This document shows, piece by piece, positions 1 through 64,000 of a DNA stretch of 64,000 nt (positions are counted from its first letter, which is position 1; every line of letters starts with the position of its first letter). Below the pieces are notes generated by a model that did not search any database, was not told where the DNA came from, and saw nothing but the letters and a program-made list of their open reading frames with translations. A program made the position numbers and the translations under genes. The stretch covers positions 434,001 to 498,000 of the forward strand of contig BCGN01000009.1 in the NCBI GenBank assembly GCA_001599295.1, in the 5' to 3' direction. The stretch comes from Sporopachydermia quercuum (Eukaryota; Ascomycota; Sporopachydermiomycetes; Sporopachydermiales; Sporopachydermiaceae).

Positions 1-1
1 T

Positions 2-187
2 GACAGAATTTTATCTTTCTACCCGAAACACTTTTCGTCGGGAAAAATTTTAATCGGTGTTTTAGATCCAATAGAAACAAAAGGTTTAACTAAGGATGAT
101 GTGAATGATTTAGTAAAAAGGACTGAAGAGGCTATGAAGAAGAAGCTCCTAGAATTGAATGAAATCTTGAAGAAGAAGGAGAATTAG
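2..187 (+). CDS. SLC1: SLC1-like 1-acylglycerol-3-phosphate acyltransferase, C-terminal fragment
   Basis: Partial gene running in from the left edge; 61 codons remain before a TAG. The peptide segment ILIGVLDPIETKGLTKDD and the following charged helix match the region after the catalytic domain of yeast Slc1 (VRILKPISTENLTKDKIG in S. cerevisiae). Slc1 adds the second acyl chain to lysophosphatidic acid in the ER and lipid droplets. The catalytic motifs lie outside the window. The protein would end in a lysine-rich tail, but a second frame stays open past the stop to about position 272 and reads EEGELDKGFIIPLYDNRKQ, so a one-base assembly error or a real frameshift near 175-185 may have shortened the tail. 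The family call rests on one short conserved block. Confidence 0.6.
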   Translation, partial: DRILSFYPKHFSSGKILIGVLDPIETKGLTKDDVNDLVKRTEEAMKKKLLELNEILKKKEN

Positions 188-2597
188 ATAAAGGGTTTAT
201 TATACCTTTGTATGATAACAGAAAACAAAAAACTAAAAAAGCTAGCATGAATTTAGAAGAAATGGGACAATAGTTATGTATTCAAAGATAGGTTTAGTGG
301 TNGCAATTGGGCAGTACAAGTACTCTTCTCTTATGGAACGGACCTGTCGTTCTTTTGGGTGCGACTTTGATGACCTAAATGCATTTCCGGATATCATGAA
401 CAAAATTAAAACCAGATTAATGTATCGTGATGGAATTATATTACAGACTGTTTGTCGCTCTGTATGGGTATCGTCTGATCTAGGATCCATTTGATAACGC
501 ATATACATCGTATGAGCTAGGGATTGTTATGTTTAGGAGGACATCNGATATAGAACCGATTTTATGGAATCAGCTCTGGTTTTCTGAACTGTAAATGTTG
601 GAACCCATTTCATTTTGTAACAAAGGAGATCTTTAGAACATTTCAATCAAATACCCCCAGCGTATAAATATATAAACAGAAAACTCACTACTTTCCATTA
701 AAAGGCTTCTCTCCTAACTTCATATCTGTCATAAGAAAGGGCCTGTCCTTCTAGATCTTAAACTGATGAACTCCACNTAGGTTACTAGATTTTATCTTGA
801 AAATAAGAACTTAGTCTACATTTCCAACTTTTTCTTGTCATCAGAGAACAGTCCTTCATAACACCATAGTAATATTAGTAGCAGTAGTGAAATACAATTG
901 TCTATTCAACAATACAATTCTGTCATGCCGGTAGAACGAGTACCAATTAACTAAAAATTATCCATTCAATCTACAGTGTAACATTTCACAAACATTGGAA
1001 TTAGTTTTTACATTTTAATGCAAACAAATAACCAAAAATAATAATAACCCTTTTCTCAACACATCAACACTCCTTTCTATTGTCCCTTATCGCATTGTTC
1101 TCCAAATAGAAGTAAACCGTTTGTTAGTGACAACTATTCAAGGGTATTAAAATAGAGTTTCATAGATGCTTTAAAAGTTTATCCATTGGGAAATAGCTTA
1201 CTTTATTCGTAAGATTAATCCGTTTACGGTTTACCAATACTTAAGCAAGGAATGAATGGCTCGCTGGTTGATAGTTTGAATGAAGATCGGAGTCAAACAT
1301 ATGATGCAAATGACCAGGGTTTAGAAATCCAATGGAAATATATACTCCGAATTTAGCAGTTTAATTAATTGGTACACGAAGACAAATGTGAACTTGGTTT
1401 ANCTTCTTCAACTGCTTTGCGCGCTTGACTGGGTCGTTATATCTCAGCAGACGTTCCTCTATCATTCATATTTGGATCAGATTCTACTTCCCATTAACTG
1501 AACTCACTCTGTCTAGTCAATTTTTAGTGATTGTTCCATCTTAGAGTAATTGAACATTCTAATTCTGAAGCCATCGTTTCTTCTCTACAATATCTGCTGA
1601 AATCTGTCAATATTCAATCAATCTTGCATGAATTTGCATATTTCAAACTCTATTTTCATTGCGAAGCGACTATAATTACTGTATTTGTCACTCCATACGA
1701 ATCAATGATCAACTATTCAATTCCAACATGTACCATCAAAGCATTTTAAAACAAATGAATTAGAAGCAGATCGTACTCAACTCTCACTAAATAATGTCAA
1801 TCTCCCCTTCATTTGCTCCCAACAATATCAGGAAATCTCAATTACGACCTCTCTATTACCAAATCATTAACTCGTTTGTTCTTCGTTTTTTCTTCGTTTT
1901 CGTCCTGTCATAACTCTTGAAATTCTGATTACGAAACCAAAATTAAATTTTCCACTATCCATTCCGTACATATAGAGCCAAAGAGCGAAAATATGTCCCG
2001 CATCTTTCACTCCTCATTATTCCTACTGATTTTTCCCGTATTATCAAATTTTCAGCTTGCAATAAACATCATTTAGTTCTTTTTCCTCTGTCTCCCACTC
2101 CTACTCTTACTCTTACCAGGCAATGATTCCCTGGACTTTTGGCATTACCATAGTTCTCTATCAGGAACAATTGGGATATAAATTTTCCCCGCCTGTTTGA
2201 AAACCTAAATAAACCCTTCGGTACAGGTTTGCTAAAATATGGCAATCATTACCGCAATTAGCATCAAAAGTTACATGCATACTATTTTTCGCTCTCATTG
2301 ATTATATAAAGTATCCTTAGGCCATTCANTCATTTGCCTTGTCCTTTTAGTTACGATAACGATGTAGATATAGATAAAAGGAAGAAGAAAAAGAAGAAGA
2401 AGAAGAANCATCCATAAATGTCGTTGAAGATAGTTTGTTGTAGGCTTGAAGCATAAATATAGACGGCTTATATCTGTTTGAATTTATTGATTGGTTGGTT
2501 TTAACATACTGTTGATTGGTATATGTATACTCATTTGTATACAAGTAACTAATAGGTTGCAAGAGAATCAGTTAATCGTTTGAAGAAAGAGATAAAG
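188..2597. other. Intergenic, SLC1 3' flank and CYB2-like 5' flank
   Basis: About 2.4 kb with no recognisable gene. Short open frames at 276-494 and 1531-1749 resemble no family I know. A GA-rich run lies at about 2379-2408, and a TATATAAA is at 2303-2310, about 290 bases ahead of the next ATG. I see no tRNA and no end repeats. Confidence 0.6.
2303..2310 (+). promoter_or_regulatory. Possible TATA box for the CYB2-like gene
   Basis: TATATAAA about 290 bases upstream of the ATG at 2598. The position fits a yeast TATA element with a long leader, but the motif is common in AT-rich sequence. Confidence 0.3.
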
Positions 2598-4184
2598 ATG
2601 GTTGGAATAGAAGAAGTGCGAAAGCATAACAAGAAGGATGACTGCTGGGTTATTATTCACAACAAGGTGTACGATGTGACAGAATTTTTACCGGAACATC
2701 CTGGTGGGTCACGTATTATTCTTAGATTTGCTGGTAAAGACGCTACTAAGAAATTTGACCCTATACATCCTCCAGACACTCTCGATAAGTATCTACCCCC
2801 ATCAAAACATAAAGGAGAATTGGTTATTCCTCCTGGTGAATCTATTACCATCACCAAGAAAAAGCCTGCTCAGGCTGCTCCTGCCCCAGTTTCCAAACCT
2901 GCTCCTTCTCCTACCCCTGCTCCTACATCCGCACCGGCAAGTGCACCTCCNGCTGATGATGACGATGAAGACGAAGAAGAAAAAATTAGAAGCAAATGGA
3001 TTGCTGCGAAGCCTCCTTTATCCCAATGCTATAATCTTCTTGATTTTGAATACATAGCTTCTAAAGTTATGTCCAAGACCGGTTGGGCATATTACTCTTC
3101 GGGTGCTGATGATGAAATCACTCTCCGTGAGAACAGAATAGCATTCCAAAGAGTTTGGTTCAGACCCCGTGTTTTAGTTGATGTTTCGAAAATCGATTTG
3201 AGCTGTACTATGCTGGGAACTAAGACATCTGCTCCTTTCTACGTAACTGCTACTGCTTTAGGTAAACTTGGACATCCTGATGGTGAAAAAGTCTTAACTA
3301 GAGCTGCTGCTAAGCATGATATAATTCAAATGATTCCAACTTTGGCATCTTGCTCATTTGATGAGATAGTTGATGCAGCAGTTGATAGCCAAACTCAATG
3401 GTTACAGCTATACGTAAATATGGATAGAGAAATCACCAAAAAGATTGTTCAACATGCTGAAAAGAGAGGAGTCAAAGGATTGTGGATCACCGTTGATGCC
3501 CCACAATTAGGACGTCGTGAAAAGGACATGAGAAGTAAATTCGAAGAAGAAGCAGCGGATATTCAAGAAGACGAAGATTCAATTGATAGATCTCAAGGTG
3601 CAGCTAGAGCCATTTCTTCCTTTATTGATCCTTCTTTGAACTGGGGAGATATTGCTTGGTTTAGAAAAATCACCAAAATGCCTATTGTTCTCAAGGGTAT
3701 TCAATGTGGTGAAGATGCTGTAAAGGCCGCTGAATATGGAGTTGATGCCATTTTATTATCAAATCATGGTGGTCGTCAATTAGAATTCGCCAGAGCTTCA
3801 ATTGAAGTCCTCATTGAAGTCATGCATGAACTCAAGATCAGACATTTAGAGGACAAACTTGAAGTATACATTGATGGTGGTATTAGAAGAGGTACTGACA
3901 TCATTAAGGCTCTTTGTTTAGGTGCTAAAGGTGTTGGGATTGGTAGACCTTTCCTCTATGCTATGTCAAGTTATGGGGATGCTGGTGTCATAAGAGCTAT
4001 GCAATTATTAAAGGACGAATTGGAAATGAACATGAGATTGATTGGAGCTAGAAGTATTGATGAATTGAATGAAAGCATGATTCAAGTTCAAGGTATTAGT
4101 TCTAGAAGTGTACCTAGAGATGTTCTATTTGACACTGTATATGAGCCTTTACTTTCTCCTGGATTCAACCAATCAAAGCTATAA
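2598..4184 (+). CDS. Flavocytochrome b2-like FMN hydroxy-acid dehydrogenase with C-terminal SKL
   Basis: 528 aa. Residues 4-85 form a cytochrome b5 domain with haem ligands His34 (in HPGG) and His57. A Pro/Ala-rich then acidic linker covers about 90-135, followed by an FMN alpha-hydroxy-acid dehydrogenase domain. YYSSG, ATALGKLG, TLASCS, QLYVN, TVDAP and the SNHGGR catalytic His390 are all present, as in S. cerevisiae Cyb2, which oxidises L-lactate to pyruvate and passes electrons to cytochrome c in the intermembrane space. The first in-frame ATG sits right at the b5 domain and a stop precedes it at 2553, so there is no mitochondrial presequence. The last residues are FNQSKL, a canonical peroxisomal PTS1. 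I infer a peroxisomal or cytosolic 2-hydroxy-acid dehydrogenase or oxidase. Substrate and electron acceptor are not known. Family call is secure; location is inference. Confidence 0.93.
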   Translation: MVGIEEVRKHNKKDDCWVIIHNKVYDVTEFLPEHPGGSRIILRFAGKDATKKFDPIHPPDTLDKYLPPSKHKGELVIPPGESITITKKKPAQAAPAPVSKPAPSPTPAPTSAPASAPXADDDDEDEEEKIRSKWIAAKPPLSQCYNLLDFEYIASKVMSKTGWAYYSSGADDEITLRENRIAFQRVWFRPRVLVDVSKIDLSCTMLGTKTSAPFYVTATALGKLGHPDGEKVLTRAAAKHDIIQMIPTLASCSFDEIVDAAVDSQTQWLQLYVNMDREITKKIVQHAEKRGVKGLWITVDAPQLGRREKDMRSKFEEEAADIQEDEDSIDRSQGAARAISSFIDPSLNWGDIAWFRKITKMPIVLKGIQCGEDAVKAAEYGVDAILLSNHGGRQLEFARASIEVLIEVMHELKIRHLEDKLEVYIDGGIRRGTDIIKALCLGAKGVGIGRPFLYAMSSYGDAGVIRAMQLLKDELEMNMRLIGARSIDELNESMIQVQGISSRSVPRDVLFDTVYEPLLSPGFNQSKL

Positions 4185-4744
4185 AGATCATTTGGCCGGC
4201 TTTTTCCATTTTGAATAGTTTTGTTTAGAATTTACGTTATATAAATATGCTTGAGAATCAATCGAAACTTTGGGTACTTTTTCGGCGATAGCATTTTTAT
4301 GAGTGCGACGTCAATTTCAATTGGTAGAATATCTTGGTTAAGATATAAAATTTGATTGCATGCAACAGACATAATTAGTATATAAATGGAATACTTAACG
4401 ATAAACAATAATTATTGTAATTAATGTATATATTTGTACTAGATGTTGAAGAAAGAAAAGAAAGAAAAAAATTGAAAAATACAAGTACATTATGATTGAT
4501 AGTATTAGTTCGAAAACAATGAAAAACAACAGTTGGAATCAGCCTTATGATTACTCCACGATCATATTCACCAAAATCAATTTCATGAAAAATATCAAGT
4601 GAATAGATAATCAAGAAGACAAAAGCAGTTATAGATAGCTGAGACCAATTACTGAGATTAAACTGTAAACAGGAAAAGAATGGCAATTGTATAATATGAT
4701 TGTTTTCATGGTCATACAATTATTGTATCAAGAATTTGGTTGTA
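4185..4744. other. Convergent spacer between CYB2-like and YKT6
   Basis: 560 AT-rich bases containing the two 3' ends. A 114-codon reverse frame (4375-4719) is low-complexity and unlike any family I know. Nothing else seen. Confidence 0.6.
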
Positions 4745-5581
4745 TTACATGATGATACAGCATGAGTTGGTCCTGCATTTGTTAGTAATTCGATTCAACA
4801 AATAATAAGACAATGGACAATATCACATTACAATGGTTTGCACTATCATGTGAAATAACATGATATAGTAGTGTAATCATGCTAGCTTGTAAAATGGCGG
4901 TATAGTAAGAAATTCAGCTCAAACACATACTTTTTCGCTTGTTTATAAAACATCTTCGCACTTCCTGATAAGGCCTCACTTTTATCAACAAGCTTGTCAA
5001 TCTTTTCACCTCTATGTAAAACAGATTCTAATGTCTTATGTAGAACAATCTTTGTTTCGTCTAATTCCTTTTGAACTTGCATAATAGGATCAGCTTCTTT
5101 GGGATCTTGGTATTTTTTCAGATAAGCATCTAAACCTACTAATTCCATTTCAGAAGTTCCTCGTTCAGTAACGCTAGCCCATTTGCTTTGTTGTTTTGAG
5201 GATAAGAAATCTTCTAATACTTTAGTAAGAAGAGAATGTGCANCTCTCATAGGATATTCCCTGTCGGAAATAATAACTGCTGCAACTCCTTCTTGTCGGT
5301 TATAAACATGTCCAACATAATTGCTGCCTTCTTCAATTGCTTGACGTTGTCCTGGTTCTGTTCTTCCAGCCAAAGTTTCTGCTAAAAAGGTCATGAATTG
5401 TGATACCCTAGTTATTTGTTAGTTCAATTTGTGTTCAACCAATTATCAACATCTGTCTGCTTAGTTTATTTACTTACCCACTGCGCTCAAAGAAAGAGTA
5501 TGATGATAAATCACGGGCACTGGTGAGTTCTAAAGCCTTATCACCAGTAGACCTTATTATTCCAATATAATATAATTGCAT
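4745..5581 (-). CDS. YKT6: R-SNARE Ykt6, three exons
   Basis: Exons on the reverse strand: 5581-5478, 5407-4931 and 4772-4745, giving 202 aa (S. cerevisiae 200). Introns of 70 and 158 nt have donors GTAAGT and GTATGT; the second has branch site TACTAAC. The protein starts [19 protein letters not shown] (longin domain), continues with the R-SNARE helix ([16 protein letters not shown], whose Arg is the zero-layer residue), and ends TNSCCIIM, the Ykt6 double-cysteine CAAX tail that is palmitoylated and prenylated. Ykt6 acts in ER-Golgi, vacuolar and autophagosome fusion. The CAAX tail lies wholly in the last 28-nt exon; reading through the intron would instead end in [15 protein letters not shown] without a lipid site. 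One N at 5243 hits a codon's second base. Confidence 0.95.
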
Positions 5582-6887
5582 TTTTAGATGGTGATGATGA
5601 TGACACTTGGTAATTATAGATATACCTTACGTTTGTTGTGCATTCAATACAATAAAAATATCCGCAAGCTTTCACAGACAACTCAACCTTCAATAATTTG
5701 TATCAGGAGGATTCTTCGTGTCGTGTGTTAGAGTAGTGTATGTCACAGTTTGCCCAATAAATCTTATTCTANCTGCAAGCTTGTCAATATAATAATAACT
5801 CGTATCAATTTGAAATCTATCTAACCACTGTAGGCTATCACCTTTCTTCTCCTCTATCTTTTATACTTTCGTATTGCAGCTGATGGCGTCTTCTGTTCGA
5901 TATAACTGTTGATGAGTCGTAACGCCTGTANGCAACTGATGTANTTCATAGTCACAAATATGAACAAGTTTTGTGTTTTGGGTACGATAAAGTATGGTTT
6001 GATCATGATAATTTTATGATTATGTGATCTGAAAATATTTGTGATTAAGGAAGCAAGATGCGAAATCAGTGGAGGAGAGAGGTATAGTTGATTGGTAGAC
6101 AATTAGAGAGCAGAAGTCCGTAAAAATGAAAGCAAATATGAATGCCGTTAACTTTACTGAGTTTACCTGCAACAGGAGATCTCACTCCCGTAGTAGTATC
6201 TTACTAATCTGTTTCAATCTCTTCAAACCCAGCTTCATCTTACTCTGAATGCTGTTCACCTAATCAACTAATAATACTACTGTTATCCTTATAGATTACA
6301 TAATCTTCAAGTGTATCTCCATACAACTCCGATCAGATCCCAGCAAAATAAATGATTATGATAGTAGTTGTTATGCAGCTAAGGTAAATACTACCGATAG
6401 ACAATCCAAAGCAGTTGAAAATTGGTCGTAATAGTTTTACGATATAGATGAGGAGTGTTAGTTTCTTAGATTGTACGAGTATATTTGTTATGAATAGACA
6501 TCTGAGCTATAGGACAATTAGTTTTATGATTGTGGAATAGAAGACTGATCTACATTACAACAAGAAAAGCAATTACAGATCTTGGAGATTATATGAAACG
6601 ACTGTCCATTATTTATCACCGGATGATCAAATGGAGTTTGAATTTTATTAAAGAAATTGCTCATTTTATGGATAATCTGAACAGAATAATCAATTGAAGG
6701 GCCACTATTTAGTACGAACTAGCTGTTCAACTTCGCTATTGAATAGTATTTGCTTGGCATAGCCTTGTAACTGATAACCAAAATCCTTGACAACCCTTTT
6801 TAGCAGATTAGCTGTTTGTGGAGGAAANCTACTACTATATCTACGAAATATAGATATCCTTGAATAGTTGAGTCTTTTTTTTCAACA
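5582..6887. other. Divergent promoter region, YKT6 / Rab-like gene
   Basis: 1.3 kb AT-rich. A short reverse frame at 5854-6102 contains two Ns and has no recognisable similarity. No RNA gene seen. Confidence 0.55.
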
Positions 6888-7775
6888 ATGAACTCAGAAG
6901 GGTACTCGGGAAGTCATATCAAGTCGAACAGTTCAATCTCAGTAACTAAACCAACGAAAGCTATTAAGGTCTTGCTATTGGGAGATGCCTCAGTGGGGAA
7001 GACCTCACTGCGGACTAGATTTATATATCACAGTTTTTCACAGGCATATAGGGCGACAGTTGGAGGTGACTATCTGACGTCGAAAATCGAAACGGAACAT
7101 GGACCTGTGATACTTCAAATATGGGATACAGCAGGTCAGGAAAGATTCAACTCCCTGGGGACGTCATTTTACAGGGGTACAGACGTTGCAATTTTAGTAT
7201 ATGATTGTACCAATCCTGGTATGTTTTGTGGCTAATTGTTTTGTTCAAATTAATTCCTTAGTATCTTTGATTATATTGTGAGGCTCTAGGTCTATATGCA
7301 TATGGTTATACTAACACACCTTTTAGATTCATTTTCACATCTTACAAAATGGTTTCACGTATTTATAGAAAACGTTCATGTGGCAAGTCCCTCACTATTG
7401 ATAGTTGGAAATAAAATCGATATGACAGAATCTCAAAAGATATCACTACGTCAAGCCAAAGAATTTGCATCATTATACCTATCTTATTATAATAAAGTAC
7501 CCGACGTTAGCCCCAAAGATCTCCAGGGACTCCTTGACAATACCTCCACTCCACAGACTTCAGATTTTGAATACGATCCNTCAAATGACTGTTTTGAATC
7601 CAGTGCTAAGAACAATACCAATATCAATGATATATTCTCCCGGGCGGCATATTTAGGAACACTAAAGTCTATCATGAATGAGTCTAATACGCTTTCAAAA
7701 TTGAGTTTTGATGCCGATGAAAACATTGATATCTCCGGGCCAGTAAGAGGAAAATCTTTTTGGTCTTGCTGTTGA
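6888..7775 (+). CDS. Rab7-like small GTPase, two exons
   Basis: Exons 6888-7218 and 7327-7775 join to 259 aa. The 108-nt intron has donor GTATGT and branch ACTAAC 12 nt before the AG; the junction reads CTNPD|SFSHLTKW. GTPase motifs are GDASVGKTS (P loop), YRATVGGDYL (switch I), WDTAGQERF (switch II), NKID and SSAK. The C-terminus ...SFWSCC carries two cysteines for geranylgeranylation. It resembles Ypt7/Rab7 (vacuole and late endosome tethering) more than other Rabs, but has about 20 extra N-terminal residues, GGDYL where Rab7 has GADFL, and an insertion of about 25 residues between NKID and SSAK. It may be a diverged Rab7 paralogue rather than Ypt7 itself. Confidence 0.88.
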
Positions 7776-8089
7776 ATTTCATTCAATATCACTACAATCT
7801 GTTTCAAGCCCATACAGTCGTTCATTTAATTATTTATTCGCTCACAAGATGTCTTTGAAGAGAAGAATCAATGCGTGCAAGCTGCGCCTAATAGAATTTT
7901 TTATACTATGTTTAATATAAGTTAGATTTTTATTCATTCAACATGTTTACACAGTTGCCTGGCGTTGGTGATTAGAACTCGTATGAATTCCCCTGGGGTT
8001 CCTGACTTCTCATTCTTCAATTGTTTCCTTGGGTTGNAATTATCAGAATCATGCTATATAAATAGCATTTTCTAGCATTGTTGATAAAT
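7776..8089. other. Short spacer upstream of tRNA-Leu
   Basis: Holds the 3' flank of the Rab-like gene and the tRNA upstream region. Nothing else seen. Confidence 0.6.
8055..8063 (+). promoter_or_regulatory. TATA-like element upstream of tRNA-Leu
   Basis: TATATAAAT ends 27 bases before the tRNA, a spacing that fits a TFIIIB/TBP contact in yeast tRNA genes. Confidence 0.45.
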
Positions 8090-8186
8090 GGGAGTTTGGC
8101 CGAGTGGTCTAAGGCGTCAGATTTAGGTTTTCTCGCTTAAAACTCTGATATCTTCGGATGCGCGAGTTCGAATCTCGTGACTCTCA
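8090..8186 (+). tRNA. tL(UAG): tRNA-Leu(UAG) with a 15-nt intron
   Basis: Complete cloverleaf. Acceptor GGGAGTT pairs with GACTCTC, discriminator A at 8186, and the genomic bases CCA follow by chance. The A box TGGCCGAGTGG and the B box around GTTCGAATC are intact. The anticodon stem TCAGA/TCTGA encloses loop TTTAGGC with anticodon TAG, interrupted after position 37 by a 15-nt intron at 8128-8142. A long variable arm (TATCTTCGGATG) marks class II. The exons are nearly identical to S. cerevisiae tL(UAG). It reads CUN leucine codons, consistent with CUG falling on conserved leucines in nearby genes. Confidence 0.97.
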
Positions 8187-8193
8187 CCATTTA

Positions 8194-8203
8194 TTTTTTT
8201 TTT
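8194..8203 (+). terminator. RNA polymerase III terminator
   Basis: A run of ten Ts begins eight bases after the tRNA, as expected for Pol III termination. Confidence 0.85.
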
Positions 8204-8661
8204 ATTTTGAAGGCGGTAGATATGGATCTGCTAGTCCCCCATTTATCTAAATACGTTCTCAATTTCTGTAACTAATCTAAATATATAAATAATGAATCAC
8301 AATATCTATTCATTCTTGAGGTGAGCCAATTTACCGATAACGAAAAGTTGGGTTGAGTTCAACTCTGAGTATCATTCGATCATCACCTTCCCTCGTGACT
8401 ATACGCTACGCACGATCATCGGTTCATTTCAGATTGCTCCTTTTAAGTTACTTCAAGAAATCTCTTATCCTCTTCTGCTTCCTTCTAATAGGTTCCAGAT
8501 AATGGGTGGCATATAGTATCACATAACCATAAGCTAAAGATAGAAGCTATAAATACTATTGTTACAGTTAAGGAATATTTAATAACATAAGGATTATTTT
8601 CTTATGTTTATTTTTTTTGGTTACTTTTTACGATCTTAACGTATATTAATACATTCGTCAA
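8204..8661. other. Spacer between tRNA-Leu and BXI1
   Basis: About 460 AT-rich bases forming the BXI1 promoter and leader; no further gene seen. Confidence 0.6.
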
Positions 8662-9450
8662 ATGATGAGTTTGCCTGCCCCTCCACCTTATCACGATGAT
8701 GGTGAATCATCAGCACCACTACTGGAACCTGAGAACCAACAAGAAAGAACGTTCAATGACTCAGTTCCCGATGATTTCAAATATGGAACAAAAGTTATCG
8801 AATGTGATTTATCTATTAGACAAATATTTTTGAGAAAAGTGTATACATTGTTGTTTGCTCAACTAGGTCTTACTATGATCATTGGATCATGTATATTTAT
8901 GTTTCCCAGTGTTTCACGATGGGCATTATTAAATCCATGGGCTTCCTACGTTTCTATGATACTCTCTGTTGTGTTCATGATTACAGCTTTTGTTATGAGC
9001 AGGAGATATCCCTACAATTTGATGTTCTTATTTTTATTCACACTTGCTGAGAGTTATGTGGTAGGAGTGATATCATCTTTGTTCGATACAAACATTGTCT
9101 TGCAAGCTTTAACCATCACAACATTTCTATTCATAGGTTTAACTTTGTTTGCACTGCAAACCAAGTATGACTTAACTAGTTTAAGTGGTTATCTGTTTGG
9201 TGCATTGTGGATTCTCATAGGCATTGGTTTTGTTATGATGTTTTTCCCTAGAACGTCTAGTATGGAATTAGCTTATAGTTGCTTTGGGGCACTTGTATTT
9301 TCAGTCTATGTCATAGTCGACACTCAAATGATTATTAGAAAATATAGTCCTGAGGAAGAGGTACCTGCTGCCATTAGCTTGTACTTGGACATTATTAACA
9401 TATTCTTGTACGTCTTGCGAATTGTTGCCAATGCAAACAACGACAACTAG
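8662..9450 (+). CDS. BXI1: Bax inhibitor-1 family membrane protein
   Basis: 262 aa. A soluble N-terminus (about 60 residues, rich in Pro, Glu and Asp) is followed by seven hydrophobic segments between roughly 65 and 255. Family landmarks are RKVYTLLFAQLGLT at the first helix, FLFTLAESYVVG, the FDTNIVLQAL region, VDTQMIIRK and SLYLDIINIFLYVLRI at the end. These match the lifeguard/TMBIM branch, including S. cerevisiae Bxi1 (Ybh3), an ER, vacuole and mitochondrial protein linked to calcium handling, the unfolded protein response and cell death. ATG ATG at the start leaves the choice between two adjacent Met codons open. It ends 258 bases from convergent COQ2. Confidence 0.93.
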   Translation: MMSLPAPPPYHDDGESSAPLLEPENQQERTFNDSVPDDFKYGTKVIECDLSIRQIFLRKVYTLLFAQLGLTMIIGSCIFMFPSVSRWALLNPWASYVSMILSVVFMITAFVMSRRYPYNLMFLFLFTLAESYVVGVISSLFDTNIVLQALTITTFLFIGLTLFALQTKYDLTSLSGYLFGALWILIGIGFVMMFFPRTSSMELAYSCFGALVFSVYVIVDTQMIIRKYSPEEEVPAAISLYLDIINIFLYVLRIVANANNDN

Positions 9451-9707
9451 CTTTGTATATTTAACAAACTTATATACGAAGTATGGTCTAAAGTAACGAG
9501 ATGAGTGTATGAAATTGGGAATAAACAATGTTTTTGGTTCTTTTGGGAAATGATTGTAGAGTATTTTTCAACTAGTTATTAATTTTCTACCATTGTTGAG
9601 TATGTAGTAAAGTGTTACACAAAAAATACAATGCAAACAACACTAGTGACTTTTTCCTATCTCTAAAACATATTGAATCATAACTCTATAGCCTCCATGC
9701 AAGTGAA

Positions 9708-10838
9708 CTAGAAAAAACCACCAAGTTTTAGAAGATAGTCACCAATTATACCTGCAAAAATGAAATGACCAGTGTTGATGTTGTTGGTAAACCAACTCCA
9801 GCAGTTCTTTGGATCATCTAAATTGACTTTCTTTATCATTCTTCCGACTCTAAATCCTCCATATCCCATACTAACCACCCAGAATAAAGGTCCCATTCCA
9901 CCCATATAACCAGCAAGACCTAGAAGAGCAAATTGTCCCACTGCAAGTTTTGCCAAGATTGGCTTGGTTCTGTCTCCCCATTTCAAAGCTGTTGACTTGA
10001 TACCAGCTATGATGTCAAATTTCTTGTCTTGATGAGCATATATAGTATCATAAATCATGCACCAATTAAATGATGATAGGAAAAGTGGTACCATAGTCTT
10101 CCAATCCCAGACTCCCATAGCTGGAAATCCTAATAGAGCTCCCCAGTTGAAGCAAAGAGAAAGCATAACTTGAGGGTAGTAAGTGAACCTTTTGAACAAT
10201 GGGTAAGACGCTACTAATGGTAAACTAGCCGCACCCAAAAGAAAGCAGTCTGAAGGTAAACTGAGAAGAACTCCTAGACCAACAAAGCATTGAGCTCCAA
10301 GATACGCAACAGCCTGATTTACTGAAACTCTTCCTGATGCAATTGGTCTTCCAACAGTTCTTCCTACTTTGGAATCCAAGTTCCTGTCTAACAAATCATT
10401 AATTGTACAGCCAGCACCTCTCATAACCAAAGCACCAACACCAAACAATGCTAGAGTGGTAAGTGTCTGGGAAATAGATGCCCCTGTTTGATGCGCTGCC
10501 ATACCAATAGCCCAAGTACATGGTGAGTATAACAACCAAGTACCAACAGGTTTTTCTAATCTGCTCAATTCTGCATAAGGAATCCAAGATACTGGTAATC
10601 TCGAGACAAATGGTCCTAATTCTTCTGGGGTCAAAGTCTTTGGTCTCAAAACATTGTGATCATTTGATTCCGAAACTGCTAATCTACGGAATGATGATGA
10701 TCTGAGTAATGATACATATGATGTGTGGATCTTATTCAATTCCAAGCCGATTTTTGAAGAGTCTGTTCTCAAAAAACTACCAAAAGCTTTACAAAGCTCC
10801 TTTTTCTGGCTTGGGAGTACTGATCTTGAGAGAATCAT
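9708..10838 (-). CDS. COQ2: Para-hydroxybenzoate polyprenyltransferase, mitochondrial
   Basis: 376 aa UbiA-family prenyltransferase that joins the polyprenyl tail to 4-hydroxybenzoate, the first membrane step of ubiquinone synthesis in the inner mitochondrial membrane. The two Asp-rich motifs are visible: NDLLDRNLDSKVGRT (NDxxDxxxD) and YDTIYAHQDKKFD. The N-terminus (MILSRSVLPSQKKELCKAF, later LRSSSFRRLAVSES) is basic and hydroxylated, as a mitochondrial presequence should be. Multiple hydrophobic helices follow. It lies divergent to MVD1, the same arrangement as YNR041C/YNR043W in S. cerevisiae. Both genes draw on the mevalonate/isoprenoid supply, so shared regulation is possible but not shown. 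Confidence 0.96.
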   Translation of the reverse strand: MILSRSVLPSQKKELCKAFGSFLRTDSSKIGLELNKIHTSYVSLLRSSSFRRLAVSESNDHNVLRPKTLTPEELGPFVSRLPVSWIPYAELSRLEKPVGTWLLYSPCTWAIGMAAHQTGASISQTLTTLALFGVGALVMRGAGCTINDLLDRNLDSKVGRTVGRPIASGRVSVNQAVAYLGAQCFVGLGVLLSLPSDCFLLGAASLPLVASYPLFKRFTYYPQVMLSLCFNWGALLGFPAMGVWDWKTMVPLFLSSFNWCMIYDTIYAHQDKKFDIIAGIKSTALKWGDRTKPILAKLAVGQFALLGLAGYMGGMGPLFWVVSMGYGGFRVGRMIKKVNLDDPKNCWSWFTNNINTGHFIFAGIIGDYLLKLGGFF

Positions 10839-12203
10839 AGCAGGTTGATTCTTTTCTTATATGTTCTTACTTGTTATCGGTTGACAAACTTGGTAGTGAT
10901 ATGATAAAACCTGTACTCAGTCTATGATCCTCTTGTTGTTTGCTAGATAAGCAACTAGGGGAAGAGTGATCATATACTCCAAACAACACGCAAATCATTT
11001 ATACAATTCGTAGATAATCCTTTCCCAAAATATATCCATAAATCAGGTTTGAATGGATTGTGAAGTTGGCAATTTATGTCGATTGGCTATTGGTAGCTTG
11101 TTGGATTGCTTGATGGGGTAATGAAATATGCAGGAGTAAGTATCCTTCATGCACGGTTGGAATTGAGTTTCACTAGTGAAAGTATTTTGTTGAGGGTATA
11201 CTGAAGGTTCACGAGGGAAAGATAAGTTTATCTATTAACAATCGGGGAAAGAAATTGAGATTTTGATGTTTTCTCTAACTAGTATAATCCATGAGAAACT
11301 AGAAGCTCTTTCAAGTGTTGCGGGGAATAAATAGAAAAAGTCAAACAGAAAATAGATTATCTAGGGTTCTGGGACAAGCCGCATGCTTCCCTGTTACAAT
11401 TGAAAAACTTGATGTAGGAGTGGTATTGCTTTTGATATCCAATACTGCGAATTTCGAAAAATTTAGCCCTTTGCTAATAAACAAATATTGGTCTAATATC
11501 AACTTGAGTTATGGCGACATTTAGTAAATATCAAGTAGTTTGCACATTCTTCCTAGCCATTGAGATCTGAGCTTTATGACTTAGTGGTTCTTTGAACTTT
11601 AAGCTTCCTTACATAAATCTTGCATAGCATTGCATATCTTGGACTAAGACGTAAGAAGAAGGGATCCTTCCTAAGTATCAACTCAGCTCTCAGCTCGTTG
11701 CTATCAATTATCAGCACAAAAAATTATATATTGCTGGACAATATGTCCTTTTAATTGTTCTTGTTTCTTTTTGTATAATGGGAGTAAATATAAAGCTTAG
11801 TTTTTCCTCATGAAGCAGCTCCTTCATTTTCTGTTCTTTCCCAGCCTACTACATCTACGCAAGTTAAACTTCAGCTTTGTACACATATTCTGCATATACT
11901 GCATGATGTGAAAAATGCTTATTTGACACCACGAAATTGGAAATTGGAACCTGTTGGCGCGCGGATCAATTCGCACCTTCATTCAACTATTTTCTTTCTA
12001 AGCAACTAGACGGTGAATTGGAGATTTCTACTATTAAATCCGCTTTTCAAGCAACTAGCTAGAAAATAGTGTAAACTTCCAGTAGTTTGTACCCAGTCAC
12101 CATTTATTGATGGTTTCAGCTCCACAACTTACTTAGGTCAACACCAGGTTCATCGTTAATTCTTCTTCTCTTGTTAGTCAACTGACAATAACATTGCACC
12201 GCA
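10839..12203. other. Divergent promoter region COQ2 / MVD1
   Basis: 1.36 kb. A short frame at 11315-11524 has no recognisable similarity. I did not find an unambiguous sterol-response element by eye. Confidence 0.6.
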
Positions 12204-13424
12204 ATGGCTAAACTGTATCAATCATCAACAACTGCCCCAGTCAATATTGCTACCTTGAAATATTGGGGCAAACGTGACAAGAAGCTGAACTTGCCAACGA
12301 ATTCCTCAATCTCCGTGACCTTGTCTCAAGAGGAACTGTGTACAACTACTACTGCATGTGCTACAGAAGACTTCACTGAAGATATTTTATGGCTTAACGG
12401 CAGCAAAGAAGAAATTGACCCAAGCAATTCTTCCGATCGATTGGTCAAATGTCTGGTTGATTTACGTGAGCTTCGCAAACAGGTCGAAGAAGCATCACCA
12501 GAATTGCCCAAACTCAGCGCAATGAGGCTTCATATAGTATCGGAGAATAATTTCCCTACTGCAGCAGGTTTAGCATCATCAGCAGCAGGATTTGCTGCTT
12601 TAGTGAGAGCTATTGCTGATCTGTTTGAATTGCCACAGTCTGCTTCTGAATTATCAAAGATTGCTAGAAAAGGTTCTGGTTCTGCTTGCAGATCGCTTTT
12701 TGGTGGTTATGTAGCATGGGAAATGGGTGAACAACCGGACGGTTCTGATTCTAAAGCTATAGAGATTTCTCCACTCGAACATTGGCCTGACATGAGAGCA
12801 GCAATTCTTGTTGTTAATGCGGCTAAAAAAGACGTGAGTTCCACTTCTGGTATGCAAACAACAGTTGCTACTTCTCCATTGTTTACCCATAGGATTGAGA
12901 AAATTGTTCCTGAAAGGTTTGCTATCATGTCTGAAGCTATTCGTCAAAAGAACTTTGAGAAATTTGCTGATCTGACAATGAAAGACTCAAATGAGTTCCA
13001 TGCTGTTTGTCTTGACTCCTACCCCCCTATTTTCTATTTAAATGATGTTTCGAGGAACATCATCCGTATCATAGAAGCAATAAATGCTTCTGCTGGTAAG
13101 ACCATTGCTGCGTACACTTTTGACGCTGGTCCAAATGCTGTTATATACTACTTGAAGGAAAANGAGCCTTTCATTCTATCCGTTCTTGCCAGAGCTCTGT
13201 ACAAAAATGGAGCTACTGATGTTGTTGGTTGGACACCAGAAGCTATTTCGACAGTAAAGGACTTCAAGTTTGCTGCTGGTGTTGAAAGTAGCTTCAACTG
13301 GAAGCTGCTAGAAGGTTTGGATGAGTCCGTGAAAAGGGTTATTCTCACTAAAGTTGGTACAGGTCCTGTGAAGATTGAGAAATCTTTGGTGAATGAAAGA
13401 GGTGAACCATTGGCTCTCTTGTAA
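12204..13424 (+). CDS. MVD1: Diphosphomevalonate decarboxylase
   Basis: 406 aa, single exon, also called ERG19. It converts mevalonate diphosphate to isopentenyl diphosphate with ATP, giving the C5 unit for sterols, dolichol and ubiquinone. The GHMP-kinase fold is evident: N-terminal APVNIATLKYWGKRD, the ATP-binding FPTAAGLASSAAGFAAL loop, GSGSACRSLFGGYVAWEMG, KKDVSSTSGMQ, and C-terminal YTFDAGPNAV with the catalytic Asp region. Similarity to S. cerevisiae Mvd1 runs the full length. Several CUG codons (in DKKLNLP, EELC, DLFELPQ) align with leucines, which supports the standard genetic code. An N at 13163 falls on a third codon position. Start ATG is at the expected conserved N-terminus. Confidence 0.98.
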   Translation: MAKLYQSSTTAPVNIATLKYWGKRDKKLNLPTNSSISVTLSQEELCTTTTACATEDFTEDILWLNGSKEEIDPSNSSDRLVKCLVDLRELRKQVEEASPELPKLSAMRLHIVSENNFPTAAGLASSAAGFAALVRAIADLFELPQSASELSKIARKGSGSACRSLFGGYVAWEMGEQPDGSDSKAIEISPLEHWPDMRAAILVVNAAKKDVSSTSGMQTTVATSPLFTHRIEKIVPERFAIMSEAIRQKNFEKFADLTMKDSNEFHAVCLDSYPPIFYLNDVSRNIIRIIEAINASAGKTIAAYTFDAGPNAVIYYLKEXEPFILSVLARALYKNGATDVVGWTPEAISTVKDFKFAAGVESSFNWKLLEGLDESVKRVILTKVGTGPVKIEKSLVNERGEPLALL

Positions 13425-13827
13425 ATAATCAGCTAAGGATATTAAGATAAAATACAAATGCATTGTGATAGTAGTATATAAAATGTATGAGGTTGCTATG
13501 AACTCCTTTAATGATAATCAACAGGCTATAATTATATGATATCTATGCTATTATAATTATACACTATGGTATGGAAGCTATAATCATAGCATACATATTA
13601 GTTAATAACGTCTACTTTAATATTCAAATCAGTTAATATTCATTTTATTCCTTCTGAAATAGAATAAATAAAAAGAAAGTAAATAATAGAAATAATAAGA
13701 ACGATCGCTTATTGTGCACAAGAGAATAGCAGAATAGAAAATAGTAAATAGTCACAATATACAATAACTGATCGATAAGCACTATAACCACCAGTGCAAT
13801 CCAATCATCAGGCAGACCCATCACCCT

Positions 13828-13851
13828 CATCATCATCATCATCATCATCAT
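13828..13851. repeat. (CAT)8 microsatellite
   Basis: Eight perfect CAT units in the convergent spacer between MVD1 and TUP1. Confidence 0.95.
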
Positions 13852-14465
13852 GACCACCATCACCACAGTAGTAGATTTCAAACAAAATCAGACATAAAAA
13901 GAGATATGCAAAAGTAGAAAGAACAATATGTGAATATCAAGTTATAAATGAGAAAAGAGATAGACATAGAGATTTTGATAATGTAACGATAGAAGCAGCA
14001 ACTACACTCCTGCCACCTGCCTATCTTATCGTTGAGAAGATAATCATATCAATCGTACACTAACCACAGCAAAACAAACCAATAGCATTAGCAAGTGCAA
14101 GTATACCTGTTGTTGGAATTCATTATTCATAATTCAATCGGCACTTCTTGATTGATACGAACCTGCCAAATTAAACGACCAAGATAAACGGCTGCATAAT
14201 ATGAGTAATTAGCATGAAATTGTGCTTGAAATGAGTTGTAATAAAAATTGGATACATGAAACAAATTCAAAAAATGTTGATGTCTCTGAATATCCATCTT
14301 TGGTATCAGTTGAATCACCATTCAATTAGCTCTTCCTAATCTACCAATTGTTTAGTTGCTTATAACCTTTACCTCGGCATAATGAATAATAGTTATATCA
14401 TAGATTTTGCTTTTCACTTATATTTGGTTTAGTTCAACATTGCCAAAGTAAAAAAAATATATATA

Positions 14466-14514
14466 TAATAATAATAATAATAGTAATAATAATAATAATG
14501 ATAATAATAGTAAT
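14466..14514. repeat. AAT/ATG-type microsatellite
   Basis: A run of AAT triplets interrupted by AGT and ATG variants, about 65 bases past the TUP1 stop, probably within its 3' UTR. Confidence 0.9.
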
Positions 14515-14577
14515 ATAACTACTCATGGGTTGTCAATTTTGCTGAAAGGATATTTTCCTTTTCAAATTTTCTCACAT

Positions 14578-16869
14578 CTAACCTCTATACTTATACCATC
14601 TCCAGATTCTTGCTTTACAGTCACCGCTACCAGTAGCAAATAACCCACTTCCAGATCCCTCACTATTGGCAACAGAAACAGAAATAACGGAGTTTCTATG
14701 TCCTTGTAACATCAAAACAGGATCTCCACTCTTCTTTTCCCAGAAGATAACTCCACGGTCTTTGGAACCAGAAAGAATATATTCGTTATCAGGGGTAGCG
14801 CACACTGACAAAACAAAATCACGATGTCCTACATACGAAACCTCACAACGGCTAGGTTTGTTATTGCTGGTTTGAGTGCTCAAAGCAGTAGAATTGCCAT
14901 TTGAAGCTTTAGAGTTAGCTAAAGCACTTGACGACAATGACCATAGTTTCACAGTTCTATCTAAAGACCCTGAGCAAAGTTCAGAACCATCGGCAGTGAA
15001 AGATACACTGTAAACAGAGTCTTTATGGCCATCATCATTTTCAGATTCAGATTCCAGTCGTTCAACTAAGAACCCAGTAGAGGCGTCCCAAACTCTGACG
15101 GTTCTATCCAAACTTCCAGCAGCAACCAGCTTACCATCAGGAGAAACAGCAACAGTGGTAACACCATCTTCAATGCTTAAGGTCAATGTGCATTTACCTG
15201 TTTCCGTATCCCAAATACGAACAGTACGGTCACCCGATCCTGAAACAAGTGTTCTGCCATCAGGGAAGTAATCTAAAGAGTAAATATCTTGTTCATGTCC
15301 TTTGAGATACTTTATAATTCTTCTTTGGTCCAAATCCCAAATTCTAATAAGGTTATCTTCAGCCCCTGTGGCTAATCGTTTACCATCAGGTGAAAAACAT
15401 ACAGATCTAATATACAAGTCACCTGAAGATGAAACGTTGGAAACTTCGGAGCCTCCTCCTGGAGTGTTTGATTCATCCAATAACCTTGAAACCAATAGTC
15501 CAGATTCAACATTGAACACTTGGGTTGTTTTGTTACAACCAGTGGCTAAGAATTTACCGTCTTTACTGAATCTTACACAACAAACAACTGAGCTGTGATC
15601 TAAAGAATGAACNAGATTGACATCAATCTTTCTGGGAATAGCAGGGTTAAAAAGAATGTAATATTCAGCTGCTTGTTTTTTCAATTCTGCAGGGACGGCA
15701 GAAGCATCCAAATCTTGTAAGAAAGCAGGAATCTCCTTAACGGCAACTGGTGCCGAAGGAACTGTTGCTAGAGCGGTAGCTTGAGTAGTAGTTACCACGG
15801 CACTTGTACTGTTGGCAGCAGGTTCACTGTTGGCAGCCGTTTGTGGGGTATTGTTGGCATTGATCGTAGAAGCATCAGTGGCTGAAGTAGCTCCTGGAAC
15901 CGTTGCTTGTGACCCAGCTGGTTGGGATGGAGTTGCTGTAGGAGCTTGTGACTGTGGAGGCTGGTTCAACGGAGGAGCAGTTGGGTTTTGACCCAAAGTT
16001 TGAACAGGTGGTTGGGCTGTTGGTTGAGAAGGAGTAACGTTGGTGATAACGGGCTTGGCTTCTTGTAATTGAGGAGTTTGATGAACTGATGGCAGTTGAG
16101 GAGTTGCCAATGTCTTAGGGGAAGCTTCGGAGCCTGCTGGAATTAATGCAGGCATTGGAATTACATTGGCACCTGGTGGTTGAGGTAATGATTGGCCTGG
16201 AGTTAAAAGAGAGGACGGTTGTGGAGGGAAAAATTCTTTATTCTGTCCATAAACCTGTTGAGGTTGTTGAGGCTGTGGTTGTTGTGACTGAGACTGTTGA
16301 TCTGGTTGTGGTGGTAATAAAGGAACGGCACCAGCAGGACCAGGAATCATACCTCCGCTTAAAGCTGTTCCACCTGAACGTAAAGCAGGAGGGGATGATT
16401 GTTCAACTAATTTTTGTTGGTGGGCCTGGGCCTGAGCTTGAGCCTGTGCTTGGGCCTGGGCCCTTTCTCTATCTCTGGCTTCTAATTCAGATTTCAGACG
16501 ATGGATTTCCCCTTCGTAGTGTTCTTTGATTTTTCTGTGAGCCATTTCTAATTCATAGACAGTTTGTCTGATTTGTTGCATTTCGGCATTCTGTTGATTG
16601 AACTTATGGTCAAATTCATCTTTGTGCATTCTGAAAACAGATGCTTCTGAAGTAACAGAATCAAATTCGCTTTTAATTGCATCTAGAAGTTCCACAATTC
16701 TACTTTGACTCGATGCAGTTGAAGGATTTGTATTGTTTTGTTGTTGTATACTATTATTTGGACCCCCTGTTTGTTGTCCTGAAGCAGTGGTAGTTCCACC
16801 TGATCCTGGAGCAGCTCCAGCGGGTGTACTGGTAGCATTTGGGTGAATCACTTGTCGTTGATAGCTCAT
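14578..16869 (-). CDS. TUP1: General transcriptional corepressor Tup1
   Basis: 763 aa. Residues about 55-150 hold the N-terminal tetramerisation and Cyc8-binding coiled coil ([16 protein letters not shown], then an alternating Ala-Gln stretch). Residues about 155-400 are a Gln/Pro/Thr-rich linker. A seven-bladed WD40 propeller follows, including repeats ending RIWDLD, RIWDTE, RVWDAS and VKLWSL, and finishes at [10 protein letters not shown]. Tup1 with Cyc8 represses glucose, mating, hypoxic and other gene sets through histone deacetylases and Mediator. The divergent CSM1 and the following LUG1 keep the S. cerevisiae order YCR084C-YCR086W-YCR087C-A. The Gln-rich and Ala-Gln stretches are likely length-polymorphic. 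The N at 15613 is silent (CTN, Leu). Confidence 0.97.
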
Positions 16870-19274
16870 CTTTGCTTCTGGTTTCGCTTAATAAAGATAT
16901 AATACACGATACAATTAAAAAATAAAATAAACGGTGAGTTTATCTTCTATTCTGTTCCAATCAACACAATTCACTCACAGTTGTACAATTCACTCAGCCA
17001 AGTAGTCAATTTGCAATATTCAGTCAAAGTTGCAATGAGTAATATATCGACCAATCCGTCTTNGAAAAAATTTGTGATAATGATTATGAATCCTTTTTTC
17101 GTCAATCTATCGGAATTCGAATTTAACCGATACGAACAAAAAAGTAGCTAAATCAATTGAACAATGTTTACCTTGATTAGTCCTTTCGATTTCCAAAAAG
17201 ATAAGCAAATTCTGCGTAGTATTTGCTTTCCACTGTTGTTTGTTGAATTCTCCTAACAAATCACTGTATCAGCAAGCTGTTACTTGTTTCTTCTATCAAT
17301 TCGATCAAGCGCAGTAGTCCTATTGTACCTTCTTGCTGGGTAAGGAAAACAACGTAAAAAATATACAATAATACAAGGGAAAAACCCAGTCTCGAAGAAA
17401 AAGTGAGAATTGTTATTAATTCAATTGCAAATGTATTGATTGCTTAAATATATTCTCATGATGGGCTGTTGTTATTCTCCAATCGTTCATCACGTATACT
17501 GGTAAAGTGAAAAGAACAGCGGGCGCGGAAGGAAGGGAAAATAGGAAAGTCACAATATCATATTGTTTGTACACAATTGTGCCTGTCTGTATGTCCGTTT
17601 TTAGAGATAAATTGGTGTTATGTCAGGGAATTTAGGTGTCATACATGGTTGATGAGACAATCCATGGTGGGTATATGGTAGATCGGTTGCAAGTGGGAAG
17701 CAAAGGAATGATGAGATGGTTGAAAAGCTATTAGATGTATATATTCAGAAATAGAATTAAACATTATTATTCAATTTGGTGAGGAGCGCTTGGTGGGAAT
17801 ATATTGATAATCTTTAGGTAAGTAAATAAACGTAACGCTGAATAATATAGTGTAGTGCATTGTTGACCGTGATTGGAGTAAGATCTGATTCAATTCATCA
17901 TAATGTCAGGCTCAGCTGTCAAAATATGTCTTTACAACTCAGACACAACTCTCATATTTAAGAGAAAAGATCATCGAGCTATTGAGAACAGGAGTGAGAA
18001 AGGATAAGGGATGGGTGGAATATTTCGGTCCTTCAAATATTGTTTCAGAGTTTACGATTGAACAATTTTGAAGCTTTGCTTGTAATTGCAATAGAGACAT
18101 TGACTATGGTTCAATGAGGACCTCTGGGTTTGAGTTGAGCAAGATTTCGGAATACCACTCATCCAACACGAAAGGATTTCGTCGATTAATATCATCTTCT
18201 GATTATAGTGTAGTAACCTTTATTCCTATATAATAACCAATATATTGCATTATCCATCAATATCTCATACTGTTAGCTTATTCTCAACATGAAGGGTTGC
18301 TCCAGATCACTTTAACGTTGTTCTGACAAAGAGATATCTTACTAGCTCACGATAACCGAACCTTCTCGACCGCCATGTTAGTGATCAGTACCATTGGTCT
18401 TCACAGCTTGCCTAATGTCTCATTTACCGCATTTCTATCACTACAATTAAATCAGATAAACTCAATAATATATCCGTATCCCTCTCCCTGTAAGCATTTT
18501 TATATAATCAAATCTCATAATCTCCCAATTGCTCTCAATTCCTTCAATCATCATAACAATATTTGTCATGACATTCGTTTATTTGTCCTTCGCTATGTCT
18601 GCCACTTTTTTCATCTTAGCCGGTTTTGTCAATGAAGTGAAAATGAGTTAAAGTTGGTTCCTTGTTATTCATTGCCGATTTNGAAAATAAGCTTCGTCAA
18701 TTCATAAGTTAGAGAAGTTACCTCCAGACACCCATTATATGTCTACTAATCAATTTAAACACGAGAAATTTCAAACCTTATTTGATCTCAAGCCGATTCA
18801 GGGACCTCTTTGTTTAAAGTTTGAACCGTTTAATAGTGAGTAGTTCCTCATAAGGGACGGGTTCCAATTGGTTTATGATTATGTAATGATATACTGATCA
18901 CTATCATGAACTCAAGTTGAGACGTGATAGTTTGTTTACATTGATTGACTTAGAGGGATCAATAAACAAAAGGGCCAACCTTTGGGTGTCAATGATCAGT
19001 CAGTACAAAAGACAATTGTGATGAAACGGCTAGGNTTACCTGTAGCCTGATAACTCTGTTATTTTTATAAGCTCTCATATATCTGTTAACAACTTTGATG
19101 TTGGGAGATCTCCGCGTACCTTACAGGCAAGAAGTATCAAAGAAAGTAACAGTCAGGTTGAAGATTGAGAGGCTGATCATCCATTCCCCCCTAGATCTCT
19201 TGTATTATCAACAGGTGATATCTGAGAAGCTCAAGGTTCAACGGTTCCTAGACTGCTTCAGTGTATCATAATAA
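16870..19274. other. Long divergent promoter region TUP1 / CSM1
   Basis: 2.4 kb without a credible gene; an open frame at 18375-18635 shows no similarity. Unusually long compared with the matching S. cerevisiae interval. No tRNA or repeat element seen. Confidence 0.55.
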
Positions 19275-20764
19275 ATGTCGGCAGTTAGAAGGTCGCGTAG
19301 AGCGACAGCACAACCTGTGGATTACAAGGATATGACACCTAGAATGGTTGGTATGTAATTTTTCCCTACTTTGTTTAGTTATTATTTAACATCTAACAGC
19401 TTCAATTAAATAGGTGATCCAAATGAAGTTCCTGAACCACGGAAAAAAGTTCGGAAAACTAAGAAAGATGGTAAGTAGCGTATCCTCTTTTTTATTCCTC
19501 TATCTCGAGATCTTTTCATTATTTTCACTATAAAGTTCTAACACGGTAATCAGATACTTCAAAAGCAAACACAACAAAAGAGACAAAAGCACCGGAGACA
19601 AAATCACCAGCTAATCCATCAATTGGACTTTCCAATATAGTAGAGAAGAAAGGAGAAAGGATAACGAAAGAAATGTTGAAGTTTGCTGGTTTGGGTGATT
19701 CGTCTACTTTGATTGACTCGAAAACAGTGGGTTCTCCTAAAACAGTTACATCAAACGCTACTGCTAATACGGCTACTTCAAAAGCCAAAACTGATCGAAA
19801 ACCATCTTCCACTTCCCCTAAACGAACAACTAAAAGTGTAGCTAGTACCTCAAAGTCTGTCTCTAATGCAACGGACAGCGAAGTACCACCAATCAATGGC
19901 TATGATGAAAGTATTCAACAGTTCCAAATTGCTCTAGAAACAAACAATTGGCAAAATGTATGTTATTCGAATTCCTTCAAGTTCTCTGTTTTCAATTACA
20001 CTCCATTATTGTTAACTCAGCGCCCCTACATACTAACACTGTAATAGATAATAAAAGTTGACGTTCCTGACTTACTAAGGATTATCAAAGAAACCAAAGC
20101 GGAGGAAATTTTCAACCAATACAAAGCAACAGCAGAAAAGAAAAATAAGACATCAGAAGAGTTGATTAAGGAACTTAAGAAGAAGGTAGATATACTAGAA
20201 AAGAATGATATTTCAACGGAAACAGCAAAATCTGCTAAACAAATAGAAGAACTTGCAGTAAAAGTAAAATCATTAGAAGATGAAAAGAAGTCTTTGAAGC
20301 AATCTTTAGATGCATCAAAGAAGACTATTAAAACCTTGGAAGAACAAATAATAAGATCAAAGGACGACAAAAAATCTACACCTGAGGCTTCTCAATCTAG
20401 ACGCACATCTCTCGCTAAATCAGCAAATGTTGGATTACATTTATTGAAAGAAGACTTCTATTCACAAGTATGCGGGTTAGATATTAACCGAGTGCAATGC
20501 GAGGACAATGAGATTGTATTCGACTGTGTTCAGANAGGTCCTCTCGGAACAGTCGAATATAGACTGTTCATTCCTCAAGTTGATGAAGAAGAGGAAACAA
20601 GTGCTGTCGAGTCAGAAATTACTTATAGCCCTCAAGTTGATTTGACCAATCAACCAGAGTTGGAGAAAGTTTTACCCGACTATTTTTTAGAATCTTTATC
20701 ATTTTCACCTGATTCTATTATGCAATTCTATTTAAAACTTGCTAGAATTCTGCAAAAGCCGTGA
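19275..20764 (+). CDS. CSM1: Monopolin subunit Csm1/Pcs1, four exons
   Basis: Exons 19275-19350, 19414-19470, 19554-19957 and 20048-20764 join in frame to 417 aa. Introns of 63, 83 and 90 nt have donors GTATGT, GTAAGT and GTATGT and branch sites CTAAC, CTAAC and TACTAAC. The N-terminus is basic and Ser/Thr-rich (MSAVRRSRRATAQP). Residues about 190-300 form a Lys/Glu-rich coiled coil, and the C-terminal globular domain (about 310-417) carries LLKEDFYSQVCGLDI, LGTVEYRLFI and LEKVLPDYFLESLSFSP, matching the Csm1 domain. Csm1 dimerises, links kinetochores for meiosis I mono-orientation and anchors rDNA with Lrs4 in the nucleolus. S. cerevisiae CSM1 has no introns. N at 20535 changes a second codon base. 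Confidence 0.93.
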
Positions 20765-20954
20765 ACAATTTCTGTTCAGTCATTTGCAGTATTATTGATA
20801 TGTACTATACTATATTATTATGGCTCTAAAATACTATAATTTGTCAATCGTTACTGTATTTTCTTTTTATTTCATGATATAAAAAGACTGTCCTCTCACT
20901 AAGACATAATTAGTATGAGAGTCTGTAAATGCATGATTTAATCATTATAGTCGT

Positions 20955-21665
20955 TTATTTATCTAACTTGACAATGATGTTTCCATCAGATCCTTTCACA
21001 AGTTCAATTCTTTTCAACAGGTCTTTCTTATTACTGTAGAACTGGGCATTATGGTTATCCTTGGTGATTGTCTTGATAATTTTGTAAATGGAAACAGGTC
21101 TTTCCGAGATCAGACTCGAAAGAGGATTGGATGGTTCTTCATTGTTAATTTTCTTTGTTTCCTTCTTTTTCTTCTTGTCTTTCTTTTCTTTTTTGTCTTT
21201 CTGTTCTGACTTCTCGGATTTTCTGTCTGNTTCGGACCTCTCTTCACGGTCTACAGATTTAACTGGTTCTCGTTGTTGCTGTCCCTGTTGTTGTTGATTT
21301 TGCTTGTTGTTTCCCTTTTTCTTGCCCTTGTATAAATTTTTTTGATACTTTTCGTCTTCGGAGATGCATTGGGTATGTTGCTTATAATCATTACCTTGGA
21401 AAGTGGTAGAACAGTCTAAGCATGTATACACTGCATGACATCTAGCGCGATGAGCATCTGTCTTTTTTTTAGTGATTGTCTCAGCACAAGTCTATTGATA
21501 TGTTAATTTGCAGTCACAATTTCTTTGGTGAACATTATGTAAGAAATCATATTGTACAGTATGAATTTCTTGATCCTGCCTTTAAATCTACATTCATTCA
21601 TGGATCATCATCATGGCATCGTCTCGCACATGATAGGTACATACCTCACAGAAAAAGCTGACCAT
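20955..21665 (-). CDS. LUG1: LYAR-type zinc-finger nucleolar protein (YCR087C-A family), two exons
   Basis: Exon 1 is 21665-21645 (seven codons, MVSFFCE), exon 2 is 21491-20955; a 153-nt intron with donor GTATGT lies between, giving 185 aa. The joined start MVSFFCETCAETITKKK aligns with MVTFNCEVCNDTVPKKN of S. cerevisiae YCR087C-A, so the first zinc-binding Cys pair spans the splice junction. A second finger (HRARCH, YTCLDC) and the family signature HTQCISEDEKYQKNLYKGKKK follow. The middle (about 65-130) is Lys/Glu/Gln-rich, and the C-terminal 60 residues form a small domain (LLKRIELVKGSDGNIIVKL). Homologues act in the nucleolus and ribosome biogenesis; the yeast protein's job is poorly known. 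The branch site is weak (ATTAAC). Confidence 0.9.
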
Positions 21666-23204
21666 ATTTGATACGATTAACTAGCTAGCTTTGTTAAGTA
21701 ATCGGTTTTATTGGGAAAACAGATATAACAACAGTTAAAGAGATAAACAGCTATCTCCTATGTCTTATTCTCCTATGCCACTGACCTATTCATTCATCTT
21801 ATTCTCATAGAAATGAAAATTTTCTTTCATGATAAGCAGACTATTAAGGAGATAGCCGTTAATATCTGTTTTGAGACAGTTCATGATGAGATGTGCTCTC
21901 TGAATCTGTTTTGGGACGGACCTTGTCAGTGATTCTCACACAGTTGGTTCCACAGACAAACCACATCTTTTAACGTCTTTCGAACACACAGTTTTGGGTT
22001 TTTTATGAAGAAGTTTTATAATAGTTATTTGACTACTTTAGTGCTTATGATCTGAAACAGCTTATTTTGATGCCTTAGTTGAGCCTGCTATGCTATTAGT
22101 TCTTCCGACCCACCCCCCTTAGACGTTTGGAGTTCAGTATTACATACATATCGATGCATATTTCACGCAGAGAAGGTATGAACTTAATGCAAAACCCTTT
22201 CTTTCAATCTCATTCCTACCCTAAAACGGCTAGTCGTTGTTAAGAGCCTGTCAAACATCTACAAAGTGAATGCCTTTACCACTGTTCCTATTCCCATGAA
22301 GTTTCTTTACCCGGTTTACTCCCTAGTCCTGTCTCATATGCTTTTTTATAAAACATTCACTCTTCTCAAGTCTGTCAAAGAGTAACTTCAATCACTCAAA
22401 GAATAAATAAGGTTTAACCTTCGACAACATCCGAGGAAGGTCTTCTTATCGTCATAGTAACAGAAATTCAACTCAACGAGTTTAGATTCATATTTATCAT
22501 CATCTCATCTTGCCTTGTGTAAACGGTCGAGAATTATGTCAAATTTTGATTGAATATTAAATTGAGTAAACCTTTTTCTAGAAAGTAAACCTTACTACAT
22601 TTAATGCAAATTACCTCATCATACGCATAGCACCCATAAGGCAGAAACCACATGACAAGGACGAATCAATCAATCCATCTATCAATCCATCAAACCACGA
22701 AGAGTCAGTCAAGTTTGCAAGCTTAACAACTACTATCCTTCTTGTTGTAACCTCAAGTATTCACTTCCTAATAAACAGTAAACATCTTAATTCTTTCTCT
22801 CCTCTTCTTCTGTAGTGAAAAATCGCTCGAACTCAATTGTATGAGTTTTGGTGAGTCTGAAACTTTATTACTAAGATTATTAAGGAAAAAGCTTATTTAT
22901 ATAGAACTTCCTAGTAAAGTTGTTTAATAAGATCTCATTATTACCAAATAGCCATTGAATCAGCGCCACATTATTTGTTCTTATTATCATGAATTATAAT
23001 AAGGGTGNAAAGGGTATAAATAATGAGAAGAAGTACCCTCAGTTTACTTCATGAATTTCTTATATGCTTAATCGTAGAAAAGAAAATCGATGATTGATTT
23101 AGAGATTTATTGATTGATTAAACTAATAAGTGTTTCATGTTACTAGTTTAAGAAACTCTAAGTATTTAACAACTGTAAGAAAACTATCAGAAATTGTATC
23201 AAAA
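21666..23204. other. Divergent promoter region LUG1 / YNL134C-like gene
   Basis: 1.5 kb. A CAAT/CATC-rich stretch lies near 22665-22695. The last 75 bases (23130-23204) form an in-frame, stop-free extension of the next gene without an ATG. No other gene seen. Confidence 0.55.
23015..23020 (+). promoter_or_regulatory. TATA box for the YNL134C-like gene
   Basis: TATAAA within GGGTATAAATAATG, 185 bases before the ATG, in the usual yeast range for an inducible promoter. Confidence 0.45.
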
Positions 23205-24323
23205 ATGNCAATTCCTACTACTCAGAAAGCCGCTGCTATCACGCTAAATGATCCTAAAGATAAGCTTGATATTGTCACCAAGCCTGTTCGTAAGCCTGGC
23301 AAGGGAGAACTTTTAGTGAAGGTCAAAGCTGCCGGTGTTAATCCAACTGATTGGAAGCATATTGATTATACCATGGGACCAAGAGGGGCTACTTCAGGAT
23401 GCGATTTCGCTGGTGATGTTGTCGAAGTAGGTGAAGGTGTTGAACGGTTTTCTGTTGGAGATAATGTGTTTGGATTTGTCCATGGTTCTGCAGTTGCTGA
23501 TCCTGATAATGGCACGTTTGCTGAATACACCATTGCGAAGGAATTCAGCACAATCAAGATCGATGCTGGTTTGAAAAATGCTGATTCAGACGCCATCCCA
23601 TCTGGACCGGTGACTACGTACGAAGGTGCTGCATCACTCGGTGTTGCCATTGGAACTACCTTGTTGTCTATTTATACTGCCTTCGGTGCTAAGTCACTAG
23701 AAAAGGTCAAAACACCTACCACTGTTCTCATTTGGGGTGGTGCTACTTCAGTAGGTCAAATTGCTACTCAAGTTTTCAAGAAGATTTTGGGAGTGAATGT
23801 CATTGTTGTTGCTTCTAAGAAGAATGAAGAACTTTTGAAGAGGCATGGTGCTGACATTGTCATTGATTACCATGATTCTGACGTTGTAGAGCAAGTTAAA
23901 GCTCACAATGATAAATTCAAGTACGTTTTTGATACCGTTGCTTCTACGGAAGTAATTCAGAGTATCAATGATGCCGTCTCGGATAAGTTCCCAGTTCATG
24001 TGGACAGTTTACTTCCTGCTCTAAAAGAAATCAAGAACAAGAAGACTAATATCGTCAATTTCCACACATTGTTATATCTTGCTCTTGGAAAAGCCGTTTC
24101 CTTTGCTAACGGTTTAGCTATCCCTGCTTCACCTATATCTAATGAAGCAGTTGTCACCTTAACTCCTCAAGTAGCCAAGTATTTCAACGATAAGACTATT
24201 GAACATATTCCAATCAAGGTATATGATTCTCATCATCTTGAGAGCAATAAGGTGTTTATTGAGACTTTTGATTTGTTGAGATCCAACAAGATCAGCTCCG
24301 AAAAACTTGTAATCAAGATCTAA
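23205..24323 (+). CDS. Zinc-less medium-chain dehydrogenase/reductase, YNL134C type
   Basis: 372 aa from the first in-frame ATG, which has an A-rich context. Full-length similarity to S. cerevisiae YNL134C: VKAAGVNPTDWKHIDYTMGPRGATSGCDFAG (here spanning about 45-75), an interior FVHGSAVADPDNGTFAEY, the Rossmann segment VLIWGGATSVGQIATQ (NADPH site), HGADIVIDYHDSDVVEQV and a C-terminal HIPIKVY. It lacks the Cys/His ligands of zinc alcohol dehydrogenases, so an NADPH-dependent enone or aldehyde reductase role is likely; YNL134C is induced by oxidative and electrophile stress. The frame stays open for 25 codons upstream without an ATG and reads like a basic, hydroxylated targeting sequence. N at 23208 affects residue 2. 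Confidence 0.92.
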   Translation: MXIPTTQKAAAITLNDPKDKLDIVTKPVRKPGKGELLVKVKAAGVNPTDWKHIDYTMGPRGATSGCDFAGDVVEVGEGVERFSVGDNVFGFVHGSAVADPDNGTFAEYTIAKEFSTIKIDAGLKNADSDAIPSGPVTTYEGAASLGVAIGTTLLSIYTAFGAKSLEKVKTPTTVLIWGGATSVGQIATQVFKKILGVNVIVVASKKNEELLKRHGADIVIDYHDSDVVEQVKAHNDKFKYVFDTVASTEVIQSINDAVSDKFPVHVDSLLPALKEIKNKKTNIVNFHTLLYLALGKAVSFANGLAIPASPISNEAVVTLTPQVAKYFNDKTIEHIPIKVYDSHHLESNKVFIETFDLLRSNKISSEKLVIKI

Positions 24324-25376
24324 GGGTGAAGTGTTCTGTATGCTTGGAGTATAAGCTTCTATCATGATGTGATACATNTATGAAGAATATGATTATATAG
24401 GAGATAATATATGTTTTATAATATATGTTTTATGGTTATAATTAACAGGATTTTCTTAGTAAACATTTTTACCTTGTGTTGAAGATCGATAAGTTACCTC
24501 ATTGTTTTTTAGCTGAATAACGGTTAATGCATAATCATGCGGGAGAACATTCTGCTACACAAATGGCCTTTAGAGTTCAGGCTTTCTTCAATTTAGTCTG
24601 CTAATGTGTTGCGGTCTTTTAAGCACAATCTGATGAAGTAAATGTCTCATTGAAAAAGAAAGAAAGTATTCGATAATAATAGCAGAGTTACTATAGAATC
24701 AGGTTACTTAGTATTAATGTTCAATTTATGACATATCAACTCAAATTGCAATGGTTCTTTGGTTCACTCACATTTTACATAGCTGCACATTTCTATCATC
24801 ATCTCCGTCCAATATTATACTCTTAACATGAGGTCTCATTGTAGAATATCTGGTATCACGTGCCTTATTGCTAATCTATCGCGTTTCGCGTTCTATAAAG
24901 TAACTGTTCCTACAAATTCTCAATTCCATAAACAATAAAACTACCAAATTCAAAGCAAACACCACCGTTAAACCTATTTTTTCATTCAATTACTCCTCAG
25001 TAAGCAGCATCAGAAAGAACGTACCTTTTCGACTCAATTCACCAATTCAGACGAACTCTTTTACAGTCATTGCACCAGTACGCGTCATTCGTTCATTAAT
25101 GAAGCTTGCATTCCACTCAGTCTGTCTGTATCATTATTTTAATTTTTAACAAATTTATGTTTCTTTTAAACCAGAGAAAACGTTCATTGACGTTATTCGA
25201 GTATTCATTCCTTTTTTNAGCTTTTAGTTTATCACAGTCTTGCATATAAGCTCAAAACAATCATCACTAATCAACTCACCATAGCTACATTTTACCGCAC
25301 TATCAACCAGCTAACTACTAATTGATTTGAAAAGAAAGCCAATCATGAACAACCATAAATCTCCTTAGTGAACACA
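24324..25376. other. Intergenic, upstream of CDC45
   Basis: 1.05 kb AT-rich promoter region; no gene or RNA recognised. Confidence 0.6.
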
Positions 25377-27563
25377 ATGTATTTAAATCCTTCTCAATAT
25401 GTCCAAGCATTCAAACAAATACGTGAGATGTCAGAGTCTCATTCTACCTGTAAACTGGTAATATTTGTTTCATGTCTTGATATTGACGCCTTATGTGCTG
25501 CTAAGATATTGGCATCAGTATGTCGATCGGAACTAATTCATTATAGACTGGTTCCTATAGTTGGATACTCGGAGCTCCAAGCAAGATATAAAGAGTTAGA
25601 TGAAGAAGTAGTTAATGTGATACTGCTAGGTTGCGGATCCAGTGTTGATTTGGAACAATTTTTATTAGGTGTTGAAGAACAAGACGATGATAACGATAGT
25701 GATGTCGATGGTTATGATAATGGCACTGGAAATAGGAATAAGAACAAAAGAACAATATATGTTATTGATGGACATAGACCTTGGAATCTACAGAACATAC
25801 TTGGGACAGATAACATAGTNTGTTTTGACGATGGTACTGTTGATGATGAGCTAGAGAAAGAGAAAGAGGCTTACTTCAAGCTACTATCATTATATGAACT
25901 GGAGAACAATTCCGAAGATAGCGATGATAGTAATACTGATGATCAAGAAACTGATCATGATTCAGAATATGATGATGATGATGATGATGACGCAGTATCA
26001 ATTAGAAGAAGGAAAATCAGGCTTGATAGTAATAGCAATGGCTCAGGCACAGATGAAGATAATGATGATGAAAATGGAATAGCATCGCAAGATTCTACAG
26101 CAAGTATCAAAAGAAATAAACACGGCGATTCAACAGTAAATGGCTCAAAATCAAAAGTGAAAAGAAGGAAAGATTTAATCCATAGCTATGAATCCATAAT
26201 CGAACAGTATTATATGTCTGGTTCAACAATCACTACTTCAGTCACAGCTCAAATTTACTCNCTTTTATCGCTTATTGGTCAAACATCAACAAGATATCTA
26301 TGGTTAACAGTAGTAGGAACAACATCACTNGATAGCCAATATCCTTTACTATATCAAAGGCTGTATAAAATCCTACGCGATGAAGTCATCAGATTAACTC
26401 CTGATTATAGAAACGTTAGGTCTTCTGCTGATGATACTTCTTTAGCACTAGAGGAAGACTATTTGCTATTTCTGCATTCGCATTGGAGTTTATACAATTC
26501 TCTTTATTATTCATCATACGTCGGAGCAAAACTTAACTTATGGAGAGAAGAAGGTAGGAAGAAACTACATAAACTATTGGCAAAAATGGGTATCTCCCTT
26601 CAAATCGCTAATGAGCAATGGGTCCATATGGATATAAATGTTAAGAGAAACTTATCTAATAGTTTCAGAAAAGTTATGGCTATTTACGACCTTGATGATA
26701 TTATAAGAGAATGCATTGTTAAGAAGAACGGCTATAGATCAAGCATGTCTGCTTCTGATTGCGTTGAAGCATTATCTGCTTTATTACAAGTTGGTACTGG
26801 TGTTACATTACAAGAAAAATTTGCCCTTGGTTCAAATGATAGTANTAATGGTAATAGTCAACTTACAAACAGTTCTTTGAATGGTGATGATAGTTCAGCA
26901 GAAATCTCTGAAAGGATTAAAGATAAAGAGAAATCGTGGCTGGAAAACTTCTGGGCATCATGGGACGCTCTGGATAAGATTGATTTAATGGCGAGAGGCA
27001 TTACTAATGCTAAGTATTTGCAACAAGCCGTGTTCAGAACAGGCACAGCAATCCTAGAGAAAAACCAGATAAGATACTTGAAAATCTACCGTCTTGCAGT
27101 TCTGAAAGATGGGCCTGACTTAGACGTTTTTAAGAATCCATTAGCATTAGTTCGACTTGGAGTTTGGATTGCTGAAGGATGTGCTGAAGCTGATCAAACC
27201 CCTTTACCATTAGTATTAGCATCATTAGATGTTTCATCAGATACATATCTAGTACTAGGAATGGCCCCCAGGTATCCAAGGTCAATGAAACGGTTTGCAA
27301 CAGAAGAAGGACTAGAGAATATGACAGAAGAANAAGCAAAGAAACTGAAGAAAAACAAGAATATGAATACGAGAAGAAGAGGATTAAATATAGAAGGCGT
27401 TGACTTAGAGGCAGTAAATCAATTTGGGGTGGCGTTTCAACAGGTTGCTAGACAATCAGGATCAAAAGTGAGGATTGATTCGTTTGATAGCACTATAATC
27501 GAGGTTCGAAAGGAAGATCTGCCTACGTTCTTAGAAGGGTTAACGTTAAGTGGATTGATATGA
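25377..27563 (+). CDS. CDC45: Replication initiation factor Cdc45
   Basis: 728 aa. The ATG at 25377 gives MYLNPSQYVQAFKQIREMS, matching the family start (MYYGISQFSEAYNKIL in S. cerevisiae). The DHH-like N-terminal domain has CKLVIFVSCLDIDALCAAKIL and VPIVGYSELQ. A long acidic Asp/Ser/Asn-rich insertion covers about 100-270, including an eight-Asp run, and a basic KRRK patch follows. The C-terminal half has LALEEDYLLFLHSHWSLYNSLYYSSY, the protruding helical region, and ends VRKEDLPTFLEGLTLSGLI. Cdc45 joins MCM2-7 and GINS to form the CMG replicative helicase. Five Ns occur, three on third codon positions. Cdc45 lies near ERG27 in S. cerevisiae as well (YLR103C, YLR100W). Confidence 0.96.
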   Translation: MYLNPSQYVQAFKQIREMSESHSTCKLVIFVSCLDIDALCAAKILASVCRSELIHYRLVPIVGYSELQARYKELDEEVVNVILLGCGSSVDLEQFLLGVEEQDDDNDSDVDGYDNGTGNRNKNKRTIYVIDGHRPWNLQNILGTDNIXCFDDGTVDDELEKEKEAYFKLLSLYELENNSEDSDDSNTDDQETDHDSEYDDDDDDDAVSIRRRKIRLDSNSNGSGTDEDNDDENGIASQDSTASIKRNKHGDSTVNGSKSKVKRRKDLIHSYESIIEQYYMSGSTITTSVTAQIYXLLSLIGQTSTRYLWLTVVGTTSXDSQYPLLYQRLYKILRDEVIRLTPDYRNVRSSADDTSLALEEDYLLFLHSHWSLYNSLYYSSYVGAKLNLWREEGRKKLHKLLAKMGISLQIANEQWVHMDINVKRNLSNSFRKVMAIYDLDDIIRECIVKKNGYRSSMSASDCVEALSALLQVGTGVTLQEKFALGSNDSXNGNSQLTNSSLNGDDSSAEISERIKDKEKSWLENFWASWDALDKIDLMARGITNAKYLQQAVFRTGTAILEKNQIRYLKIYRLAVLKDGPDLDVFKNPLALVRLGVWIAEGCAEADQTPLPLVLASLDVSSDTYLVLGMAPRYPRSMKRFATEEGLENMTEEXAKKLKKNKNMNTRRRGLNIEGVDLEAVNQFGVAFQQVARQSGSKVRIDSFDSTIIEVRKEDLPTFLEGLTLSGLI

Positions 27564-30402
27564 GGAGAGTCAGATGCGAGGAAAAGAATTCTGTATAGTG
27601 GTAAGTTTGATGTATTGATGGTTAATAGCTGAAAATATAATAATAATAATATGTAGTAGTGCTCTAGTGCTCTGTATTATTGTAGGTGAACGGTAAAGAA
27701 ATATACAGAATGACTGAACAGTTTGGTAGTAAGATAACAAAGATGAGAAGTAATACAATGAGAAGAAAGAGTGCAACTGAACATTATACGTTTTCAAGAT
27801 CGCTTCTATAAATCAAAAGCAGAGTTTGAATGGTTGGGTATAAAAATGAAAAAATGTTCTTTNAAATAGAACTTGCAACAGCAACCCAAGCTTGATGGGG
27901 AGGAATACATGCAATTGACTTGTTCTGATCTCTTCTGTTTTGTTTTGTTTCGTTTTGATCTGTTTTGATCTGTTTTGATTTCACAGAACAATATTTTCAC
28001 ATAATTTCTTATAATGATGCTTATATCAACTACGATTGCCGCAGTTCTAAGCTTAACAGCAGTTAAAGAAAACTGACAGTGCTTCATGTAATAGCAAGTA
28101 CTCAGACCACTATAAACTAAGACCAAACCCACTAAATATTTTTCTTTTTTTTTAAAGAACTTGTAGTTCAAAACATTAATATTTTAACAAAGCTACAGAC
28201 TTGAATTCATATATATTCAGTCGATTAAATTGTCAAAGAGGTCGTACGTCGTCTCTTGTTTCAGTTAATTGACGGTCTCTTTGGATCGTTCTCTCCCTGG
28301 GTCACTATCTCATTATCTTAGGAGCGTGGTTTTGCTGGATTTCAACATAACTGTTATTTTCCAATTCACAACCAAACCGCTGTGAATATATATAACCTTC
28401 TTTTCTTGGGAGTATTGAACATCATGGCATACTATTATATTGCACTTCTCCCAATGCCAATATGCGGGTAGAAATATTCTGTCTATGGGGAAGTTTGTCC
28501 TTTTCTTCTAACTAATGAGAATGTCTGAATATTTGAAGTGAAATTCTGGATCAACATTAACGAGGTTTTTTATTTGCTCTCAGTCTTCCGAAGATCATTC
28601 GATAGCTATTCGAAAAGCTCAACTGTCATATAGAATGAATGTGGGAAGCATCTCCTTTCATTTCTCTTATAAGTTTGTTTGAACCTGAATAATCATTTCA
28701 TAATGCTTCAAATTTACCAAGTTCGACAGAGCTCTTGATTTAATTTANAAGTACTTACTCTTTCTGATGGTGACATCCATTGTTGAGGTCTGATCTGATT
28801 ATCAATGAATCATGTCTATCTCTCTGAAGTGAACAATTTTCGTCCATCCTAAGGTTAAAGGTATCAAAAGGTGACTTATATTATTAGTAAATAGTTTACA
28901 GCTATTTGGTCACTTGGTAATTTATTGTCTTTCCTTAAACATGCCAGTGGCTATGATTAAGAAGTAATTGGCTTTGGACGTCTTCCAGCTCATTACTTGA
29001 TTAAATAGTCAGGCTTTTATTAAATATAACGAACTGCTTATCTGTCTACTGTCCTTCGTGCTTCCCTACATTTCATCGGCCAAAATTTGTAACCAATCGA
29101 ATAGTTTACTGGTTTGAAGCGACCAAAACCCGGTGCCCAATTTATAGGCCTCAAAATGTACCAATTCGAAACATATCCTACTTACAGTATCAACAGATCA
29201 CCTACTATTACCCCCTACAACATGCTCATCACAACCGCTTTTCAGCTAAGCAACCATCCAATCTCTTAGATTACCATTCTTCCGGAATGCTACTCCTCCC
29301 TATTGTCACCATCAACACATTCTGCACCTGCTGAGACATCATAACCGGAAACCTATTAGAATACTACTAACAACGAAACCGTATCAAAAGAATAGCCTCA
29401 CTCACAGCCTTTCAAATTGTATTCTATCTTTCATTCAACAATTCAATGGGCAGTCAGTNTCATAAATTCATCGGTAACTTAACAGATACTAAATTCAAGG
29501 GCACAGTAACCAAATTAAGTTTCGGGATCTTTTTACTTATTTCGGTAATAAAAATGTCAGCATCATCAATTAGGTTCTAGGGTTAATGTATAATTATGCA
29601 TTGAAGTGAAATATGCATAATCATGCAGGGAACTGGATTATATCCTTGGTCTTCGAAATAGATAAGAGTGAGTGGTGATGATGAAAATCAGTAAAAGTAT
29701 GTAGATAAATGAACGAATATTTTTTACAAAATTGAAGTGATAGTAGATGNGAATGGTTGGCATTGAGACTGCAATTACTTGCTGTCTTTTGTCGCTTTCN
29801 ATAGTAGAGAACTTTGCGGATTCTTCCATAATATTAACCCACGTTCATTATAAGGCAGCACTAGGATTTTCCAATTTAAGGCTAAAAACCCGAGGGCAGG
29901 GCAGGTACCTATGAAGCAAGGCATAAATCATATTGGAACCAGTGAATAATCTGTGCGCATTAAAGAAACCTCATTAAGACACAATCTAAGCGGGTATTTT
30001 CAGTTTGGATGTACTATTATGCATAGTTAAATCTTGCTTGGTGTTATATTGGATTGGGTAGTTGACTCTCTAAAGTGTTGATTTTGATAAGGCAGTAGTA
30101 GTAGAACTGATTAGATGGAGGTGGAGATTATATAAGCGTTAGAAGAAAAAAATATGTTTTGGGTTAAAATATGAGCAATTCTGGTAGATCTTCGGGATTA
30201 AATAGAGGTTTCTGATATCAGTAAAAAATGTATTTAAACAGATCAAACCCCATTTGGTTTATTCTATTCTACATTCCCTTTGATATTTAATTATTCTTTT
30301 TTGTTTAGCAATAATTATTCAACCAGCATCAGCATCAATAATAAGAGCTTAACAACAGTTAGCCGTATTAAAGACTTCTGCAATAATCATCAAATAATCA
30401 AA
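27564..30402. other. Long tandem spacer CDC45 / cupin gene
   Basis: 2.8 kb. It contains a T-rich direct repeat (27951-27980). Reverse frames at 27570-27797, 27784-27984, 27806-28171 and 29638-29829 have biased composition and no similarity. No tRNA found. Long enough to hide a non-coding RNA or a multi-exon gene I could not recognise. Confidence 0.5.
27951..27980. repeat. 10-bp tandem repeat, (tGTTTTGATC)3
   Basis: Three near-identical 10-bp units, preceded by a degenerate TTTTG run, about 390 bases after the CDC45 stop. Confidence 0.85.
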
Positions 30403-30762
30403 ATGCCTATGGAATATAAGCCAAGAGCTGAAGGATACGAAGTTACTCCTCCTCTCATTGCCTCCACCAACTCTTTCCTTGGTGATATTTTCACTTCCGA
30501 TGCCCCTGAAGACAAGCAAATCTCTTGCGGTTTCTATAAGCAAGAAAAGGGCGACAAGTTGGTCTACACCTACCACTACGATGAAATGAAGATCATCCTT
30601 GAAGTCTCTGGTACTTACACCATCACCGATGAGACTGGTTACAGTGTTGAAGCTAAACCTGGTGATGTTTTCTACTTCAAGAAGGGAACTACTATTACCT
30701 TTGATGCTACTGACTATGGATATGCTTTCTTCTGTGGTTTGAGACCTAACGGAACTGGTTAA
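30403..30762 (+). CDS. Small EutQ-like cupin protein
   Basis: 119 aa from ATG in context AAAATGCC. A single cupin beta-barrel: SCGFYKQEKGDKLVYTYHYDE, then EVSGTYTITDETGYSVEAKPGDVFYFKKGTTITFDA. The pattern HYDEMKIILEVSG plus PGDVFYFKKG matches cupin motifs 1 and 2 and resembles the EutQ/DUF861 group found in fungi. Only one His and one Asp/Glu pair are obvious, so metal binding is uncertain. The function in fungi is not known to me; a catabolic or sugar/amine-related role would be guesswork. Codon use is strongly biased to C-ending pyrimidine codons (ACC TAC CAC TAC), suggesting high expression. A TATTTAAA lies about 170 bases upstream. The frame is also open upstream without an ATG near 30280. 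Confidence 0.82.
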   Translation: MPMEYKPRAEGYEVTPPLIASTNSFLGDIFTSDAPEDKQISCGFYKQEKGDKLVYTYHYDEMKIILEVSGTYTITDETGYSVEAKPGDVFYFKKGTTITFDATDYGYAFFCGLRPNGTG

Positions 30763-31697
30763 GCAATAAACTGATTTCATTTAGCATTAAAATAGAGAAT
30801 ATTAGTCTTTTGTTTCTAATTGGCTCAATTAATTGTAGGAGTAAATTAAATGGTTAGTGAGCGAATTGGTGTGAAATATTGGTGAAGACATGGATATTGA
30901 AATTTGAGATTAGGTTTTATGTTTAGCTATCAAATGGGGTTCAAGAAGCCTATCTCTGAATTGAGTTCACGCTTTATCTCACTGTCACTGAACTTAAAGC
31001 AAGCGAGATGTAGAGTAGAACTGATAGGATATTGGCAAGAACCGTGATAGAAAAATCTAGAGCTATAGTTGTAATCTCACCGAGCTGCATTGTTGGCTTT
31101 AGGAAATGGTACAATTCACTTTGATAATGGGAAACGGAGAGTTAATTCGGAGTTCAATAAAAGGTATTTTAATTGAAGAAATATCCGAGTTAAAGTTTCA
31201 TATCTCAAAACTCTATAAACCTTTCTAATCCGTAAACTTATTCATTAGAAATTATCAAAAGTAGTCGAAACTATTTCGATTCTGCATTGAATTGAATATT
31301 TTGCTACTGCTATTTCAACATTTGTTTGATTTTGGAGTCTCCAATCCAGTAATTTATTTTCTATATTCTTGACATCCTATGAACGATTAGCCAGCATTCA
31401 TTCTAGCTATCACCAAGGATCACCAGTTCTTATCGTAAATTATCGTTATTCCTTCCTGCATATCATACATATTATGCATATCTCAAAGTGACTTACTCTT
31501 ACCCTATCCATAATTTTGTTACAGGAATCTTATAACTCGTCTACATATCTAATTATCTACAAAATTATTCAAAAAAATTCACCAAAAATCTATCGTCGTT
31601 ATCCGTAAGTCTTTTGTATATCCATTTATCTCTACAATATCTTTTCTACAGATCAACTCACCTCTTTCCCTGCGTATCTTCTTCAGCTACTTGATCT
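30763..31697. other. Convergent spacer cupin / mannosyltransferase
   Basis: 935 AT-rich bases, unusually long for a convergent spacer; nothing recognised. Confidence 0.6.
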
Positions 31698-34064
31698 TTA
31701 CCTTTCATCGCCAGAATCTTCATTTTCTGCATTCTCGTGTAGTTTCTGCATAAACATCCCAAGATCTTCACGTCCTTTAACCCAGATACTACCTAAATAA
31801 CGAAACCAGGCCCTATCAATGGAATCATATTTGATTGTTGTACCATACAAAGCTTCCGGCGGCTGACCAAACATACTGCTATAAGTACACCATAAATAAC
31901 CTTCACAAGGTCTTANCTTCGTCCATGCTCTTCTAGGTTCAGTGTGGAAATTGAGCTTGGGATCAAATTCTCTTCTTTCTTCTATATCCGGTGGAATGAA
32001 AGCATATTCAATGTTCGTTGGTGCTTTATAGAATTCTTCTAAAAGAGTAACATTCCCCATAAACCTTCGTCTATATCTTGTGCTTCTAACATCCTTTTCC
32101 CAACTGTCTTTCTTGCAAAATGAGAACCCTGAATTGATCCATAATAGCGAATACCTATCCTTATCATGAACGTGTCCAGGTTGGGTTGAACATACTTGTT
32201 TGGCTTTGCGATTTCTATGAACTCTCTCTTCTATCGTGTGATTGGTGATGGTTCCTATAGAAGCTGCTGTGAGCTTATTGATACCATAATTCTCATTTCC
32301 CGCTAGTGCTTGACCTAGAAAGAAATACTCCTTATCGCCCCAGAACATTCCTTCGCTGATACCCCATAATTGCATTTGGAGACCAATCAGCAGCCCGGTG
32401 AAATGAGTTGATCTATCAAGTAAAACTAAGCCTGCTTCGAGGAAATCTCTCATATAGTACTTAAACAGGTCTTGTTCTAATGTCTTATTAGTCACTTGAT
32501 GTATATCAAACAACATATTTTCCAGTTTGCTGGGCAATAAATTTGACAACCATAAATGTTCTCCTCTTGATAAATATGTATCAATAGAACGATCTCTAAA
32601 AAAGAAACCTCCGGTTTTATTATAGCCTGTGATCTGTAATAAATGCTGTGGATTAACTAGTGGTACTGCATCAACGTCTAGTAGAACCATATCTTGGAAA
32701 GAGTTGAAAATAGCAGCCAGCATTTTATTCTTGAATCCACTGAACCTTTCCTTATATTTAGGGGTGATGCTTCTTGATACGTCAACGAACCAAATGTCNT
32801 GAGCTGGGAAATTGCCAAATGATTCTTGATGACGTACTCCTGATAGAATATCAATTGTAGTGTTGAATTGGTCTAAAACTGTATTTGGTGCTGTTTTCAG
32901 CAGACTCTTCACTTGGTTATAAAGAAAATCCTGCCGTTCTGTCTTTTTATAAGGATTTCTTGCTTCTGAGATTAAAATCNCCTGAGCCTCAGGACTCAGC
33001 TCGTTGTTATGGATGATTTGTATAGGTAATGTATTATCAAGAGCTCTTAAGACTCGTAGTAGGGAAACCATTGAATCAAGTAAACCATCAGAAATGGTTA
33101 CGGCTATGCCCTTTCCATTCATTTTCAATTGTAGTGTCGATATATCAAACAATGGTACTTCAGAAGAACTGCCTGTGCTACTATTCTCATCTATCAGAGG
33201 AAACTCATCGTACACTTTCCCATCCCAATGAACGAACTGTGGTTGAACTCCACTGTACCATGGAAACAAATTTCTACCTAACTTTTTTCTTTTACCGCTT
33301 TTAATGCCGAGTACTCCCTCTTTGATATTACCAATAGAATCATCGAGGAAACATTGACCAAACGTCCTTAAAGCAACAACACTTTCAGCAATATGGGTAT
33401 CTACTTTGAACGCTTTTGCCAGTTCTTTCTCATACAGTTCATTTATTTCCTCCTCGGATTTTTCTTCCCGGTCTTCTTGAGATTTCCCTTGATTCTCATA
33501 CTTCAAACTATTTTTGAACCTGCTTGTTTGATGAACAATTGTGTTGTAGTTAGAATCATCAAGCTCAACAGTGAATTTACTATGATAAGAGGTCAAATGG
33601 TCGAAAAATTGTATACAATTATTGGTGTTATCGTTCCCTTTTTCCTCGTTGCTTTCCTTTTTGTTGCTTTCGGCTGTACTCTTGACTAATGCTTCATAGC
33701 TAGCAAAAGGTCCGCTGGATCTACCACTAAAATGAGGCAAAACGTTCCGAAAAGCTATTATCTCTCCATTGACATTAAACGTTGCATTTCCAGCAATATC
33801 GGAATTTTCTGATGTATCAAACAGACTTTTCGTGTAGTGTGTAAGGTATTCAGGTGACAACTTATTCGGCAGTACTAAATAGTTGATGGCAATGATGAAA
33901 GATATTACTAGCGATAGAAACAAGGCTAGAGTGAAAAATCTAGAGCGGCAAAATAGAAGGAAAAGCTTGAAGCCGTTTTTCCGGTTAGAATGTGATTGCG
34001 GAGAAGAAAGAGCTAAAAATTTGCCTATAGGAAAAATAGTTGACATATTGAACAGGAGTCTCAT
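31698..34064 (-). CDS. MNN1-family alpha-1,3-mannosyltransferase (GT71)
   Basis: 788 aa type II Golgi membrane protein. A basic cytosolic tail (about 1-43) precedes one membrane helix (LALFLSLVISFIIAINYLVL, about 47-66), then a stem rich in Ser, Asn and Glu, and a lumenal catalytic domain. FKNKMLAAIFNSFQDMVLL is followed by DVDAVPLVNP, the DxD metal and GDP-mannose site of the MNN1/MNT2/MNT3/MNT4 group. EAGLVLLDRS, FWGDKEYFFLGQAL and GYLWCTYSS are further family blocks. Several N-glycosylation sequons occur. These enzymes cap N- and O-linked mannan with alpha-1,3-mannose. I cannot say which paralogue. Ns at 31916, 32799 and 32980. A second Met at residue 7 is an alternative start. Confidence 0.93.
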   Translation of the reverse strand: MRLLFNMSTIFPIGKFLALSSPQSHSNRKNGFKLFLLFCRSRFFTLALFLSLVISFIIAINYLVLPNKLSPEYLTHYTKSLFDTSENSDIAGNATFNVNGEIIAFRNVLPHFSGRSSGPFASYEALVKSTAESNKKESNEEKGNDNTNNCIQFFDHLTSYHSKFTVELDDSNYNTIVHQTSRFKNSLKYENQGKSQEDREEKSEEEINELYEKELAKAFKVDTHIAESVVALRTFGQCFLDDSIGNIKEGVLGIKSGKRKKLGRNLFPWYSGVQPQFVHWDGKVYDEFPLIDENSSTGSSSEVPLFDISTLQLKMNGKGIAVTISDGLLDSMVSLLRVLRALDNTLPIQIIHNNELSPEAQXILISEARNPYKKTERQDFLYNQVKSLLKTAPNTVLDQFNTTIDILSGVRHQESFGNFPAXDIWFVDVSRSITPKYKERFSGFKNKMLAAIFNSFQDMVLLDVDAVPLVNPQHLLQITGYNKTGGFFFRDRSIDTYLSRGEHLWLSNLLPSKLENMLFDIHQVTNKTLEQDLFKYYMRDFLEAGLVLLDRSTHFTGLLIGLQMQLWGISEGMFWGDKEYFFLGQALAGNENYGINKLTAASIGTITNHTIEERVHRNRKAKQVCSTQPGHVHDKDRYSLLWINSGFSFCKKDSWEKDVRSTRYRRRFMGNVTLLEEFYKAPTNIEYAFIPPDIEERREFDPKLNFHTEPRRAWTKXRPCEGYLWCTYSSMFGQPPEALYGTTIKYDSIDRAWFRYLGSIWVKGREDLGMFMQKLHENAENEDSGDER

Positions 34065-36695
34065 TGTAAAATATTATGTGTGTGTCATGAATAGGCTATC
34101 AATGCATTAGCAAATGATGCTGACTTCAAAAAATAGCGGAATTTTATGGTTAAACAAAACAGTAGATATCCTTTTAGCATTTGGCCTCTGTACAAATGTT
34201 TGATTCTGTTGTTTTTTTGTTATCCTATTGGTGTGTTCACTGATAATATTGGTTTGTTACTGGACTGGTGGTTAACAATGCAACAATCACAAAGGTTTGG
34301 AGTAAAGACAGGAACTCATTTGAACATTCACACAGGGTTTAAACAGATTTTGAAGATGAGACTAGAAGAAATAAAGGTACCACAACATATAATCAAACGG
34401 TACGCTACTCCTTGTTCAGTTTGGGTCTATTTGATCCTGGAGCGCTGCGTCTATGTTGATCCCGCTTGAAGACTTAGTTGCCAATAACGAGTAGATTCTA
34501 TAATAATGATGCCTGCAGATACAGCTCATCTCAGCAATATTTTCAAACGTTTAATAGAAACAATTAATGATAATTTCTAACTAGAGTAGGTCAAACTGTC
34601 GTAGTAATCGAACTATTTATAAGAAAAGTAATGGTAGCGGAGTGCTATGAAGAAGAAGATTCTGACAGTTGGTGGAAGATCTTAGGGAATAAAGTTAATG
34701 GGCAGTGTCCGTTTCGAGATAAAATTCTGTAGAGTGTATTCCATTGGAGAATAAAGTTTGTGTTTAATTTGGTGGAGTAACCGAAAAATGAGAGTACTGT
34801 GGCTCATACAGGATTTCGAGGATAAATGATCCGGTAAGGAGTGGGTCGTTAGACTAGTAGGAAGAGATTCTGATGTTTCTGAAAACAAAAGTGAAAACTA
34901 AGAAAACTAAAGAGCTAATCTAAAAATGAATATTCTTGTTTGCTGTAAGTGTCATGGACAATGCTCGATTGNGATACAGTTGGTTTGAACAAAAAGGACG
35001 AAGTGGAGAAAATATCCAAGGTTTTACAAGTGAACAGCATTAGTGNAAGCCATAGATTTTTAGTTTACTGTCAAAACAAGGATTATACTGCAGTGAAAGG
35101 AAACCTGTAATCTCAAGAATCGAAGTTGTTGATGATACTTACAGCGCCATTATCGTTAGAATTAGAACGTAATCCTTGGTAATAATTCAATTTACATGAT
35201 CGTCAATTGAGTTTTGATAGAATTTCACGCTTAGAAGCTTCAAGCTTTATTGTTGATTTTGAGCTTAAGGATGAACCACGAATTTCTACTTGATAAGCAA
35301 GGCTTTCGTATCAATCGAAAGACAATACCAGTAACGTTGAAATAGAATTTCCTATTTCAAGCAAAATTATGGTTCTTGAAACTTTTAAGCTCAAACTTAT
35401 TTAAGGTTTAAAAAGTATGCTAAAAATAACTCTAATACTCTTTTGAAACTTCTATATTATGTTACCGGTTCAAACTATGACATTTGAAGTTTATTAGTGT
35501 TATCTTTTCCGGTATCTACCAGTATTCAACAGGATAGTAGAATTCCTGTTCAATACTGGAATCATCTATTTTCCAGATTTTTTGATAGAACTATGTTCGA
35601 TAGATGCATCAGTAAGACATTAATCTTATATTTACAACATGCTGATCGTGTTATTCAATCTCCAACATCCTTTCACGTGATGTTACCACTTCAACTTCTC
35701 CTCAAGTTGTTGTAGGCTATAGATCAGAAGGATGATAATGACATACCCTAAAAAGAACCATCAAAAATCAAATAGCAAGTAGTCCAATGGAATACGACAA
35801 GGCTTGTAGAATGGTGACAAATAGAGAGGATGATTGACACAAATGAACGATAAGTAATAAATTGGAAACAACAGGAGACTTATTTGGAAATTTGGCTACA
35901 TATGCTAAGAAATATTCTACCTTTATAACAATCAGAAATTTGTGAGACAAAATGCCTTGCCAGCAATGAAGAATTGTCAGGTTAGTTTAAGGTTAAGGTT
36001 TCCACTTTTTATTAACCTTATATTTTCATGGGAGAGTTAATTATGTATGAATCTATCCAATATCGGAATAAATACAAATCAGGCTTCTCCACTGGAATCT
36101 CACAGATCAAGTATGAGGCCATGCTCAGGAGATATCTTACGAACAATGTGAGGAATCACAGTATAATTTCAGGGGTAACCTGAATCTTGTGTAATATAAT
36201 AGTATCTTCACTACAAAAAGTAATTACTTTGGAATTCAATAGTGTTTCATGGTTCGTTTCGCTATGGAAATGCAGGCTTTGTGAGCATTGAAAAGTCGCT
36301 ACCACGTGACTTCACATAACATCTCATTCCGTTCAAAGTTTCTTTGCTTAAGCATAAACATATCACCTCTTTTCTGCCTTCCTGAAGCTAACCAAATGCA
36401 ATTGAGGACACACAATTTGGGAACCTCATGTGCCGAACTGAAGTCTACTCTGCACTGAAAATTACTTAGTTTGCTCACTTGTACTGTGTTGAGCCTCAGC
36501 TTTATCTCTGTAACAGCTCAAAGTTTAAAACTCATCTATTACACAAACATCCAATATATACACTACATCTCAACAGGCATTGCATTGCACTTCTGTAGGA
36601 ATCCTTTGCAACCAGCTATTATCTCCCGTCAACACACAGACTACCAATCAGATGGCCCTTTGATTACCCAATGAAAACTTCCCCCAGCCTCCAAA
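34065..36695. other. Long divergent promoter region GT71 / MTC5
   Basis: 2.6 kb. Small frames at 34146-34469 (107 codons, ATG start), 34682-34888, 35497-35715 and 36471-36674 lack recognisable similarity or splice partners. No RNA gene found. Confidence 0.5.
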
Positions 36696-39600
36696 ATGAC
36701 AGAGAAACCTCTTTCGGCTTATAACTCGATGACGTTTGACAACTCTGTCTCTCTCAGAGTTGATGCTGCTGTAGGATCAATGTCTATTAGTCCTTCCGGC
36801 AGAGACGCTGTCCTGGCTTCCCGCAGAGGCCTCTACATTGTTGATCTAGACGATCCTTTTTCTCCACCTCGCTGGCTGCATCATATGACCTCCTGGGAAG
36901 TTGCTGACGTCCAGTGGTCTCCTCATGCTACTAGACCTTACTGGGTGGTGTCTACTAGCAATCAAAAGGCAATGGTTTGGAATCTAGCGCGCAGTAGCTC
37001 AGATGCTATAGAGCATGTTCTCCATGGCCATTCTAGAGCTATAACTGATATCAACTTCCACCCCGCGATCCCTACCCAACTAGCTACCTGTTCTATTGAC
37101 ACTTTCGTCTTAGCATGGGATCTGCGTACTCCTCAGCGCGCAGCTCAGAAGTTTGCTGATTGGAGAGCAGGTGCCACGCAGGTGAAATGGAGTTATCATG
37201 ATCCAAACGTACTTGCCTCCAGCCATGATGAAAATTTACTTGTGTGGGATATCAGAAATGGGTCTGTTCCAGTACAACAGATCCATGCGCATGTGGCTAA
37301 AGTGAATGGAATAGATTTCAGTAAGACGAATGGGTCGGGAATAATCACGTGTTCGAACGAGGCGGTAGTTAAATACTGGGACTTCAGGAAATCTAGTGCT
37401 GAGCCACAATGGAGCATTAAGACAGATTTCCCTATTTGGAGGGCCCGGCATATCCCCTTTGGTAGTGGTTGTGGCATTATGCCGCTCCGAGGAGGGAATA
37501 ACTCGATTTATGTCGTCAATATTGAAGGGAGAACCGGAGAATCATTTCTAGATCCAGTACATGTATTTGAGGGCCACACGGAACCGGTAAAAGAGTTCTT
37601 GTGGCGGTCCAGGAGTGAAAGCGAGACGGTTGACGATCGGGAGTTTCAATTGGTTACGTGGTCCAAGGACAGTGATTTAAGGTTATGGCCTGTGAATGAG
37701 GAGATCTACGAACGGCTAAATTTTACTCGGTTTAAAGATGCCCCACCGCCATCAACCCGACGCGGGGCACCGTATGTAACTTACAGGGAAGAACCCGATG
37801 CAGCGTTAGGGTTAGGGGGACTAGCGGTCCGCAATAACACTAACCACTTACTTCGGAATTATAACCGGATTTGGAATAGCAACCGAGGTAATGATTCCGG
37901 CAAAGATGGCAATACCAGAGGCAATAATGCTGGAAACAATGCCGGAAGTAAATCCAATAAAACTGGGGTTAGACAAAGAAAAGCTTTCATGACAGGAACT
38001 TCATATCATCCTTCCGTTAAGGAGAAAAACGATTTCCATTTGAACTGGCTGTCCGGTGTTCGGATCGGAAGAGCCGCATTTGCCCCAAACTTACTTCTTT
38101 ATCCGTCTAGTGACCCAAATAAGGTATCCGGTTTATCCCTAGCAGCATCACATGACTTTGCATTAAACGAATTCCCAACCGGAACGCATCCGGGAAATCT
38201 CGGAGAAGAAATTAGCATTATGGGACACAAGTTCCCAAAAGTCCGGTTTGAAAAAATCTCCGTTTCTACGGGAAATATCGTAATCTCCTTGAATGGACCT
38301 TGGACAGAGAATCCCGATACGGAAAACAAGTTAGTGTTTCTCCGAATTGAGATCGATTTCCCCGACAATTACCCCAATTCGGGTAATCCACCCGTTTTCA
38401 CAATTGAAGAGAACTCCGATCTGGGTAGTTCTATCCGGACGGAAATAATAACTCAACTGAAGGTAATTTCGGAAAAGTATACAAATGCCGGAAGATATTG
38501 CTTAGAACCTTGTTTAAGATTTTTAATGGGAGAAAAGATATCTTCGGAAATGATAGAAGAACATCTAGCAGATGCCGCGTTAGATGCACTTGACGTTGAA
38601 GGCCTAATACCAGAGAATATGAGAATGGATGAGGAGAATACCGGAGATAATAACGGGAAGCTAAACTTTGATCTCAAGGACAGTGACCGAGCGAGTATAA
38701 ATACCGGACAACTGTCAGATATTGAAATTGGAGGTGGTAGCTCTGAAGATAACGATGAAGACAACGATGAATTAATCCCGATAGTGAATAACGGAGAAGA
38801 TGATACGGGCAATAACGGAAAAGGTGTCGGAGGAGGGTTAGGTAATCAATATAACGGTAAAGGCGGAATTTCGTTTGATTCTACGCCGCTGCCGAAAGGT
38901 TGTGGTGCAGTTTGGACAGAAACAGGGAAATTGGTTTGTTTTTTCATTCCAAAACTAGAAGAGAAACATAAACCTAATTTGATGCTTTTCGACGAAAAAG
39001 GGTTTATTATGAGCAAATCAAGGAAAATATCGGATAAGGTTTCGGAAGGGAAAGATGGTGGTTCGGAAGGTAATCTGGAAACTGTGCCAGCAAAGGAAGC
39101 CTTGACGAAAGATTCAGACAAAACAGGAAATGATGTTACCCGAACAGTCAATGATCCTGATAAAAACTCGAACCCTAATTCTGCTTTAAATTACGACTCT
39201 GAAGGTTCTTCCGATGCCGATTCCGATGCNGATTCCGATGCCTACTCCGTGTCTTCTTCTTCATCTTCTTCCTCTTCCTCTTCCGACAGTTCTTCCGTCG
39301 TGAGCAATGATTGGGACGACATAGCTGATATCGGATTTACTGCTCCTGTCGGAAGAGTACCGGGCTTATTCCGAACCGCTCTTGGGTTTAAACCCTATGG
39401 CGGAAGATTACCCGAGCATGTTCCGTCAGTAAGCGGCTTTTCTCAAGGCACGGCAAACTCTAAGCTAAGCGGATCTAAGCATACAACTTCAAACCGGAAC
39501 ATAGTTGCAATACATGATTTCGGACATTTACTGCCTGCAAAGATTGAATTTGGAGCCGAATATGAAATTATTGGTGATACACCGGAAAAGATAGCCGGAT

Positions 39601-41287
39601 ACAATGCGGCAATCTCTTCCCCTTCCAGCAAAGACGCGTCCTCCTCTGCTTCCTTTGTGTACGATTGCTGGAAACTACTGGAGATTTTATTGGTGAAGGA
39701 TATGAAGTTATCACGTGATTCTCGGGAAATGGAGGCTATTATTCGGTCTGATTTCGGAGTCCNGTTCAATAGTGGTTTGTTTGGTAATGCTTCCGACGTT
39801 GAGCAACATAATTTCCGGTTTTTCTGGGGAACGCATCCTTTTGGAGGTTTATGGTTAACTAAGCAATTGTAAGTATTTGATAATTTTTGGGGTAGCGGCA
39901 TGGGGGTAGTGGTGGAGTAGTGGTGGGCAGTTCATCTCCTCCTACTACTACTACCACTATATTACTGTCACTACTATTACTTCTACTAACACACTCTAGA
40001 ATGTCGTTCTTTGAAACTACAGGTAACATCCAAATGCTTGCAATGCTCTCCTGTATTTTCTTTGAACATCACCAAAACAAAAACAACGTGAACGTACCTA
40101 TAAACGCTCCTTTCAATGCTGACGATTGGTCTTCTAATCACATCGACTCCAAATTGACCTTGCCTATGGGAAACTCCACTTATCATCATTTGAACCATCC
40201 TGCATATTCATCAACACAGGTTACACCAGCAACACCGTTTACCCCATTTATTCATAGAACCAGCTACCAGCGATCAACAACAAGTGCATCTTCAGGAGTA
40301 ACCCATTTAAGTCAATTGAATTCCAGCGGGAAGGAATTCCCGTTTAAACGGAACTCGCCTGATGTTCATGTACCTATATTAGGGCCTGCGTCAGCCGCGC
40401 ATATTCCCAGTAATAAACGGAATGAGACTCCATCGTCACTGGAAAGTATAGGTNTTACAGACTCTCCAGATAGAGTGGTCATTTTAGGCTCGAAATTTCA
40501 AGGTCCTGGTCAAGGTCCTTTTTTAAGAAGCAGAAACAGCTATGAACATAAAGAACGTGAGAGCTCGCATTGTAGCAGCAATTTCGGCGACAGAGAGTCA
40601 ACGGGAATCAACCAAAGACTTTCAAATATAAGAAAGCGTCAAGGAATACGGCTAGAGGAAATGGAAATGAGTCAGGGTCATTCTAATATGGTCCCACCGT
40701 TGAATAGTAGGACTTCCAGTTCTAATTCTGGGTCAATGGTAAACGTAGACTTTGTCAAAAATAGCGGAAATAATGCTACCAACAGTAAAATGCCAAAAGT
40801 GAAAGTGGAAATGATGAATGAACGTACTTTAGACTTACATGAAGATATGTATGCATTACCGTTGCTTGACAGTAAAGATGAAATCAAATTCAAGCGTTAT
40901 CGGGAACAATATGCAGAGATGTTGTTTTTATGGAGCTTGCCAATAAAACGTCTGGAAATATTGAAATACAACTATGCTAATATCAGCGATGAGAAAGGAT
41001 ATATTCCATCCCCAAAGTTCAAAGAGCATGTGGCGCATATTGGGTGGAGGTTTCCGAAGCCGGAAAGTAAAGTCACGCGGGCTTCGATCTCTTCGTTGGG
41101 CAATTCCGAGCAGAAAAGAATATACCAGGATTGCAATTTCTGTGGGTTAAAAGTCCGAAAACGGTTTTTCATGTGCACGAAATGTGAGCACTTGTTGCAT
41201 GCAAAGTGTGCCTCGGAATGGTGGGACGATGATAATTGGGAGTGCCCTACAGGTTGTGGATGTGAATGTTTGAAGAATACGATATAG
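36696..41287 (+). CDS. MTC5: SEACAT subunit Mtc5 (WDR59), two exons
   Basis: Exons 36696-39868 and 40000-41287 join to 1486 aa. The 131-nt intron has donor GTAAGT and branch TACTAAC 10 nt before the AG. An N-terminal WD40 propeller (about 1-330; HGHSRAITDINFHP, LLVWDIRNG, VKYWDFRKS) is followed by an RWD-like domain (about 510-610), an acidic Asp/Glu and poly-Ser region (about 640-870), an alpha-solenoid region, and a C-terminal RING-like zinc domain (CNFCGLKVRKRFFMCTKC...HAKC...CPTGCGCEC). The intron sits just before ETTGNIQMLAMLSC, a WDR59 landmark. Mtc5/WDR59 belongs to SEACAT/GATOR2 on the vacuole, upstream of TORC1. Codon use differs from neighbours, with many CCG, CGG and CGA codons. 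It precedes ERG27 and SAC6; MTC5-SAC6 adjacency is kept in S. cerevisiae. Confidence 0.94.
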
Positions 41288-41896
41288 CGAATACAGCGGA
41301 AAAAGATTGAATGGGGTTTATGGTGGGTAAATAGGAATTAATGTAAATATAGCATGTGATATCGAGATGGAATCTGTAGGAAGCAAGGGTACCGGATTTG
41401 ATGGAATAGCGGAAGTAATAATTTGGGGCGATATGAGAAGTTCGGAAATGATATATACATACCGAAAACGCACTACAAGATTTCATTCTTCATTCCTCAT
41501 TTTCTTTCACTTCAATTCTGCTTATTTTTCAGCTGAAAACTAAACAGTTAAACCAACCAGCTAGTGCACTCTCATTAACTGCAACCAAATTCAGCGGAAA
41601 CCACTGAAAACTATAGTTTATCTCCTTGTTTCTTTGCTCTCCTTTCTTATCTCTCAGATACCCCCAAGGAAATATCCTGTCCCATATCATGCAGCAGAAC
41701 GGGCGCTAATCCTTCTGTCCTTTCTGCCTTCTTTTCAATGCTTTCCTCATTTTGATGAAATAGCTGTTTCAATAGGCCTAAAGGAAAGAAGAATACAACA
41801 CGTAAATGCTTTGTTTTCACAGCCAATTGCTGATGTATTTATCTTGGCCTTTAATTGGNTTGTTCCTGGGAGAAAGTCTATGATTTACGAGTAGAA
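41288..41896. other. Tandem spacer MTC5 / ERG27
   Basis: About 610 bases; the open frame 41634-41894 ends at a TAG just before the ERG27 ATG and is not a credible gene. Confidence 0.6.
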
Positions 41897-44378
41897 ATGG
41901 GTCATAAAGTAGCAATTATTACTGGAGCCAATAGGTATGTATTGTGGATCGGTCCTTGATGACAGTTTGATGATTATCGGGTTGATTGAGCAGTGGGGTT
42001 AGGAAAGAGAGTAAATTTGAAGGTGATGGGGAAGGTGATGGGGAAGGTGATGGGGTCAAGTTGAGATTTTGGTGCTACTTCATCTTTTTCCTGTGCTTAA
42101 AGCTGTCTACGATTGAAAGAATAGCCGTTATTGATGGAGAGATCAAATGCAAGCAAAAAGAGAGAGAGGACACGTTGTTATTACTTCGGTAGTGGCAGCA
42201 ATTGATACATATTTGCTGGATATGTGTAAATTACTGCAATTGGAGGTGATTCAGCTGGGTTTTGCTGTTTCTATGTTTCTAGACAGAAATCTGTTGTTCA
42301 ATAGTGAGTCAATGAATGATTGTGAAATAGAGAAGACACGGCAGTTAGCTGTTTAACTGTACTGTTTGCTGCTAGCTTCAGCGTGATTTATCTAATAGCA
42401 GTTTGAAATCTGTTTTATTACTGTACTTCTGATTTCATGATGAGTAAACGTGCGCTTTGGATTATCTAGCGTTTTACTGGCAGCGTAGTTGTAAACAGCA
42501 GGCTTTTGCTACTGGTCGACTTCGCTGATAACGTATCAAACAGCTGGTATAACTTGATTTCAAGCAAAAAGTCCGTTCTGAATTGCAGAGTTGCCATAAC
42601 ATATTATTTTCTTTACTTTCAGTTGCCTGCTTGTTAGATATAACAAGCTAGAGNAATAGAGTATGCAAGTATTACGAGGAACAGCAATGACCAAAGAAAT
42701 TGGGCATTAACAGCATGGATATCAATAGCAACGTTAGTACTTAAAATATCAGCATTATTCAGTGATTTATTACTACAGGAAGCACTATGTTCAGTAATCA
42801 ATTATACCTTCTCATCTTAGTATGAGATCTTATACTGTTGGTGGTTACTATCAATCTACATTGAATATGAGGGCTGAGGTCAAAAATCATCATTATAATG
42901 TGAAGGACAATTCATTATATGTCGTTCCATCATACAATCGGTTATGTACAATGATTATCAACGCTATTACCATTAATTTTGTGCGTACTAAACTATCCTT
43001 ATAGTATCGACTTGATCTATGATGTTTTTGAAGGACATTCCAGTACCAGTATACGTTAGATGCTATTGTCGATATGAACGCTGCTCTTCCTATCAATTCT
43101 GGATACTGGTATCTTTTAGAAGTAATTTCAATATTCAGTATTCGCAATTCGCGGCAATTTACAGCCTTAAGGCAGCAGGTCATTGCTATTCATCAATCCG
43201 ATAATTCTTCGCATTGTCTCCGAAATGATGAACATTATCTCCTGAATATCCAACAGTATCTCCGATATCTTCATAATATCCGATATTTCCACATTTTCTC
43301 CGATATTCTCGATACTAACTACTCATTCTCTAGTGGCCTCGGAATAAATATCGGAATCAGACTGATAGAGCAAACAGACCCTTCGGATCGCCTAACCATA
43401 ATAGTGACATCACGAACCCTACCTAGAGTCAAAGAAGTAGTAGCAGAATTGAAGCAATTCTCCCTTAAGCAATTCCACCCGGAGAAGAACCCTAGACAAG
43501 CAGAAATCGATTTCGACTACCTATTGATNGATTTCGCCAACATGGTATCAATTCTCAGTGCCAGCTATGAACTTAACAACAAATACTCTCATATCAACTA
43601 CTTGTTTGCCAACGCTGCCGGCAGTGCCAACGGAGGTATCAACTGGCTGAAAGCTATAACAGAAATCGCCCTACACCCCATAGAAGGAGTAACCAATCCT
43701 ACATATAAAATTCAACGGAAAGGTATCAAAAGTAGTGACGATATGGGTTTTGTTTTCCAAGCAAACGTCTTTGGTCCTTATTATTTCATTCATTTGATTC
43801 GTCCTTTGCTGTCTGCTTGTCAGGGAAGAGTAGTTTGGATCTCCAGTTTGATGAGTCAGCCAAAACATCTTTCGTTCAACGACTTCCAGCTATTGGAGTC
43901 TCCAGTACCTTATGAAGGATCAAAACGGTTGATTGATCTGTTGCATTTGGGAATTTATGAAAAACTCAGTAGAGAGAGCAACATCTATTCCTTTGTTACT
44001 CATCCTGGCATATTCCAGTCGAATTCCTATCTACAGTACTTGAATTTCTTTACTCTCTATGGCATGTTGATGTTGTTTTATATAGCCAGATTGCTCGGTT
44101 CTCCGTGGCATACGATTGATGGATATAGAGCTTCTAAAGCTATTGTATGGGCTGCATTAGAAGCAGATCCTCAAGCTGGAGCTGGAGCTGGAGACAAACA
44201 GAATGTGAAATATGGATCAGCAGTGCGAATGAATGGCCATGCATATATCAAAGTGGAGGAAATAGACAAAACTGGGGCAGCAGACGTTGTTAAGTATTTA
44301 GATGGGCTGGTGGCCGAATGGGATGAAAAGTTGAAAGATCAGATTATTGACACCCGTCAGAGGTATAAACTGTTGTGA
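41897..44378 (+). CDS. ERG27: 3-keto-steroid reductase Erg27, two exons with a 1.4 kb intron
   Basis: Exon 1 is 41897-41934 (38 nt, MGHKVAIITGAN), exon 2 is 43334-44378, giving 360 aa (S. cerevisiae 347). The intron, 41935-43333, is 1399 nt with donor GTATGT and branch TACTAAC. Splicing rebuilds the NADPH motif TGANSGLG across the junction. VTSRTLPRVKEV, INYLFANAAG, DDMGFVFQANVFGPYYFIHLI, VVWISSLMS, the catalytic YEGSK (YxxxK) and LLGSPWHTIDGY are shared along the full length with Erg27. The enzyme reduces the C3 ketone during C4 demethylation of sterols in the ER and lipid droplets, with Erg25 and Erg26. The upstream coding-like stretch in the same frame as exon 2 (43074-43333) is part of the intron. 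N at 43529 is a third codon position. Confidence 0.94.
42019..42054 (+). repeat. 3 x 12-bp tandem repeat in the ERG27 intron
   Basis: Three perfect copies of GAAGGTGATGGG. Confidence 0.97.
43217..43312 (+). repeat. Degenerate 18-21-bp repeat ahead of the ERG27 branch point
   Basis: Copies of TCTCCGAtAT-like units begin at about 43217, 43238, 43259, 43277 and 43297, ending at the TACTAAC branch site (43312). Confidence 0.7.
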
Positions 44379-46638
44379 AGAAAAAGAGGAAGAGTGCTTG
44401 TAAGCAGAGAGTTGATAAGGAGAGAGAACTCCAAGCAATGCAAAACTGCTGATGGTACTACGTAGAAAAAGATTTAGGTAGTTGATGATTTAATATAAGT
44501 ATTGATAGGTGTAGAATAGTCAATATACAATAGACAACCCAAACAGAGCAAAGGAAAACCAATCCTTAGATTGGAAGCTTTTCTGCTTATTTGATGAACT
44601 GAGGCTCTTAAGTCGTTAGAAATATAATGTTTATAATCACTATTTCGTTGTGCTTAGTAGAAGATTGGATAGACCATTCATGCTCAATGGAGGTTTCGCA
44701 CAGGTGAATGCTAAGGAGAGAAAGTCACCTAGCGGCAGTACTCAGTTCCCACGGACCAGCCAATTCAGCCATCTGTCCTGGTGCAGCAGTTCATCTANAA
44801 TTACACCTACACCTACAGTAGGTAGCTATATAGCATCTATCATAGGAAGGTTAGGGATAATGCTGATATGAACGAAGAGACCAAACGGCAAACAAAATAA
44901 AAACCGACATCACAGGGTGGATACAGTATCAATTAAGAGCATCTCAAAGGCTGGACCTGACTCATGGCATGTTTGGCCTTCTGGTTTGGCCTTCTGGCTA
45001 ACATTGGTAAGCTGCTCCATGCTCTGTCGTCGTCGTCGAAGTTTCCCATTCGACTGCAGGTTCTCAATTATTCTATTTGAATTGTTGAATTCCGTTGTAA
45101 CCATTGAAACCTCAGCTTTCAACTACCTACAGAAGTTTTCAGCTTCCACTGACCTGCTTGCTTTGACTGCTACAAACAGCACTCAAAGCGTACTGATATT
45201 TGCTACTTATAAGCCCTGAAGTCAGAGAACATCGCTCAGGGAACTGTTGAGTACTTTTTTTCTGCAGAGGGATATAGATTGCCAGGAAGATAGCTGCTGA
45301 CTGAAATACGAAATGATTTATACTGTATGTGTACAAGAACAGAATAGCCATGTAGTACGTCTTCACGATGATTCAGTAGAATGATAGTTATGTTGATGAG
45401 TGGTGTCTAATTGAATAGAAGATTGAATAGAAGATGAATAGCAATGATAAATAGTCGATTAGAATTCAATCAGGTGGAATGTAATCGAATAGTAGCTAAC
45501 AGATAATTCTATAATGAACAGAATGTAAACAACTTCATGATTAGCACTATGGCTAGAACTAGTACACAAACATTAATTTGAATGTAATGTAACACACAGT
45601 ATGTATTTAGTCTATTTGAATATTGAGATAATTATAGGCTTATTATTACAATTTATTCCTGCAAGTTTATTATTACAATATTATTATATAGGTTTATTGG
45701 TTTATTGTTATATATATTGATAACAATGTAAGTATCGTTTCTATGCTTGCTGACGTTTGCTGTTACTACGTTAAATGCTTAGTTGTACTGTTGATATAAC
45801 TAAGTTGTATAAATGCTCTTTGAATATTAATGATGGTACGTTGATTTAACTTCATTTGCTGGTATATTTTNATATTTATTTCAAAATCCGGTATCAGGTA
45901 TTTCTCACTCCTCCATCAACTTATGGCCTAGCCTCGCCTGCTACTAAATTGAGATTAGTTCTTGACAACCCAATAACTGCTTCCATTCATGANCTTTATC
46001 AAATACCATGCAAGTTTCAGCGATAGCTCTTTCCATCAAGTTCAGTAGGAATTTGTTTCATACGCTGCTATGTGCGGCTAGTTTATTGTTAGTCTTCTAT
46101 TCACAACNTACTATAACATATCAATACAATTAACAGCAAATACAAACACCTAAAAATAATAAACAAACAGGACAAAAGCTATATCTTGATTACATAGTAT
46201 ATAAATAACACAGTAGAAAGAAAGAAAGAAAGAAGANAAAGAAACAAATGGAATATGACAAAGAGCCAAAAATTCAGATATTCGTTTTCCATTCAATTCG
46301 CAATCAAGAAAAGAAAGGAAAGGTAAGGNAAGGAAAACGAGAAAGAGAAGCAAAAAGAAGAGTACTTGGCAGGTTTCTGATATTTCGTTTGTTGGCTTGA
46401 AGTGCTGGCAGATTGTACTAGAATATATAGANAAGTTCAGCTGAATTGGACAGTTGAGCATGGTGAACTACCAATTGGCAAGCATACGGTAGCAGACTGT
46501 AGCACACTGTAGCATATTATAGCATAGTGCAGCTCATCGAAGCATACAATTAGCTGCTCTGACTAGTATCAATCTTAAACATAGNATTACTCATTCAACT
46601 CCACACAATGCCTTACAATTCTACTCTAAGCCTCAATC
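44379..46638. other. Long convergent spacer ERG27 / SAC6
   Basis: 2.26 kb between two 3' ends. It contains a 2 x 13-bp repeat at 44971-44996, purine runs (GAAA units at 46216-46243; GGAAA-rich at about 46306-46350) and the 10-bp array next to SAC6. Frames at 44650-44871 and 44917-45219 have no recognised family. No gene or tRNA found. Confidence 0.55.
46481..46550 (-). repeat. 7 x 10-bp tandem array in the SAC6 3' flank
   Basis: On the plus strand, seven consecutive decamers start AGC (AGCATACGGT, AGCAGACTGT, AGCACACTGT, AGCATATTAT, AGCATAGTGC, AGCTCATCGA, AGCATACAAT). The array ends 88 bases beyond the SAC6 stop codon, so it is probably in its 3' UTR. Confidence 0.9.
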
Positions 46639-49600
46639 TTATAATCCTAACGCCATCAAACTACCAACAAACGTAAGAATCAACCGGCTTCTCACCTCGT
46701 TGATATCCTCGGGCACCAACCAAATTAAAGCTCCTAACTTTCGAGCAATGGAAATAGCCAACCTTGCATTAGAATACTTATCGTCATCACTAATGCCAGG
46801 AGTAACTAAATCATAATCGACATATCCTGGTTTCAATCCATTTAGAACATCCAATAGGAATATTCCTGAGGATAACGANGGGTCTTTGAATGATCTTGCT
46901 GGAGCATGGTTTCCTCCCTTAGCAGCATGCGATTGAGCCCATTTGAATATATCAGAATCGCTCAGTTCTTTGCCATTGCTGCTTAGAGACTTGAATGTAG
47001 TGACAATGTTTCTTCTCATCAGCTGCCATACAAGGCCTAATGTAAGGGTTCTACTGCCATCGGTGATATCTGCTCCTTCAATTCCTACTAATGAAAACTT
47101 ATTAGCCTTACCGATCTCCACGGCATAGTTGGTGTTTTCCACTGCTTTGAATCTTGACAGTTCTGCCGTTGGATCTGCTGATGAACGTTTATTGACATGG
47201 CGCGGGTTAACGCTTCCTGGGATGACTTTCTCAAACGCTTGCAGTAAAATAACCCCATCTTTCACGTCTTCAAAGAAACTGACCACTGGGGGATCCACGT
47301 CCAAGGAATTCAACCATAATGTGAACACACGGGCTTCTCTTTCGCCTTCAGCATCAAACTCCTCAATCACTGGTTTCTCCTCTTCCGTCATGGGGTCCAA
47401 GCCAGGATGAGTGTTGAATAGATGGGCAACAAAGGCCAAGTTGAGCTTGCTGTTGCCTGCAGTTAATGATGTAGGAGTAAGGTATTTTCTACAATGCAGC
47501 TTTTCAGCGTTTTGGAGAACTAGCTCGGCCCGGCGTAGGAGATTGGTTTCTTGTAAAGGACCTTTAGAACAAAGCTCTGGTGATAACTGATTAAGTAATA
47601 TAGTGTAGTTTTCACCGTCCATAACATCCTTAGAGAAATTGGATACTCTTCTATGCCAACCGGCTTGTTTTAAATGGTAGTTGAACCATCGGAGTAAAAT
47701 TTGCTCTGGGGGTAATCTGAGGAACTGTTCTAATGTCTCGTCTTCTTCTAACAGTCTGTAAAGCTCAGGATGCAATTGGATATCAATTTTCGACAATAAT
47801 CCTCTTCTGATGATCTGCCAGATTAAACCCAGGATCAAGTGCTCCTTGCCGTCGATGATATCTTCAGCATGGACGTTAACGACTATACAGCCGATAGCTT
47901 TAGCTGAATTGATGACAATATTGGCATTTTCGTTCATCGTGAAGTTATTCAAGCTTTTCCCAGGCTTTGGAATGTTTAAGACTCTGGTATCAATAGTATC
48001 TGGGACCGAATCATTGATTAGCTTAGATAGAACCAAACCATCTTTACATTCATCAAATACCTGGAAGGTTTCCGTTGGAATAGGAATTCGGTCACCAACC
48101 AGAGGATCACCAGCCAAAACGCTATTAATGTGCCTTGTGAATTCGGTCTTCTCTTCTTCATTAATAGTATGGGTTGTGCCTGAGGTTTTGCCTGACACAA
48201 TGATTTTAGCATTAACACCGGTGCCTTTATGTTGGATTTGGCTGTCACCGTGTCTGAGTTTTGTTATCAAGTCGACATAATCATCTAATTCTACTCTTCC
48301 GCTGGCGTCCACGTCGACGGTTTTCAATATCGATCTCACATTATCGTAGGAGCCTTCGCCGGATTCCGAGACTGCTGTGATGATAGTTTGTTTATCGACG
48401 TAGCCCTTGTCGTCGATGTCGATGGAGCGGAATTTGTCTACCAGGTTGAAGATATCTTCCTGGGAGAGCGTGGGGTATTTTTTCTAGAATGTTAGTACGG
48501 AGCGGAATAGAATGGAGGTCGGAGTTCCCAAGTGCAAAAGTTCAGAGATTCAGAGGTCCAGAGTTCTGAAGACGATATGTTTGTGAGCTGTTCAGGAGAT
48601 TGAANNTCTGCTGGATAGTGACGATAGTGACAATATAGCACAGTAGCTTCTGCTATAACAGTGAACCCTCAGCAACTAGAAATGACAGTCAAATAACAGC
48701 TGCAGCTATAACAAAAATAACAAACTAATAATTTGTATGATTATAAAGCAATAGCACAACAACTTAAGCAAGAAGGAACCAATTGACTTCTTTGATGCAT
48801 ATCAATATGACAATAAAGGGTATCTATCCAATTGCCAGGTAATTAACAGAAAACAGAAAGAAACGATAATAAGTAGTAACTTGCTTTCTACCAATAGGCG
48901 TCAACTGCTTGCTAATTTCAACTGCTATTATACGCTAAAACGCTAATAGTCCCAGTATCAACTGCTAATCATGCAAACAGTTCAATTCTTGCTGATATAA
49001 CCNGAGACATTCGATATCCAAGGCCAATGATCAGTCGGCTGTTCTTTGTGGTAAGCAAGTATACATTCATTTTATGATTTGTGCTTGTTTCCCTTTTTGG
49101 TGTAGACGTTTGGTCTGTTGATTGAAAGTAGAAAAGCAAAGAATAAGAACCTCATGGCAATATCTCTAAACGCTTGCATGTTTAAAATAAGCACCTTTTA
49201 ATGAAGCTAAGGATAGAAGAAGGCAAAGTATTTTAGTCGTCGTCGGTTGTGGTATGTTTGATAGATATTTCCAATAAGCAATTGAATGTATTCTAATAGT
49301 CTGATAATATCACAATAATACAGTATCATAAAATCATACAGTGAGTGACCACACAAACTAATGACACTTTGCTTTTCTTAAATATCAGCAGGTCAACAAC
49401 AATTCAACAACTACTACAGTTTTTTTGTTGCTTGCTTGTTTATTTCTTATTTTTGCTCGTTTGCTTCTTGTATCAATGATAATATGACATGGATTGTGAA
49501 TAATGCTGAAGCCATTTGCTCTTGTACGCAAGCAGTTCAATCATCTGAAGTCATTCTGATTGACAGTAATTCAACATGAATCAACTAACTAGCACTCCTG

Positions 49601-49804
49601 TGTATATCAGGCATTCCTGTTGATCTTCTTTTTGATTCAGTAATCCCTTTCCAATCACCAGTTTATACATTCTATTTCACCAATTATCAATTGAGGTCGT
49701 GAACACCAAAGTTCTACCTTTGCACCATTCTGGTTCCCGAACACTTTTATGATCTTTAACAAATAATTAGCAAATTAACGTACTTGAAGTTTGATTATAT
49801 TCAT
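46639..49804 (-). CDS. SAC6: Fimbrin Sac6, two exons with a 1.3 kb intron
   Basis: Exon 1 is 49804-49784 (21 nt, MNIIKLQ), exon 2 is 48483-46639, giving 621 aa (S. cerevisiae 642). The 1300-nt intron has donor GTACGT and branch TACTAAC only 8 nt from the AG. The joined start MNIIKLQKKYPTLSQED matches MNIVKLQRKFPILTQED. Two EF-hand-like motifs follow (DIDDKGYVDKQ, DVDASGRVELDDY), then four calponin-homology domains in two actin-binding pairs (INSVLAGDPLVGDRIP, ILLRWFNYHLKQAGWHRR, AREARVFTLWLNSLD-like, DIFKWAQSHAAKGG) and a final LGALIWLVPEDINEV. Sac6 bundles actin filaments in endocytic patches and cables. The S. cerevisiae gene also has a 5' intron, but a short one. N at 46879 is a third position. 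Confidence 0.95.
48484..49783 (-). other. SAC6 intron, 1300 nt
   Basis: AT-rich with no internal gene recognised on either strand; a double N occurs near 48605. Donor GTACGT at its 5' end, TACTAACATTCTAG at its 3' end. Confidence 0.85.
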
Positions 49805-50258
49805 TTTCAATGATCTTCGCTTGTTCAGTTGTTTAGTTGTTCACTAGTTGTATATTGTTAGTATATATATTCAAGCTCGTAGTAGTAATATTGGCAATTG
49901 AGGTTCCTCTTAGCTAGCATCTCCCCCTGCTTCGAACGATTTGATATTTTGCCCGATCTTCTGAAATAAAGTCATCATCAGTCGTCATTCAATTGTATCA
50001 AAACTACCAAACTACTTGAATAGAGCCTTCTATCTCCATCATCATCCTACATATCCAAGCTGCTTTGTTACTATATCTCTATTTTTGTTGCCATTAAACA
50101 CTCCCAATACATTGAGGCATGATACATACATACAGTGTTTGCTGCCTTGTTATCCAGCTAGTCAATTACGAATCTTCACACTCAACTTGAAAAAATAGCT
50201 AGTAACGTTCACTTGATCTGTCGATGATAGATAGAAGATTTGGTAATTAATTATTATA

Positions 50259-50537
50259 TTACTCCTCATGCAAAGCGTTGATTATTGGGATTACTAGGAG
50301 TATAAGTGGAGGAAAATGGATGGGGGCTGGTAGTACTAAAATTAACTTGGGATGAAAGGAGGACCGGAGACTATAAGGATAATCGGAGAAGATATGCTGG
50401 AGGCACAGCAAGGTTAATAAGGGACAGGGGAGATTGTGGACAGTAGTTGAAACAGAGAGGGTAAAACGGGACAGGTGGTGACTGTTAGCTGCTGAAAGGG
50501 ATTGGGAGGAGTTTAGTTGTTGGTTATTGTTGTTCAT
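50259..50537 (-). CDS. Doubtful small open frame, 92 codons
   Basis: Starts MNNNNQQLNSSQSLSAANSHH and ends in a hydrophobic Leu/Pro/Ile-rich tail. I recognise no family. The stretch is richer in GC than the flanking promoter sequence, and the frame continues open upstream of the ATG. It could be a chance frame in the SAC6 promoter. Listed only because of its composition. Confidence 0.15.
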   Translation of the reverse strand: MNNNNQQLNSSQSLSAANSHHLSRFTLSVSTTVHNLPCPLLTLLCLQHIFSDYPYSLRSSFHPKLILVLPAPIHFPPLILLVIPIINALHEE

Positions 50538-51098
50538 CGTGATTGTGGTCTGAGGTTTACTTAATATCCAATTCCTGGAAATTTCAAGTGATATATATCT
50601 CCCTTTATTATGTTTAATGGTAAAGAAAGTAGTGTGGACAATGAATAGAATCAATTTACAAGGAATCCGACAAACTGTCCGCTCAAATAGCCGAATTACA
50701 GTTGGCGAAGTCTTATGTTCAAACTGTAAATTATCTCCGAAATACTTAGTGAACCTTATTTCTTTTTCACATGCGTAAGCAAACTACACGTGACCAGATA
50801 ATTTATCACCACAGATACGGTCGGTGATCACCACAAATAGTAGATTAAACAATGATAAATCAGCACTTCAGGCTATTCATTCCTTACTTTTCAGAAGATT
50901 TGAACTCTTCATTATCAACAGTTACTTTTCTCTTGATTAAATATTGGCCTTTTGCTTTGAATCGTTAATTTTGCTTGTACTAATTGCTGTTCAGATTTGT
51001 TCGTGTAATCTCGTAAAATCTGCATTCTTGTGAGAAAGCACTAATTGCGTTCTATTTTGACTATTGCCATAGCTGAACAATCAGATCAAAACTCGCAA

Positions 51099-51106
51099 TA
51101 TAAATA
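51099..51106 (+). promoter_or_regulatory. TATA box for the SDR gene
   Basis: TATAAATA about 95 bases before the ATG at 51202. Confidence 0.5.
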
Positions 51107-51201
51107 GCAACCATTGTATAATATATAAGATTTCTATTAATCAATTCATATATTCTTAGGTACCAAAATCATTTATTCTAGTATTTGAACAATTTACAGA
51201 A

Positions 51202-52132
51202 ATGGCATTGAGAACACTAGCCCATAGCACTTCTGACAGTTTGGCAGGATTCCTGCAGCTAGACAAAGGAATGACCTTGGACCCTGTAAAAGACGTTGCT
51301 CTTGTCACAGGAGGTGCCTCGGGGCTAGGAAAGTATATCAGTTTCAACTTAAGATTGAAAGGCATGAAAGTAGCTGTAATTGATATTGTTGTTCCTGAAG
51401 TCAAGCAGCAAGTAGAAGGTGTGGCTTACTATCAATGTGATATAACGGATAAAATCCTTGTGAGGAAAACGGTAGCAGATATTAACAGCGAGCTCGGGCC
51501 AATCACCATTTTAATAAACAATGCAGGAATAGCTATTGGCTCTTCAATATTGAAACTGGACCATCATGAAATTGATCGTATAATCAAAGTGAACTTGAAC
51601 GGTAATTTCTATATGATCAAGGCTATTTTACCAACGATGATGGAAGTAAACAGAGGTTACATAGTGACCATAGCTTCAACTTTGGGATATATTTCTCCAG
51701 CAAATTTCAGTAATTTCGACCATACTTTCAGAACAGATTAATAATTGACATACGTTCTTGCTAACAAATAAACTGTATACTTTAGGTGTATATGGTGCTA
51801 GTAAAGCGGGCACAATTGCCGTTCACGAGTCTTTAACATATGAACTGGGTGGACCATCAAACAATGGTGCTATTAAGACATTGTTAGTATGTCCAGGTCA
51901 AATGAGAACAAACATGTTTAATAATGTTGAAACTCCGTCGAAACTGTTTGCACCTTTATTAGACCCTAGTTATGTTGCCAAAAATATTATCAATCAAATG
52001 GAATTAGGTCGACAAGGAGAATTGAAAATGCCCCTTTATGGGGTATTTCTTCCTGTTCTGAGGGCTCTTCCATGGCAGATAGTTGCGCTAGTAAGAAAGT
52101 GGAGTGGAATTGATGGAGTGGTAGCTCACTGA
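51202..52132 (+). CDS. Short-chain dehydrogenase/reductase (YDL114W type), two exons
   Basis: Exons 51202-51709 and 51786-52132 join to 284 aa. The 76-nt intron has the unusual donor GTAATT and branch GCTAAC; the joined sequence reads GYISPANFS|VYGASKAG, restoring the YxxxK site. Other SDR motifs are VTGGASGLGKY (NAD(P) binding), CDIT, INNAGIA, NLNGNFYMIKA, the serine in IASTLGY, and CPGQMRTNMF. The C-terminal block TPSKLFAPLLDP through RKWSGIDGV matches S. cerevisiae YDL114W and animal 17-beta-HSD11/RDH-like lipid-droplet enzymes. A carbonyl or sterol/retinoid-like lipid substrate is inferred only. Its stop codon overlaps the stop of the convergent CDC13-like gene by 7 bases. If the intron is kept, the frame stops soon after FSNFDHTFRTD. 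Confidence 0.9.
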
Positions 52133-53538
52133 CACACCAAAAAGTCCTGGAGATCCATGTCATCGCTGGTCCAATATATCTCATGATAGAAAGGGTTATT
52201 TTCTTCTTCATACTTCTTTTTCTTCAGGGTCACAGCTACTCCAGTGATATTGCAGGGACACCATTCGTTCTTTCTGGCGTAGTTTGAGGCGTCAACCAAC
52301 GTGGAAGATATCAAATCAACAAACCCACCAAATCGTCTTCTTTCAAATGGCTTCTCTAATGTTTTCGCATCAACGCCCAAAAACCGTTTAGCAGCTTTCC
52401 CTTGAAATTTGATCACCAGCATATTGTCGTTCTCCTGGAAATCTTCTGGGTCCATCCGTAATAGCAACGGCTGTAAAGCATCTCTTACTACAACGCTGAA
52501 GCTCAGTTCTCCGTTTGCTATCCAGTCTGCTGGATCAGAAGGAATAAACTTCACAATTGATACAACAACATTATGCAGGCTGCCCACTTCAGCATCACGA
52601 ATTGATGCTACTGTAGGTTTCGTGTCTATGTTTGTTGCAAGAGTCTTGCTTCTTCGTTTAACTTTAGTGATGGTTGATGTGAGATCCAGTTCAGCTCTAT
52701 TGCGCTTCGATTCAATGTTCACCGGCTGAAGAACTTCTCTCTTGGTTATTATTGATTTCCTATCAACCGGTTCAGCCGGTCTTGAGAATACTGGTTCTTC
52801 TGTCTTGACTACACTCAAATTGCCGTTTGCTGCGGTTCTCGCGATGGCCGCACTAGTACTAGAGATGACTTGTGAAGAACTGGCCACAGACAAGGCTTCC
52901 GATCCTGGGTTTATACTAGACAATTCTCTTTCTAAATAGTCTTGTAGATTGTCTTGCATATTTGAGTTATTAAAGAAATACTCGGCCCTTTTTTTGAATA
53001 AGGTGATACTCTGTGGTGCAGATAACGGTAGTATTTTTATGCTGGTAAATACTTTTCCTTCTAATTTGCCTCGAAACTCGTTCTTTTCATAAACACATTC
53101 AATGGGAATGAATGGAAACTCGTTGTTGATATTCTGGGTGAAAATCATACTGCTTGTTGAGGGATTCAACTGTTTTAAACGTTCTGCGGAACTCAAATGT
53201 TCGTTACCTTCAAACAAAGCCATAAACTGTTGGTACACTCTGCGTTGCACTTGCAAACAAAGACAGTTCTGATCGCTGTAATCAGCAAAAAGAATACCAT
53301 CTTGATTATATTCTAAGGCCAAACGATGTGAGACTCTTCTAGTAGACGTTGGTTTCATCTCAGAGTAATCAGTTATCCAAATCTCTGCTGGACGACGCGG
53401 TTGGTCGTTCCAAGAGTAAATAGCAACAACATGAGCGAAAACACGTACTGATTGCCTATTTTCAAACTGCTCAGTATCTTTGAGCTCAATTGTAGGTATT
53501 GGCATTGCTGATTTATTAAATGATGAGTAATATTTCAT
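52126..53538 (-). CDS. CDC13: Short-form Cdc13-like telomere end-binding protein
   Basis: 470 aa from the ATG at 53538. Residues about 12-180 resemble the Cdc13 DNA-binding OB fold: PIPTIEL, VRVFAHVVAIYSW, EIWITDYSE, HRLALEYNQDG, then ECVYEKNEFRGKLEGKVFTSIKILPLSAPQS against the S. cerevisiae stretch with MYNGKLNAIVRECEPVPHSQ. A Ser/Ala-rich linker follows, and a second OB-like region (about 325-465) could match OB4. The large N-terminal OB1/OB2 part of S. cerevisiae Cdc13 is missing, as in the small Candida-type Cdc13 proteins. Cdc13 binds the single-stranded telomere end with Stn1 and Ten1. Similarity is distant; a Pot1-like OB protein is the alternative. The frame stays open upstream to about 53605 behind a possible acceptor (ATTAG), so another exon may exist. 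Confidence 0.6.
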   Translation of the reverse strand: MKYYSSFNKSAMPIPTIELKDTEQFENRQSVRVFAHVVAIYSWNDQPRRPAEIWITDYSEMKPTSTRRVSHRLALEYNQDGILFADYSDQNCLCLQVQRRVYQQFMALFEGNEHLSSAERLKQLNPSTSSMIFTQNINNEFPFIPIECVYEKNEFRGKLEGKVFTSIKILPLSAPQSITLFKKRAEYFFNNSNMQDNLQDYLERELSSINPGSEALSVASSSQVISSTSAAIARTAANGNLSVVKTEEPVFSRPAEPVDRKSIITKREVLQPVNIESKRNRAELDLTSTITKVKRRSKTLATNIDTKPTVASIRDAEVGSLHNVVVSIVKFIPSDPADWIANGELSFSVVVRDALQPLLLRMDPEDFQENDNMLVIKFQGKAAKRFLGVDAKTLEKPFERRRFGGFVDLISSTLVDASNYARKNEWCPCNITGVAVTLKKKKYEEENNPFYHEIYWTSDDMDLQDFLVCQ

Positions 53539-56500
53539 CGGCTCGATGATAGGGATCGTACATCCATTGGGACCGCGTGAACAGTCGATGATGTCTGGTC
53601 TAATTGTTTGCTTGAGTTATAACAATAACGTGTAGAAAGGAAAAGATGATAAGGTTCGAAATTCTAGCATATACACTGCATAAGGTTTGAATTAGGAACG
53701 GATTCTGGAAGAGAGTAAAGCTATTTAGGGCTGAGGTTGTGATTAGGATAATGCAAATGCTAGGGAAAAAAATTGAATAATATAATGTATAAAGAGATAA
53801 AATTAGATTGTGAGTAAACTAAAAAGTGTCTTTCTACTGAGCGAATATGAGAGTTGAGATTCAGTTTTCGTGTCAATTGCCTCTCTCAATTATAATACTG
53901 ACATCCCGGAGAAGATATTATTGTCTGAATCGGAGAAGCTATTAATTCAGGTACCATGACCCAAAATGTGTGCTTGAATTGATCCCAATAGGGTTAGTAC
54001 GAACAGAAGATTTGTGAGATGAGACATGAAGGCATGACATGACACGACGGGGTTATGAGAGCCTAATATGATGACTGAAAAGAAATCAGCCGTCGTTGTC
54101 AAAATGATACAATTTGAGAAATTGAGAGCTGCTTTCTTAGTTTGAGAAGTACTTTGTAAGTTGCTAGTGCTTGTTCAGGCGTTTACTCCCTGCACATCTC
54201 TCTTTTGAAAGCTGTATGGATGGTGTTCACTTACATAAAACTGACATAGACATAAGCGAAATAACTTGGGAAAAATCATTCTTTCAGACCCTTGGTCCCT
54301 TGGTACATTGACAAACTTTCAACTTCTTTGTTTCATCAAGTTGCATTTGTTTCAATAGAATATTGTTTCATGATTTTTTTGAAATCATTCAAAAAAAAAT
54401 AATGATATTCGACTTCTCTTAATTGATTCTCTAAAGTTTTTGAAAGAAAAAGAAATGACTTCTCGAACAGTTTCCTAACTCATTGACTCTTCGCTATGAA
54501 TGATGCTTCCCCACAATACGACCAAACAATGGGTGGGGTATGAGGATTGTGTGGGGTCTCAAAATATGCAGGCGCTTCCCTTGAGACCAGGCGACGTCAA
54601 AAATGAGATTTGTTGTTAATCGAGTATTAGTTTAATCTTATCGGTGCTATAAAATTTACTTGGGACAACAATAAGGACGCATTTGGAATAAGTCTGTAAC
54701 GAAAGCGTTGCTAAATCTTGGTGTTCAAAGAAACATACTAGATATATGAACAACGAGCGAGGCATTCAATGTAATAGGACTTGCCATATTACAAAATACT
54801 TACAACATGGGTATTTCCAGCGAGGCTCACCGTCTTTATTAGTTTTCTACCTTGCTAACCGTGTCGTCTTGACTGTTGATAAGCTCTTACTCTCCAAGTT
54901 CCATTGATATATAAGCAGAGACTATATATATGTATTGGAATAGTGTCTATTGTTTTCTTCAAAATAGAACTAGTGCCATCGTCATCATTGACTCTGTTTT
55001 ACTATCAATTATTATAAATTCTCTTGGACATGTCGATCAATTGTCTCAATTGTAAATTCACTGACGTGCCATATTTAGTATTACCTATCATCCAATTCAA
55101 CCATACTATGAAAACAACTAACTCCAGCCATTACGATTGTTCATTTCCTTACTCGGCAATCATTATAATGAAAGAAAATGATGGATAAAAAATAAAAGAA
55201 AATGTGAGCAGATTGTCTGCTATGCAATACTTAAAGAAACAAAGAGGAGAAAATTAACCTCAAGCTATATTGTACATTTTCTTCTCTTTAAGTCACTAGT
55301 GCCCTGTGTTATTGGACAAAAAAAGTATTAATTTTCTTCAAAAGAATTATCTTTCAATTTATCATCATTTACTATACGAAGTTCAAGTACAAGTCGGTAA
55401 TTAGTTGATTCAATCTTCGTAAATATACTCATATATGGGTATATTGATCCAAGTACCCTGTGATTACGTCATGCGTGAGAAGATTCAATTCAGTCCTCCA
55501 TCAATACTAATGTGTCAAATGTGTAAGAACAATGGTATGTAATACCAAATATATTTGTTTGCTATGTAATTGTGAGCGTCTAATTGCCACTACAGTGTAA
55601 TCATGTTAAAGAGCGAGAATTTTCTATGAATGTATACTCTTTCCTTTCTATGAGTTCTTTTTTTCGATGATATGGGTATAATTCAGTCGTAGACCCTTTG
55701 CCATTACTAGGGCTAACTCCTTTTAAAACCCAGCCGTTTCGAAGGCCCTTTTCATTTCAAACTACTTGACGCTTTATGTGACCAAAGAAGAAAGGACAAT
55801 TGTATCTTGAAAATGACAGCATGACCTGACAAGCATGATGAATGCATTCCACTTCATCGCAGAAACCAATGAGTCCAATCTATACTTCTTTTCTCCCAAC
55901 AAACTTATAATAGTATGTGTCCACTTATAGTATTCCAACACTATTATTCTTACCCTCATTTTTCTTTTAAATCCCTCCATACAATAACTTCGCTCTTCAT
56001 GGCTAACTCCATTCTTCGTCTTCATTTACCCGACTCTTTGTGTCACACCCTCTATTTGCTTGTCACAACCGCCCCCTGACATGAACCATTCTCTCCCATT
56101 ACCATCCAAAACTTAACCTTCCTTTAATGGTTACCATCATTATTTTGCGTCTGTCATTGAAGCAAACTGAAGTCTCACTGGCCATTGGCATCATTATTAC
56201 AGTCTCTAAAGAGAATGTCAATCAATATTGACATCAAGGGCGAAGCATTCCATATAANAATCCGTCATCGAAGTTTTAAATTTGATAATCCAAACAGCAT
56301 CAATATTTATTTCAGTATCAGTATTGTTTTGAGATCTCGAAGTAAGAAACCAAACCAAACCAAAGAGCAAAGTGTCGGGTTCTAGTAAAGAGAACAGCCA
56401 AAGGTCAATCAACAACCTATTATACGACTGAGATTTATATTCAAATTGGTTTGAATGAGTCTCCAAAGCATAAAATATATTGAAATTCTGTAACATAATT

Positions 56501-56975
56501 CATTTTCTTTGAGAAAGTAAAAGGAACCAGAAGGGGGTAAACAGAGATAATCGAAGAGCTCGGTGTGATAGAGTAGAGGCGACAGAATTGTTTTTGACAG
56601 TATCATCGTTGTTCATTTTTTCTTGTTGTCGCTATAGGGACTCAACTATATTGGTTGTTTATTGAATCGTGGAATTCTTTATGTTATCTGCTTGTGGAAA
56701 GTATTTTATTCAATCAGTCAATCGAATAAGTGAAGCTTTCTTAAATATAAATCATTGCCACAACTGTTATCAATCGCCAATCAATCAACCATATTAAGTT
56801 GAATCTATTTGACAAAAAAATATTAAATATTTTCATCAAAAGAAAAGGCATACTCTCTACCGAGATCAATCTAAAAGATATCCTATCATTCATCATAAAC
56901 ATTCGTATCTGACTACTTTACAGCTACTGCAATAGCTCGTCATATTCAGTTCCAAAAGCATAAATCTAACCAAGA
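53539..56975. other. Long divergent region CDC13-like / RIM11
   Basis: 3.4 kb, the longest gap in the window. Frames at 55774-56025, 56185-56385, 56218-56496 and 56409-56606 have no recognised similarity. I searched by eye for an upstream exon of the CDC13-like gene; one candidate near 54737-54790 ends in the wrong phase. No tRNA seen. Confidence 0.5.
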
Positions 56976-58142
56976 ATGTCATCCGGAACATCAGCTACAT
57001 CTGACTTGGTTACAGAGACTGTTCAAGATGGCCGAACAGGAGAATCAAAAACCTTGACATATACACAATGTAAAATGGCCGGTCATGGATCGTTTGGTGT
57101 CGTTTTCCAAACAAAATTAAGTCCATCTGGTGAAGACGCAGCAATAAAAAGAGTTCTGCAAGATCGAAGGTTCAAAAACAGAGAGCTACAAATAATGAGA
57201 TTAGTTCATCATCCCAATATTGTGGATTTAAAAGCTTACTTCTACTCGACTACTGAGAAAGATGAAGTATACTTGAATTTAGTAATGGAATACGTACCCG
57301 AAACAGTCTATAGAGCTTCGCACTANTTCACTCGACAAAAGATGACAATGCCAATATTAGAGGTGAAACTTTACACTTATCAACTATTAAGATCCTTAGC
57401 ATATATTCACTCTCAAGGGATTTGTCATCGTGACATAAAACCTCAGAATCTTTTGTTAGATCCAAGAACAGGAGTTTTGAAATTATGTGATTTTGGGTCA
57501 GCTAAAGTGTTGATACCAACTGAACCAAACGTTTCATATATATGCTCTAGATACTACAGAGCTCCTGAGTTGATATTTGGTGCTACTAATTATACTACTA
57601 AGATTGATGTATGGTCAGCTGGTTGTGTAATGGCAGAACTAATGCTTGGTCAACCTTTATTCCCTGGAGAGTCTGGTATTGATCAGTTGGTTGAGATCAT
57701 CAAGGTGTTGGGAACACCAACCAAAGACCAGATCAAAACAATGAATCCTAACTATATGGATCATAAATTCCCCCAAATCAAAGCGTTACCTTTCTCTAAA
57801 GTATTCAGAAAAGGACCAGGTGATGCTNTTGATATCATTGGTGAAATTCTAGAGTATTCACCTGGTGTTCGTATTTCTGCCATCAATGCTATGTCACATC
57901 CATTTTTTGATGAATTAAGAGATCCTGATACAAAATTAACTGATTCAAGAGATCCTAATGGCCCACCAAAGGATTTACCTCCATTGTTTAATTTTTCTCA
58001 ACACGAATTAAGTATTGCTCCTGAACTGAATAATGTTTTAATTCCTCCTCATGCAAGAAGCTCTATTGAGCAGTCATTGAATATTAAATGGGATTCATTT
58101 GTTCCTATCCCACAAGATGAATTAAGAGTAACATTAGACTAG
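56976..58142 (+). CDS. RIM11: GSK-3 family protein kinase (Rim11 type)
   Basis: 388 aa. Kinase landmarks: [12 protein letters not shown] (glycine loop), [20 protein letters not shown] (Lys and Glu), [12 protein letters not shown] (catalytic loop), KLCDFGSAK (DFG) and [22 protein letters not shown], with the activating tyrosine of GSK-3. [10 protein letters not shown] and the VFRKGPGDA region follow, then a short C-terminal extension. S. cerevisiae has four GSK-3 kinases (Rim11, Mrk1, Mck1, Ygk3). The CIN4 and PSO2 neighbours match the Rim11 neighbourhood, so I use that name. Rim11 phosphorylates Ume6 and Ime1 at meiotic entry; a single ancestral GSK-3 would have wider roles. The N at 57326 lies in a TAN codon, read here as Tyr. 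Confidence 0.95.
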
Positions 58143-59029
58143 ATGTGCGTGTGTGTTAATTGGAGTCAAGATATTTATTCTATTGTTATATTTCATGTCA
58201 AACTAAACTACTTTAATGTTACAATTGTTATATGATTATTTTGTATTGATTAGATGAGTTAGTCAATTCTCCCGCGTGAAATAAAGGTAGATTGAAGTTA
58301 TAGTATTCTTAGAGAATAAAGGTGAATGTGGAACACTATCAAAACGCACACAATTATCTCTATTATCATAGCTTTAATGTGTGTGCTATTTGCTACTACT
58401 ATTATTTTTTTGTATTTCTTATTCCTTATTTGAATCAATCTTTTGTTTATTATCCTTAGTGTTTATGATTATTATAATTCTTATCATTCTATCCTTATCA
58501 CTTTGTTTATCTTTCAATGTTTTCCGATTTCTTATTTGTCTTTTTTCTGGGTTGACGAAACGCGGTAAATAGGGTATAACCAGCATAAACGATCCTTTAT
58601 GAATTTTATTTCTTCATTCACTTTATTAACATTTTCGCATGTATTGTGAGATTGATTTTTGCCAATCAATGCCAATAGTTGTTTTTCTTTGGATTCCATC
58701 TTATCTTGCATGATTATTGTATTTTGAATCTCATCAAAAACTCCCTTTTTTTTGGTTTATTTCTTTATTTCATCATTTTTCTTGCTTTCTCTTTAGTTTT
58801 CATTATTCCAAAGCTTCAAACTTACTAACTCATAATGATGCCTTTTCTATTGACACATACTCCTTCTAATTTCTCTACTTTTCCTTCCAAACATTTGTTT
58901 GGTATTTTGTACAGGCCTTGCGTTTCAAAGTGTCATTATATGTGAAAATCTAGATGTTCTTCTGATGATAATCATCCTTTTGCATAGGCGTTATCAAATA
59001 GCATGAAGCATTGTCATGAATAGTTCCAT
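58143..59029. other. Convergent spacer RIM11 / CIN4
   Basis: About 890 AT-rich bases. The frame 58381-58572 is a poly-hydrophobic, T-rich artefact. Nothing else seen. Confidence 0.6.
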
Positions 59030-59777
59030 TCACTCTAAAGCATATAACCGTTTCTTCACGTCATTGACAATCCATTCAAAGGCATACTTGACTCCCTCTC
59101 CTGTATAAGCACTAGAAGCCAACACTGTAGCTTCGTGACCATTAATTGATGGCAAATGCTTCTTCACAATATTTATTACACCTTCCTTATGTTCAACAAG
59201 ATCTATTTTATTCACAAGGACTAATAAACATGCGCCTTGTAGCCGTTCTTCTAGTAGCACTTGTTTCAACTCTTTAGTGCACTCATCCAACCTTTCCAAA
59301 GCGCTAGCGTCCACTACCCAAATCAAAGCGTCTGTTCGTTCGAAATAGTTATACCAAAAAGGTCTTAGAGTATCTTGCCCGCCAACGTCCCAGATAGTTA
59401 GCCTGAAGCCTTTGAAGGATACTGTTTGAATGTTGAATCCTAATGTTGGTGTTACTTCATGTACGTCTTGTTGTTGTAGTGATCTGATAAGTGTAGTTTT
59501 CCCAGAATTGTCTAAACCGCTGTAAGAAAAGAAAAAAATGTTAGTCGTTGGTTATGAGCATTCATAATTAAACATGATATCATTGGGGTCATTTGTTTTC
59601 GAGTGAATTATGCATTGATAGAACAATTGATATGTTATGAGGACCTTCATAAGTAAAGTATATTGATAGATATGTGCTATAGAATAATGAATGCGTCAAT
59701 CAATGTACTTACAGCATCAGACATCTGATCTCACGATCTTTCAGTTTCTGTTTCCGAATCACTGATAGAAGGCCCAT
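59030..59777 (-). CDS. CIN4: ARF-like GTPase Cin4 (Arl2), two exons
   Basis: Exon 1 is 59777-59713 (MGLLSVIRKQKLKDREIRCLM plus two bases), exon 2 is 59519-59030, giving 184 aa, the standard Arl2 length. The 193-nt intron has donor GTAAGT, branch GACTAAC and a T-rich tract before the AG. Splicing rebuilds GLDNSGKTTL (P loop). VTPTLGFNIQTV (switch I), WDVGGQDTLRPFWYNYF (switch II, typical of Arl2), VNKIDLV and SSAYTGEGV complete the GTPase fold. Gly2 is present. Arl2/Cin4 works with tubulin cofactors (Cin1/TBCD, Cin2) in tubulin folding. It lies between the GSK-3 and PSO2 genes, as in S. cerevisiae (YMR138W). Confidence 0.95.
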
Positions 59778-60765
59778 TTATTAATAGTAGACACTGGTTC
59801 AAATACGTTGAAATAATTGCTTCCCAGTAGTTCCTTCCCTGAAATATTTTGTTCATTCTTTGTTGAAGCGGTAATACATGAATGCGCAAAGAAGAAAGGA
59901 TAAGCAAGAGGTGATGAACTGCATTTATATGTACGATTATGTGGTGATAATGATGGATGCATAAGTGTGCAGGCTTATGCATCATTGAAAATAATGACGT
60001 GATTAGATAATCAAAACCAGGAGTGAAATATTGATTGATATCTGCAAAGAATAGAGTGAAGTAGTGGTTTATTGGATTTGATAGAAGTTGTTATGAAATC
60101 ATTGTTATAAAATAAAAATAAAATAAAATAGAATAGGGTAGGAAAGAGATGACAGGATACGTACTGAAATGCTTATCACAGAATGCTCAGCTTATAGTTT
60201 CTTTCGGTTTAGTATGTTTACTCCAGCACATACGAACTTCCAATAATAATCAATCTTTACTGTCTTTTCATTTGAGAACCTCTAAAAAATCTTCAAACAT
60301 TACTATAAAATCTAGAGATTGCATTTGTTGTAATTTGCTTCCATTATAATATCTTCAGCTTGTGCATATATTCCAATGCTCTCTACAATAATCTGAATAA
60401 GATGGATTATATGCACGATTATGTAGTCTGTGTAACCATTATTCTAAACCTTCTTTCTTATCATGTACTTGTATTGCCATCATATTTCATTTATAGAAAA
60501 CTTATCTAATTCTGTTCATCGATTATTGATGTAGTAAATGATTTATACATTGATGATGAATGCAACAAAAGGGAAAGAGAAAAAAGCTTTATGGAATCGA
60601 AAGTCACACCAGTGTTTATTATATTGTAGCTAGGTCGAAGTAGATGCATAGAACTGGTAACATTATTGGTATTCTCTATCAATAAGCATTACAATAGATA
60701 CCCGACAGCCAAGGTTCATCTACATTATATATTATCAAGACATGATGATGACATGTTAGTGAAAA
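59778..60765. other. Divergent promoter region CIN4 / PSO2
   Basis: About 990 AT-rich bases; a frame at 60149-60349 has no similarity. No RNA gene found. Confidence 0.6.
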
Positions 60766-62759
60766 ATGCAACCGCAAGGGAAAGGAAAGGGGAAAATATT
60801 GAAGAGAAAATCGTCTGATAGTAATTTTGGCTCGGGAATAATAGGCTACCTTGAGAGAAGGAAAAAACTACAGCAAGATACAATATGCTGTCCTGTTTGT
60901 GGAGAGGACATTACTCCGTTCACACTGAATGAACGAAATGTTCACGTAGATAACTGTTTGATTGGATCAACGTCCTCGTCAGTAACAGTGTCAGAACTCT
61001 CAACAGAGTATTTAGCAGAGTCGTCAGTGAAGTTGGAAAGAGATTCAGAGGCTATTCAGACAAGTTTTTCGTATGTGAAAGCTGAGGCCTATGTCGAGGA
61101 AAAAACAAACATAATCTTACCAAATTGTATTGTCAAAAAGGAGATAGAGTGGGACAATAAATTTCTTCTCGATAACACTGATACTGATACTGAATACAAC
61201 GATACTGAAGCAGAAAGCTTTAGTAAGGGGGAGCTTGACTTAGAAAGTATCAAAAGTGATGAAATTAAGCATGAAACTGAGAAATCAGTCACTACACCTT
61301 CCTTAAAGTCAAGGAATGGAAGATATGACAAGAAATATGTCCCTGATTTTAAAGTAGTACGTATGCACGAAAAATCCTTTGTAGTTGACTGCTTCAACAA
61401 AGGAAAGGTAGAATATTTAGATCATTACTACTTAAGCCATTTTCATGCAGATCATTACATGGGTTTAAGAAAATCCTGGAATCATGGTTATATCTATTGT
61501 TCACCCATCACAGCAAGATTAATACAGCAAGAACTTTGTGTTGAGCCTCATTATGTAGTGTGCTTGGAAGTTGGTGTGCCGCATATTGTAGATGAGATTG
61601 AAGTCACTTTATTTGATGCTAATCATTGTCCTGGTGCTGTTGTGTTTTTATACAAATATAAAGGACAGAGTGTTCTGCACACTGGTGATTTTAGAGCGTG
61701 TCCTGATCTTGTCACAAGTATCACTTGTCATATAGATCAATTGTATCTGGATACTACATACTTAGATCCAAAGTATGTCTTTCCTGCTCAAAAAAATGTA
61801 ATAGACACCTGTGGAGAATTTTTCGCTGGTCTGAACAACAGAGGTGATACAAAAGGTAAATCCAAGCAGGTTAGACTTATGGATTTGCTTCCATCGATGA
61901 GAAGAAAAAACTTAAAATGTAAAAATAGGTATTTGATTCTGGTTGGCTCTTATACCATAGGAAAAGAGAAATTAGCTATTGGAATAGCTAAAGCTATGGA
62001 AAGTAAGATTTTTTGTGAATGGCGGAAAAGAAAGATATTTAATGCAATAAATGATCCGGAAATCCTTAAACTTCTTACTGGTGATCCTAATGAAGCCTCN
62101 GTTCATATCGTTAGTATGAGAAACTTCAGCGAAAAGGTATTTATATTTGAATTGGGATTGAAGGGAAAAAGCACTGTTTTTGCACTTTTCTAGGGGTTGT
62201 GGTAAGATCTTTACTAACTATGATTTTAGGGTCTTGAAACTTATTACAAGAACCACGAAGAATATTTTACAAATGTTGTAGGTGTGCGTCCAACTGGATG
62301 GTCTTTTTCAAGTCAGGCGTACACTAAAAGTTTTGAGCCTTTAAACCAAAGTCGTTTTGAGATTGAGGATCTTAAAGCTCAAGAAAACGATTTGAAGGTT
62401 GTTCAATTATACAGTGTTCCCTATAGTGAGCATTCTAGTTTTAGAGATCTGCATTACTTCTGCACTTTATTAGACATAGGAGAAATTATCTCGACTGTTA
62501 AGTAAGTCGTTCTGAAAGAAAACGATCTAGGCTGGACAGTAATTCTTGGGTTTTTGTTGCAAATGTGTGTCATGAAGATATTTGACAATCCATTGTGAAT
62601 TAATTGTCCAAACTCGATTCCTTTGACTATTCAGTTTCACTAACTAATTTTTATAGTACCAACTCCTACAGAGGTGTTCAACTTGCTAAACACTGGTTTC
62701 AAAATTGGGAAATTATAAGAAATAATCCAAACAAAGTGGAAAGACTTGAAGATATGTGA
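60766..62759 (+). CDS. PSO2: DNA crosslink repair nuclease Pso2/Snm1, three exons
   Basis: Exons 60766-62136, 62230-62501 and 62657-62759 join to 581 aa. Introns of 93 and 155 nt have donors GTATTT (weak) and GTAAGT and branch sites TACTAAC and CACTAAC. An N-terminal zinc finger (CPVCGEDITPF...HVDNC) precedes an acidic linker, then the metallo-beta-lactamase domain with SHFHADHYMGL (HxHxDH), FDANHCPGAVVFLY, LHTGDFRAC and LDTTYLDPKY. The beta-CASP region LVGSYTIGKEKLAIGIAKAM, HIVSMRNFSEKG and YSVPYSEHSSFRDL follows. Pso2 is a 5' exonuclease needed for interstrand crosslink repair. Without removal of intron 1 the frame stops after VFALF and loses the last catalytic histidine region. N at 62100 is a third codon position. 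Confidence 0.95.
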
Positions 62760-64000
62760 TCTTCCAGAGAGTTGTGACAGACGGAGATTTTACATATCGA
62801 GGTATCACTCAACCAAAAACAAAGATTTGATGTATAAGGTAAACTTTATCACAAAATAAACTGTCGATCAAGTGGAGGCTAATTACAAAGAACTGATCAT
62901 ATATTTTCACATTTTATTTTTAATACAACCCGTATAGAATAAATATTTGCATATTATGTTTTCATTTATCATAATCAGAGGTTGCTCTGTCTTCCTCTCA
63001 ACATATCAGGTCTCCAGCTCGAATTGTGGGGGGAATGAACATGACGTCTCACCATGTAACCATTTCTTCTTAGCTTCACCCTTTAATTTTGGGGGTTATG
63101 GGTTTAATTTTGTCCCATGCTGGTTGCCACAGCGGTAAAAAGAGTCTAGTCATGACTCGGCGTATAAGCTGAATGAGTATTTTGTTTCAGAGGGTCTCTT
63201 GTCAGGCTTTCCCGAAAGATATAAGATGAGAAGGAGAAGAGCAGAGAAAGATGATATTGGATATACGATGATGGTAGAGCAAATGATAGAGTGTTTGCCC
63301 AGTCAAAAATATATTTTCTACCAAATATAAACAACTAAATGGATCTTCTAGTATCTATTTTACTCTCCTCCTATATGTTTATCGAAAGACAAGAATTTCT
63401 CGCATCTATATCANCTTCAACGCACATACAACTCACTCACACAAACTAAAAACCATGACAATCTCACACATCAACCTCCCACTTGAATGCCAATGGGCAC
63501 AAAGTGATTCTCATTCTATTCACTCTTAGTACAAACAGCAAGAACAAATATCATCTATCTTCCAGTCATTCTCACTTTTTATTATTCCTATCGACGATTA
63601 TATACATTAATCATATAATGAAGATCCTCCTTTTCTCCCTCAATTCCTAGTTTTAAGCTTTCCTCCCATGAACTCCAAAGTTGCCATAGTATCTAGCTTT
63701 TTTTTATAGGGAAAAGAATAAACATAGGCATAAAGCAGGTGTAGTAATAATGTACTACCAAATTGGGCAGACTTCTGTCAAGTTCTTTTTCCACTAGTTT
63801 TTACACAGTTTTGCATAGCAACAAGTTTTTTTTTTCCAACAGTAGAAGCAGGCTGATGGTGATAACTAAAAGAAAAAGCTCTGAAAGTAGTTCCACTCGA
63901 TATAAAACATAAAATAAGGATCTGAATTCGGTTCGATAATTGTTAGGAGATCTGAATTAAGATAGTAACTAGTTGGATTGAAGAGAGAAGTCGTTGTTGA
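62760..64000. other. Right-edge region, no gene recognised
   Basis: 1.24 kb of PSO2 3' flank and beyond. Frames at 62947-63138 and 63146-63334 have no similarity. T-rich stretches near 63700 and 63820. It probably includes the promoter of a gene outside the window. Confidence 0.55.

Follow-up and report, generated by a model that had tools for sequence, protein, structure and literature searches.

A flavocytochrome b2-type gene with a C-terminal SKL

The window, the 64,000-nucleotide stretch of Sporopachydermia quercuum DNA analysed here, carries near its beginning an uninterrupted reading frame from an ATG at 2598 to a stop codon at 4182-4184, encoding 528 amino acids. The following features were assigned at this locus.

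2598-4184, forward strand: putative flavocytochrome b2-type L-2-hydroxyacid (L-lactate) dehydrogenase, 528 aa, single exon (reading frame, Pfam, PDB match, alignment with S. cerevisiae Cyb2)
2610-2822, forward strand: cytochrome b5 domain, residues 5-75, with haem ligands His34 and His57 (Pfam Cyt-b5)
2823-3011, forward strand: interdomain hinge, Pro/Ala-rich then acidic, about residues 76-138 (sequence; poor alignment to the hinge of S. cerevisiae Cyb2)
3057-4085, forward strand: FMN_dh catalytic domain, residues 154-496, with Tyr165, Tyr272, Asp300, Lys366, His390 and Arg393 (Pfam, residue map on S. cerevisiae Cyb2)
4173-4181, forward strand: codons of the C-terminal tripeptide SKL, a canonical PTS1 (sequence)
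2553-2597, forward strand: in-frame TAG (2553-2555) followed by a stretch without ATG up to the start codon (sequence)

The Pfam search detected Cyt-b5 at residues 5-75 (8.7e-27) and FMN_dh at residues 154-496 (1.2e-118), and this arrangement of an N-terminal Cyt-b5 and a C-terminal FMN_dh domain in one chain is that of flavocytochrome b2. The best match in PDB was S. cerevisiae Cyb2 (ScCyb2; 1ltd/1fcb, E about 4e-164), a lactate-oxidising enzyme known from mitochondria, with 265 identical residues among the 477 aligned. The b5 domain was identical to that of ScCyb2 at 40 of 71 residues and was the top-scoring of the 16 Cyt-b5 places that the profile search reported in the genome, and thus shows no sign of decay. 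His34, His57 and His390 aligned with His43, His66 and His373 of ScCyb2, the first two of which we take to be the haem ligands and the third the catalytic residue. When a chosen set of 25 haem-ligand, active-site or interface positions was compared in the alignment, the window protein was identical to ScCyb2 at 23 of them; the exceptions were Tyr97, which falls within the hinge, where the alignment is poor, and Ser228, presumably an FMN contact, which corresponds to Pro247. By this comparison, the active site belongs to the dehydrogenase (Cyb2) type. The window protein therefore resembles ScCyb2 (PDB 1fcb/1kbi) in domain order, haem ligands and overall identity, and is unlike it in having no presequence, an SKL end, a longer Pro/Ala-rich and acidic hinge, and the Ser228-to-Pro replacement. 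The sole N inside the gene, at 2951, occupies the third place of a CCN codon, so the residue is Pro under any base. An AlphaFold model based on three aligned rows had a mean pLDDT of 60, with values below 50 at the C-terminus, and was set aside as evidence on the exposure of the tail. These features suggest an L-lactate or L-2-hydroxyacid dehydrogenase of the flavocytochrome b2 family, the substrate being presumed from the conserved residues.

The initial annotation of this locus had described a b5-plus-FMN protein starting directly at the b5 domain behind a stop codon at 2553 and without an upstream ATG, a C-terminal FNQSKL, intact His34, His57 and His390, and a hinge unlike that of Cyb2, and all of these points were borne out by the sequence, the domain search and the alignment.

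Upstream region

No in-frame ATG was found between the in-frame TAG at 2553-2555 and position 2598, and the open stretch between them reads VARESVNRLKKEIK. The protein thus begins at the b5 domain, and a presequence of the S. cerevisiae type for the mitochondrial intermembrane space is absent as read, which limits the designation "mitochondrial Cyb2" but not the membership in the enzyme family.

It is conceivable, but in our judgement highly improbable, that the gene encodes an ordinary mitochondrial Cyb2 whose presequence is encoded by an upstream exon that escaped detection or is translated from a non-ATG start. The sequence AACTAATAG at 2547-2555 is similar to a branch site with an acceptor, and the 14 codons that follow are open and basic. 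The region scanned for donors (window 1-2597) contained the weaker motifs GTATGA (210, 510), GTATGG (462), GTTAGT (1123), GTAAGA (1209), GTAGGC (2440) and GTATAT (2519), of which GTATGA, GTATGG, GTAAGA and GTAGGC are near the consensus, as well as six Ns, and these leave a small doubt about the absence of a presequence. However, none of the consensus donors GTATGT, GTAAGT, GTACGT and GTGAGT occurred within window 1-2597, and a presequence exon was judged unlikely for want of such a donor in the 2.6 kb upstream of the gene. The three introns placed by eye in the second b5-FMN gene of the genome (L002, described below) had the donors GTATGT, GTATGT and GTAAGT. This second gene, as spliced, likewise begins at the b5 domain, and a hidden presequence would moreover leave the SKL tail without explanation.

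FMN_dh and D-lactate dehydrogenase families in the genome

The profile search with PF01070 detected four places in the genome, of which three were FMN_dh genes (the window gene, L002 and L003), while the remaining one (L014) was rejected as it resembled IMP dehydrogenase by eye. L002 (contig 2, 1171198-1172616 plus flanks) is a second b5-FMN_dh gene which, when spliced by eye at three introns, encodes 522 aa starting with MIRITQEEL at the b5 domain and ending with LYKL; it was identical to ScCyb2 at 16 of the 25 compared positions, with Leu230 and Phe325 changed. L003 (contig 4, L003:865-2037) encodes a b5-less protein of 390 aa, nearest to lactate, hydroxyacid and glycolate oxidases, and ends with VTKL, in which TKL is an atypical PTS1-like tail. 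The frame was closed shortly ahead of the ATG in both genes. None of the three FMN_dh proteins had a presequence as read (for L002 as far as the placed exon 1, for L003 leaving aside upstream exons), and the PF01070 search of the assembly found no conventional mitochondrial CYB2. The identity of the FMN domain to that of ScCyb2 was 57% for the window gene, 42% for L002 and 36% for L003, making the window gene the Cyb2-like member of the family.

Six places were detected with PF02913, corresponding to four high-scoring genes of the D-lactate dehydrogenase (D-LDH) family and two more distant flavoproteins. None of the four ended with a PTS1, and in three of them (L037, L038 and L040, the remaining gene being L039) the start looked by eye like a basic presequence. 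The two distant members (L041 and L042) were FAD-oxidase_C flavoproteins of 600-odd aa with the PTS1-like tails NKL and NRL. Judging from the tails and starts of the FMN_dh and D-LDH-family genes, peroxisomes would be the site of L-lactate oxidation, and mitochondria the main site for D-lactate.

SKL tail and peroxisomal proteins

The window protein ends with FNQSKL, and SKL fits the PTS1 pattern [SAC][KRH][LM]. The probability of an SKL tail calculated from the residue frequencies of the window ORFs was 5.4e-4 per protein, and one of the 20 ORFs of at least 150 aa in the window ended with SKL. As about three such tails are expected by chance in a proteome of 6000 proteins, the tail on its own is suggestive and the genome context matters.

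The genomic controls were taken from the assembly to which the window belongs (16.4 Mb, 12 contigs), with tails read in open frames. The profile search found a Pex14_N domain. One catalase (L031) ended with AKL and the other (L032) had no PTS1 as read; likewise, one malate synthase (L035) ended with SKL and the other (L036) had no PTS1 as read. The single acyl-CoA oxidase found (L033) was also without PTS1 as read, and an MFE2-like MaoC-domain protein (L063, contig 2) ended with PKL, an atypical PTS1. Six places belonged to the acyl-CoA-dehydrogenase family: L054 and L057 had mitochondrial-like starts and no PTS1, L056 ended with AKL, and L058 (contig 3, open frame of 709 aa) ended with SHL, which fits the PTS1 pattern; L055 was the same gene as L005, a b5 fusion ending with AKI, and L059 was the acyl-CoA oxidase L033 again. 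Since a PTS1 was missing in one of the two catalases, one of the two malate synthases and the sole acyl-CoA oxidase found, tails are an incomplete guide. According to the available part of a study on Histoplasma (PMC13343957), both PKL and AKI are functional as PTS1 in that fungus.

Comparison with known systems

Yarrowia lipolytica has two Cyb2 homologues, which were described in 2020 (PMC7609957, available in part). Both contain Cyt-b5, YlCyb22p (YALI0E21307) ending with SKL and YlCyb21p (YALI0D12661) with VKL, and both were suggested by inference to be peroxisomal. L-lactate was no longer used when YlCYB21 was deleted, and deletion of YlCYB22 had no effect on the growth on lactic acid; mitochondrial signals were predicted for YlDld1p and YlDld2p. 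As far as these descriptions go, S. quercuum is similar in having two b5-containing homologues with PTS1-type tails, here SKL and YKL, and D-lactate enzymes predicted to be mitochondrial. In Histoplasma capsulatum, the available part of the 2026 study (PMC13343957) reports that Cyb2 (G217B_8374) was enriched in the peroxisomal proteome and that its fluorescent fusion was punctate, the puncta being abolished by loss of Pex5 or by a C-terminal tag. Compared by description, this protein is like the window protein in being an L-lactate cytochrome c oxidoreductase by name, and its peroxisomal, Pex5-dependent location parallels the one predicted here, but it is described there as having no recognisable PTS1, unlike the SKL-ended protein found here. 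The CYB2 of Komagataella phaffii is described as active in the intermembrane space of mitochondria, and it was reported to have a role in the oxidation of glycolate (PMC10791038, available in part). The peroxisomal glycolate (hydroxyacid) oxidases of plants and animals share with the window protein the FMN_dh domain and, as predicted for the latter, the 2-hydroxyacid substrate and the peroxisomal location, but have no b5 domain; L003 is the genome's own match to that type. With the precedents from Yarrowia and Histoplasma in print, the window gene is a further example of a kind already known.

The prediction of the initial annotation that the protein is sent to peroxisomes is supported by the SKL tail, the absence of a presequence and of an upstream consensus donor, the PTS1-type tails elsewhere in the genome, the presence of Pex14 and the published parallels. 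In contrast, its notion that a mitochondrial presequence had been "swapped" for the tail found no support. A presequence was found, as read, in neither b5-FMN gene of the genome, and PTS1-ended homologues exist in Yarrowia, so the direction of change is unreadable from the window locus. The suggested check for a normal CYB2 beside the SKL gene, conducted by the PF01070 search of the same genome, returned no presequence-bearing homologue, leaving a swap as a recent event unsupported.

S. quercuum would thereby be a further fungus with seemingly peroxisomal L-lactate oxidation, in which a presequence-bearing mitochondrial Cyb2 was not found by the profile search. The textbook arrangement of S. 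cerevisiae is thus not to be assumed in other yeasts, for example in the engineering of strains for lactic acid.

Flavoenzymes linked to cytochrome b5

At least five b5-flavoenzymes were recognised among the 16 reported Cyt-b5 places, several other places being read as short exons only. The five were the window gene (SKL), L002 (YKL), L005 (AKI), L006 (KLDL) and L023/L048. L005 (L005:184-1836, reverse strand, contig 4) encodes a cytochrome b5-acyl-CoA dehydrogenase fusion of 550 aa ending with AKI. The b5 piece L023 lies 440 bases before the reductase piece L048 on contig 12, with the gene end unread, and we take the two together to be probably a nitrate reductase. L006 (L006:1447-2937, reverse strand; also L060; contig 2) encodes a flavoprotein resembling fumarate reductase, with the b5 domain at its C-terminal side and a KLDL end, read without its N-terminal exons; a similar fumarate reductase-b5 fusion was reported from microbodies of Penicillium (PMC7348727, available in part).

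The b5-acyl-CoA dehydrogenase ending with AKI is the most novel lead from the genome. In the literature sampled, part of which was available as excerpts, no description of a peroxisomal b5-acyl-CoA dehydrogenase was found; acyl-CoA dehydrogenases with PTS1-like tails are described in Ustilago, the available part of that source making no mention of a cytochrome. It is a speculative idea, to which we attach little probability, that b5-tethered flavin dehydrogenases for lactate (SKL) and acyl-CoA (AKI) exchange electrons at the level of b5 in the peroxisomal matrix, possibly with the fumarate reductase-b5 protein as an O2-independent sink. With such an exchange, if true, peroxisomes would contain an electron-transfer chain that is small and soluble.

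Apart from these flavoenzymes, L027 and L030 were two large open frames that resembled chitin synthase and contained a b5-type domain; by eye, myosin-like sequence was present upstream in L027.

Proposed role and electron acceptor

Reading the sequence data as a whole, we consider it reasonably probable that the window gene encodes a b2-family L-lactate (L-2-hydroxyacid) dehydrogenase which enters peroxisomes through the Pex5/PTS1 route. The conserved residues suggest that FMN would be reduced by L-lactate; electrons would leave mainly to O2, either from the flavin or via the b5 haem, yielding H2O2, which the AKL-tailed catalase (L031) would remove, and pyruvate would exit toward mitochondria. 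Separate FAD enzymes would serve for D-lactate, and at least three of these have starts resembling those of mitochondrial proteins.

Concerning the acceptor by itself, O2 with clearance of H2O2 by the AKL catalase is the reading that we tentatively favour, at a little less than an even chance, and the corresponding proposal of the initial annotation appears plausible. O2 is favoured because cytochrome c is not expected in peroxisomes, where to our knowledge none is known, and because a 2009 paper was reportedly titled "Yarrowia lipolytica, a producer of L-lactate oxidase". The active site, which by alignment is of the dehydrogenase kind, counts against it. The positions of Glu63, Asp72 and Glu237 of ScCyb2, presumably cytochrome c contacts, are still acidic in the window protein (Asp54, Asp63 and Glu256 in the alignment), so reduction of cytochrome c in vitro would be unsurprising. 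The earlier statement that the b5 domain cannot meet cytochrome c would stand only if import is complete. The dispensability of the SKL paralogue Cyb22 on lactate in Yarrowia implies that lactate may not be the main substrate, provided that the window gene is the counterpart of Cyb22. The haem domain is intact, yet cytochrome c is not known to occur in peroxisomes, which raises a clear question about electron acceptors there. Sulfite oxidase of plants, a peroxisomal enzyme, lacks a b5 domain, and by comparison the intact b5 domain kept in the window protein is the more interesting.

The retained b5 domain, with both ligands kept and the best score in the genome, also fits a peroxisomal enzyme that delivers its electrons via the b5 haem to a protein acceptor, such as a b5 protein, a membrane-bound b5 system or a fumarate reductase, instead of O2. 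The b5-acyl-CoA dehydrogenase ending with AKI and the fumarate-reductase-like b5 fusion in the same genome agree with such a partner, as does the fusion in the Penicillium microbody proteome according to the available part of a review (PMC7348727). We nevertheless regard this alternative as rather unlikely, since none of the 11 NAD_binding_1 (b5-reductase type) places had a PTS1 in the open frame, although two of them are fragments without the gene end, and the genome's own fumarate reductase-b5 protein ends with KLDL.

A dual or mainly cytosolic enzyme, with weak use of SKL or a division of the protein between compartments, appears less likely still. Chance alone would place SKL at the end of about 5e-4 of proteins, and the -PRL tripeptide of a Histoplasma catalase gave a partly cytosolic signal in the available account (PMC13343957). 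SKL is, however, the canonical strong form of PTS1, and the homologues of Yarrowia and Histoplasma point to the peroxisome in the parts of the reports at hand (PMC7609957, PMC13343957).

Other observations in the window

Scattered N bases numbered 63 over window 1-64000, approximately one per kb, and some were located within genes. CTG codons in the relatives of mevalonate decarboxylase and Tup1 at window 12204-13424 and 14578-16869 were found at positions that we take to be leucine in these proteins, and a CTG-to-serine code is thus unlikely here.
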